Shown piece by piece: positions 1-40,841 of a DNA stretch of 40,841 nt (its first letter is position 1; the number at the start of each line of letters is the position of its first letter). The translations under genes were made by a program, and so were the position numbers. The notes below the pieces were generated by a model that ran no database searches, was not told where the DNA came from, and saw nothing but the letters and a program-made list of their open reading frames with translations. The DNA is from Chloroflexota bacterium. GTDB lineage: Bacteria; Chloroflexota; Anaerolineae; DTLA01. The stretch spans positions 1 to 40,841 of the forward strand of contig JADBJK010000038.1 of assembly GCA_014874485.1 (NCBI GenBank), given 5' to 3'.

Positions 1-1
1 C

Positions 2-61
2 GGTCTCCAGCCAGACAAGGACGGCTTTGTGAGGCTGTCCATCGCCGAGTTCAGTTTGTGA
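2..61 (+). CDS. Possible C-terminal end of a gene entering from the left
   Basis: An open frame enters from the window edge and ends with TGA at 59-61, giving a 19-residue tail ending IAEFSL. It converges on, and overlaps by 11 bp, the stop of the minus-strand response regulator. Nothing in so short a piece identifies a family, and it could be a chance frame. It is listed because the neighbouring regulator is cut short close by, so this junction may be where two unrelated sequences meet. Confidence 0.25.
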   Translation, partial: GLQPDKDGFVRLSIAEFSL

Positions 62-1757
62 AGTAGCACCATTGGTTAGTTAGGCCAAATACCTTTGTGA
101 AGGACTCGGTAAGCCATTCCCCTACTAGGCGGCCCTCCTCCGTAACGCGGAAGATGTAGGCATAATCCGAGATCAGGTCTGCGATAATCCGGTTCCGCGT
201 CTCGCTCTCGCGCAGGGCCTCCTCCATGTGCTTGCGCTCGGTGATGTCGGTGATGGTGCCCACGTATCCCACCAAATTGCCCTGGTCATCTACCTCAGGC
301 ACCGCAAGGCCCATCACCCAGGCAACCGTCCCGTTCGGGCGCAGGAAACGGTACTCCGCGGGAGAAGCGGCTCCTTCGCGGACGGCTTCCCTCCAGTCCG
401 AAAGCGTCTTTTCGCGGTCTTCGGGGTGCACGGCCTGAATCCAGCCGTTTCCCAGGGCGTCTTGGGGTTCGGCGCCGGAAATCTGGCTCCAGCGGGGGTT
501 CACGTAGGTCGTCTTGCCCTGGGCGTCGGTGCGGAAGATGCCCACCGGCGACATCTCGGCGAGGGTTTGGTAGCGCCGCTCGCTGTCGCGCAGGGCTTCC
601 TCCATCTGCTTGCGCTGGGTGATGTCGGTGTACACGGCGACGATGCCGACGGTCTTGCCTTCCACGACGATGGGCGCGCCCGCGGCGATGACGGTTACCG
701 GCATGCCGTCCTTGCGGAAGCGCACCATCTCGGACGTGGTTACCGGCTGCCCCCGCAGGAGTTGCTCGGTGAGGCCCACGGCTTCCTTGTGAAGCGCGGG
801 GTCGCGCCCGGCAATCAGTTCGTCAATATGCTTGCCCACGGCTTCGTCGCGTGTGTAGCCGAAGAGCGCCGCGGCGCCCGCGTTCCATTCCACGACGCGG
901 GCCTGGGCGTCCAGCACCGCGATGGCGTCCGGCGCGCAGGCCAGCACGTTCTCCAGGAACAGGCGGCGCTGCTCGGACTCTGCCTCCATCTGCTTGCGGT
1001 CGGTGATGTCGCGGACGACGCACAGCAGACACGGGCGGCCGCTCACCTCCACCTTCTCGGCGGTGAGCAGGCCGATGAAGGGCGTCCCATCCTTCTTGTG
1101 GAACCACACCTCTTCGTTGCGGACCTCTTGGCTCTGGGACACGCGCCGCACGATCTCGCGCCGCTGGGCCGGGTCCTGCCAGAGGTGCAGGTCGTCGCCC
1201 GTCTTGCCGATGACCTCGTCGCGGGCGTAGCCGGTCATCTGCAGGAAACCGTCGTTGACGTCCACGTACACGCCTGTCTCCATGTCGGCGATGGTGATGA
1301 GGTCGGCGGAACTGTGGAAGACGGTGCGGAGTTTGGCTTCGCTCTCGCGCAGGGCGGCCAGGGCTTGCCGGCGTTCGTCGCGGGCGCGCTTGCGCTCCAG
1401 CGCCCGCTGGACGGCCGGCCCCAGGCGCGCCAGCCGGTCCTTGAAGACGTAGTCCGCCGCGCCTGCTTGCATGCACTGCACAACGGTTCCTTCGCTGATA
1501 GAACCCGAAACCACGAGGCAGGGAACGTCCACCCTGCGCTCTTCCAGCAAGTGCAGTGCGCGCAGCGCGTCAAACCCGGGCAAATTGTAGTCGGCCAGGA
1601 TCACGTCCCAATCGCCAGAGAGGCACGCCGCGAAGTCGGCTTCCCCGGCCACGCACTTCCAGTCGGGCTCATACCCCGCCCGCCGCAGTTCGTGGAGCAT
1701 CAGTTCGGCATCTTCCGGCCGGTCTTCCAAAATGAGCACACGCAGCGATTCGGCCAT
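51..1757 (-). CDS. Response regulator with multiple PAS domains, C-terminally truncated
   Basis: A 568-residue cytoplasmic signalling protein. An N-terminal CheY-like receiver (about 1-125) carries the acidic pair E11/D12 and phospho-acceptor D56 in LADYNLP. Three complete PAS/PAC modules follow (about 145-265, 270-385, 395-515), each ending in DITxRK or a close variant. A fourth PAS starts with SETRNRIIADL but breaks off after TKVFGL, ending in an unrelated NQWCYFTN tail. There is no HisKA, HATPase, GGDEF or DNA-binding output. The ATG at 1757 is chosen because GGGGGAGG lies just upstream; the frame stays open further upstream only by overlapping the kinase gene. It lies 220 bp downstream of the histidine kinase on the same strand, so it is a likely partner. 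The missing C-terminus suggests the gene once continued, probably into a kinase or cyclase output, and was truncated by a rearrangement near positions 50-90. An assembly junction is the alternative. Confidence 0.85.
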   Translation of the reverse strand: MAESLRVLILEDRPEDAELMLHELRRAGYEPDWKCVAGEADFAACLSGDWDVILADYNLPGFDALRALHLLEERRVDVPCLVVSGSISEGTVVQCMQAGAADYVFKDRLARLGPAVQRALERKRARDERRQALAALRESEAKLRTVFHSSADLITIADMETGVYVDVNDGFLQMTGYARDEVIGKTGDDLHLWQDPAQRREIVRRVSQSQEVRNEEVWFHKKDGTPFIGLLTAEKVEVSGRPCLLCVVRDITDRKQMEAESEQRRLFLENVLACAPDAIAVLDAQARVVEWNAGAAALFGYTRDEAVGKHIDELIAGRDPALHKEAVGLTEQLLRGQPVTTSEMVRFRKDGMPVTVIAAGAPIVVEGKTVGIVAVYTDITQRKQMEEALRDSERRYQTLAEMSPVGIFRTDAQGKTTYVNPRWSQISGAEPQDALGNGWIQAVHPEDREKTLSDWREAVREGAASPAEYRFLRPNGTVAWVMGLAVPEVDDQGNLVGYVGTITDITERKHMEEALRESETRNRIIADLISDYAYIFRVTEEGRLVGEWLTESFTKVFGLTNQWCYFTN

Positions 1758-1977
1758 CGCGCTCCTCCCCCTTGTATGCGTGGTATCTCTGCAACAAGCC
1801 CCTAGCGGGGGGCTTCGTTCAGCAACATCCAGTACTTGGACCGCGAACCGCGCCAAAGACCGCGAAAGAAGCGAAACTCCTCCAGCGCCCTTCGTGCTGA
1901 TTTGCGGCTGTCGTCTTCCGCACGCCGGGCAGCGCCCCCTGCGCCATCCAGGGCCGAGGGCGGCAAGGATCGCGGCC

Positions 1978-3354
1978 TCACGCGGCCTCTGCGCGCGCCC
2001 TCGGCAGCGCGAAGTAGAAGGCCGCCCCCTTGTCCGGCTCGGACTCGGCCCACACGCGCCCGCCGTGCCTCGTGATAATGCGGTGCACCAGAGCCAGCCC
2101 CACCCCGGTGCCCCCGAAATCCTCCATTCGGTGCAGCCGCTGGAACACGGTGAACAACTTGCCGGCGTACTGGGGGTCAAACCCCACGCCGTTGTCTTTC
2201 ACCCTGTAAACATTTTCCTCATTTCCCATCCAGCCGTCAACTTCTATGACCGCCGCTTCCCGCGTGCGGGTGAACTTCAGGGCGTTGGACAGCAGGTTGG
2301 CGAAGACCTGGCGCATCATGGCGCGGTCGCAGTACGCCGGTGGCAGGTCGCCGATTCGCAGGTCTATCGTGCGGCCCGGCTCTTGCGCCAGCAACTCGTC
2401 GGCCACCTCGCGCGCCAGTTGGGTCATGTCCACCTCGGTCGCGCGCATCTCCATGCGACTCGTGCGCGAGAAGGTGAGCAGGTCGTCAATCAACTGCGCC
2501 ATCTTGACGGTGTTACTGCGTACCACGTTGAGCAGGCGCTGCGCCTCGGAGTCCAGCGCGGGGGCGCAATCCTCCAGCAGGATGCGCGAAAAGCCGTCTA
2601 TCGCCCGCAACGGCGCGCGCAGGTCGTGGGACACAGAGTAGGAGAAGGCCTCCAAATCCCTGTTCGCCATCTCCAGTTGGGCGGTGCGCTCCTCCACGAG
2701 CCGCTCCAGGTTTTCGTTGAGCCTGCGGATTTCCTCCTCGGCCTGCTTGCGCTCGGTGATGTCGCGCACACTGGACAGCACGCGGCGCTCGCCGTGCCAA
2801 GCGAACCCCTGTGCGGCGATTTCCACCGTCAGTTCGCTGCCGTCCTTGCGGCGGTGCCGCCACTCAAATTGCGCGCCCCTCTCCAGCGCCTGGTGGACAC
2901 GGGCAGGCGCCATCTCGCGCAGGTCGGGCACGGTCAGGTCCTGCGCCGTCATGCGGAGCAGTTCGTCGCGGGTGTATCCGTACCGCTCTACGGCGGTGCG
3001 GTTGGCGTCCAGGATGCGCCCCTGCCCATCCAGGACGAACAGCGCGTCGGGGCTGACGTCAAAGAGCGCCTGGTAGCGGGCGGCCAATTCTTGCGCCTCA
3101 TCCCGCAGCCCGTGAATTCGCCTCACGTAGGCCGCAACGAGTGCGTACAGCAGCACGGCCGTGGCCAGCACGTAGAACCAGCCCTTGTACGTTTGCAGGC
3201 GAGAGAGCGTCGCTGCGTCGCGTGCGAGGGACTCTACGAGGCGGTCTGAGAACAGGATCCACAGCGCGCCGATGACCAGGTAGAGTACAGCGACGGCTGC
3301 TGGCCCGCGTGGCGCACGGGGCCGCTTGCGGGGTTGCAGAGCGGAGTCCTTCAT
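1978..3354 (-). CDS. Membrane sensor histidine kinase (2 TM, PAS, HisKA, HATPase)
   Basis: A 458-residue sensor kinase. Two transmembrane helices (about 19-36 and 58-77) flank a short extracytoplasmic loop. A PAS/PAC domain follows (about 92-205, with a VRDITERK end), then a coiled coil (205-235). The HisKA dimerisation helix has phospho-acceptor H243 in [10 protein letters not shown]. The ATPase domain shows the N box NLLSNALKF (353-361), a G1 box DNGVGFD and a G2 box GTGVGL. The arrangement resembles phytochrome-type kinases without a chromophore domain. The ATG at 3354 is preceded by GGGGGAGGTGG; the 41 extra residues possible upstream would run through the promoter. It lacks a receiver, so it probably phosphorylates another protein, most simply the response regulator encoded just downstream. 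It is divergent from the giant hybrid kinase. The signal sensed cannot be read from the sequence. Confidence 0.92.
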
Positions 3355-3399
3355 GGTGCCACCTCCCCCAGGTACTTCGCCCTTGTCTATGCCATGGGT

Positions 3400-3429
3400 A
3401 TTGTACCCTGCGGGAATGTCGCACGTCAA
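3400..3429 (-). promoter_or_regulatory. Sigma-70-type promoter of the histidine kinase
   Basis: On the minus strand, -35 TTGACG (3424-3429) and -10 TACAAT (3400-3405) are separated by 18 bp. Transcription would start near 3393, about 40 nt upstream of the kinase ATG at 3354. Both hexamers are one mismatch from consensus. Confidence 0.7.
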
Positions 3430-3515
3430 GCCTCGCTGCCGAGCAATTGGGGCCGAGGTTGGGGGTGGCCCTGTCATGCTCAGCGACGAAGCCGCGAGGA
3501 ATCTGGGTGGTTGGG

Positions 3516-3621
3516 TTCACCGCAGAGACGCGAAAGGCGCGGAAATTACTTTGAAATCTCTGCGTTCCCTGTGATCTCTGCGGTGAGAGATTATCTCCAA
3601 TTCTCTGTGCCTCTGCGGTGA
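3516..3621. repeat. Dispersed palindromic 'CCGCAGAG' repeat (family A), one and a half units
   Basis: The element opens with TTCACCGCAGAGACGCG and closes with its near reverse complement CTCTGCGGTGA at about 3585. A second right arm ending at 3621 follows. The same family occurs at 10651-10758, in the array at 14483-15176, and at 40386-40459 and 40652-40678. It fills much of the 434-bp gene-free stretch between the two divergent kinases. The remainder of that stretch holds the two promoters and a fragment of family B (about 3475-3512). Confidence 0.85.
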
Positions 3622-3696
3622 TAGGCCCGCGGCGGCTAGGGATGGCCGCCCTACGAGACCAGCCGAGAGCCGGGAACGTGTCGGGTTCGTTCCGTT

Positions 3697-3726
3697 TTGC
3701 GCACATGGCCGTTTGGCCGCTATAAT
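3697..3726 (+). promoter_or_regulatory. Promoter of the hybrid kinase gene
   Basis: -35 TTGCGC (3697-3702) and a perfect -10 TATAAT (3721-3726) with an 18-bp spacer. Transcription would begin near 3733, about 55 nt before the chosen ATG at 3789. Confidence 0.65.
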
Positions 3727-3788
3727 GACGGCGTGAATTCCAGCGCTGGCCGGGCCGCGCCATGCGTGCCCCGCCAGCGGGAGCGCCC

Positions 3789-6700
3789 ATGCACGACTCG
3801 CTCGCGATCTATGTGATTCCATTGTTCTTGTCTGCGACCATCTCGGCCGCGCTGGCATACTACGGGTTGCGCCGTCGGCCCCGCACGGCCCACACCGTCG
3901 CCTTCGGCCTGATGGCCGCGTGCGTCGCCATCTGGTCGGCGGGCTATGCGATGGAACTCCTGTCGCCCGATACGCCCGCCAAGGTCCTGTGGCTGAAACT
4001 GGAGTACGTTGCCATCTCCGGCACGTACCCGTTGCTGCTCATCTTCCTCGCCCACTACACGGGCTGGCGCACGCGGCTGCCCAAGGGCAGGCTCGCCGCC
4101 CTGTTGGCTATCCCGGCGCTCACGGCGATGCTGGCCCTCACCGACGAGATGCACGGACTGATTTGGAAGGGCTACACCTTGCGGACGACAGGGCCGCTGA
4201 CACTGTTCGTCTTTCAGCGCGGGCCGGGATTCTGGGTCTTCTTGGCCTACAGTGTGGCCGTCGTGGCCGCCAGCGCCTGGCTCATCGCCCGCGCTTACGC
4301 CGAATCTGTCCTGCTCCGCCGCCGCCAGATGGGCATCATCGCGGTGGGGGTGGCCCTGCCCCTGATTGCGGGCGCGGCCTATCTGCTGGGCATCAGCCCC
4401 ATCCCCGGCCTGAACCTGGCTCCCTTTGCGTTCACGGTGTCATCGGCGCTGTTCGCGTTCGCCGCATTCCGCTTTCGGCTGCTCGCGCCCGCGCCGGTTG
4501 AGATTCCGACGCCGCCCCCGGGTTTCGGCGACGCGCTCCTGGTGCTGGCCGACGGCAATCGGGTGCAGTACCTGAACCGCGCTGCGGAGCGCATTCTGGG
4601 CTGGCGATCGGCGGCTGCGCTGGGCCAGCCGATTGAGGACCTGATTCCGCGGTGGGGCGAGTTGGTGGCCGCGCTGCAGGACGGCACTTCCACCGAGGTG
4701 GAAGTTGTCCTGGGCGAAGGTCCGGCCCAGCGGCGCTATGCCTTGAGCGTCGTGCCCGGCCCGGACCAGCCCGCGCCCCCGGCGGGGCGGCTGGTGGTGC
4801 TGCACGACATCACCGAGCGCGCCCTGGCCGAGCGGGCGCTGCGCCAGAGCGAGGCGGCCTTCCGCACCCTGGCCGAGACGTTGCCGGCGGCGGTCTTCAT
4901 CTACCAGGGCGAGAACTTCCGGTACGCGAATCCGGCGTGCACGACCCTGACCGGCTACAAGCGCCGCGAGTTGGCCAACATCCGCTTTTGGGAACTGGTG
5001 CACCCCGACCATCGGGAGATCGTGCGGGAGCGCGGCCTGGCCAGGCAACACGGCGACAGCGTGCCCGCGCGCTACGAGTTCAAGATCGTTACCAAGAGCG
5101 GCGAGGAGCGGTGGGTGGACTTCGCCGCGGCGGTGGTGGAGTTTGAGGGCCAGCCCGCCGCCATGGGCACCGCCTACGACATCACCGAGCGCAAGTTGGC
5201 CGAGGAGGAGTTGCGCCGCCGCAACGCCTTCCTGTCCGCTCTCCACGAGACCTCGCTCACCATCATGGCCGGGCTGACCCTGGAGGACACGCTCCAGGCC
5301 ATTGTCCAGCGGGCGATGGACCTCGTCGGGGCCGCCTACGGCTGGCTGTACATGGTGGACAAGGAGCGGGATGAAATCGTCGCGCGCGTCGCTGCGGGCC
5401 GCTACCGCAAGTACCTGGGCCACCGCATGAAGCGCGGCGAGGGCCTCGCGGGTAAGGTGTGGGCATCCGGCGAGCCGCTCATCGTGGACCACTACGCCTC
5501 GTGGCCGGGCCGCGCGCCCTACTACGAGAGCGACCCCGCCGGCCCCGCGATGGGCGTCCCGCTGAAGTCCGGCGGTGAGGTCATGGGCATCCTCGGCCTG
5601 ACGCGCGAACCGTCGGCAGCCGTCTTCTCCAAAGAAGAGGTGGAGCAGTTTACCCTGTTCGCCCGGCTGGCGTCTATCGCCCTGGAAAATGCCCGCCTCT
5701 ACGAGGAAGCCAAGCGCGAACTGACCGAGCGCACCCGCGCCCAGGCCATCCTGCGCGACAGCGAGGAGCGATACCGCACGCTGTTTGAGGCGGCCAACGA
5801 CGCTATCTTCCTCATGCGCGAGGATCGGTTCATAGATTGCAACCCGCGCACGCTGGAGATGTTCGGGTGCGCCCGCCAGGACATCATCGGCCAGCCGCCC
5901 TACCGGTTCTCGCCGCCGCTCCAGCCCGACGGGCGGGACTCGCGCACGGCTGCGTGGGAACGTATCCGCGCGGCCCTGGCGGGCGAGCCCCAGTCCTTTG
6001 AGTGGGTACACACGCGGCTGGACGGCACGCCCTTTGACGCTGAAGTCAGCCTCAACGCCATTGAGTTGGCGGGCGAGGTGCTCATCCAGGCCATCGTCCG
6101 CGACATCAGCGAGCGCAAGCGCGCCGAGCGGGTCCAGGCCGTGCTCCTGCGCATCGCCCAGGCGGCCACCACGGCGGCCACGCTGGAAGACCTGCTCGTC
6201 GTCGTCCATCAGCAACTGGGGACGCTCATGGACGTAACCAACTTCTACGTGGCGCTCTACGACGCGGGCAGCGGCATGTACGCCTTCCCGTTCTACCGCG
6301 ACGAGTACGACCGCCTGGAGACCCTGCCCCCGCAGCGCCTGCACAAGAGCGTAACGGACTACGTGCGCCGCACAGGCAAGCCCTTGCTGTTGGACTCTGC
6401 CACCGACGAGCGCCTTGCGCGCGAAGGCGAGATAGAACTGGTGGGCACGCCTTCGCTTGTATGGATGGGCGCGCCACTGCGGACTGCGCGGGGCGTCATC
6501 GGCGTCGTGGCCGTGCAGAGTTACCACGCGGAGACCCAGTACACGCCGCGGGATCTGGAACTCCTGGCCTTCGTTGCCGACAACATCGCGTCGGCCATTG
6601 AGCGGAAGCGGGCCGAGGATGCCCTGCGCCAGAGCGAGGAGAAGTTCCGCACCATTTTCCAGACCAGCACCGACGGGATCGTCATCAGCGACGTGGACAC

Positions 6701-8132
6701 GGGCACGTACCTGGAGGTCAACGAGGGCTATCTCGCCCTCAGCGGCTATACCCGCGAAGAACTCATCGGCAAGTCGTCGCTGGAGTTGGGGACGTGGGTG
6801 GACCCCGAGGAGCGCGCCGAAGTGGTGAGGCGGCTGCGCGAGAAGGGCCTGGTCAGCGGCATGGAGGTCCGCGTGCGCCGCAAGGATGGCACCGTCCGAC
6901 ACGTCCTCATCTCCGCCCAGATGGTGGAGATTGCGGGCCAGCGATGGATGCTGTCCACCAACCGCGACATCACCGAATACAAGCGCCTGGAGGAACAACT
7001 GCGCCAGTCGCAGAAGATGGAGGCCATCGGGACACTGGCAGGGGGCGTGGCCCACGACTTCAACAACCTGCTGACCGCGATTCTCGGCAATGCGGCGTTT
7101 CTGCTGGAGTCGCTGGGCCCCGACGACGAGCGGGCCGAGGACGTGCGCGAGATTCAGAAGGCGGGCCAGCGCGCTGCGGCGCTCACAAGCCAACTCCTGG
7201 CCTTCAGCCGCCGCCAGATGGTGGAGCCCAAAATCATCAACCTCAACGCCATCATCACCGATACCAGCCGCATGTTGCAGCGCCTCATCGGCGAGGATAT
7301 TGAACTGCGCCTGTCGTTGGACGGCGGTCTGTCGCCGGTGCGGGCCGACCCGGGCCACATCGGCCAGGTGCTGGTTAACCTGGCGGCCAACGCTCGCGAT
7401 GCCATGCCCACCGGTGGGCGGCTCACCATTGAGACGGCGAACGTCATCCTGGACGAAGGTTTCCAGCAGCGGCACCCGGAGGCCACGCCGGGCGAGTACG
7501 TGATGATGGCCGTTTCCGATACTGGGGTGGGCATCCCGCCTGAAATCAGGGACCGCATCTTTGAGCCGTTCTTCACGACGAAAGAGGTGGGTCGCGGCAC
7601 GGGACTGGGGCTTTCGGTGGTGTACGGCATCGTGCACCAGAACGAGGGGCACATTGTCGTGGAGAGCGAACCCGGGCACGGCACCCGGTTTGAAATCTAC
7701 CTCCCGGCCGTGCAAGGCCCGGCGTCTGACGGGGGGCCGGGGGTTGAAGGCTTCCCCCGCGGCGGCGATGAGACCATCCTCCTGGTGGAGGATGAGGACA
7801 TCGTCCGCGAGGTGGCCACGCGCATCCTCAGGACCCAGGGGTACACTGTCCTGGAGGCCCGCAACGGGACCGAGGCGCTGGGGATTTGCGAGACGCACAA
7901 CGGCCCCCTGCACCTGCTCCTCACCGACGTGGTCATGCCCCAGATGAGCGGGCACGAACTGGCCCGACGCGTCCAGGCGCTGCGCCCCGACGTGCGCGTG
8001 CTGTTCACGTCGGGCTACTCGGACACGATCCTGCTGCGCCAGGAAGCGGGGGCCCAGGGCATCTTCCTGCAGAAGCCCTTCGCCGTGCGGGAGTTGCTGT
8101 CCAAGGTGCGGGAAGTCCTGGATCGGGAGTAG
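3789..8132 (+). CDS. Giant hybrid sensor histidine kinase: 7TM-PAS-PAS-GAF-PAS-GAF-PAS-HisKA-HATPase-REC
   Basis: A 1447-residue membrane hybrid kinase. Residues 1-233 form a seven-helix HisKA_7TM sensor (ending [10 protein letters not shown]). Next come PAS1 (about 240-340), PAS2 (350-467), GAF1 (482-634), PAS3 (655-777), GAF2 (780-937) and PAS4 (947-1065). HisKA has H1089 in [11 protein letters not shown], and the ATPase (about 1184-1308) has [16 protein letters not shown] and [13 protein letters not shown]-terminal receiver (1326-1447) has acceptor D1380 in LLTDVVMP and the conserved K in LQKPF. H1089 lies in the HDFNNLL type of box common in NtrB-like hybrids. The ATG at 3789 is preferred because GGGAG lies at suitable spacing; an in-frame ATG at 3762 would add nine residues with no ribosome site. 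It is divergent from the smaller kinase. Six alternating PAS/GAF modules imply integration of several cytoplasmic cues with a membrane signal. A phosphotransfer partner is not encoded next to it. Confidence 0.93.
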
Positions 8133-8211
8133 CGGCGCGGCCTCCAGCGGCGAGGTTCTTCGCCCCTGCGCGGGCCAGCCCGTGAGCAATTACCCTGGAG
8201 GCACTGCATTG

Positions 8212-8850
8212 ATGGCAAGACACCCATCCACACGAATCGCAGCCCTGCGCGTGGCCGTTTGGCTGGTGGCGCTGGCCGTGCTGCTCATCCTGTCCCCGTC
8301 CGAGAAGACCCTGGGCGATGTGGTGAAACTGGTGTATCTGCACGGCGCGCTGGTGCGGACGGGCCTGCTGGCGTTCACGGTGGCGGGCGCGCTCGGCCTC
8401 GCGGCGCTCGTCGCACGCCGTGATGGCATCGCGCGCTGGAGCGAGGCGGTCGGGCACACGGCGCTGGTGGTGTGGACGGCCTACGTGCTGTCCAGCATGG
8501 TGGTAACGTACCTGGCGTGGGGCGTGGCCATCGCCTGGAGCGAGCCGCGGGTTCGGGCCAGCGCCCACATCTTCCTGGCGGCGGTCGCGTTCTGGGTCCT
8601 GGCGAACCTCATCCAGGACAGGCGGGCGACGGCGGCCCTCAACGCCGTGCTGGCCCCGCTGGCCTGGGTGCTGGTGCGGAGCGCGGGCGTGGTCATCCAT
8701 CCGGTGGATCCCATCGGCGGCTCGGCGTCTGTGGCCATCAAGGTGTTCTACGCGGGCATTGTCCTGTGCGTCATCCTGCTGGCGACGGAGTTGGCCGTGT
8801 GGCTGGCGGGGAGACGCGGAGATTCTTCGCCGCAGCGTGGTGCGGCATGA
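8212..8850 (+). CDS. CcmC/CcsA-like six-helix membrane protein
   Basis: A 212-residue very hydrophobic protein with six predicted membrane helices (about 11-28, 45-69, 83-107, 116-134, 140-163, 178-200). The helix count, the histidine in LVYLHGALV (H44), a W…SEPR…S stretch at 109-117 and a second histidine in GVVIHPVDPI (H163) recall the CcmC/CcsA haem-handling family, in which two membrane histidines bind haem beside a tryptophan-rich WWD loop. Here the WWD loop is degenerate, so a role in cytochrome c maturation is inference. The ATG at 8212 is chosen, with GGAGG at 8197-8201; TTG at 8209 is a near alternative, and GTG at 8182 has no ribosome site. No other ccm genes adjoin it. It would fit a genome that makes the multiheme cytochrome encoded at 19189-21129. 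Confidence 0.6.
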   Translation: MARHPSTRIAALRVAVWLVALAVLLILSPSEKTLGDVVKLVYLHGALVRTGLLAFTVAGALGLAALVARRDGIARWSEAVGHTALVVWTAYVLSSMVVTYLAWGVAIAWSEPRVRASAHIFLAAVAFWVLANLIQDRRATAALNAVLAPLAWVLVRSAGVVIHPVDPIGGSASVAIKVFYAGIVLCVILLATELAVWLAGRRGDSSPQRGAA

Positions 8851-8939
8851 CCCAATCCTGCTGTCATGCCGAGCGAACGAAGCATCTCGGCTGGCGGTGG
8901 CGGGTCTGCGAGCACGCGAGCAAACCGTGAGGTGAGCGT

Positions 8940-10634
8940 ATGAAAATCCTAACGGCCGACGAAATGCGGGCCTTGGAGAAGCGGGCCGACGCTTCGGGTG
9001 TATCGTACCACGACATGATGGAGCGGGCCGGGCTGGCCGTGGCCCAGGCCATCCGCGCGGCCCGCGACGCGAAGGAGCACCCGCGGGTGGCGGTGCTGGT
9101 GGGTCCGGGGAACAACGGCGGCGATGGCCTGGTTGCGGCGCGCCACCTGGCCAAATGGGGCTACCAGGTGGCGGTGTACCTGGCCAAGGCGCGCCCGCCC
9201 GACGACGAGAACCTGGCGCTGGCGGCCCAGGCGGGCGCTCACATCGTCGTGGGCGACAACGACGCGAAACTGGCCCTCTTCCGCCGCATGGTGGCCGAGT
9301 GCGACATCTTCGTGGACGCGCTGCTGGGCACGGGTGTGTCGCGCCCGATTGAGGGCCGTTTCCGCGACATCCTGCTGCTGGCGGCAGAGCAGGTGGCGCT
9401 GCGAAAGGGAACGGCCCCGCGATTCGGGAACTTCGGCGGCGTGGCCTGGCCCAAGGAGCCGCCGGAGCCTGCGCCATCCGCCGCGCCGTATATCGTGGCG
9501 GTGGACCTGCCCAGCGGCCTGAACGCCGACACAGGGGCGCTGGACCCCGCCGCGCTGCCCGCCGACCTGACGGTTACGTTCGCCTTCCCCAAGCGCGGGC
9601 ATTTCCTGTTCCCGGGCGCGGGGGTGGTGGGACGGCTCGCCGTCGCCGACATCGGCATCCGCGACGAATGGGCCGCCGACATCCCGCTGACCCTCATGAC
9701 GCCGAAGTGGGTGGCCGAGCGCCTGCCCCGCCGCCCGCTGGATGCCCACAAGGGCACGTTCGGGCGCGCGCTCATTGTGGCGGGGTCGGTGAATTACACG
9801 GGGGCGGCGGGTCTGGCGGCAGCGGCGGCGGTGCGGGTGGGCGCCGGGCTGGTAACACTGTGCGCGGGGGCGTCGGTGCGGCCGGTGGTGGCGGGCCTGT
9901 CGCCGGAGATTACGTACCTGGTGCTGCCCGAGGAGGTCGGCGTGCTGAGCGAGGCAGGCGCGCCGCTGGTGCTCCAGGAGGTGCCCCGCGCCGAGGCGCT
10001 CCTGGTGGGGCCGGGCCTGGGCCAGGACGATACGACGCGCCGCCTGGTGTGGGCGGTGCTGGGCCTGGGGGCCGCGCGGCGCACGCGCATCGGGTTCACC
10101 GAACGCGAGGAATCGCCCCCGCCGCCTCCGCCCTGTCCCATTGTGATAGACGCCGACGGGCTGAACGCGCTGGCCGGCCTGGAGGACTGGCAGGAGCGGG
10201 TCGCGGCCCCGTGTATCCTCACGCCGCACCCGGGCGAGATGGCGCGCCTCCTGCGCTGTTCCACCGCCGAAGTCCAGGCGGATCGCATCGGCGTCGCCAC
10301 GCGAGTGGCGCAGCACTGGGGCAAGGTGGTCATCCTGAAGGGGGCGCATACGGTGGTTGCCATGCCCGACGGGGCGGCGTTCGTGTGCCCGTTCGCCAAC
10401 CCCGCCCTGGCGACGGCGGGGACGGGCGACGTGCTGGCGGGCATCTTGGTGGGGCTGCTGGCCCAGGGAATGACGCCGCCGGACGCGGCCGTGGCGGGGG
10501 TGTACGTGCACGCGTTGGCGGGCGAACTGGCGGCGCGGCGCACGGGGCCGTCGGGGCTGGCCGCCGGCGACCTGCTGGCTCACATACCGGCGGCAGTCGC
10601 CCGGCTGCGCGGGCTGGTGGTCAGCGCGGCCTGA
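8940..10634 (+). CDS. nnrDE: Bifunctional NAD(P)HX epimerase / ADP-dependent NAD(P)HX dehydratase
   Basis: A 564-residue fusion that repairs hydrated NADH and NADPH: the N-terminal YjeF_N domain epimerises R-NAD(P)HX to the S form, and the C-terminal ribokinase-fold domain dehydrates it using ADP. The first half shows GPGNNGGDGLVAARHL (about 59-74), DALLGTG and VDLPSGLNADTG. The second half shows KGTFGRALIVAGS, VGPGLGQDD, IDADGLNAL, LTPHPGEM, ILKGAHTVV and the nucleotide loop NPALATAGTGDVLAG. Two inserts stand out: about 30 residues before VDLPSG, and a run of six prolines just before the IDADGLN motif. The ATG at 8940 follows GAGGTGAGC. It lies 89 bp after the CcmC-like gene; the gap carries a fragment of repeat family B. 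A housekeeping cytoplasmic enzyme of normal length. Confidence 0.96.
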   Translation: MKILTADEMRALEKRADASGVSYHDMMERAGLAVAQAIRAARDAKEHPRVAVLVGPGNNGGDGLVAARHLAKWGYQVAVYLAKARPPDDENLALAAQAGAHIVVGDNDAKLALFRRMVAECDIFVDALLGTGVSRPIEGRFRDILLLAAEQVALRKGTAPRFGNFGGVAWPKEPPEPAPSAAPYIVAVDLPSGLNADTGALDPAALPADLTVTFAFPKRGHFLFPGAGVVGRLAVADIGIRDEWAADIPLTLMTPKWVAERLPRRPLDAHKGTFGRALIVAGSVNYTGAAGLAAAAAVRVGAGLVTLCAGASVRPVVAGLSPEITYLVLPEEVGVLSEAGAPLVLQEVPRAEALLVGPGLGQDDTTRRLVWAVLGLGAARRTRIGFTEREESPPPPPPCPIVIDADGLNALAGLEDWQERVAAPCILTPHPGEMARLLRCSTAEVQADRIGVATRVAQHWGKVVILKGAHTVVAMPDGAAFVCPFANPALATAGTGDVLAGILVGLLAQGMTPPDAAVAGVYVHALAGELAARRTGPSGLAAGDLLAHIPAAVARLRGLVVSAA

Positions 10635-10650
10635 TGGGCACAGGGGGGTC

Positions 10651-10758
10651 TTCACCGCAGAGACACAGAGACCGCAGAGACTATCTTGAATCCTCTGCGT
10701 CCTCTGTGTCTCTGCGGTGAAAGGGCCTTTCGTTCACCGCCGCGCTCTCCGCGGTGAA
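10651..10758. repeat. Family A palindromic repeat plus a minimal derivative
   Basis: A full unit at 10651-10721 runs from TTCACCGCAGAGACACAG to CTCTGCGGTGAA with a TATCTTGAATC centre. It is followed at 10733-10758 by a stripped-down version with only the outer arms TTCACCGC and GCGGTGAA. With the family B element (10873-10946) it occupies most of the 340-bp stretch between the convergent NnrDE and YtxH genes. Its position between convergent genes would allow a terminator role. Confidence 0.8.
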
Positions 10759-10872
10759 TCCAGCCGCCGCTGCGCGGGACAAAAACAGGGGCCTGAGTGG
10801 ATCGCAGGCCCCGTTGCCCAATCCACAGCGATGGGAGAGTGGGCTGGCGGTCTACCACCGCGAGCAGTCCAT

Positions 10873-10946
10873 TGTCATTGCGAGCGAAGCGAAGCAATCT
10901 CTCACGCCGGGGATTGCTTCGGGCGCTGCGTGCCCTCGCAATGACA
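10873..10946. repeat. Family B palindromic repeat (CATTGCGAGCGAAGC type)
   Basis: The left arm TGTCATTGCGAGCGAAGC…AATC is mirrored by GATTGCTTCGGGCGC…CTCGCAATGACA. The same family recurs at 18214-18409, 24353-24543 and 29262-29580, always between genes, with partial copies near 3475-3512 and 8862-8897. Confidence 0.8.
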
Positions 10947-10974
10947 CGCCGCCCACAATTCCTGCGGTAAAGTA

Positions 10975-11316
10975 CTACGCTTCCGGCTCGGCGGGAGCGG
11001 CCTTCTTCCGGGAAGCGATGGTCTTGCCCTTTTCCACCAATTCCTCAACCTTGGCCCGCTGCTCCTCCAGGACGATGCGGCCCTTCTGCTGCGCCTCCTG
11101 GGCGCGCTTCGCGGCCTCTTCGGCCAGGCGCTCGGCCTCGCGTCGGGCCTCGGCGCTCAACTCTTCGGCCTTGTCGCGCAGTTCCAGGCCGGTCTCGCGG
11201 ATTCGCGTGCGCGTCTCCTGCCCGGACTGGGGCGCGAACAGAAGCGCCGCCGCCGCTCCAACGACCGCGCCGATGATGAACCCAGCCAGGAAATCACCAG
11301 CACCATCTCTTGCCAT
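10975..11316 (-). CDS. YtxH-domain protein
   Basis: A 113-residue protein with one N-terminal hydrophobic segment rich in Gly and Ala (FLAGFIIGAVVGAAAALLFAP) followed by the QSGQETR stretch typical of YtxH. A long charged, Ala/Glu/Arg-rich helix (about 35-98) is probably a coiled coil, and a Lys/Pro-rich tail ends it. YtxH proteins are membrane-anchored and often stress-associated; their biochemical role is unknown. The ATG at 11316 has AAGGAGGT just upstream. It lies 24 bp after the DUF948-like gene on the same strand, a pairing that is common for these families. Confidence 0.85.
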   Translation of the reverse strand: MARDGAGDFLAGFIIGAVVGAAAALLFAPQSGQETRTRIRETGLELRDKAEELSAEARREAERLAEEAAKRAQEAQQKGRIVLEEQRAKVEELVEKGKTIASRKKAAPAEPEA

Positions 11317-11340
11317 CTCCGACCTCCTTCAGTTTTTCGG

Positions 11341-11655
11341 CTACTCGGAACTCGTCTGATCCACATCCTTGCCCGCGCGGCGGCGGAGACCCAGCAGGGT
11401 CTTGACTGCCTGCTCCGCGCCGGACACAAAACTGCTGACCGACACGATGGGGTTGACCACCTTGTCGCTGATGAACGTCGTCGTGCCGCGCAGGGTGCTC
11501 GCGGTCTCGTTGGCCGAGTCCAGCAACGGCTTGATTTCCTCCTTCAGCAGGCGAATCAGGCTATTGATCTGGATCACGAGGAAAATGAGCACCACGCCGA
11601 CGACGATGGATTCTATCGCCAGAACGATGATCGCCACATCCCGCACTTCAGCCAT
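11341..11655 (-). CDS. DUF948-like membrane protein
   Basis: A 104-residue protein with a single N-terminal membrane helix (about 7-29, VAIIVLAIESIVVGVVLIFLV) followed by an amphipathic helix of the type LLKEEIKPLLDSANETASTLRGTT. This order is characteristic of DUF948-type proteins usually found beside YtxH. GGGAGG precedes the ATG at 11655. It has its own promoter (11688-11716) inside the end of the preceding gene, so the pair can be transcribed independently of the mnmA operon. Function unknown; possibly an envelope-associated stress factor. Confidence 0.8.
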   Translation of the reverse strand: MAEVRDVAIIVLAIESIVVGVVLIFLVIQINSLIRLLKEEIKPLLDSANETASTLRGTTTFISDKVVNPIVSVSSFVSGAEQAVKTLLGLRRRAGKDVDQTSSE

Positions 11656-11687
11656 ACGTTCCTCCCTCGTTTCACGGCCACGCGCAC

Positions 11688-11716
11688 ATTATATCATACC
11701 TTGAGCCATTTGGCAA
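11688..11716 (-). promoter_or_regulatory. Promoter for the DUF948-like/YtxH pair
   Basis: Minus-strand -35 TTGCCA (11711-11716) and perfect -10 TATAAT (11688-11693), spacer 17 bp. The -35 lies inside the 3' end of the small membrane protein gene, giving an internal transcription start at the end of the mnmA operon. Confidence 0.75.
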
Positions 11717-11954
11717 CGAACATCGCCATGACCGACGCAGCGATTCCCTCCAGCAGGTGAACCTCGCCGAGCATCGGCAGGGGCGACGACAGGGCCCCCG
11801 CGAGCCACTGCCCTGCCAGGAACCCCACGACGCTTGCGGGCCAGTACAGGAACACGTCGCGGGTGCGGTTGCCCTGCCACCACTGGAACAGGCCCGCCAG
11901 GCCGGTGGCCAACACCAGCGACAGGAGCGTGGCCGGTGCGGTCAGAAACCCCAT
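11694..11954 (-). CDS. Small membrane protein of unknown function
   Basis: An 86-residue protein with three hydrophobic stretches (about 2-24, 35-54, 65-84) and the motifs FQWWQGNRTRDVFLYWPAS and GFLAGQWLAG. I do not recognise a named family. The ATG at 11954 has GGAGGG nearby upstream; an upstream in-frame start at 11984 would overlap MnmA. It follows mnmA by 10 bp, so it is the last gene of that operon. The first residues after the start are hydrophobic, so it may insert without a cleaved signal. Confidence 0.65.
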   Translation of the reverse strand: MGFLTAPATLLSLVLATGLAGLFQWWQGNRTRDVFLYWPASVVGFLAGQWLAGALSSPLPMLGEVHLLEGIAASVMAMFVAKWLKV

Positions 11955-11964
11955 GTTCGCCCTC

Positions 11965-13086
11965 CTACGCCTCAATGATGCCACCGCCGAGCACCACCTC
12001 GCCGTCGTAGAACACGACGCCCTGCCCAGGGGTGATGTCCCGAAGCGGGGCGGCGAAGGTTACCCAGGCGCGGCCGCCTTCCACGCGGGTCAGCGTCGCG
12101 GGCGCTTCCTTCGCGCGGTAGCGGATCTTCGCGGTGATGGGCGCGGGGAGCGGCGGCGGGCGGCCTGCCACGAACGACACGCGGCTTGCGGTGAGGGTGT
12201 CGCGCCCCAATTCGCGGGCCGTCCCCACTACCAGCGCGTTGTCCTCGGGGCGGATGGCGATCACGTACAGCGGCTCGGTGTGGGCGATGCCCAGGCCCTC
12301 GCGCTGGCCGATGGTGTAGTAGGGCAGGCCCTTGTGCGTTCCGATGCGCTCGCCCGCCGTGTTGTAAATCGGCCCAGGGCGGATGGCGTCGGCGGCTACG
12401 TCGGCGAGAAACCGCCGATAGTCGTTGTCGCGGACGAAACAGATTTCCTGGCTCTCGGGTCGGTCGGCAGAGGCCAGGCCCAGTTCGCGGGCCAGCGCGC
12501 GCACCTGCTCTTTCGTCAGTTCGCCCAGGGGGAACAGCGCGTGGCACAGTTCGCGCTGGCCCAGCATGTGCAGGACGTAGGACTGGTCTTTGCGGGCGTC
12601 CACGCCGCGCAGGAGCAGGAAGGTGTCCCCTTCCCGCCGTATGCGCACGTAGTGGCCCGTCGCCAGGTAGTCGGCCGCCTGCGCCAGGGCGTAGTCCAGC
12701 AGCAGGCCGAACTTCACGTCGCGGTTGCAGTTGAGGCAAGGGTTCGGCGTGCGCCCGCGCAGGTAGTCGGCGATGAACGGTTCCACGACGGCGCGGCGGA
12801 ACGGCTCGGCGAGCTCTATGGTGTGGAACGGGACGCCCATGCGCTGGCAGACCTGGCGGGCGATGGCCTCGGATTCGGGCGAGCAGCACTTGTTCGGGGC
12901 GGTGGTGCCATCGCACGAGGGCTCGGCCCAGAAGTGTGCCATCACGCCGACGGCGTCGTAGCCCTGGCGCACCAGGAGCGCCAGCGCCACGGAACTGTCC
13001 ACGCCGCCGCTCATGGCGACCACGACGCGGGGGCTTCCCTTGCCGCTCCAGGTGAGGGTCGGGTGGCTGGATGGATGGCCGCTCAT
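11965..13086 (-). CDS. mnmA: tRNA-specific 2-thiouridylase MnmA
   Basis: A 373-residue cytoplasmic enzyme that makes 2-thiouridine at the wobble position (U34) of Lys, Glu and Gln tRNAs, using ATP and a persulfide sulfur. The PP-loop is AMSGGVDSSVAL (24-35). The two catalytic cysteines are C120 in TPNPCLNCNRDVKFG and C216 in ESQEICFV. GHYVRI, KDQSYVLHML and YYTIGQREGLGI are also typical of the family. The ATG at 13086 has AGGAG just upstream; the extra 53 residues of open frame upstream overlap the radical SAM gene and look spurious. A short extension before the PP-loop is present. It lies 10 bp after the radical SAM gene and 10 bp before the small membrane gene, within an operon headed by an Rrf2 regulator that may tie tRNA thiolation to iron-sulfur or sulfur status. 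Confidence 0.97.
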   Translation of the reverse strand: MSGHPSSHPTLTWSGKGSPRVVVAMSGGVDSSVALALLVRQGYDAVGVMAHFWAEPSCDGTTAPNKCCSPESEAIARQVCQRMGVPFHTIELAEPFRRAVVEPFIADYLRGRTPNPCLNCNRDVKFGLLLDYALAQAADYLATGHYVRIRREGDTFLLLRGVDARKDQSYVLHMLGQRELCHALFPLGELTKEQVRALARELGLASADRPESQEICFVRDNDYRRFLADVAADAIRPGPIYNTAGERIGTHKGLPYYTIGQREGLGIAHTEPLYVIAIRPEDNALVVGTARELGRDTLTASRVSFVAGRPPPLPAPITAKIRYRAKEAPATLTRVEGGRAWVTFAAPLRDITPGQGVVFYDGEVVLGGGIIEA

Positions 13087-13096
13087 GCTCTCCTGC

Positions 13097-13990
13097 CTAC
13101 CGAAACCCGAAGATGCGCTGCCCCGCGAGGATGGCCTGGATGTTGCCGTCATAGGCGAGCGAAATCTCGGTGTGGGCTGCGAACCCGCAGTACTGGCAAT
13201 GGATGGCGGCGCGGTTGCGCAGGTAGCAGCCGTGCGTAATGGCACCGTCGGGCTCGGTGGTGCTGATGAGCCAGGGATGGCAGCGCCACGCGTTGCGCTT
13301 CAGGCGGCCCAGCGCCGTGTAGGAATCCAGCACGGGCAGCCCCTCGCGCTTCAGCGCCATCAACTGATCCAGAACCCACTCGCGGGCTTCGGGCGAAGGC
13401 ATCAGGTCTTCGGTGCCCTCGTAGGGATAGTAGAACTGGATGGTGATGCCTTTCGTGATGCCGCTCAGGAACCGCACCAAATCGGGTATCTCCTGCCAGT
13501 TGCGGGCGTTGATGGTGATATTCGCCAGGATTTTCGGGTGGCGGGACGCGCGGATGTGGGCGACGGCGCGGTCAAAACTGTCGCCGCGCAGGGCGTTGTG
13601 GGTCTCGCGCAGCCCGTCTATGCTCACCCACACGATGTCGGCGCTGGTCTCAATGGGCAGCGTGCCGTTGGTAACGACACCGACCGAAAAGAAGCGGCGC
13701 TTGGCCTCGGCGACCAGGTCCTCCAGCCGCCTCGCGCCGTCGCGCCACAGGAACGGCTCGCCGCCCTCAAAGATGAGCAGGCGCACGCCGTCGGCGCGGA
13801 GTTGATCCATGGCGGCGATGGCCACATCGTAGGGGATGTCGGGGCGCGGCTGTCGCCAGAACGGGCAGGCGGCGCACTTCAGGTTGCAGCGGTAGGTGAG
13901 TTTGAACCCGTTGAGCAGCGGCCGTTTGCGCCCGAACACCCGCGCGCGGGCCAGATGCGCCGCGAAGTACAGGTACTGCGAGCCGATCAT
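13097..13990 (-). CDS. Radical SAM protein with C-terminal cysteine cluster
   Basis: A 297-residue radical SAM enzyme. C35, C39 and C42 in TYRCNLKCAACPFW form the CX3CX2C [4Fe-4S]/SAM motif; IFEGGEPFLWRDG supplies the GGE motif. Near the C-terminus C255, C265 and C268 (GCYLRN…HCQYCGF) could bind a further cluster, as in SPASM-like domains, although the cluster is short. The substrate is unknown. The ATG at 13990 overlaps the Rrf2 stop in an ATGA (4-bp overlap), so the two are translationally coupled; the frame stays open upstream only inside the Rrf2 gene. Shared transcription with rrf2 and mnmA suggests a role in sulfur or iron-sulfur-linked modification, but this is inference from position. 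Confidence 0.85.
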   Translation of the reverse strand: MIGSQYLYFAAHLARARVFGRKRPLLNGFKLTYRCNLKCAACPFWRQPRPDIPYDVAIAAMDQLRADGVRLLIFEGGEPFLWRDGARRLEDLVAEAKRRFFSVGVVTNGTLPIETSADIVWVSIDGLRETHNALRGDSFDRAVAHIRASRHPKILANITINARNWQEIPDLVRFLSGITKGITIQFYYPYEGTEDLMPSPEAREWVLDQLMALKREGLPVLDSYTALGRLKRNAWRCHPWLISTTEPDGAITHGCYLRNRAAIHCQYCGFAAHTEISLAYDGNIQAILAGQRIFGFR

Positions 13991-14394
13991 CCGCCCCCTC
14001 GCGCCAGGTCGGCCAAGGTGGTGTTCTCCAACGCGCTCACGACCAGCGCGTTCACCTGCTCCCACACGGTGCGCGCGGCGCACTGGTCCAGGCGGGCGCA
14101 GGCCACGTCGGCATCGGCGCAGCGCAGGCTGACGACTTCGCCCTCCAACGCGCGGATGACATCGGCGACGGAGACTTCCTGCGGCGGGCGCGACAGGGCA
14201 TAGCCGCCGCGTGCGCCGCGCGTGCTCAGCAGCAGGCCCGACTCGCGCAGCGACGGGATGATCTGCTCCAGGTAGGGCACGGGCAGCCCCTCGGCGTCGG
14301 CAACCTCGGCCACCGACACAGGGCCCTCGCCGTAGCGCCTGGCCCATTCGGTCATGGCGCGCAGCCCGTAGTATTCCTTTGCCGAGAATTGCAT
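13987..14394 (-). CDS. Rrf2-family transcriptional regulator (IscR-like)
   Basis: A 135-residue winged-helix regulator of the Rrf2 family, whose members often sense iron-sulfur clusters, nitric oxide or cysteine supply. The N-terminal domain has SAKEYYGLRAMTEWAR and the wing STRGARGGYALSRPP. The three cluster-ligand cysteines are C92, C99 and C105 (CADADVACARLDQC), nearly the same spacing as C92/C98/C104 of IscR, so it probably binds an Fe-S cluster. The ATG at 14394 has GGAGG five bases upstream; a TTG at 14406 is less likely. It heads the operon with the radical SAM gene and mnmA. A palindrome just downstream of its promoter (14408-14420) may be its own operator. Confidence 0.92.
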   Translation of the reverse strand: MQFSAKEYYGLRAMTEWARRYGEGPVSVAEVADAEGLPVPYLEQIIPSLRESGLLLSTRGARGGYALSRPPQEVSVADVIRALEGEVVSLRCADADVACARLDQCAARTVWEQVNALVVSALENTTLADLARGGG

Positions 14395-14407
14395 GTTGTC
14401 CTCCAAT

Positions 14408-14420
14408 CCGTCAGCGACGG
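14408..14420. promoter_or_regulatory. Perfect 5-3-5 palindrome in the rrf2 leader (candidate operator)
   Basis: CCGTC-AGC-GACGG lies between the predicted transcription start (about 14423) and the rrf2 ribosome site. A regulator bound here would block early elongation or, as an RNA hairpin, affect ribosome access. Autoregulation by the Rrf2 protein is inferred. The sequence is not a classical IscR box. Confidence 0.4.
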
Positions 14421-14429
14421 GCTGGGTGT

Positions 14430-14458
14430 ATTGTATGCCGTCGCCGCGGGGGTGTCAA
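14430..14458 (-). promoter_or_regulatory. Promoter of the rrf2-radical SAM-mnmA operon
   Basis: Minus-strand consensus -35 TTGACA (14453-14458), 17-bp spacer, and -10 TACAAT (14430-14435). The start would fall near 14423, giving a leader of about 29 nt. It is one of the strongest promoters in the window by sequence. Confidence 0.8.
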
Positions 14459-14482
14459 CGCAGGCGGGGGTGGCACGCTGGA

Positions 14483-15176
14483 TTCACCGCAGAGACGCAG
14501 AGGGAGCAGAGATTATTTTTTGAGTTTTCTGCGTTCCCTGTGTCTCTGCGGTGAATGTAAAGACCTTTGCACCGCAGAGGGCGCGGAGGGCACAGAGATT
14601 ATCTCCAATCTATGAGTCCTCTGCGTTCTCTGTGGTCTCTGCGGTGAATGTAAAGACCTTTGCACCGCAGAGGGCGCGGAGGGCACAGAGATTATTTTGA
14701 GTTCTCTGCGTCCTCTGTGCCTCTGCGGTGAATGTAAAGACCTTTGCACCGCAGAGGGCGCGGAGGGCGCAGAGATTATTTTGAATCCTCCGCGTCCTCT
14801 GTGGTCTCTGCGGTGAATGTAAAGACCTTTGCACCGCAGAGGGCGCGGAGGGCGCAGAGATTATTTTGAGTTCTCCGCGTTCTCTGTGGTCTCTGCGGTG
14901 AATGTAAAGACCTTTGCACCGCAGAGGGCGCGGCGGATTTGGAACACGGAAGCCGCGAAAGTACACGAAAGGGGGCGAAACCCTTTCGTGCCTTTCGCGG
15001 GGTTTCGTGCCCTTCGTGCTCCGATCTCCGCGTTCTCTGTGCCTCTGTGGTGAATACAAAAACCTCTTCACCGCAGAGATTCTCTCCAATTCTATGAGTC
15101 CTCTGCGTTCTCTGTGGTCTCTGCGGTGAATGTAAAGACCTTTGCACTGCAGAGGGCGCGGAGGGCACAGAGATTT
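14483..15176. repeat. Tandem array of family A palindromic repeats (about eight units)
   Basis: Units start at about 14486, 14571, 14664, 14748, 14833, 14918, 15070 and 15146; the usual period is 84-93 bp. Each unit opens with ACCGCAGAGGGCGCGG, has an AGAGATTAT centre and closes with CTCTGCGGTGAATG, so each can fold as a hairpin; units are joined by a TAAAGACCTTTGC linker. The sixth unit is split by a different repeat (14937-15022). The array fills most of the 844-bp stretch between rrf2 and the metal-binding lipoprotein gene. Reading frames through it on both strands are by-products of the repeat, not genes. It is not a CRISPR array: there are no unique spacers. Confidence 0.92.
14937..15022. 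repeat. Second repeat type nested inside the family A array
   Basis: A palindromic block with the words GCCGCGAAAG, CACGAAAGGG, CCCTTTCGTGCC and TTTCGCGG separates the left and right halves of a family A unit. Related GCGCGAAAGACGCGG words occur at 26213-26260 and, more weakly, in the 220-bp gap between the kinase and response regulator (around 1840-1880). This looks like one mobile or recombining repeat inside another. Confidence 0.7.
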
Positions 15177-15204
15177 GACAGATAGGCGCTGGGCGGCGTA
15201 TCCT
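15175..15204 (+). promoter_or_regulatory. Promoter of the metal-binding lipoprotein gene
   Basis: -35 TTGACA (15175-15180), 18-bp spacer, -10 TATCCT (15199-15204). The -35 sits exactly at the right edge of the repeat array, so the last repeat unit contributes to or abuts the promoter. The start would be near 15211, 28 nt before the ATG. Confidence 0.6.
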
Positions 15205-15238
15205 ACACCTGGCCCACATGCGGTAACAGACAGAAGGG

Positions 15239-16219
15239 ATGACCATGACCGTTCGCAACCACTTGCTGTTCCTCGCCCTTGTCTCGGCGCTCCTGGTTGG
15301 CCTTTGCGCCTGTCGCTTTGCGGCGGTGCCCACTCCTGGCAGCAATCCGCGGCCCGCGCTCGCGCCCGTGCGTCTGGCCGCCGGCGAGCGCCTGCGCGTC
15401 GTCGCCACGACCAGCATTGTCGCCGATGTGGTTGCCAACGTGGGTGGCGACCGCATCGCGCTGACCACGCTCGTGCCGCTGGGCGCGGATCCCCATTCTT
15501 TCCAGCCCACGCCGCAGGACATGGCGGCCTTGGCCAAGGCCCATGTGGTGTTCGCCAACGGCGCGGGGCTGGAGACGTTCCTGGCGCCGCTGATGGACAG
15601 CGTCGGCATCGGCGACCGACTGGTGTACGTCTCCGAGGGTGTGGCGCTGCTGGAGGCTGCGCACGAGCACGAGGGCGAAGCAGCGCACGAGGGCGGCGAC
15701 CCCCATACGTGGTTTGACCCCAACAATGTGATGGTGTGGGCGCGCAGCATCCGTAACGCGCTGAGTGCGCTGGATTCGGCCAACGCCACCGTGTATCAGG
15801 CCAACGCTCAGGCATACATCGCGCGGCTGGAGGAACTGGACGCGTGGATTCGGCAGGAGGTGGCGCGGATTCCGCCCAACAACCGCAAACTGGTTACCGA
15901 CCACACGGCGTTTACCTACTTCGCCGCTCGGTACGGGTTTGAGCAGGTGGGGGCCATCTTCCCAGGGTACAGCACGCTGGCCTCGCCCTCGGCCCAGGAA
16001 TTGGCCGCGCTGGAAGACGCCATCCGCGCCCAGGGGGTGAAGGCCGTGTTCGTCGGCAAGTCGGTGAACCCGGCGCTGGCCGAGCGCGTGGCCCAGGATA
16101 CCGGCGTCCGCCTTGTGTTCCTGTACACCGGCTCGCTGGGCGGGGCAGGCAGCCCTGCTTCCACCTATCTGGACATGATGCGGTATAATGTGTCGGCGAT
16201 TGTGGACGCGCTGCGTTAG
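15239..16219 (+). CDS. Zinc/manganese ABC transporter substrate-binding lipoprotein (ZnuA/TroA family)
   Basis: A 326-residue secreted lipoprotein that would capture Zn2+ or Mn2+ for an ABC importer. A signal peptide (about 5-22) ends in a lipobox with C25 (LCAC; C23 is an alternative). The mature part has the TroA-fold motifs VVATTSIVADVV, GADPHSFQPTPQDM, DPHTWFDPNNV, VTDHTAFTYFAARYGF and LYTGSLGG. A short His/Glu-rich loop (AHEHEGEAAHEGGDPH) precedes the second metal histidine, a feature of zinc binders rather than manganese binders. It has its own promoter at 15175-15204. No permease or importer ATPase of the znuBC type adjoins it; the next gene, 20 bp downstream, is an exporter-type ABC protein. 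Confidence 0.92.
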   Translation: MTMTVRNHLLFLALVSALLVGLCACRFAAVPTPGSNPRPALAPVRLAAGERLRVVATTSIVADVVANVGGDRIALTTLVPLGADPHSFQPTPQDMAALAKAHVVFANGAGLETFLAPLMDSVGIGDRLVYVSEGVALLEAAHEHEGEAAHEGGDPHTWFDPNNVMVWARSIRNALSALDSANATVYQANAQAYIARLEELDAWIRQEVARIPPNNRKLVTDHTAFTYFAARYGFEQVGAIFPGYSTLASPSAQELAALEDAIRAQGVKAVFVGKSVNPALAERVAQDTGVRLVFLYTGSLGGAGSPASTYLDMMRYNVSAIVDALR

Positions 16220-16239
16220 CCCAGCCCGCCGGTGGACGG

Positions 16240-18000
16240 ATGTCGGAAGACGAGATTCTGGGAAAAGCCTATGACGCACGTATAACCCGCAGGCTCCTGG
16301 CGTTCCTGAAGCCCTATGTTCCCCAGGTGGTTGTGGGCACTGTGCTGATGCTGGTGGTGTCGGCCTGCTCGCTGGCCGGGCCGTACATCGTGCGCCTGGC
16401 CATTGACCGGGGCATCATCGCGCGGGACATGCGGGCGCTGGCCGCGTTGGCCGCCGCCTTTGCGGGAACCCGCTTCGTGATGTGGGGCAGTCGCTACGCG
16501 CAGATTCAGATCATCGCGCGCGTGGGCCAGCGGGTCATCCTCCACATCCGCACCCTGCTGTTCGCCCATCTGCAACGGCTGTCGCTGCGGTTCTTCTCCC
16601 ACTATGCGGTCGGGCGGCTCATCTCGCGCCTCACGTCCGACGTGCACGTGCTGCAAGACCTGGTTACCTGGAGCGTCCTGGGCACGGTCAACGACCTGTT
16701 CGTGCTGTTCGGCATCGTGGCGGTGATGTTCGGCATGAACGCGCGGCTCGCGATGATGACGTTTCTCGTGTTGCCTGTGATGGCGCTGATGACCGCGTTC
16801 TGGCAGAAGGAGGCCCGGCAGCGTTACCGCGCGGTGCGCAGGGCCATCGCTGCGGTCAACGCGAACCTGCAGGAGAACATCAGCGGGGTGCGGGTGGTGC
16901 AGGCGTTCACCCGCGAGGCCCGGAACCTGCGCACCTTCGCCGAGGAGATCAACTGGAACAACCTCGTCGCCAACCTGCGGGCCGAGCGGCTGACGGCGCT
17001 GTTCTTCCCGGCGGTGGACTTCGTCAGCATGGCGGCGACGGCCATCGTCGTCTGGTTCGGCGGGCAGATGGTGCTGCGCGGGACGCTGACGGCGGGTGAA
17101 CTGGTGGCCTTCATCCTGTACATTGACCGCTTCTTTGAGCCCATCCGCGACTTGAGCCAGCGGTACAACACCCTGCAGGCGACGATGGCGGCGGGCGAGC
17201 GCATCTTTGAACTGCTGGACACGCCACCCGACATCGCCGACCCGCCCGACGCGGTGGACATGCCGCCCATGCGCGGCGAAGTGGAGTTTGACCACGTCCA
17301 CTTCAGTTACGACGACAGGACCGTGGTCCTGGACGACGTTACGTTGCACATCGCCCCCGGGCAGACGGTTGCCTTCGTGGGGGCGACGGGTGCGGGCAAG
17401 ACGTCGCTCATCAAACTCATCGGCCGCTTCTACGACGTAGACGCGGGGGCCATCCGCGTGGACGGGCTGGACGTGCGGCGGTGGCGGCTGTCGTCGCTGC
17501 GCGGCCAGATGAGCATGGTCCTGCAGGAGCCGTTTCTGTTCACGGGCACCATCCGCGAGAACATCCGCTACGGGCGGCTGGACGCCACGGACGCCGAGGT
17601 GGAGGCCGCCGCGCGGGCCGTGGGCGCGGACGCCTTCATCGCGCGGCTGCCCGATGGGTTTGGGACGTGGGTGGAGGAACGGGGCGCGAACCTGTCCATG
17701 GGTCAGCGCCAGTTGATCTCGTTCGCCAGGGCGCTGCTGGCCGATCCGAAAATCCTGATTCTGGACGAGGCCACGTCCAGCGTGGACACGCAGACGGAGC
17801 GCGTTATTCAGGAGGCGATGCGCGTGCTGCGCCAGGGGCGCACGACGATCATCGTGGCCCACCGCCTGTCCACCGTCGTCCATGCGGACCGCATCGTGGT
17901 CCTGGAGGCCGGGCGGGTGGTGGAGGAGGGGACGCACGCGGAACTCTTGGCGCACGGCGGCGTCTATGCCCGGCTGTACGAGATGGGCTTCGCCGAGTGA
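16240..18000 (+). CDS. ABC exporter half-transporter (fused permease-ATPase)
   Basis: A 586-residue MsbA/ABCB-type protein: six membrane helices (about 25-320) followed by a nucleotide-binding domain. The ATPase motifs are Walker A GATGAGKTS (about 380-388), the Q-loop MVLQEPFLF, the signature LSMGQRQ (about 486), Walker B ILILDEATSSVD (about 507) and the switch histidine IVAHRLSTV (about 541). The signature has LSMGQ instead of LSGGQ, which is common in this group. All catalytic residues are present, so a homodimer could work. The ATG at 16240 has only a weak GGTGGACGG site and sits 20 bp after the metal-binding lipoprotein gene, so the two may be co-transcribed. The substrate cannot be deduced; lipids, peptides or drugs are typical for the family. 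Confidence 0.93.
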   Translation: MSEDEILGKAYDARITRRLLAFLKPYVPQVVVGTVLMLVVSACSLAGPYIVRLAIDRGIIARDMRALAALAAAFAGTRFVMWGSRYAQIQIIARVGQRVILHIRTLLFAHLQRLSLRFFSHYAVGRLISRLTSDVHVLQDLVTWSVLGTVNDLFVLFGIVAVMFGMNARLAMMTFLVLPVMALMTAFWQKEARQRYRAVRRAIAAVNANLQENISGVRVVQAFTREARNLRTFAEEINWNNLVANLRAERLTALFFPAVDFVSMAATAIVVWFGGQMVLRGTLTAGELVAFILYIDRFFEPIRDLSQRYNTLQATMAAGERIFELLDTPPDIADPPDAVDMPPMRGEVEFDHVHFSYDDRTVVLDDVTLHIAPGQTVAFVGATGAGKTSLIKLIGRFYDVDAGAIRVDGLDVRRWRLSSLRGQMSMVLQEPFLFTGTIRENIRYGRLDATDAEVEAAARAVGADAFIARLPDGFGTWVEERGANLSMGQRQLISFARALLADPKILILDEATSSVDTQTERVIQEAMRVLRQGRTTIIVAHRLSTVVHADRIVVLEAGRVVEEGTHAELLAHGGVYARLYEMGFAE

Positions 18001-18002
18001 AT

Positions 18003-18031
18003 TTGCGCGGATGGGGGCTTTATGATACAAT
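18003..18031 (+). promoter_or_regulatory. Promoter of tRNA-His
   Basis: -35 TTGCGC (18003-18008), 17-bp spacer, -10 TACAAT (18026-18031). It starts two bases after the ABC exporter stop. Transcription would begin only a few bases before the mature tRNA 5' end. Confidence 0.7.
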
Positions 18032-18041
18032 GCGCGTGCGC

Positions 18042-18118
18042 GGTGAGCGTAGCCGAGCGGTCAAGGCATCTGACTGTGGATCAGAAGACCGCGGGTTCGA
18101 ATCCCGCCGCTCACCCCA
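18042..18118 (+). tRNA. tRNA-His (anticodon GTG), CCA encoded
   Basis: The acceptor arm GTGAGCG (18043-18049) pairs with CGCTCAC (18108-18114). The anticodon stem TCTGA/TCAGA encloses the loop CTGTGGA with anticodon GTG. The T arm is GCGGG-TTCGAAT-CCCGC. G at 18042 is the extra G-1 characteristic of histidine tRNAs, facing the discriminator C at 18115. CCA follows in the DNA at 18116-18118. It is the only RNA gene I can fold with confidence in the window. Confidence 0.96.
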
Positions 18119-18122
18119 AACG

Positions 18123-18156
18123 AAAACGGGGACGATTCGCCATCGTCCCCGTTTTT
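18123..18156 (+). terminator. Rho-independent terminator after tRNA-His
   Basis: A 14-bp perfect stem (18123-18136 with 18042-independent arm 18042 excluded, i.e. 18142-18155) encloses a five-base loop TCGCC. The stem starts AAAACGGGG, and the right arm ends in a run of five T. It lies four bases after the encoded CCA. Confidence 0.9.
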
Positions 18157-18213
18157 GATTTCCGCGCGACGTGCGCAGAGTCCAGTGTGTTGCCGCAAGG
18201 ATTCCTGACGGGA

Positions 18214-18409
18214 TGTCATTGCGAGGGCGCGCAGCGCCCGAAGCAATCCCAGCAGAGTGTCATTCTGAGACGCGAAGCGCCAAAGAATCTCGTCAACCGA
18301 GGTGCTTCGCTTCGCTCAGCATGACAGCCACAAGTTGTCATTGCGAGGGTGCGAAGCACCCGAAGCAATCCCCGTGATGCGAGATTGCTTCGCTTCGCTC
18401 GCAATGATG
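18214..18409. repeat. Cluster of family B palindromic repeats
   Basis: Three adjoining elements: TCATTGCGAGGGCGCG…GAAGCAATCC; then TCATTCTGAGACGCG…CTTCGCTCAGCATGACA; then TCATTGCGAGGGTGCG…TCGCTCGCAATGA. Each can fold on itself. With palindrome C (18418-18452) the cluster fills the roughly 300-bp gap between the tRNA terminator and the cytochrome b gene. No reading frame here looks like a gene. Confidence 0.85.
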
Positions 18410-18417
18410 TGAGAAGG

Positions 18418-18452
18418 CACGTGCGACGCACCTCGGAGGTGCGTCGCACGTG
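18418..18452. repeat. 35-bp perfect palindrome (family C)
   Basis: Two 17-base arms (CACGTGCGACGCACCTC and its exact reverse complement) flank a single G. Further copies lie at 24389-24423 and 29547-29577, with a degenerate one at 23614-23644. It ends 8 bp from the stop of the convergent-side cytochrome b gene and could serve as its terminator hairpin. Confidence 0.9.
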
Positions 18453-18460
18453 GGCCGATA

Positions 18461-19192
18461 TCAGCCCAGTTTGGCCCCGGTCTCCTTCTGCTCGCGGGCC
18501 AGGATGCGCTCGTACTCCAGCGGGTACTCGTGGCGCATGCGCTCCTCGGTTACCTTGCCGGTGAAGATGGTGGTGTCCAGCGGCATCTTGCCCTGGGCCA
18601 GGTGGGCGTTGTACATGTGCCAGATGAGGATGGCGAGGAAGGCCAGGAGGGCCTCGCCGCCGTGGGCCGCCTTGGCCGCGGGGATGAAGTAGCCCGGCAG
18701 CCAGCGGGTGATGACCTCCGGCCACATGAGGAAGGCGCCGGTCAGGAACATCACGATGGTGCCCCAGATGAGCGCCCAGTACTCCACCTTCTCCTTCCAG
18801 TTGAACCGGTCGTACTTCGGCAGTTCCTTGACCAGGCCCAGATTGTAGCCCAGATGACGCAGGGCGTCGGTAATGTCCTTCAGGCCCGGAATCATGGAGA
18901 AGCGGTTGGGCGACTTCTTGATGAAGATGCTGCGGAACAGGGCGAAGATGTGATAGACCGTCTCAATGCCCATCATGTAGGCGAAGAGGTGGTGCATGGT
19001 CTGGACGGTCTCAATCCCGCCCATGGCGTTCATCAGGTCCTGCGCCCAGTTGTAGTTGTGAAACTTCTGCGGCAGCCCCGTCAGGCACAACATGCCGAAG
19101 GAGATGATGAGCAGGATGTGCTCAATGCGGGCGCTTAGGTCAAAGCGGATGAAAACTCGCTGCTGTTCGGTGCTCATCTCGTGCGTGCTCAT
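18461..19192 (-). CDS. Membrane cytochrome b (cytochrome b561/FdhI-like) partner of the multiheme cytochrome
   Basis: A 243-residue membrane protein with four predicted helices (about 24-40, 64-88, 136-156, 178-198). Candidate haem b ligands are H25 at the start of helix 1, H67/H68 and H81 in helix 2, and H177, H192 and H197 around helix 4. This pattern fits the bi-haem cytochrome b subunits that link the quinone pool to periplasmic oxidoreductases, such as the formate dehydrogenase gamma subunit or thiosulfate reductase. The ATG at 19192 overlaps the multiheme gene's stop (ATGA, 4 bp), so translation is coupled; the open frame upstream lies inside that gene. A second ATG at 19177 is possible. 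The two products probably form one quinol-cytochrome c electron-transfer complex; its direction and terminal partner are not evident. Confidence 0.85.
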   Translation of the reverse strand: MSTHEMSTEQQRVFIRFDLSARIEHILLIISFGMLCLTGLPQKFHNYNWAQDLMNAMGGIETVQTMHHLFAYMMGIETVYHIFALFRSIFIKKSPNRFSMIPGLKDITDALRHLGYNLGLVKELPKYDRFNWKEKVEYWALIWGTIVMFLTGAFLMWPEVITRWLPGYFIPAAKAAHGGEALLAFLAILIWHMYNAHLAQGKMPLDTTIFTGKVTEERMRHEYPLEYERILAREQKETGAKLG

Positions 19193-21129
19193 GAGGCCTT
19201 CCCTCGCTTGAAGTGGTTCACGATCCTGCGGCCGATGTCGGTGAGGACGAAGAACGCCATCGCGCCGATGACCAGCGGGATCAGGATGGTGTAGAACAGG
19301 TTGACGTAGTAGGTCAGCGGCGCGCGCTCGCGGGTGATCTTGTAGTGCCCCGCCCATGCCGTGGCGAACTTGTCGGGCGCGTCGGGGTGGCACTTGCGGC
19401 AGGCGAGGATCAGGTTATCCGGATGCACGCTGGACTTCGGGTCCGTGTGCGACCGAATCTCGTGGATGCCGTGGCAATCGGTGCAGACGGCTTCGTAGCA
19501 GTAGATGCTGGCCGTGGGCCACTTGGTCTTGTACAACTGCACCGTCATCCCGTGAAATTCCTGCGTGTACGTTACGTACACGTCGGCCGAGAGGTTGTAC
19601 TTCGCCATGAGCGCGGCGTCCGAGTGGCACGAGGCGCACAGGTCCGGCTCGCCGATGCGGAATTGCGGCGTATTGGGATCAGGTATCTTGTGCGCGCCGT
19701 GGCAGTAGGTGCATCCGGGCACGTCGGGATTGCCGGTGATCAGTGCCGCGCCGTGGACGCCCTGCTTGTATTCCCCGTAGATGGCCGTGTGGCAGTGGGC
19801 GCAGGTCTCGGATGCAGCCTGCACGCTCTTGCGCAAGCCCTTCACGTCGTGGACGCCGTGGCAGTCGGTGCAGACGGGCGTCTTGATGGTGGGGTCCTTT
19901 TCGGCCAACTTGGAGTGGATGCCGTCCCGGTAGTCCTGATACACGTCCGTGGAAAGCCCGAAGCGGCTGACCACGTTGGGGTCCGTGTGGCACGTGGCGC
20001 ACAGTTCGGGGCTGGCCGTGTGGAACTCGCCGGTGCGCGGGTCGGGCATCTGGTGCGCGCCGTGGCAATCCTCGCAGACCGGTACGTAGGGGTTGTCTTC
20101 CTCTTTGGCGATGACGCTCCCATGCACGCTCTTCGCGTAGGTATCCAAGATGGTGCTGTGGCACCCTTCCTGCCCGCAAGTCCGGGAGAGTTTGTACCGC
20201 GGCTGGTCGGGCGGCGTGATGTCGTGCCCGCCGTGGCATTCCACGCAGGTGGGGACGTCGCGGTTGCCTTCCTTCAGCAGGCGGTAGTGGATGCTGTCAT
20301 GCTGCGCCTCGGTGATATCGGCGTGGCACGTGGCGCATGCCTCGGCCCTGCTGATGGTGAAGGCCCGGCAGTCCTGGGCTTCCAGTTTCGGGTGCGGGTA
20401 GCCGGTGATGTTGGTGTGGCAGCCGGTGCAGGTGATGCCGGCCTTGCCATGGACCGACTGGCTGAGTGCGGCCTGGTCCACCGTGAGCGACACCGTCTCG
20501 CCGCACCCAGGGAAGGTGTACGTGAGTCCGGGCTTGGAATGACACGCGAGGCAGCCCTGGTCGGTCATGGGGCCCGTGGGCGTGGGCTCCGGGACCGGCG
20601 GCTGTGCGGCGGCCTCGGGGTGGCAGGCCGTGCAGGTGCTCTCGGCGCGGTTGGCGTGGTCTGCCGGCAGTTTGCTGGTGGGGTGGCACGTCAGGCACGC
20701 CTCGCGCCCGGCGATGGGATGGGGCGTCGTGGGCGCTTGAGGCGGCGTCGGCGGCTGTGCGGCGGCCTCGGGGTGGCAGGCCGTGCAGGTGCTCTCGGCG
20801 CGGTTGGCGTGGTCTGCCGGCAGTTTGCTGGTGGGGTGGCACGTCAGGCACGCCTCGCGCCCGGCGATGGGATGGGGCGTCGTGGGCGCTTGAGGCGGCG
20901 TCGGCGGCTGTGCGGCGGCCTCGGGGTGGCAGGCCGTGCAGGTGCTCTCGGCGCGGTTGGCGTGGTCTGCCGGCAGTTTGTCGGTCGGGTGGCACGTGAG
21001 ACACTGCTCCCTGCCGGCGATAGGGTGGGGCGTGGGCTTGCCCTGGGCGACGGCGAGCACGGTGAGGAACGTTGCGCTCAGCAGCGCGACCAGGAACAGC
21101 GCCGCAACGATACGGGTATGTGGCTTCAT
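19189..21129 (-). CDS. Membrane-anchored multiheme cytochrome c with 19 haem-binding motifs
   Basis: A 646-residue exported protein. An N-terminal signal or anchor helix (about 7-27) is followed by 18 CXXCH motifs and one CX4CH motif (CGQEGCH), then a C-terminal membrane helix (about 610-632) with a basic cytoplasmic tail. The first six motifs lie in three near-identical 51-residue units (35 to about 178), each with two CXXCH sites, a DHANRAESTC linker and a Pro-rich spacer. The following section has motifs such as CHGGH, CHGAH and CHGVH, in which a second histidine can be a haem ligand, as in NrfB/OmcA-like and cytochrome c3-type proteins. GGAGG precedes the ATG at 21129. Translation is coupled to the cytochrome b gene. 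Likely role: periplasmic or surface electron transfer from the quinone pool. Many hydroxylamine-, nitrite-, sulfite- or metal-reducing systems use such proteins, but no active-site haem signature is clear here. Confidence 0.93.
   Translation of the reverse strand: MKPHTRIVAALFLVALLSATFLTVLAVAQGKPTPHPIAGREQCLTCHPTDKLPADHANRAESTCTACHPEAAAQPPTPPQAPTTPHPIAGREACLTCHPTSKLPADHANRAESTCTACHPEAAAQPPTPPQAPTTPHPIAGREACLTCHPTSKLPADHANRAESTCTACHPEAAAQPPVPEPTPTGPMTDQGCLACHSKPGLTYTFPGCGETVSLTVDQAALSQSVHGKAGITCTGCHTNITGYPHPKLEAQDCRAFTISRAEACATCHADITEAQHDSIHYRLLKEGNRDVPTCVECHGGHDITPPDQPRYKLSRTCGQEGCHSTILDTYAKSVHGSVIAKEEDNPYVPVCEDCHGAHQMPDPRTGEFHTASPELCATCHTDPNVVSRFGLSTDVYQDYRDGIHSKLAEKDPTIKTPVCTDCHGVHDVKGLRKSVQAASETCAHCHTAIYGEYKQGVHGAALITGNPDVPGCTYCHGAHKIPDPNTPQFRIGEPDLCASCHSDAALMAKYNLSADVYVTYTQEFHGMTVQLYKTKWPTASIYCYEAVCTDCHGIHEIRSHTDPKSSVHPDNLILACRKCHPDAPDKFATAWAGHYKITRERAPLTYYVNLFYTILIPLVIGAMAFFVLTDIGRRIVNHFKRGKAS
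20596..21027 (-). repeat. Three tandem 153-bp coding repeats in the multiheme gene
   Basis: Each unit encodes 51 residues beginning HPIAGRE and ending in a Pro-rich spacer; the third is incomplete at its end. The second and third units (protein order) are almost identical in DNA over their whole length, silent sites included, while the first differs at a few codons (QCLTCHPTD for ACLTCHPTS). That points to recent duplication or gene conversion, adding two haem sites per unit. Confidence 0.92.
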
Positions 21130-21170
21130 TGCAAGTCCTCCACTAGAGGGGGTCTTGGTTGTTGGGGCGG

Positions 21171-21185
21171 TTCACAGCCTGTGAA
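21171..21185. promoter_or_regulatory. Perfect 7-1-7 palindrome in the multiheme operon leader
   Basis: TTCACAG-C-CTGTGAA lies about 10-25 bases downstream of the predicted start of the multiheme cytochrome transcript. It shares TCACA/TGTGA half-sites with the CRP-like element at 21200-21215 but in the opposite arrangement. It is a candidate operator. Confidence 0.5.
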
Positions 21186-21199
21186 TTCCGCCACGACAT

Positions 21200-21215
21200 G
21201 GTGAACTATATCACA
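21200..21215. promoter_or_regulatory. CRP/FNR-family-like site overlapping the -10
   Basis: Read on the plus strand it is GGTGA-N6-TCACA, one mismatch from the TGTGA-N6-TCACA pattern recognised by CRP-type proteins. The six central bases are exactly the -10 hexamer of the multiheme promoter. A protein bound here would repress. Similarity alone does not prove binding. Confidence 0.45.
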
Positions 21216-21233
21216 AGGTCTGAATGTTGTCAA
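21205..21233 (-). promoter_or_regulatory. Promoter of the multiheme cytochrome c/cytochrome b operon
   Basis: Minus-strand -35 TTGACA (21228-21233), 17-bp spacer, -10 TATAGT (21205-21210). The start would be near 21198, giving a 5' leader of about 69 nt that contains the palindrome at 21171-21185. Confidence 0.8.
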
Positions 21234-21437
21234 TTTTCATTTACAGGGGCTATAGCGAAGCCGGGCAGGAAGGGTTGGAGCCAGGGCGCGCAAGAGGCCG
21301 CACAGGAGAAAACCGTCCGTGCTGGTTTCCCTTCGCCGGACACTTGCGTCGCAGCATCCGGTTATCCGTGCGTCCCCCAAAATGGCCTGAAATAGACGAA
21401 TATTTATCTATATTACTATGCATATAATGCCCCCATA

Positions 21438-21467
21438 TTGACAAACCGACCAAAAGTGTGCTATAAT
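21438..21467 (+). promoter_or_regulatory. Consensus promoter upstream of the TraR/DksA gene
   Basis: -35 TTGACA (21438-21443) and -10 TATAAT (21462-21467), both perfect, with an 18-bp spacer. It sits at the end of an unusually AT-rich patch (about 21388-21445) in a GC-rich genome, a pattern typical of strong promoters. Confidence 0.8.
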
Positions 21468-21774
21468 ACAGCAGCATGGGGCAACGGGCGGGCACGGTCC
21501 CGCCCAGGTGTTTCTCTCCGCACGAGGCTCGCCCGCGCGAACCTGTGGAGGCACCGGCGTCGCCTGAAAAACGGCACTCTCCGGGCACGTGAGGGCAAAG
21601 CCGAAGGGTCCTGGTTCCCACACCGTGGCACGGACGCTACATCGCCGCCATGTGCTGCTGGAATCCAGACCCGCGCAGACCGGAAGCGGAAGGAGTTGGC
21701 CAGTGATTGACGCAGTAGATCTGCAGGGGAGCACCATGGATCTATCGCGCGCCACCGGTTCAGGAGGGGTGATG
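21468..21774 (+). other. About 300-nt untranslated leader before the TraR/DksA gene
   Basis: Between a consensus promoter and the ribosome site there are about 300 bases without a convincing gene. The transcript would begin with a perfect 7-bp hairpin, GGGCGGG-CACGGT-CCCGCCC (21486-21505). A weak frame starting at 21589 runs in phase into the gene, but it has no ribosome site and an unusual composition. A stable RNA, riboswitch or attenuator is possible; no known class fits well. The remaining stretch from 21234 to 21437 shows nothing I can name. Confidence 0.4.
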
Positions 21775-22140
21775 ATGGCACACCCTCGGACGGAAAAAGA
21801 GAAGGTAGCCGTGAGCGAACGGGAAGCCAAATACCGGCAGCGGTTGCAGAAGGAAATAGATGAGGTTCAGCGCGGCTTGGCCGAGGTGGAAGAGCGCCTG
21901 GCCGAAAAGGGCGACTATAGCCTGGGCGAGGGCGACCCTGCGATCTACCTGTGGGAGATGAACCTGGCGCGGAGGGAGCGCCTGCGTGCCCGATTGGAAG
22001 AACTCCAGGCTGCCATGGCACGTCTGGATCGCGGGACATACGAGCAGTGCTCGGTCTGCGGCGGTCGGATAGAGGAGGACCGCCTGGAACTCCTGCCGAC
22101 GACGCGCACGTGCAGCGAGTGCGCGCGGAAGGGTCGGTAG
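21775..22140 (+). CDS. TraR/DksA-family zinc-finger protein
   Basis: A 121-residue protein with a long N-terminal coiled coil (about 12-85, rich in Glu, Arg and Leu) and a C-terminal C4 zinc finger CX2C-X17-CX2C (YEQCSVCGGRIEEDRLELL…CSEC). The order coiled coil then zinc finger matches DksA/TraR proteins, which insert into the RNA polymerase secondary channel and, in some bacteria, act with ppGpp in the stringent response. The finger is preceded by the usual RLDRGTYEQC stretch. AGGAGG at 21762-21767 supports ATG at 21775 (or the adjacent 21772); an ATG at 21736 with its own GGGGAG would add 13 residues. It lies 100 bp before the primary sigma factor's promoter, consistent with a transcription-related neighbourhood. 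Confidence 0.88.
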   Translation: MAHPRTEKEKVAVSEREAKYRQRLQKEIDEVQRGLAEVEERLAEKGDYSLGEGDPAIYLWEMNLARRERLRARLEELQAAMARLDRGTYEQCSVCGGRIEEDRLELLPTTRTCSECARKGR

Positions 22141-22217
22141 GGTCGTGCGGGAGATTGCGCTCCGCCTGCGATGACGGGGCGCGGGGAGCCCGCAACGAGA
22201 AAACAGTCCCGCCCGAT

Positions 22218-22246
22218 TTGCATTTAGACGCAATTCGCGGTATAAT
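22218..22246 (+). promoter_or_regulatory. Promoter of the primary sigma factor gene
   Basis: -35 TTGCAT (22218-22223), 17-bp spacer, perfect -10 TATAAT (22241-22246). The start is expected near 22253, giving a leader of about 150 nt before the preferred TTG start of rpoD. Confidence 0.7.
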
Positions 22247-22301
22247 AAGCATTTGCTGGCCAAAGGAGGCCGCCATCCTATGTCGGTACGCGGTGCAGGG
22301 C

Positions 22302-22327
22302 AAAGGTGCGCGGGCGCGCGCCTTTTT
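22302..22327 (+). terminator. Terminator-like hairpin inside the rpoD leader
   Basis: A 10-bp stem (22302-22311 with 22316-22325, one G-U pair) encloses a 4-base GGGC loop and is followed immediately by T residues (five T at 22323-22327, partly in the stem). It lies about 50 nt after the predicted transcription start and about 80 nt before the preferred start codon, where an attenuator would act. Confidence 0.5.
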
Positions 22328-22405
22328 GCTGTCGCAGGCCGCGGGGCCGACACAGTGCCGACAACATCCGGGCCCCTGGGCCCGCGGGATACACGAGGTG
22401 ATCCA

Positions 22406-23575
22406 TTGTCTAGCCTTGAGGAACTGTTGGAAAAAGGAAAACGGCAAGGATACGTTACCTACGACGACATCCTTGCAACGCTTCCAAAGGTGGAAGAGTC
22501 CCTGGCTGAAGTAGAGGACATCATGTTTGAACTTCAGCAGCAGGGGATTGAAATCCTGGACGCGGAAGGCGCGGCGGACGAGGTGCTGGAGACCCAACTG
22601 GCCGAACTGGAGGAGACCCAGCTGGAGGACCTCCTCGCCGAGGACCAGTCGGACTTTGACCTCACCGCCGTGGACAGCGACGATCCGATGACGCTCTACC
22701 TGCGCGAAATCGGACGCTACTCCCTGCTCACGGCGGAGGATGAGGTGGCCCTTGCCAAGCAGCGCGAACGCGGCGAACAGGCTGCGCGGCTGTTGGAGCA
22801 GGGCGTCAGCGACCCCGACCTGGCCGACCAGTTGCGGCAGGAAGTGGAGCGCGGCAAGCAGGCCCGCGACCGCCTCATCCAGGGCAACTTCCGCCTGGTC
22901 ATCAGCATCGCGAAGCAGTATCAGGGATACGGCGTGCCCTTCCTGGACCTGATTCAGGAGGGCAACCTGGGCCTGATGCGCGCCATTGACAAATTTGACT
23001 ATCGGCGCGGGTACAAACTCTCCACCTACGCCACGTGGTGGATTCGCCAGGCGGTGGGGCGGGCCGTCGCGGACTATGGCCGCAACATCCGCCTGCCCGT
23101 GCACATGAACGAGCGGCTCCGCAGGCTGTACCGCCTGTCGCAGCGCATGGAGCAGGAACTGGGGCGCAAGCCGTCCACCGAGGAACTGGCCGAGGAGATG
23201 GGCATCGCGCCGTCCAAGATTCAGGCCATGCTGGGCCTGTCGCAGGACACCCTGTCGCTGGAGATGCCCGTCGGCGAGGAGCAGGAGAGCGAACTGGGCC
23301 AGTTCATTGAGGACGAGATCAGCCCCGCCCCCGACGACCGTGCATCGCACGAACTCTTGCATGAGGACGTGGAGGAGGCGCTGGAGACCCTCACGCCGCG
23401 CGAGAGCCGCATCCTTCGGCTCCGCTTCGGGCTGTACGACGGGCACAGTTACACGCTGGAGGAGGTGGGGCGCAAGTTCGGCCTCACCCGCGAACGTGTC
23501 CGCCAGATTGAGAAGCACGCGCTCCGTCGCCTGCGCCACGCCAGCCGCAGCCGCAAACTCCGCGGATACCTGTAG
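22406..23575 (+). CDS. rpoD: Primary RNA polymerase sigma factor (RpoD/SigA)
   Basis: A 389-residue group 1 sigma-70 factor directing RNA polymerase to -35/-10 promoters. Region 1.1 begins LEELLEKGKRQGYVTYDDILATLP; region 1.2 has DPMTLYLREIGRYSLLTAEDE. Region 2 contains the core-binding and -10 elements (IQEGNLGLMRAIDKFDYRRG, KLSTYATWWIRQA), followed by region 3. The region 4 helix-turn-helix is YTLEEVGRKFGLTRERVRQIE. The TTG at 22406 is preferred because GAGGTGATCC, an extended match to the 16S rRNA tail, lies just upstream and region 1.1 starts there. An in-frame ATG at 22280, also with AGGAGG, would add 42 low-complexity residues. The gene has its own promoter and a leader hairpin. The many TTGACA/TATAAT promoters in the window are consistent with this factor. 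Confidence 0.95.
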   Translation: MSSLEELLEKGKRQGYVTYDDILATLPKVEESLAEVEDIMFELQQQGIEILDAEGAADEVLETQLAELEETQLEDLLAEDQSDFDLTAVDSDDPMTLYLREIGRYSLLTAEDEVALAKQRERGEQAARLLEQGVSDPDLADQLRQEVERGKQARDRLIQGNFRLVISIAKQYQGYGVPFLDLIQEGNLGLMRAIDKFDYRRGYKLSTYATWWIRQAVGRAVADYGRNIRLPVHMNERLRRLYRLSQRMEQELGRKPSTEELAEEMGIAPSKIQAMLGLSQDTLSLEMPVGEEQESELGQFIEDEISPAPDDRASHELLHEDVEEALETLTPRESRILRLRFGLYDGHSYTLEEVGRKFGLTRERVRQIEKHALRRLRHASRSRKLRGYL

Positions 23576-23613
23576 CGTACGCAGCGCCGCGCACACTGAC
23601 CGCACGCCTGTAC

Positions 23614-23644
23614 ACTGCGACGCGCCCCGAGGGTGCGTCGCAGT
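23614..23644 (+). terminator. Degenerate family C palindrome, probable rpoD terminator
   Basis: The arms ACTGCGACGCGCCC and GGGTGCGTCGCAGT are nearly complementary (14 bases each) and lie 38 bp after the rpoD stop, followed by TTGCATTTCTT. It is a diverged relative of the 35-bp palindrome at 18418-18452. Confidence 0.55.
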
Positions 23645-23712
23645 TGCATTTCTTACGCCTCCCGTTGCGCTAGTCGGGGGAGACCTTCCCCCGCCACCCG
23701 CCACTCCGACGC

Positions 23713-23730
23713 CTATGACGAAAATCATAG
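23713..23730. promoter_or_regulatory. Operator-like inverted repeat before the ferritin-like gene
   Basis: CTATGA-CGAAAA-TCATAG is a perfect 6-6-6 inverted repeat. It lies about 20 bases upstream of a -10-like TATGAT (23751-23756), where a -35 box would sit but none is recognisable. A redox- or metal-responsive regulator binding here is plausible for a ferritin-like gene, but no regulator is identified. Confidence 0.4.
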
Positions 23731-23796
23731 CGCCGCTGCGCAGGAGGTTGTATGATGGATGTGTGCAGCATAGACCCCACATAGGAGGGTGGTCAA

Positions 23797-24282
23797 ATGG
23801 TAAGCGAGGAGTTCAACGTTCTGGAAGCGATCCGACTGGCACAGGAGGCCGAGCAGAAGGCCGCGGCCTTTTACGATGACGCGGCCCAGAAGGTCAAACA
23901 TCCGCTGGGCCAGAGTCTCCTCAAAGAACTTGCGGAGTTTGAGCGCCACCACTACGCCAAACTGGTGGCGCTGGAAGAATCGCTGCGCAAGCGCGGTGCC
24001 TTCATTGAGTACGAAGGCAGGGAGATGGCGACGAAGCCGCCTTCGCCTGGGGAAATCACCGTGGATCGGCAGCCGACCCAGGCGATGGAGGTCGTGGCCC
24101 TGGCGCTTGAAGCGGAGCAGCAGGCCGAGAAGCGCTACGACACGCTGGCCGAACGCACGTGGGACCCTGTGGCCCACGAGATGTTTCGGCGTCTGGCCGA
24201 TGAGGAGCACACCCACTACCGAATCCTTCGCGACGTGTACTGGAATCTGAACAACCGCCGCGCATGGGTTTGGGCTGCCTGA
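23797..24282 (+). CDS. Ferritin-like di-iron protein (rubrerythrin-type, no rubredoxin domain)
   Basis: A 161-residue four-helix-bundle protein. Two helix pairs carry the carboxylate/histidine ligands of a di-iron site: LAQEAEQKAAAFY and EFERHHYAKL in the first half, LALEAEQQAEKRY and DEEHTHYRIL in the second. This EX6Y…EXXH arrangement is typical of rubrerythrin and related proteins, which reduce hydrogen peroxide in anaerobes. The C-terminal rubredoxin (CXXC) domain is absent, so a separate electron donor would be needed. The ATG at 23797 has AGGAGGG upstream. Together with the multiheme cytochrome it supports an oxygen-sensitive lifestyle, although this is only suggestive. Confidence 0.88.
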   Translation: MVSEEFNVLEAIRLAQEAEQKAAAFYDDAAQKVKHPLGQSLLKELAEFERHHYAKLVALEESLRKRGAFIEYEGREMATKPPSPGEITVDRQPTQAMEVVALALEAEQQAEKRYDTLAERTWDPVAHEMFRRLADEEHTHYRILRDVYWNLNNRRAWVWAA

Positions 24283-24388
24283 CGGGCGTTGGTAGCAAGG
24301 CAGAGGGGTCTTTGGGGCGCACTGTTGCTTCGCGATATTGACCAGTGACTGTATGTCATTGCGAGGAGCGCAGCGACGAAGCAATCTC

Positions 24389-24423
24389 CACGTGCGACGC
24401 ACCTCCGAGGTGCGTCGCACGTG
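24389..24423. repeat. 35-bp perfect palindrome (family C), second copy
   Basis: It has the same 17-base arms as the copy at 18418-18452, with a central C instead of G. The right flank GTGCCTTCTC is the reverse complement of the left flank of the first copy, so the two elements are in opposite orientation and share at least 7 bases beyond the palindrome. Confidence 0.9.
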
Positions 24424-24487
24424 CCTTCTCGTGCCATGGTGGGCGAAGCATCTCGCTTGGCGAGATTCTTCGGCGCTCCGCTCCTCA

Positions 24488-24515
24488 GTAGGGACAATTC
24501 ATAAATTGTCCCTAC
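24488..24515. repeat. Palindrome D (GTAGGGACAATT type)
   Basis: A 28-bp near-perfect palindrome. A relative at 37706-37735 differs in the arms by a G:C pair where this copy has A:T, a paired change that keeps the hairpin intact. Confidence 0.85.
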
Positions 24516-24586
24516 GGGCACTGCGTGCCCTCGCAATGACACACCATCCAGAATCCCTGCGGCAGAGTAGTAGCCCTATTTTCCCA

Positions 24587-24615
24587 TTGCCGCTTCCGTG
24601 CGCGCGGGCTACAAT
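24587..24615 (+). promoter_or_regulatory. Promoter of the secreted TIM-barrel protein gene
   Basis: -35 TTGCCG (24587-24592), 17-bp spacer, -10 TACAAT (24610-24615). The start would be near 24622, 55 nt before the ATG. Confidence 0.65.
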
Positions 24616-24676
24616 GCAACCGTAGGGCATCCGAGATTGCCCTGTGTTGTTACGCACGCCATCGGGAGCGACGCCT

Positions 24677-26200
24677 ATGAAACGGAATCGCAAACTCGTC
24701 TTCTCAATCCTGTCTGCACTCGTCGCCGTTCTGCTCATCGCCCAGCCTGCGTTCGCGGGAGACCGCTGGCGGTTCGGCTTCGGGGCCAACCGCAAACTGA
24801 CGGATTACCCCGACTGGCCTACGCTGGGCGCGTCGTGGTTCCATATCTGGGGCCCTTATCCGAACTACAACGTGAGCGGGCTGACGTTTTTCCCCATGGT
24901 GGCGGCCTACGGCGACCTCATGGGCACCGAGACGCTGGAATCGTTGCAGCAGCAGTACAACTGGAAGCCCCAGTACTACCCGCCCGGCACCGTGTGGATC
25001 ATCAGCAACGAACTGGAGTACGACACGTTCTGCACCAAGAACAACGTCCCCCTGAACCCATGCCGCGCCATCACGCCGACGGAATACGCCGAGAAGTTCA
25101 AGAAGTACTACGACATCATCCGCCAGTTGCAGCCTTACGGCCCCACCTACAAGTTCGCCATCGGCTTCATCAACGCCATCCCGGAGGCAGGCCGCCCCTT
25201 CACCCTCGCCGACGTGTTGGACGCCTACAAGGCGCGGTGGGGCGTGGACATGCCGGTGGATGTGTTCAACCTGCACGTGTACGGGTTCGGCCGCTCCATT
25301 GACTTTGACTACTGCTTCGTGCCCACCATCACCACCTACCGCCAGGTGATGGCCAACAAGGGCTACCGCGACAAGCCGCTGATGATCACCGAGGTGGGCG
25401 TCCTGGAAGGCGTGTACGTGCAAAATGTCCCGCAGGACTACGTGCTGAACTTCATGGTGCGGGCGTTTGACTGGCTGCGCACGGCCCGCTCGGACACGAC
25501 GGGCATGCCCTCGGACGACAACCGGCTGGTGCAGCGGTGGACGTGGTTCGCGCTCACTTCCTGGCACCCCAGCGATATCCACAAGTGGCAGAAGACGGCG
25601 CTGTTTGACATTGACACCAAGCAGATCACGGTGGTGGGCCAGCAGTACCGGGCGTACCTGCAAAGCCTGACCCACACCATCACGACGACGGTGCAGCCTG
25701 GGTGGAACCTGCTCTCGGTGCCGGTGGAACTGTCCAGTTACGCCACCACCGACGTCCTGTCCTCGTTGACAGGGTCGTATGACCTGGCCTACACCTACGA
25801 CGCGCAGACGGACACGTGGCGGACGTACAACGTGGGCGCGCCGCCCGCTGCCAACACCCTGACCACGCTGAACCCGGGCGACGGGCTGTGGGTGCGCGTT
25901 ACAGCGCCGGACTCGTGGGTCGTTACCGGCGAGGAGCAGGCCGTGTCCCGTATTGTGCTCTACGAGGGCTGGAACCTCATCGCGTACCCGCTGACGACGG
26001 CCAAGCCGATTGACGCGGCGTTGTCGTCCATCGCGGGCAAGTACACGGCGGTGTACGCCTACGACCCGGCCTCGCCCGAGCCGTGGCAGAAGTACATGCC
26101 CGGCGCGCCGTCGTGGGTGTCCAACCTGAGCCAGATGACGCCGGGCAAGGGCTACTGGGTCAAGGTAACGCAGGACTGCACGGCGGAGTTCATGGAGTAG
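24677..26200 (+). CDS. Secreted TIM-barrel glycosidase-like protein with twin C-terminal domains
   Basis: A 507-residue exported protein. A signal peptide (1-27, cut after PAFA) precedes a region (about 28-335) that looks like a (beta/alpha)8 glycoside hydrolase core. E112 in WIISNELEYD and E239 in LMITEVGV sit where acid/base and nucleophile residues lie in clan GH-A enzymes; the Asl1-like group is a possible relative. Two copies of an approximately 75-residue domain follow (about 342-420 and 431-507), each with GWNLL/GWNLI, a run of beta strands around TYD or AYD, W and a final G-LWVRVT or G-YWVKVT. These may bind a surface or polysaccharide. The ATG at 24677 has a GGGAG site and precedes the signal; the longer frame has none. 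No glycan substrate can be assigned, and catalytic activity is inferred. Confidence 0.75.
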   Translation: MKRNRKLVFSILSALVAVLLIAQPAFAGDRWRFGFGANRKLTDYPDWPTLGASWFHIWGPYPNYNVSGLTFFPMVAAYGDLMGTETLESLQQQYNWKPQYYPPGTVWIISNELEYDTFCTKNNVPLNPCRAITPTEYAEKFKKYYDIIRQLQPYGPTYKFAIGFINAIPEAGRPFTLADVLDAYKARWGVDMPVDVFNLHVYGFGRSIDFDYCFVPTITTYRQVMANKGYRDKPLMITEVGVLEGVYVQNVPQDYVLNFMVRAFDWLRTARSDTTGMPSDDNRLVQRWTWFALTSWHPSDIHKWQKTALFDIDTKQITVVGQQYRAYLQSLTHTITTTVQPGWNLLSVPVELSSYATTDVLSSLTGSYDLAYTYDAQTDTWRTYNVGAPPAANTLTTLNPGDGLWVRVTAPDSWVVTGEEQAVSRIVLYEGWNLIAYPLTTAKPIDAALSSIAGKYTAVYAYDPASPEPWQKYMPGAPSWVSNLSQMTPGKGYWVKVTQDCTAEFME

Positions 26201-26212
26201 CGCGGGGGATTG

Positions 26213-26260
26213 GATCACGAAAGCGCGCGAAAGACGCGGAAGCCGCGAAAGGGGTTTGTA
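26213..26260. repeat. Fragment of the GCGAAAG repeat type
   Basis: GATCACGAAAGCGCGCGAAAG followed by ACGCGG and AGCCGCGAAAGG matches words of the block nested in the array at 14937-15022. It sits just after the stop of the secreted protein gene and shows only one half of a palindrome. Confidence 0.55.
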
Positions 26261-26301
26261 TCCCAACCACGAGCGCAATGGGCGAATGCGCTGCGGATAC
26301 C

Positions 26302-26330
26302 TTGACGCTTGCCCCGAAACGTGCTAGAAT
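26302..26330 (+). promoter_or_regulatory. Promoter of the Lon-like protease gene
   Basis: -35 TTGACG (26302-26307), 17-bp spacer, -10 TAGAAT (26325-26330). The start would be about 25 nt before the ATG at 26362. No CIRCE or other heat-shock operator is visible. Confidence 0.7.
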
Positions 26331-26361
26331 GCGCCCATCCTAGCCTGGGAGAGGGTGCGTC

Positions 26362-28902
26362 ATGGATGCGAGCCGCTACGAGGTCCCCCCTGAGCAACTC
26401 CGACGGGCTTGCACTGCCGAACTGGAAGCCGCCGGGTTCGCGTCCACCGCCGAACTGGGGCGGCTGGATTCCATCATCGGGCAGGAGCGCGCCACCCGCG
26501 CCATTGAGTTCGGCATAGACATCCCGTCCTACGGCTACCATATCTTCGCCATGGGGCCGGTGGGCGTCGGCAAGATGACCACGGTGCAGCGGTTTCTGGA
26601 ACAGCGGGCCGGCACCAGGCCCACGCCCCCCGACTGGTGCTACGTCAACAACTTCGCCAACCCCGACCGCCCTGAGGCCATTGAACTGCCCCCCGGCAAG
26701 GCGATCGTCTTCCGCAAGCAGATGGAAGACCTGGTGCAGCGCATTCAAGAGAGCATCGCCCGCGCCTTCTCCGGCGAGCAGTACGAGGAGCACCGCGCGC
26801 AACTCATCCGCGAGATAGACGACCGCAAGCGCCAGGTGCTGGAGGAGATCAACCAGTACGCCAACTCGCAGGGGTTCGCGCTGGTGTCCACGCCCGGCGG
26901 GTTGATGGTGGGGGTGTACGAGGGCGGCAAGGTGCTCAGCCAGGAGGAGTACCAGGCGCTGCCCGAAGAGCGCCGCCGCCAACTGGAGGCGATGCAGCCC
27001 GCCGTCCAGGCCGAGATGGAGCGACGCTTCCGCAAGGTGCGCGCCCTGGATGACGAAGCCCGCACGCGCCTGCAGAACTTGGACAGGGAAATTGGCGACT
27101 TCGCTATCCGCCACCTGTTTGAGCCGCTGAAGCAGGAGTACGAAGGCATCCACGACGCGCAGGTGTTCCTGGACGGCGTGTACCGCGACGTGCTGGAGAA
27201 CCTGGCGCTGTTCCGCTCGCTGGCCCAGCCGCCAGAGGCAGGCAAGGAGGAGTCCGACCCGGCCATGCCCCAGCGCCGCCCCCAATCGCCCTACGACCGC
27301 TACCGGGTCAACGTGCTGGTGGACAACAGCCAGACCAGGGGCGCGCCCGTCATCGTGGAGAGCAATCCCACGTGCCGTGCCCTCGTGGGGCGCATTGAGT
27401 ACCGCGCGGAGTTCGGCACGCTGGTTACCGACTACAGCATGATCAAGGCAGGGGCGCTCCACCGGGCCAACGGCGGCTACCTGGTGGTGGAGGCACGCAA
27501 GTTACTCCAGGACCCCTTCGCGTGGGACTGCCTGAAGCGTGCCCTTCGCGACCGCAAGATCGCCATCCAGGAGATTGCCCAGCAGTTCACGCTTCTCAGC
27601 ACGACATCGCTGGAGCCGGAGCCGATCCCGCTGGACGTAAAGGTTGTGCTGACCGGCGAGCCTTACATCTACTACCTGCTGTTTGACCTGGACCCCGAGT
27701 TCGCCAAACTGTTCAAGGTGAAGGCCGACTTTGCCGAGGAGATGGACTGGGCCGATGAGAACGTGATGAACTACGCGCGGTTCATCGCCACCCGCTGCAC
27801 CCACGAGGGCCTGCCCCACTTCACGCGGGACGCCGTGGCGAAGGTGGTGGAGTACGGCGCGCGGCTGGTGGAAGATCAGCAGAAACTCAGCACGCGGTTC
27901 GCCTTCGTCGCGGACCTCATCTCCGAGGCGGCCTATTGGGCGCGGCGCAGCGGCCACGACCTGGTGCAGGCCGAGGACGTGCAGCGCGCGCTGGACGAGA
28001 AGCGATACCGCTCCAGCCAAGTGGAGGAGCGCATCCGCGAGGCCATCCTGGTTGATACCCTCCTCATCACCACGGATGGGCTGAAAGTGGGGCAGGTGAA
28101 CGGGCTGTCGGTCTCGTACCTGGGCGACTATGCGTTCGCGCGCCCGACCCGCATCTCGTGCCAGACCATGCTGGGCCGCGAGGGCGTCATGAACATAGAC
28201 CGCGAGTCCAAACTCAGCGGCAGTATCCACGACAAGGGATTGCTCATCCTGGAACGTTACCTGGCGGGCAAGTTCGCCAAGGATCGCCCCCTGAGCCTGG
28301 CCGCCAGCCTATGCTTTGAGCAGACCTACACGGAAGTGGACGGCGATAGCGCGTCGGCGGCCGAACTCTACGTGATTCTCTCCGCCGTAACGGGCATTCC
28401 CATCCGGCAGGGGATTGCCGTAACGGGGTCGGTGAACCAGTACGGGGAGATTCAGCCCATCGGCGGGGTCAACGAGAAGATAGAGGGGTTCTTTGAGGTG
28501 TGCAAGGCGCGCGGGCTTACCGGCGAGCAGGGCGTCATCATCCCCAGCCGCAACGTGCGCGACCTCATGCTGCGCGAGGACGTGGTGCAGGCGGTGCGGG
28601 AAGGCAAGTTCCACATCTGGGCGGTGAGCACGGTGGACGAGGGCATCGGCATCCTGACCGGCGTGGAGGCAGGCGAGCGCGACGAGAGGGGCGAGTACCC
28701 GCCGGATTCCGTCAACGGGCGGTTCCTGGCCCAGATGGAGGAGAACGAACGGCTCATGCGCCGCCGCTGGCCCGTGGAGGCCAAGGCGCTCAACTGGTTC
28801 CAGCGGATGCTGAACCACGTGAGGAAGCCCCCGGCCGTGCCGGAAGGGAAGAAGCCGCCAGAGGATGGGAAGCCAGACGCCGGGAAGCCCGAAGGCGAGT
28901 AG
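26362..28902 (+). CDS. ATP-dependent Lon-like protease (AAA_32/COG1067 family)
   Basis: An 846-residue cytoplasmic AAA+ protease related to LonB. A P-loop GPVGVGKMTTV (about 66-76) is followed by a long helical insertion (about 115-290). The second part of the ATPase region carries NGGYLVVEARKLL and IPLDVKVVLTGEP. The C-terminal Lon proteolytic domain has the Ser-Lys dyad S663 (DGDSASAAEL) and K706 (GGVNEKIEGFFE), plus QYGEIQPIGG. The tail after about residue 790 is charged and Pro-rich. Unlike classical Lon it lacks the LAN substrate-binding domain. It probably degrades damaged or regulatory proteins. GAGAGGG precedes the ATG. It converges on the FmdB gene with a 9-bp gap and stands as a single-gene unit with its own promoter. 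Confidence 0.93.
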   Translation: MDASRYEVPPEQLRRACTAELEAAGFASTAELGRLDSIIGQERATRAIEFGIDIPSYGYHIFAMGPVGVGKMTTVQRFLEQRAGTRPTPPDWCYVNNFANPDRPEAIELPPGKAIVFRKQMEDLVQRIQESIARAFSGEQYEEHRAQLIREIDDRKRQVLEEINQYANSQGFALVSTPGGLMVGVYEGGKVLSQEEYQALPEERRRQLEAMQPAVQAEMERRFRKVRALDDEARTRLQNLDREIGDFAIRHLFEPLKQEYEGIHDAQVFLDGVYRDVLENLALFRSLAQPPEAGKEESDPAMPQRRPQSPYDRYRVNVLVDNSQTRGAPVIVESNPTCRALVGRIEYRAEFGTLVTDYSMIKAGALHRANGGYLVVEARKLLQDPFAWDCLKRALRDRKIAIQEIAQQFTLLSTTSLEPEPIPLDVKVVLTGEPYIYYLLFDLDPEFAKLFKVKADFAEEMDWADENVMNYARFIATRCTHEGLPHFTRDAVAKVVEYGARLVEDQQKLSTRFAFVADLISEAAYWARRSGHDLVQAEDVQRALDEKRYRSSQVEERIREAILVDTLLITTDGLKVGQVNGLSVSYLGDYAFARPTRISCQTMLGREGVMNIDRESKLSGSIHDKGLLILERYLAGKFAKDRPLSLAASLCFEQTYTEVDGDSASAAELYVILSAVTGIPIRQGIAVTGSVNQYGEIQPIGGVNEKIEGFFEVCKARGLTGEQGVIIPSRNVRDLMLREDVVQAVREGKFHIWAVSTVDEGIGILTGVEAGERDERGEYPPDSVNGRFLAQMEENERLMRRRWPVEAKALNWFQRMLNHVRKPPAVPEGKKPPEDGKPDAGKPEGE

Positions 28903-28911
28903 CCGCCGGGC

Positions 28912-29151
28912 TCAGTGGCCGCACGTGGCGCAGGAGTGGGAGCCGCAGGTGGCGCAGGAGGAACCGGTGCCCGCCACCGAGTGGCTTTCGCCGCCGCTCC
29001 CTTTGGACACCGCGGCGAACACGGACAGGCCACGGCGCGCCTCGGTGCTCCCGCACTTGGGGCACGGGAGGGGGGCGTCGGCCTGGCTCATCGGGCGCAG
29101 GGCCTCAAACTTGGTCATGCACACAGGGCAGATATACTCGTAAACGGGCAT
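28912..29151 (-). CDS. FmdB-family zinc ribbon protein
   Basis: A 79-residue protein starting MPVYEYICPVC, the hallmark of the FmdB family. C8, C11, C30 and C33 form the zinc ribbon. The C-terminus has an extra cysteine cluster (C66, C69, C74, C77 in SSCATCGSHSCATCGH) that could bind a second metal. FmdB proteins are described as putative regulators; their direct function is not established. The ATG at 29151 has GGAG upstream; the longer open frame runs into repeat sequence and is rejected. It has its own promoter (29183-29210) and ends 9 bp from the convergent Lon-like gene. Confidence 0.88.
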   Translation of the reverse strand: MPVYEYICPVCMTKFEALRPMSQADAPLPCPKCGSTEARRGLSVFAAVSKGSGGESHSVAGTGSSCATCGSHSCATCGH

Positions 29152-29182
29152 GGTGCACTCCGCAATGCTGTCTCCGCGCACT

Positions 29183-29210
29183 ATTGTACGCGGCAGCGTG
29201 CGGAGGTCAA
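29183..29210 (-). promoter_or_regulatory. Promoter of the FmdB gene
   Basis: Minus-strand -35 TTGACC (29205-29210), 16-bp spacer, -10 TACAAT (29183-29188); the start is near 29176, about 25 nt before the ATG. Confidence 0.65.
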
Positions 29211-29261
29211 ATCGGCAGGGCGGGGCGGTCTGGGGTTGCTGGTCTGGAAGGGCCAAGCCGG

Positions 29262-29580
29262 GGGATTGCTTCGCTTCGCTCGCAATGACAGATGGGGTGT
29301 CATTGCGAGGGCGCACGGCGCCCGAAGCAATCCCAGCAGCCTGTCATTCTGAGGCGCGCAGCGCCGAAGAATCTCGCCAAGCGAGATGCTTCGCTTCGCT
29401 CAGCATGACAACTGGGGTGCGAGATTGCTTCGCTTCGCTCGCAATGACACGTACCAAATGTCAGCGAGGGCGCACGGCGCCCGAAGCAATCCCTGGGGTG
29501 CGGGATTGCCCCGCTCTGCGTGCAATGACCCAGCAGAGTGGAGTCTCGTGCGACGCACCTCCGAGGTGCGTCGCACGTGT
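29262..29580. repeat. Long cluster of family B repeats with a family C palindrome
   Basis: Consecutive elements alternate CATTGCGAG…GAAGCAATC and CATTCTGAG…CAGCATGAC forms, in both orientations, ending with palindrome C (29547-29577). This occupies the middle of the roughly 509-bp stretch between the divergent FmdB and TldD genes. The rest holds the FmdB promoter and the short TldD leader. I see no gene in it. Confidence 0.85.
29547..29577. repeat. Family C palindrome, third copy
   Basis: It shares the core CGTGCGACGCACCTC with its reverse complement around a single C. The outer bases differ from the other copies (GAGTCT…GGGACTC flanks), so the conserved part is 31 bp. Confidence 0.88.
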
Positions 29581-29660
29581 GGGACTCCGCTCGCAATAAC
29601 GGCAGACGAAACCGCATCGCAGCAGTCCCGCGATGAAGTCGCAAGAGTAGGAGGTGGACG

Positions 29661-31106
29661 TTGAGAGAACTGACGGATCGCGCACTGAATCTGGCGAAAG
29701 TGAAAGGCGCAACCTACGCCGACATGCGCATCGTGCGCCGCGACATTCGCGCCATCACGGTGAAGAACGGCGAGGTGGCGTCGCTGGAGAGTTACACCAC
29801 CGCGGGGTTTGGCGTGCGCGTGGTAGTGGACGGGGCGTGGGGGTTCGCGTCCAGCGCGCGCCTGGAGCCGCGCGAGGTGGATCGGGTTACCGCCCTCGCG
29901 GTGCAGATTGCGAAAGCCAGCGCGCTGTTCAAACTGGAGCCGGTGAACTTGGGCGAGCCGGTCGCCCATGTCGGCACGTACCGCACGCCGGTGAAGATTG
30001 ACCCGTTCTCGGTGCCGCTGGAGAAGACGCTGGAACTGCTGCTCGCTGCCGACGCCGCCATGCGCGCGGTGAAGGGCATCGTCGTCGCCGAGTCGTCCGC
30101 CGCGTTCATCCGCGAGGAGAAGACCTTCGCCAACTCCGAGGGCGCGTACATTGAGCAGGAGATTGTGGAGACGGGCGGCGGGCTGGAGGCGCTGGCCGTG
30201 GGCAACGACGATGTGCAGCAGCGCTCCTACCCCAACTCCTTCGGGAGGCACCAGGGCACCGCGGGCTACGAACTGCTGGAGGCGATGGATCTGGTGGGGA
30301 ATGCGCCGCGCGTGGCCGAGGAGGCAGTCAAACTGCTGACGGCTCCCGTGTGCCCCAGCGGGGTTACGACGATCATCCTGGACGCGACCCAACTGGCGCT
30401 CCAAGTGCACGAGTCCTGCGGCCATCCCATTGAACTGGACCGCGTGATGGGCACGGAGGCGGCCTATGCGGGCACCAGTTTCCTCACGCTGGACAAACTG
30501 GGCACGTTCCGCTACGGCTCGCCCATCGTCAACATCACCGCCGACGCCACGATTCCAGGGGGCCTGGGGACCTTCGGCTACGACGACGAGGGCGTGGAGG
30601 CGCAGCGGACGCCCATCGTGCGCGAGGGCATCTTCGTGGGCTACCTCACGTCGCGTGAGACGGCGGCCAAACTGGGCCAGCGCAGCAACGGCACCATGCG
30701 CGCCGACGGCTGGAACCGCATCCCCATCATCCGCATGACCAACATCAACCTGGAGCCAGGCGAATGGGAGTTTGACGACCTCATCGCCGATACCGATGAC
30801 GGCATCTACATGGAGATGAACAAGAGTTGGAGCATTGACGACAAGCGGCTGAACTTCCAGTTCGGCACCGAGGTCGCCTACCAAATCAAGAACGGCAAGA
30901 TGGGGCAACTGTACAAGAACGCGACGTACACGGGCATCACGCCGCAGTTCTGGGCGGGGTGCGACGCCATCTGCAACCGCAACCACTGGAACGTGTGGGG
31001 CACGCCCAACTGCGGCAAGGGCCAGCCGCCCCAGACGGCGCACGTGGGCCACGGCACCGCGCCGGCCCGCTTCCGCAACGTCCAGGTGGGCGTGATGAAA
31101 GGCTAG
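29661..31106 (+). CDS. tldD: TldD metalloprotease subunit
   Basis: A 481-residue zinc metallopeptidase subunit that works as a TldD/TldE heterodimer to cleave small unfolded peptides, for example in leader removal of modified peptides and antitoxin degradation in enterobacteria. The metal motif is HESCGH (H250, E251, H255), the HEXXXH pattern of TldD. FRNVQVG and GHGTAPARF lie near the C-terminus, where a third ligand is expected. N-terminal ADMRIV…ESYTTAGFGVRV is also typical. The start codon is TTG at 29661, supported by AGGAGGTGG just upstream. TldE follows after 85 bp. No RiPP precursor is evident nearby. Confidence 0.95.
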   Translation: MRELTDRALNLAKVKGATYADMRIVRRDIRAITVKNGEVASLESYTTAGFGVRVVVDGAWGFASSARLEPREVDRVTALAVQIAKASALFKLEPVNLGEPVAHVGTYRTPVKIDPFSVPLEKTLELLLAADAAMRAVKGIVVAESSAAFIREEKTFANSEGAYIEQEIVETGGGLEALAVGNDDVQQRSYPNSFGRHQGTAGYELLEAMDLVGNAPRVAEEAVKLLTAPVCPSGVTTIILDATQLALQVHESCGHPIELDRVMGTEAAYAGTSFLTLDKLGTFRYGSPIVNITADATIPGGLGTFGYDDEGVEAQRTPIVREGIFVGYLTSRETAAKLGQRSNGTMRADGWNRIPIIRMTNINLEPGEWEFDDLIADTDDGIYMEMNKSWSIDDKRLNFQFGTEVAYQIKNGKMGQLYKNATYTGITPQFWAGCDAICNRNHWNVWGTPNCGKGQPPQTAHVGHGTAPARFRNVQVGVMKG

Positions 31107-31191
31107 AGCGCGCACGTCGCTGCGGCCTTGCCGGTGCCCCTCTGCCGGAGGGCCAAAGGCCAACGGCTACAGGCTAACGAAAGGAGTTCAC

Positions 31192-32535
31192 ATGCTCGGG
31201 GAGAAGGCATTTCGCAAACTTGCAGATCAGGTGCTGGCCAAGTCCAAAGCCGACCAGACGGAGGTTCTGCTTCAGGCCGGCGACAGCGCCCTGACGCGCT
31301 TCGCCAATTCGTACATCCACCAGAACGTGGCCGAATCCGACGCCGCCGTGCGCCTGCGCGTGGTCATCGGGCGGCGAACCGGCGTGGCCACCACCAACGA
31401 CCTGAGCGCTGAGGGCCTGGAGCGGGCGCTGGAGACCGCCATGATCGTGGCGGGCCTGCAGCCCGAAAACCCCAACCTGCCGCCGATGCCTGGGCCGCAG
31501 GTCGTGCCCCAGGCTGTGGCGTTCTCGGAGGCCACCGCCAACGCCTCGCCGGAACTGCGGGCGCGGGCCGCGGGTGTGTTCTGCACGTTGGCCCGCGAGA
31601 AGGGGCTGACGGCCGCCGGCGCGTTCCGCACGTCCCTGTGGGAGATGGGCGTGGCCAACTCCCTGGGGCATTTCGTGCACAGCGTGGGCACCGTGGCCGA
31701 CGTGAACACGGTCATCATGAGCGAGGACAGTTCGGGATACGCCGAGGCCGCGGCGGTGGATGTGCGGCACTTGGACGTGGAGGCGCTGGCCGCCGAGGCG
31801 GTGGGGAAGGCGCTCCGCAGCCGCAACCCTCGGCCCTTGCCCGCGGGCGAGTACCCCGTCGTTCTGGAAGCCTACGCCACCGCCGACATCGTGAGCATCA
31901 TGGGGTATCTGGCCTTCTCGGCGCTGGCCGTGCAGGAGGGCCGCTCGTTCATGGCCGGCAAGTTCGGCCAGCCCATCATGTCGCCCGCGGTGTCCATCTG
32001 GGACGACGGGCTTGACCCATCGGGCCTGCCCTTGCCCTTTGACTTTGAGGGCGTGCCCAAGAAGCGCGTGGATTTCATCAAGGACGGCGTCGCAATCGGC
32101 GTGGTGCACGACTCGGCCACGGCGCTCAAGGAGGGCGTCCAGAGCACGGGCCACTCACTCCCGATGCCCAACCCCCAAGGCCCCTTCCCGCTCAACATGT
32201 TCATGGCGGGAGGGACGGCATCGGCGGAGCAATTGATCGCCGGCCTGGACAAGGGACTGCTGGTTACGCGGTTCCACTACACGGTGCCCGTGCACCCGGC
32301 CAAAGCGGTGGTTACCGGCATGACCCGCGACGGGACGTTCTGGGTGGAGAAGGGCGAGATCGCCTATCCGGTGAAGAACCTGCGGTTCACCGAGAGTTAC
32401 CTGGATGCCTTCAACCGCGTGGAGGCTGTGGGCAGGGAGACGCAACTGCTGGTGTCCCGCTTTGAAATCGGCGGGGTGCGGGTTCCGGCGGTGCGGCTGG
32501 CGGGGTTCCGGTTCACGGGGACGACGGAGTTCTAG
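31192..32535 (+). CDS. pmbA: TldE/PmbA metalloprotease subunit
   Basis: A 447-residue partner of TldD. It shares the fold but lacks the HEXXXH metal motif, as normal for TldE, which shapes the active cavity rather than catalysing. Motifs include RFANSYIHQNVAESD, RLRVVIGRRTG, HFVHSVGTVADV and the C-terminal RVPAVRLAGFRFTG. The ATG at 31192 has AAGGAG upstream. Transcription with tldD is likely: same strand, 85-bp gap, no terminator or separate promoter visible. Confidence 0.95.
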   Translation: MLGEKAFRKLADQVLAKSKADQTEVLLQAGDSALTRFANSYIHQNVAESDAAVRLRVVIGRRTGVATTNDLSAEGLERALETAMIVAGLQPENPNLPPMPGPQVVPQAVAFSEATANASPELRARAAGVFCTLAREKGLTAAGAFRTSLWEMGVANSLGHFVHSVGTVADVNTVIMSEDSSGYAEAAAVDVRHLDVEALAAEAVGKALRSRNPRPLPAGEYPVVLEAYATADIVSIMGYLAFSALAVQEGRSFMAGKFGQPIMSPAVSIWDDGLDPSGLPLPFDFEGVPKKRVDFIKDGVAIGVVHDSATALKEGVQSTGHSLPMPNPQGPFPLNMFMAGGTASAEQLIAGLDKGLLVTRFHYTVPVHPAKAVVTGMTRDGTFWVEKGEIAYPVKNLRFTESYLDAFNRVEAVGRETQLLVSRFEIGGVRVPAVRLAGFRFTGTTEF

Positions 32536-32563
32536 GCAAGGCCTGATTGGCGCGCGCGTTGCT

Positions 32564-32592
32564 TTGACGGCTCCCGTGAAGCCAGGTAGAAT
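32564..32592 (+). promoter_or_regulatory. Promoter of the MntA-HepT pair
   Basis: -35 TTGACG (32564-32569), 17-bp spacer, -10 TAGAAT (32587-32592). The start near 32599 gives a leader of about 53 nt before the antitoxin ATG. Confidence 0.65.
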
Positions 32593-32651
32593 TGCCTCGG
32601 TAGGACGAGCAGCGAACTCTCCTGCCGCAGTACGGCTTGGAGCGACGTAGC

Positions 32652-32972
32652 ATGTCAGCCCGGACGCGAACGGTGAAGCAGCCCTCGGCGGAAGAGGCAA
32701 CCCGCATCCTGCGGGAGCGTCTTCCTGAACTCCGCGCTCGCTACAGCGTGAAAGCGCTGTGGCTGTTTGGGTCGTATGTGCGCGGCGAGCAGCGCAGGCG
32801 CAGCGACCTGGACATCCTGGTGGAGTTTGAGAAGGCCCCGACGCTGCTGGAATTCGTGGACCTCCAGTACGCGTTGAGCGAGTTGCTGGGGGTCAAGGTT
32901 GACCTCGTGATGAAGACGGCGCTGAAGCCCTCTATCGGCGAGCGCATCTTGGCGGAGATGGTGCCTGTATGA
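32652..32972 (+). CDS. mntA: MntA-type nucleotidyltransferase antitoxin
   Basis: A 106-residue minimal nucleotidyltransferase with the catalytic signature GSYVRGEQRRRSDLDILVEF (40-59), including the metal-binding D52 and D54. In characterised MntA-HepT systems this protein neutralises the toxin by transferring AMP to a tyrosine of HepT. The ATG at 32652 is preferred; GGAG lies slightly far upstream. It overlaps hepT by 4 bp (ATGA), so the two are translationally coupled, as usual for these pairs. All visible catalytic residues are present, so the antitoxin looks intact. Confidence 0.9.
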   Translation: MSARTRTVKQPSAEEATRILRERLPELRARYSVKALWLFGSYVRGEQRRRSDLDILVEFEKAPTLLEFVDLQYALSELLGVKVDLVMKTALKPSIGERILAEMVPV

Positions 32973-33346
32973 GCACTGGGCGCACCTATGCGGACTACGT
33001 GAGGGACATCCTTGTCCACGCGCAGAAGGCCCAGCAATTCGTTGCGGGCATGGACTTTGAGACTTTCCGCATGAGCGAGGAAAAGGTGTTCGCCGTCATT
33101 CGCGCGTTGGAGGTTATCGGGGAGGCCGCAAGACACTTGCCCCCGACCCTGCGGAGGCGCTACGCCCAGATTCCATGGCGGAACGTTGTCGGGATGCGCA
33201 ATGCGTTGATTCACGGCTATTTTGGCGTGGACGTGGAAGTGATCTGGAAGACGGTCCATGAGAGTCTGCCGCCGCTGTGTGCGGTGGCCGAGCAGATGCT
33301 TGCCGATCTGGGTGCTCAGGACAGCGGAATCACGGCGAAAGCGTAA
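32969..33346 (+). CDS. hepT: HepT-like toxin (HEPN domain, DUF86)
   Basis: A 125-residue helical HEPN protein. R77 and H82 in MRNALIHGY form the RX4H ribonuclease motif, and Y84 is at the position that is AMPylated by MntA in studied systems (RX4HXY). Upstream, FAVIRALEVIGEAARHLP is typical of the family. HepT proteins act as RNases, with tRNA or mRNA targets in the examples studied; the target here is unknown. The motif is intact, so the toxin is probably active. It is coupled to mntA by a 4-bp overlap and sits between tldE and gatC. Confidence 0.92.
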   Translation: MSTGRTYADYVRDILVHAQKAQQFVAGMDFETFRMSEEKVFAVIRALEVIGEAARHLPPTLRRRYAQIPWRNVVGMRNALIHGYFGVDVEVIWKTVHESLPPLCAVAEQMLADLGAQDSGITAKA

Positions 33347-33416
33347 ATCCCCGTTCCAAGCGCGGTGTGGTCGGCTCCGGTGATCCCACGTCAGGCCGTT
33401 TCCGCAAGTTGTCGGC

Positions 33417-33445
33417 TTGCCCTTCGCCGCCCCCGATGCTATAAT
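33417..33445 (+). promoter_or_regulatory. Promoter of the gatC operon
   Basis: -35 TTGCCC (33417-33422), 17-bp spacer, perfect -10 TATAAT (33440-33445). The start near 33452 gives a leader of about 24 nt. Confidence 0.75.
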
Positions 33446-33475
33446 CCCCCCGAATTCACCCGGTGGGGCAACCCG

Positions 33476-33763
33476 ATGCCGCTCTCCCTGCAACAGGTGG
33501 AACATATCGCCGAACTGGCGAAACTGGCCCTGACGGACGAGGAGAAGGAACGCTACCGGCTCCAGTTGTCGGCCATCCTGGAGTATGCGGACATGCTCCA
33601 GCGCCTGGACCTGGACGGCGTGCCCCCCATGTCTCACGCCGTGGCGCTGACCAACATCACCCGCCCGGACGAGCCGGCCGCTTCTTCGCCGCGCGACGAG
33701 ATTCTGGCCAACACGCCTGACCACAAGGATGGGCTGATCCGCGTGCGGCCGATTTTGGAGTGA
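33476..33763 (+). CDS. gatC: Aspartyl/glutamyl-tRNA amidotransferase subunit C
   Basis: A 95-residue subunit of the GatCAB amidotransferase, which converts misacylated Glu-tRNA(Gln) and Asp-tRNA(Asn) to the correct amide forms; GatC holds GatA and GatB together. The sequence shows HIAELAKLALTDEEKERY, LQRLDLDGVPP and the C-terminal RPDEP. The ATG at 33476 has a GGTGGGG site; the frame open further upstream passes through the promoter. It precedes gatA by 6 bp. gatB is not in the window. Confidence 0.95.
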   Translation: MPLSLQQVEHIAELAKLALTDEEKERYRLQLSAILEYADMLQRLDLDGVPPMSHAVALTNITRPDEPAASSPRDEILANTPDHKDGLIRVRPILE

Positions 33764-33769
33764 GGCCCC

Positions 33770-35254
33770 GTGAGCGCGCACGCCCTTACCATCCACGAGG
33801 CCGGCGAACTGCTGCGCGCCGGCGACCTGTCCTCGGCCGAGTTGACCCGCGCCATCCTGGAGCGCATCCACCGCCTGGACCCGCGCGTGCGGGCGTACCT
33901 GCGGGTTGTGCCCGAGGCGGCGCTGGCCCAGGCGGAGCAAGCGGACGCGCACCTGGCCCGCTGGCGGCGAGAGGGCGGCGCTCTGCCCCCGCGCCTGCTG
34001 GGCATCCCCCTCGCCATCAAGGACATCCTGTGCACGCGGGGCATCCCCACGACCTGCGGCTCGCGCATCCTGGAGAATTTCGTGCCGCCCTACGACGCCA
34101 CGGCCGTGGAGCGACTCAAGGCGCAGGGGGCGGTCGTCCTGGGCAAGACCAACACGGACGAGTTCGCCATGGGCTCATCCACCGAGAACTCGGCCTACTT
34201 CACGACGCGCAACCCGTGGGACCTGTCGCGGGTACCGGGCGGCAGCAGCGGCGGGAGCGCGGCGGCGGTGGCGGCGGACATGGCGCTGGGGGCGCTGGGC
34301 TCGGACACGGGCGGGAGCGTGCGCCAGCCTGCGGGGCTGTGCGGCGTCGTCGGCCTGAAGCCGACCTACGGGCGGGTGTCTCGCTGGGGGCTGGTGGCCT
34401 TCGCGTCGTCGCTGGACCAAATCGGCCCCATCGCCAAGGACGTGCGCGACTGCGCCATCCTGCTGCAGGCCATCGCGGGCCACGATCCGCGCGACTCCAC
34501 GTCGGTGGACGCGCCGGTGCCCGATTACCTGGCCGCGCTGGAGGGCGGGATTCGCGGGCTTCGCGTCGGCGTGCCCAGGGAGTACTTCGTAGAGGGCGTG
34601 CAGGCGGGCGTGGCCGATGCGGTGCGGGCGGCGCTGCGCGTGCTGGAGGGCCTCGGCGCGACGCTGGTGGAAGTGTCGCTGCCGCACACCGAGTACGCCC
34701 TGCCCGCGTACTACCTCATCGCCCCCGCCGAGGCGTCGGCCAACCTGGCGCGGTACGACGGCGTGAAGTACGGCCTGTCGGTGCGCGAGTCCGCCGACGT
34801 GTGGGACATGATCCGCCGGACGCGGGGGCAGGGGTTCGGCCCCGAGGTCAAGCGCCGCATCATGCTGGGCACCTACGCGCTGTCGGCGGGGTACTACGAC
34901 GCCTACTACCTGCGCGCGCAGAAGACCCGCACCCTCATCCGACAGGACTTTGACCGCGCCTTCCAGCAGGTGGACGTGCTGGCCTGTCCCGTGTCGCCGA
35001 CGGTGGCGTTCCCCATCGGGGAGCGCGCCGAAGACCCGCTGCAAATGTACCTGTCCGACGTGTTCACGCTGGCGTGCTCGCTGGCGGGCGTGTGCGGCAT
35101 CTCGGTGCCCTGTGGCTTCGCCGACGGCCTGCCGGTAGGGTTGCAGATTATCGGCAACGTATTTGACGAACCGACGGTTCTGCGGGTAGCCTATGCTTAC
35201 GAGCAGGCGACCGATTGGCACACGCGGAAGCCGAAATTGGACGAGGAGGTCTGA
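33770..35254 (+). CDS. gatA: Aspartyl/glutamyl-tRNA amidotransferase subunit A
   Basis: A 494-residue glutaminase subunit of GatCAB that releases ammonia for the transamidation. The amidase-signature catalytic triad is K84 (PLAIKD), S159 (PGGSSGGS) and S183 (DTGGSVRQP); the intervals match those of known GatA enzymes. The start is GTG at 33770, with GGAGTGAGG just upstream, 6 bp after gatC; an ATG alternative is not visible nearby. The length is normal. It is followed directly, with no gap, by the nucleotidyltransferase gene. Confidence 0.96.
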
Positions 35255-36253
35255 TTGGCCATGAAGGTTGTGATTCCCCTGGCGGGGTTTGGAACACGGC
35301 TGCGCCCCCACACGTTCACCAAGCCCAAGCCGCTGGTCAACGTGGCGGGCAAGCCGGTGCTGGCCCACATCCTGGATTCGTTGGCGGGTCTGGATGTGGA
35401 GGAGACGATCTTCATCGTGGGCCACCTGGGCGACCGAATTCAGGAGTACGTGAGCGCCAACTACTCTTTCCCCGCGCGGTATGTGGAGCAGCACGAACTC
35501 AAGGGCCAGGCCCATGCGCTACACCTGGCCCGCGAGCACCTGACCGGCCCGATTCTCATCATCTTCGTGGACACCATCTTTGAGGCGGACTTGCGCCATC
35601 TGCCCACGGACTGCGACGGCGTGCTGTACGTCAAGGAGGTGGAAGACCCGCGCAGGTTCGGCGTGGCCATCTTGGAGGGCGGCTACATCTCGCGCCTGGT
35701 GGAGAAGCCCGCCACGCCCGTTTCCAACCTGGCCGTCATTGGGGTCTATTACCTGCGCGAGGCGGAGCGACTCGCCGCTGCCATTGAGGAGTTGCTGGAG
35801 CGCGACATCCAGACCAAGGGCGAGTACTTTCTGGCCGATGCGCTGCAACTGATGATCAACGACGGCGCGAAGTTCCGCGCCGAGACCGTGGACGTTTGGG
35901 AGGACTGCGGCAAGCCCGAAACGGTGCTCCAGACCAACCGCTATCTGCTCACCAAGACGGGCGGGCACGCGGGGAACGCGAAGGACAGCATCATCGTGCC
36001 GCCGGTGTACATCGCCGACTCGGCGCACGTGGAGCATTCGGTCATCGGGCCGTATGTAACCATCGCCGAGGGTGCCGTCGTGCGCCGCTCCATCATCAAG
36101 GACTCCATCATCAACGCGGGCGCGTGCATTGAGGACGCCATGCTCAACCTGTCGCTCATCGGCGACAACGCCCGCGTGCGCGGCTCCTACGAGCAGTTGA
36201 ACGTGGGCGACTCGTCCATGGTGGACGCCACGGGGAATGGATACGAAGAGTAG
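35255..36253 (+). CDS. Sugar-phosphate nucleotidyltransferase with left-handed beta-helix tail
   Basis: A 332-residue enzyme of the RfbA/RmlA-like group that would activate a sugar phosphate to an NDP-sugar for glycan synthesis. The N-terminal Rossmann-like domain has GFGTRLRPHTFTKPKPLVNV with the conserved GXGXRXXP…KP motif; FVDTIFEADL holds the metal-binding aspartate. From about residue 250 hexapeptide-like repeats (VYIADSAHVEHSVIGPYVTI) form a left-handed beta-helix, as in glucose-1-phosphate adenylyl- or thymidylyltransferase-like proteins. The exact sugar is not decidable. The TTG at 35255, adjacent to the gatA stop and five bases after GGAGG, is used; ATG at 35261 is the alternative and matches the usual N-terminus. 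It overlaps the next small gene by 17 bp. Confidence 0.9.
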   Translation: MAMKVVIPLAGFGTRLRPHTFTKPKPLVNVAGKPVLAHILDSLAGLDVEETIFIVGHLGDRIQEYVSANYSFPARYVEQHELKGQAHALHLAREHLTGPILIIFVDTIFEADLRHLPTDCDGVLYVKEVEDPRRFGVAILEGGYISRLVEKPATPVSNLAVIGVYYLREAERLAAAIEELLERDIQTKGEYFLADALQLMINDGAKFRAETVDVWEDCGKPETVLQTNRYLLTKTGGHAGNAKDSIIVPPVYIADSAHVEHSVIGPYVTIAEGAVVRRSIIKDSIINAGACIEDAMLNLSLIGDNARVRGSYEQLNVGDSSMVDATGNGYEE

Positions 36254-36464
36254 GCCGGTTCGGGTGGAGTGCTACTCGGGCTACCAGTATGCCCAGGAGC
36301 CGCGCGCCGTGGAGCACCCCGAAGGCCGCGCCGAGGTGGTGGCCGTCCTGCAGCGCTGGCGCGAACCGCGTGGCCCGGCCTTTCGCGTGCGCCTGGCCGA
36401 CGGGAGCGAGGCCACGCTCTGGTACGACGAGGCGCTGGATCAGTGGTTCATGGAGAGCGACTGA
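36237..36464 (+). CDS. Small conserved protein of unknown function
   Basis: A 75-residue protein with SRPVRVECYSGYQYAQEPRA, a VVAVLQRWREP strand and a C-terminal DGSEATLWYDEALDQWFM. It looks like a compact beta-rich domain; I cannot attach a named family. The ATG at 36237 overlaps the nucleotidyltransferase end by 17 bp in another frame. A GTG at 36264 could be used instead but would cut off the N-terminus. Its place between the nucleotidyltransferase and aminotransferase genes suggests co-transcription. Confidence 0.65.
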   Translation: MDTKSRPVRVECYSGYQYAQEPRAVEHPEGRAEVVAVLQRWREPRGPAFRVRLADGSEATLWYDEALDQWFMESD

Positions 36465-36535
36465 TCGGGGCGGGATTGTTGACATAACGCGCAGCGTTGC
36501 GCGGGATTTGCAGACATCATCAGGAGGAAAGTTCA

Positions 36536-37696
36536 ATGAAGAACGTGTTGGCGCAACGGGTTGTGTCGGTTCCCCCGTCGGGGATTCGCAAGTTCTTTGA
36601 CATCGCCGCGACGATGAAGAACGTCATCTCGCTGGGCATCGGCGAGCCGGACTTCGTAACGCCGCCTGCCATCACCGAGGCGGGCATCCGCTCGCTGCAA
36701 CAGGGCGAGACGCATTACACGTCCAACTCCGGCATCCTGGAACTCCGCCAGGCCATCAGCGACCACGTGGCGCGGCTGTACGGCGTGCGGTACAACCCCG
36801 AGAGCGAGATTCTCATCACCGTGGGCGTGTCCGAGGCGCTGCACCTGGCCATGTCCGCGCTGGTTGACCCAGGCGACGAGGTCATCATCCCCACGCCGTG
36901 CTTCGTGGCGTATGCGCCTGCGGTGGTCTTCGCGGGCGGCGTGCCGGTGAACCTGTGCACGCGGGCAGAGAACGGCTTCCAGACCTCGGCGGAGGACATC
37001 GCCCAGGCCATCACGCCGCGCACCAAGGCCATCCTGCTGGGCTATCCCAACAACCCGACAGGCGCGGTGATGAGCCACGAGCGCCTGCTGGGAATCGCCC
37101 GCCTGGTGGAGGAGCGCGACCTGCTGGTGATCTCCGACGAAATCTACGACCGCCTGGTTTACGGCGTGGAGCATACGTGCTTCGCGTCGCTGCCGGGGAT
37201 GCGCGAGCGGACCGTCGTCCTGCAGGGGTTCTCCAAGGCCTACGCCATGACCGGCTGGCGGTTGGGGTACGCGCTGGGGCCTGCGGAGATCATCGCGGGC
37301 ATGCGCAAGATGCACCAGTACATTATCATGTCGGCGCCCACGCCGGCGCAGTACGCCGCGCTGGAGGCCCTGCGTAGCGGCGAGCCGGAGGTGCAGCGCA
37401 TGCGCGCCGAGTACGACCGCCGCCGCAAGGTGGTGGTGGCGGGCCTGAACGCCATGGGGCTGACCTGCTGCGAGCCGAAGGGCGCGTTCTACGCCTTCCC
37501 GTCCATCCGGGCCAGCGGCATGACGTCGGACGAGTTCGCCAACCGCCTGCTGGAAGAGGAGCGCGTGGCGCTGATTCCGGGGACGGCGTTCGGGGCGTGC
37601 GGCGAGGGGTTCGTGCGCATCTCCTACGCCACGTCGCTGGAGAAGATTGAGGAGGCGCTGGAGCGGATGCGCCGCTTCATGGAGCGGCACGGGTAG
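36536..37696 (+). CDS. Pyridoxal-phosphate-dependent aminotransferase (class I/II)
   Basis: A 386-residue fold type I aminotransferase acting on an amino acid and 2-oxo acid pair, probably in the aspartate/alanine/aromatic range. The PLP lysine is K234 in GFSKAYAMTGWRLGY; NNPTGAVM and SDEIYDRLVY contribute other cofactor contacts, and the C-terminal FVRISYATS carries the substrate-carboxylate arginine. The N-terminus ISLGIGEPDFVTPP is the usual start of such enzymes. AGGAGG precedes ATG 36536. It lies 72 bp after the small protein gene; a TTGACA at 36479-36484 in that gap lacks a good -10, so co-transcription is likelier. It ends the plus-strand run, facing apgM. Confidence 0.93.
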   Translation: MKNVLAQRVVSVPPSGIRKFFDIAATMKNVISLGIGEPDFVTPPAITEAGIRSLQQGETHYTSNSGILELRQAISDHVARLYGVRYNPESEILITVGVSEALHLAMSALVDPGDEVIIPTPCFVAYAPAVVFAGGVPVNLCTRAENGFQTSAEDIAQAITPRTKAILLGYPNNPTGAVMSHERLLGIARLVEERDLLVISDEIYDRLVYGVEHTCFASLPGMRERTVVLQGFSKAYAMTGWRLGYALGPAEIIAGMRKMHQYIIMSAPTPAQYAALEALRSGEPEVQRMRAEYDRRRKVVVAGLNAMGLTCCEPKGAFYAFPSIRASGMTSDEFANRLLEEERVALIPGTAFGACGEGFVRISYATSLEKIEEALERMRRFMERHG

Positions 37697-37705
37697 GTTG
37701 GTTGT

Positions 37706-37735
37706 CGTAGGGGCAATTCATGAATTGCCCCTACG
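37706..37735. terminator. Perfect 30-bp palindrome D between convergent genes
   Basis: Two 15-base arms (CGTAGGGGCAATTCA and its exact reverse complement) meet without a spacer. The palindrome lies 9 bp after the aminotransferase stop and 2 bp before the end of apgM, so it could terminate both. It belongs to the same family as 24488-24515. Confidence 0.7.
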
Positions 37736-37737
37736 AT

Positions 37738-38943
37738 TTATGCCCCATATTTTGCCAGGCGCAGGGCGTTGGCCATGGCCAAGCGCATGATCTCCTTGGC
37801 GGGGAAGACGCCCAGCGCCCCGCGCGCGCAGGCCCGCTCGCCGAATGCGTCTACGTCGTCGGGGCGGCAGTAGCGCGACCAGATGATCGTGGGCACGGGG
37901 TGCCACGAGTGGCTCTTGAGCACGGCGGGCGTGGAATGGTCGCCGCTGACGATGACCACGTCGGGGTTCAGGGCCATCATCTGCGGAACCAGTTCGTCCA
38001 CGTGCTCTATGATCTGCCGCTTGCGGTCAAAGTCGCCGTCCTCGCCCGCCGAGTCGGTCTTCTTGACGTGGAGGTAGAAGAAGTCGTACTTGGCCCAGTT
38101 GGCCTTCAGGGTCTCCACCTCGTCTTCCACGGTCTCGCCGGTCTTCAGGATGTCCATGCCGACCAGTTTGGCCAGGCCGCGATACATGGGGTAGGTGGCG
38201 ATGGCGGCGCACTTCAGGCCGTAGATTTGCCCCATGGACGGCAGGGCGGGGTCTTTGGCAAAGCCGCGCAGGGTTACGCCGTTGGCCGGGTGCTGATCGG
38301 CCAGCAGTTTGTGCGCCTCGGCCACCCACCGGTTGACCAGGTCGGCGGTGGGCTGGGCGTCGTCGGTCAGCGCGTGCACCGGCAGCGGCGGCACGCCCAC
38401 CTTCTGCGGGTCGGTCTCGCTGAGGTTCGGCGACAGGCCCTTGCCCCGCAGCACCAGGGCGAAGCGGTAGTCCTGCACCGCCTCCACGAAGACCTCCACG
38501 CCCGGAAGGCGAATCTGGCGCAGGATTTCCACCAGTTCGCGGCACTTCTCGGTGGGGATGCGCCCGGCGCGGCGGTCGGTGATGTTGCCGTTGGCGTCCA
38601 GCGAGCAGAAGTTGCCCCGCGCGGCCACGTCGTCCTTCTCCAGCGGGAAGCCGATGCCGAGCGCCTCCAGCACGCCGCGCCCAATGACGTATTGCAGCGG
38701 GTCGTAGCCGAACAGGGCCAGGTGGCCCGGCCCGCTGCCCGGGGTGATGCCCGCGCCCACGGGCTGGCTGAGGCCGCAGATGCCCTCGCGGGCCAGGCGG
38801 TCCAGGTTGGGCGTGTGGGCGGCCTCCAACTCGGTGAGGCCGTTGGCCGTCAGGGGCAGCCCGCCCAGGCCGTCCAGGATGAGCATCAGGATTTTGGTGT
38901 TGGCCGGCTGGGCCAGTTCGTGAATCCAGTCCAGTTCGTTCAT
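37738..38943 (-). CDS. apgM: Cofactor-independent phosphoglycerate mutase, archaeal type
   Basis: A 401-residue glycolytic enzyme that interconverts 3- and 2-phosphoglycerate without 2,3-bisphosphoglycerate. The alkaline-phosphatase-like metal sites are LDGLGG (23-28), the nucleophile S70 in TPGSGPGHLALFGYDP, KKTDSAGEDGD and VVSGDHSTP near the C-terminus. The archaeal (aPGAM) branch is indicated by the EKCRELVEILR region and overall length about 400. GGAG precedes ATG 38943. It lies downstream of the MalK-type ATPase on the same strand, separated by a repeat-filled 122-bp gap. It may be transcribed from upstream; no local promoter was found. Confidence 0.94.
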   Translation of the reverse strand: MNELDWIHELAQPANTKILMLILDGLGGLPLTANGLTELEAAHTPNLDRLAREGICGLSQPVGAGITPGSGPGHLALFGYDPLQYVIGRGVLEALGIGFPLEKDDVAARGNFCSLDANGNITDRRAGRIPTEKCRELVEILRQIRLPGVEVFVEAVQDYRFALVLRGKGLSPNLSETDPQKVGVPPLPVHALTDDAQPTADLVNRWVAEAHKLLADQHPANGVTLRGFAKDPALPSMGQIYGLKCAAIATYPMYRGLAKLVGMDILKTGETVEDEVETLKANWAKYDFFYLHVKKTDSAGEDGDFDRKRQIIEHVDELVPQMMALNPDVVIVSGDHSTPAVLKSHSWHPVPTIIWSRYCRPDDVDAFGERACARGALGVFPAKEIMRLAMANALRLAKYGA

Positions 38944-38976
38944 GTGGGTTCTCCGATTTGGGCAGAGCCGCGCGGT

Positions 38977-39068
38977 AGTAGGGGCATCGTAGGGGCATTA
39001 TGGGGGCGTAGGGGCGTAGCCCCAGGGGGCGTAGCATGCTACGCCCCTACACGGCCCCTACACCCCTA
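38977..39068. repeat. GTAGGGGC repeat cluster with an internal palindrome
   Basis: Several copies of GTAGGGGC (at 38977, 38990 and near 39008) are followed by GCGTAGCATGCTACGCC (about 39029-39045), a palindrome, and by complementary GCCCCTAC words. The cluster fills the gap between apgM and the ATPase gene and reaches the ATPase stop codon (39066-39068), which is inside the last CCCTACC word. Confidence 0.75.
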
Positions 39069-40166
39069 CCGGATGGCTCGCTCCGTGGCTCTGTCAAAGA
39101 TGTGGATGCGGTCCATGTCAAAGACCACTTCCACGTCGTGGCCCACGCGCATGTTGGTGCGCGGGTCCACGCGGCCAACGTAGGAGTGCTTGCCGGTTAC
39201 CAGGTACACGAACACCTCGTTGCCCATCAACTCGGTAACGTCCACCTTGGCGGGGACGCGGGCCGGGTTGATGCCGGGCGGTGTGAACTCGGCGTCGTGG
39301 ACGTTGTCGGGCCGGATGCCGAAGATGACCTCTTTGCCCAGGTGCGGCGCGAGCACGGGCCGACGAGCCTCCGGCACCTTGAGCCGGAACGAGCCGGTGT
39401 CAATATACATGTCGTCCTTGGTGCCCACCAGCGTGGCGTCAAAGAAGTTCATCGCCGGGCTGCCGATGAACCCGGCCACGAAGACGTTGTCGGGCTTGTC
39501 GTACAGGTTCTGCGGCGTGTCCAGTTGCTGGAGGATGCCGTCCTTGAGCACGGCGATGCGCGTGCCCATGGTCATGGCCTCCATCTGGTCATGGGTTACG
39601 TAGATGAACGTGGTCTGGAGCCGCTGGTGGAGTTTGGACAGTTCAGCGCGGGTCTGCACGCGCAGTTTGGCGTCCAGGTTGGACAGTGGCTCGTCCATGA
39701 GGAAGACCTTGGGCTCGCGGACGATGGCCCGACCCAGGGCGACGCGCTGCCGCTGGCCGCCCGACAACTGCTTCGGCTTGCGGTCCAGCAACTGCTCAAT
39801 GCCCAGGATGGCCGCCGCCTCTTTCACGCGACGGTCAATCTCGGACTTGGGCGTCTTGCGGAGTTTCAGGCCGAAGGCCATGTTGTCGTACACGGTCATG
39901 TGCGGGTACAGGGCGTAGGACTGGAAGACCATGGCGATGTCGCGGTCCTTGGGGGCCACGTCGTTGACCAGGCGGTCGCCGATGTAAATCTTGCCCTCGG
40001 TGATCTCTTCCAGGCCAGCGAGCAGGCGCAGCGCGGTGGTCTTGCCGCAACCCGACGGGCCGACCAGCACGAGGAACTCCTTGTCCCTCACTTCCAGGGA
40101 CAGGTCGTTGACGGCGATGACGTCGCCGAATCGCTTCGTAACGTGTTCGTAGGTTACGCTTGCCAT
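39066..40166 (-). CDS. Carbohydrate ABC transporter ATPase (MalK/UgpC/MsmK family)
   Basis: A 366-residue ATP-binding subunit of a sugar or polyol importer. Walker A GPSGCGKTT (36-44), the Q-loop MVFQSYALYPHMTVYDNMAF, the signature LSGGQRQRVALGRAIV, Walker B FLMDEPLSNLDAKLR and YVTHDQMEAMTMG are all intact. The region after about residue 240 has the TOBE/OB-fold regulatory domain of the MalK group (FIGSPAMNFF, FGIRPDNVHD). The ATG at 40166 has GGGGAG upstream; the longer frame would run through gene-free repeat DNA. No permease or sugar-binding protein is adjacent, so it may serve several importers encoded elsewhere, as MsmK-like ATPases do. Confidence 0.94.
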   Translation of the reverse strand: MASVTYEHVTKRFGDVIAVNDLSLEVRDKEFLVLVGPSGCGKTTALRLLAGLEEITEGKIYIGDRLVNDVAPKDRDIAMVFQSYALYPHMTVYDNMAFGLKLRKTPKSEIDRRVKEAAAILGIEQLLDRKPKQLSGGQRQRVALGRAIVREPKVFLMDEPLSNLDAKLRVQTRAELSKLHQRLQTTFIYVTHDQMEAMTMGTRIAVLKDGILQQLDTPQNLYDKPDNVFVAGFIGSPAMNFFDATLVGTKDDMYIDTGSFRLKVPEARRPVLAPHLGKEVIFGIRPDNVHDAEFTPPGINPARVPAKVDVTELMGNEVFVYLVTGKHSYVGRVDPRTNMRVGHDVEVVFDMDRIHIFDRATERAIR

Positions 40167-40385
40167 GTGGCAATCTCCCCAAATGGTATGGCGGGCAAAT
40201 GCCCTGAAGGTGGAGTCATGGGAAACAGAACTGTTCGGTCGCCGATGCTGGCGCGTCGGCGGGCGCAAGGCCAAAACCGCTTTCCCAGACCCAAAGCGCG
40301 AATGTTGCAAGTGCGTTGAGTTGTCGTCGGCTACGCGATACGCATCCCCCCTTTCAACGTGTGCATTCGCTGAAACAGGGCCCTT

Positions 40386-40459
40386 TTCACCGCAGAGCAC
40401 GCAGAGGCCGCGGAGATGATTTGTAGGTTATCCGCGTGCTCCGCGCTGCCCGTTGTGAA
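40386..40459. repeat. Family A palindromic repeat
   Basis: The left arm TTCACCGCAGAGCACGCAG and right arm CCGCGTGCTCCGCG…TTGTGAA are imperfectly complementary. Together with 40652-40678 and the tandem repeat at 40712-40807 it accounts for much of the 675-bp gene-free right end of the window. Confidence 0.75.
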
Positions 40460-40521
40460 CCAGCCTTTCAGCGAAGTTACACCTGATACTCGGTGCTGCG
40501 CGGATGGACGATTGCGGGGAT

Positions 40522-40527
40522 ATTATA
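40522..40527 (-). promoter_or_regulatory. Possible extended -10 promoter
   Basis: Minus-strand TGC-TATAAT reads as an extended -10 without a good -35. It would transcribe toward the ATPase gene, giving a long leader of about 350 nt through the family A repeat. Weak evidence. Confidence 0.3.
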
Positions 40528-40651
40528 GCACAAGTGCGGCGGGAGGGGGTAATTGCGAGGGCGAGATGGCCGCTCCATCCCTTGGCGAACCGCGCGCACA
40601 TGCTGCGGACTTCCACCGGCTGCTGTTGCGACGCGCCTCGCAGGTGTTTGA

Positions 40652-40678
40652 TTCACCGCAGAGCGCGCGGAGAGCGTG
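40652..40678. repeat. Half unit of family A
   Basis: ATTCACCGCAGAGCGCGCGG continues with AGAGCGT but has no matching right arm, so only a left half is present. Confidence 0.6.
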
Positions 40679-40711
40679 TCATTGATCGCCCTATACTGTA
40701 CCAGGCATCGC

Positions 40712-40807
40712 CGCCTGATGTGTACCACCCGCAGTCGCCCGATCTGTACCACCCGTGATCGCCCGATGTGTACCACCCGCAGTCGCCCGATGTGTACCAC
40801 CGGAGTG
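40712..40807. repeat. 24-bp tandem repeat, four units
   Basis: Units start at 40712, 40736, 40760 and 40784 and read CGCCCGATGTGTACCACC followed by CGCAGT or a variant such as CGTGAT. A more degenerate copy may precede them (about 40687-40709). Copies differ at up to four positions. The period is a multiple of three, so both strands stay open, but no start or ribosome site makes a gene credible. Confidence 0.88.
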
Positions 40808-40841
40808 GCGCGATGGCGAGCTCGTGGCTACACTCCTCCGA

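Follow-up and report, generated by a model that had tools for sequence, protein, structure and literature searches.

What could a cytochrome c with 19 haem-binding motifs be doing when the gene that follows it encodes a membrane cytochrome b and no oxidoreductase lies beside the two? The question is raised by a locus of an Anaerolineae (Chloroflexota) species, the nearest named relative of which is the MAG "Anaerolineae bacterium A05DMB-I-30" (b subunit identity of 96%). The window, i.e., the whole stretch of DNA analyzed, is an entire contig of 40,841 nucleotides, and the features of the locus are collected in Table 1. A first-pass annotation of the sequence had proposed that the pair forms a self-contained, quinol-linked conduit. 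Here we ask how much of this proposal holds.

A maintained two-gene unit

The c gene contains 18 CXXCH motifs and one CX4CH motif (C318-GQEG-CH), as the annotation had counted, and its stop codon overlaps the ATG of the cytochrome b gene as ATGA. When the neighboring genes in the window were read, no further member of the unit was found, and the claim that no catalytic subunit stands beside the pair was borne out in this genome. On the 3' side lie tRNA-His, an ABC transporter, and a ZnuA-type protein, and on the 5' side lie a DksA/TraR zinc-finger protein, a sigma-70 factor, and a rubrerythrin-like protein, all three on the plus strand. Dispersed intergenic repeats (GCGAAGCGAAGCAATCTC-like) are present on either side of the locus (window 18200-18460 and 24216-24540). 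A plus-strand ORF at 19213-21204 was rejected as a chance frame; it runs antisense to the c gene, and homologues conserve the minus-strand frame.

The pair itself does not consist of chance ORFs: homologous pairs occur across the class, and comparison of the species of the genus gives codon-level dN/dS values of 0.08-0.13 (c core) and 0.11-0.15 (b), indicating that both genes are maintained under strong purifying selection. The pair is real and very probably functional.

Table 1. Features of the c/b locus (window coordinates).
Feature	Position	Strand	Basis
19-haem c-type cytochrome (CbcA-like c subunit), 646 aa	19189..21129	minus	haem motifs, Pfam, homologues 5' of b in 48 loci
Di-haem cytochrome b (CbcB/FdnI-like predicted quinone subunit), 243 aa	18461..19192	minus	Pfam, FdnI sequence and fold matches
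Probable cleavable signal peptide of c subunit, aa 1-28	21046..21129	minus	hydrophobic aa 7-25; AVA-QG site by eye
Three near-identical 51-aa (153-bp) repeats, two CXXCH each	20596..21033	minus	TRF period 153, 2.9 copies, 95%
Extra 4-haem block, about aa 315-430, including CX4CH	19840..20187	minus	tandem duplicate of next block, confined to genus
Ancestral membrane-proximal 4-haem block of 9-haem core, about aa 440-560	19450..19812	minus	haems 443, 473, 498, 549 in 43-48/48 homologues
C-terminal membrane helix and positive cytoplasmic tail, about aa 604-632	19234..19320	minus	hydrophobicity; pLDDT 80-89 for aa 621-640

The b subunit has the FdnI fold and haem ligands

The b protein has four hydrophobic helices and matches PF01292 (E = 4e-11). 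By sequence, it aligns with E. coli FdnI (1kqf chain C, E = 1e-6), which is also the sole confident fold match of its predicted structure (E = 2.8e-7, TM 0.69/0.76), the model being of moderate confidence (pLDDT 75). H25, H67, H177, and H192 align with FdnI H18, H57, H155, and H169, which we take to be the haem ligands of that protein, and are invariant in all aligned sequences that cover them. The four-helix cytochrome b described by the annotation is thus confirmed, together with its start inside the c gene.

Is the b subunit then an orphan gamma subunit of formate dehydrogenase N? This candidate was rejected: against TIGR01583, the protein scores 47.2 bits (2.5e-12), which is below the cutoff of 115.85, and neither FdnG nor FdnH was identified among the neighboring genes. 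The fold and all four haem-b ligands are shared with FdnI, but the partners of FdnI are an iron-sulfur subunit and formate dehydrogenase, whereas here the partner is a multihaem cytochrome c. The b subunit also carries two conserved histidines that FdnI does not have, H81 and H197, which are near-invariant in c-paired b subunits (63/66 and 61/67, respectively). Their positions suggest that they point towards the cytoplasmic haem and the quinone site, and they may be a quinone-site or haem-ligand signature. As a point against the quinone assignment, the surroundings of the FdnI quinone site are conserved only in part in the b family, where the positions of FdnI N110 and G112 vary.

The c subunit is probably anchored by its C-terminus

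The profile searches that the annotation had recommended assign the c protein to multihaem Pfam families (PF14522, 1e-21; PF09699, 5e-19; PF14537, 2e-18), just as they assign b to PF01292. Both ends of the c protein had been annotated as membrane helices, and both are indeed hydrophobic (aa 7-25 and aa 611-629). However, the N-terminal stretch reads by eye as a probable cleavable signal peptide (cleavage between ...VLAVA and QGK); therefore, the C-terminal helix alone likely stays as the anchor. Such anchoring had been called unusual, but it turned out to be near-universal in the c/b family, as is the overlap with b. In formate dehydrogenase N, the iron-sulfur subunit FdnH docks on FdnI through a C-terminal helix, so a C-terminal anchor would be expected for the partner of a b subunit of this type. 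The structure prediction of the c subunit was of low confidence (pLDDT 55). The last haem motif, at aa 577, is only 27 residues ahead of the membrane helix, with the invariant His595 in between, and the haem chain therefore plausibly meets the membrane.

The lack of an outer porin had also been considered unusual. None of the three genomes of the genus, which are 95-98% complete, contained Omp85/BamA, whereas seven diderm controls were positive. No outer membrane, and hence no outer porin, is therefore to be expected. From this absence across the genus, the pair would not be a porin-cytochrome conduit of the Mtr/Pcc type, which has an outer-membrane beta-barrel. The absence agrees with the view that Chloroflexota have a single membrane and with the lack of BamA in Ardenticatena (PMC5808234), and the same conclusion was reached for Anaerolineales (PMC7399161).

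Nineteen haems from a nine-haem core and added blocks

An alignment of 48 c partners, in which one genome of the genus is represented twice, splits the 19 haems into three layers, namely, a nine-haem core, a duplicated four-haem block, and three two-haem repeats (9 + 4 + 6). Each of the nine core haems is kept in 43-48 of the 48 proteins, and exactly nine CXXCH motifs are present in 27 of them. The haems of the extra block (318, 352, 377, and 420), on the other hand, occur in this genus only and are absent from all other aligned loci. This block is 38% identical to aa 427-559 over 137 columns, with a score of 268 compared with 53 +/- 9 when the sequences are shuffled with the haem motifs preserved. 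All three genomes of the genus retain the CX4CH at 318, which corresponds to an ordinary CXXCH at 443 in the parent block; the CX4CH is probably a genuine haem site.

The N-terminal layer varies within the genus: the sister species has two copies of the 51-residue repeat compared with three in the window protein, and the haem motifs number 17 and 19, respectively. In other lineages, 14-15 haems were gained in another way, by additional N-terminal haem domains. The change of haem number in homologous cytochromes has been described as an unexplored area (PMC7399161), and the 9 + 4 + 6 build provides a clear worked example of it, accessible to comparison within one genus.

Could the c subunit itself be a terminal reductase, e.g., of nitrite or a sulfur oxyanion, with b merely feeding it? 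Multihaem reductases are common, and the protein weakly overlaps the NrfA profile (E = 0.006, 16 bits, below the cutoff) and gave short, weak NrfA matches in a PDB search. However, its sequence contains neither CXXCK nor any other atypical haem motif of an active site, its best NCBIfam match, also under the cutoff, is to the DmsE decahaem electron carriers, and the added repeats resemble a wire rather than an enzyme. We consider a reductase function quite unlikely. A search of the genome for NrfA gave sub-threshold matches only.

Relation to known quinone:cytochrome c oxidoreductases

Among the systems compared, the pair is best described as a predicted two-gene form of the CbcBA/CbcL-type quinone:cytochrome c oxidoreductases, an assignment that is well supported: the b subunit is FdnI/HydC-like with four haem-ligating histidines, and the multihaem c, tethered by its C-terminal helix, is encoded adjacent to it with the ATGA overlap. 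In Geobacter sulfurreducens, CbcB and CbcA carry PF01292 and PF09699, respectively (PMC7726332). According to the published description, CbcBA (GSU0593/GSU0594) likewise consists of separate adjacent genes for a PF01292 b and a membrane-bound PF09699 c with no catalytic subunit (PMC7726332). In haem number, the pair does not match CbcBA in the strict sense: CbcA is a heptahaem protein, whereas the c subunit here has 19 haem motifs and a core of nine. The envelopes differ as well, that of Geobacter including an outer membrane and periplasmic carriers.

The core number instead equals that of CbcL, which has nine c haems and a di-haem b domain (PMC9129911). The CbcL/MtrH/MtoC family, with a range of 3-23 haem motifs (PMC6295460), shares the FdnI/HydC-type di-haem b and the multihaem c, but its members are single fused proteins with six membrane helices, whereas the present module is split over two genes and its b subunit has four helices. 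Mco of ANME archaea similarly combines a hydrogenase-type cytochrome b with a 7- or 11-haem cytochrome and no enzyme subunit (PMC9012536); it differs in its VhtC-like b, its methanophenazine carrier, and the archaeal envelope. By analogy, CbcBA, CbcL, Mco, and the present pair all appear to be cases in which a b subunit of the hydrogenase/formate dehydrogenase type was recruited to a multihaem cytochrome instead of an enzyme.

Predicted electron path and direction

We think it likely that b and c together form a membrane quinone:cytochrome c oxidoreductase of the CbcBA/CbcL type, with c haems that carry electrons through the wall. The two b haems would be stacked across the membrane, and cytochrome b would exchange electrons with menaquinone. 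The outer b haem would pass electrons to, or receive them from, the last c haems, with the C-terminal helix holding the c subunit against b. Up to 19 c haems could then conduct electrons from the membrane through the wall of the single-membrane cell, and the chain may end at other multihaem cytochromes or directly at an extracellular acceptor or donor.

In which direction would the electrons flow? By analogy with CbcL and CbcBA, outward flow by quinol oxidation is slightly favored. Alternatively, the pair might be a quinone reductase for electron uptake, in which a mineral, a partner cell, or a periplasmic dehydrogenase, as external or cell-wall donor, would feed c, then b, and finally menaquinone. 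In b subunits of the FdnI type, quinone is normally reduced at the cytoplasmic face with conservation of energy, and if the quinone site here is cytoplasmic as in FdnI, reverse flow, which is possible, would be the energy-conserving direction; the geometry of an FdnI-type b thus speaks for uptake. So does the occurrence of CbcL-family homologues in Fe(III) reducers and Fe(II) oxidizers alike (PMC6295460), as do the reverse CbcBA flow proposed in Seep-SRB2 (PMC10553843) and the anodic and cathodic currents given by Ardenticatena, an iron-reducing Chloroflexi isolate (PMC5808234). Against uptake, the characterized CbcL and CbcBA systems run outward, and the c/b locus contains no marker of direction. 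We regard uptake as a real possibility, though the less probable direction.

A more speculative extension of the oxidoreductase reading is that block duplication lengthens the c subunit into a membrane-to-surface wire that needs neither porin nor diffusible carrier in single-membrane bacteria, with H81 and H197 forming a quinone site unlike that of FdnI or binding an extra haem. We consider this extension doubtful.

Distribution, genomic neighbors, and other modules

A b homologue (E <= 1e-20) was found in 122 of the 298 sampled genomes of the class. A multihaem c ORF ends no more than 250 nt upstream of b in 62 of the 65 distinct b genes read, mostly with an overlap or a spacing of a few bases, and the c protein nearly always has a C-terminal helix. 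By the annotation's own test, a b gene that regularly kept company with other subunits would have spoken against the proposal; the neighborhoods instead show it consistently with exactly this kind of c. The three exceptions are a b gene at a contig end, an ORF with both c haem motifs and b, and a b gene whose c gene, 12 nt upstream, was missed by the choice of start. The second of these (L080), with six CXXCH motifs and b in a single ORF, resembles a CbcL-style c-b fusion, and at four other loci (L051, L056, L069, and L083), the b ORF carries additional C-terminal c-type haem motifs. The same c/b layout occurs in distant relatives, namely, Deferribacterales, a Syntrophorhabdaceae, and a Limnochordaceae MAG.

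A survey of CbcL-type proteins in 2018 found none in Chloroflexi (PMC6295460), whereas the two-gene CbcBA-like module is present in about 40% of the sampled genomes of this class. The module could be used as a marker by which to recognize respiratory electron transfer through multihaem cytochromes in bacteria with a single membrane. What is new here is modest, the kind of module being already known: a widespread two-gene version in Chloroflexota and a transparent lengthening of a haem wire.

The quinone-linked b/c pair of the annotation is supported. The term "self-contained" is doubtful, however: relatives usually have further multihaem cytochromes next to the pair (NapC-type, decahaem lipoprotein, FeS/NrfD), two of which have homologues at other places in this genome. 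The frequent neighbors are a NapC/NrfH-type multihaem protein (18 loci), a decahaem protein (13), NrfD (10), and iron-sulfur proteins (10), where the NrfD and iron-sulfur names were given by eye to two clusters without a family scan. In the sister species G001, a decahaem lipoprotein gene adjoins the pair. A fusion of cytochrome b/b6 and cytochrome c domains also adjoins it there (L096 2804-5290) and is absent at this place in the window.

Could the pair then be left over, orphaned or decaying, from a larger cluster to which, in relatives, the decahaem lipoprotein and the cytochrome bc-type protein belong? Both genes are missing at this place here, and the decahaem partner was not found in this 96%-complete genome, where its matches were in signal peptides only. 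However, c and b are intact in three species with dN/dS of 0.08-0.15, and the c subunit has grown, not shrunk, which makes decay highly improbable.

The two-haem repeat of the c subunit recurs in two other multihaem proteins of the same genome. A NapC/NirT-type protein with 13 CXXCH motifs on another contig (C82; L091 9723-11771) ends in two copies of it. An operon on a further contig (C62; L092 9404-12632) encodes a TAT-type iron-sulfur protein (DsrO/NrfC-like), NrfD, and a 19-CXXCH protein and is a second quinone-linked 19-haem module. Two molybdopterin oxidoreductase genes of the genome (C56:76018 and C73:20005) read through an in-frame TGA and are probably selenocysteine formate dehydrogenases.
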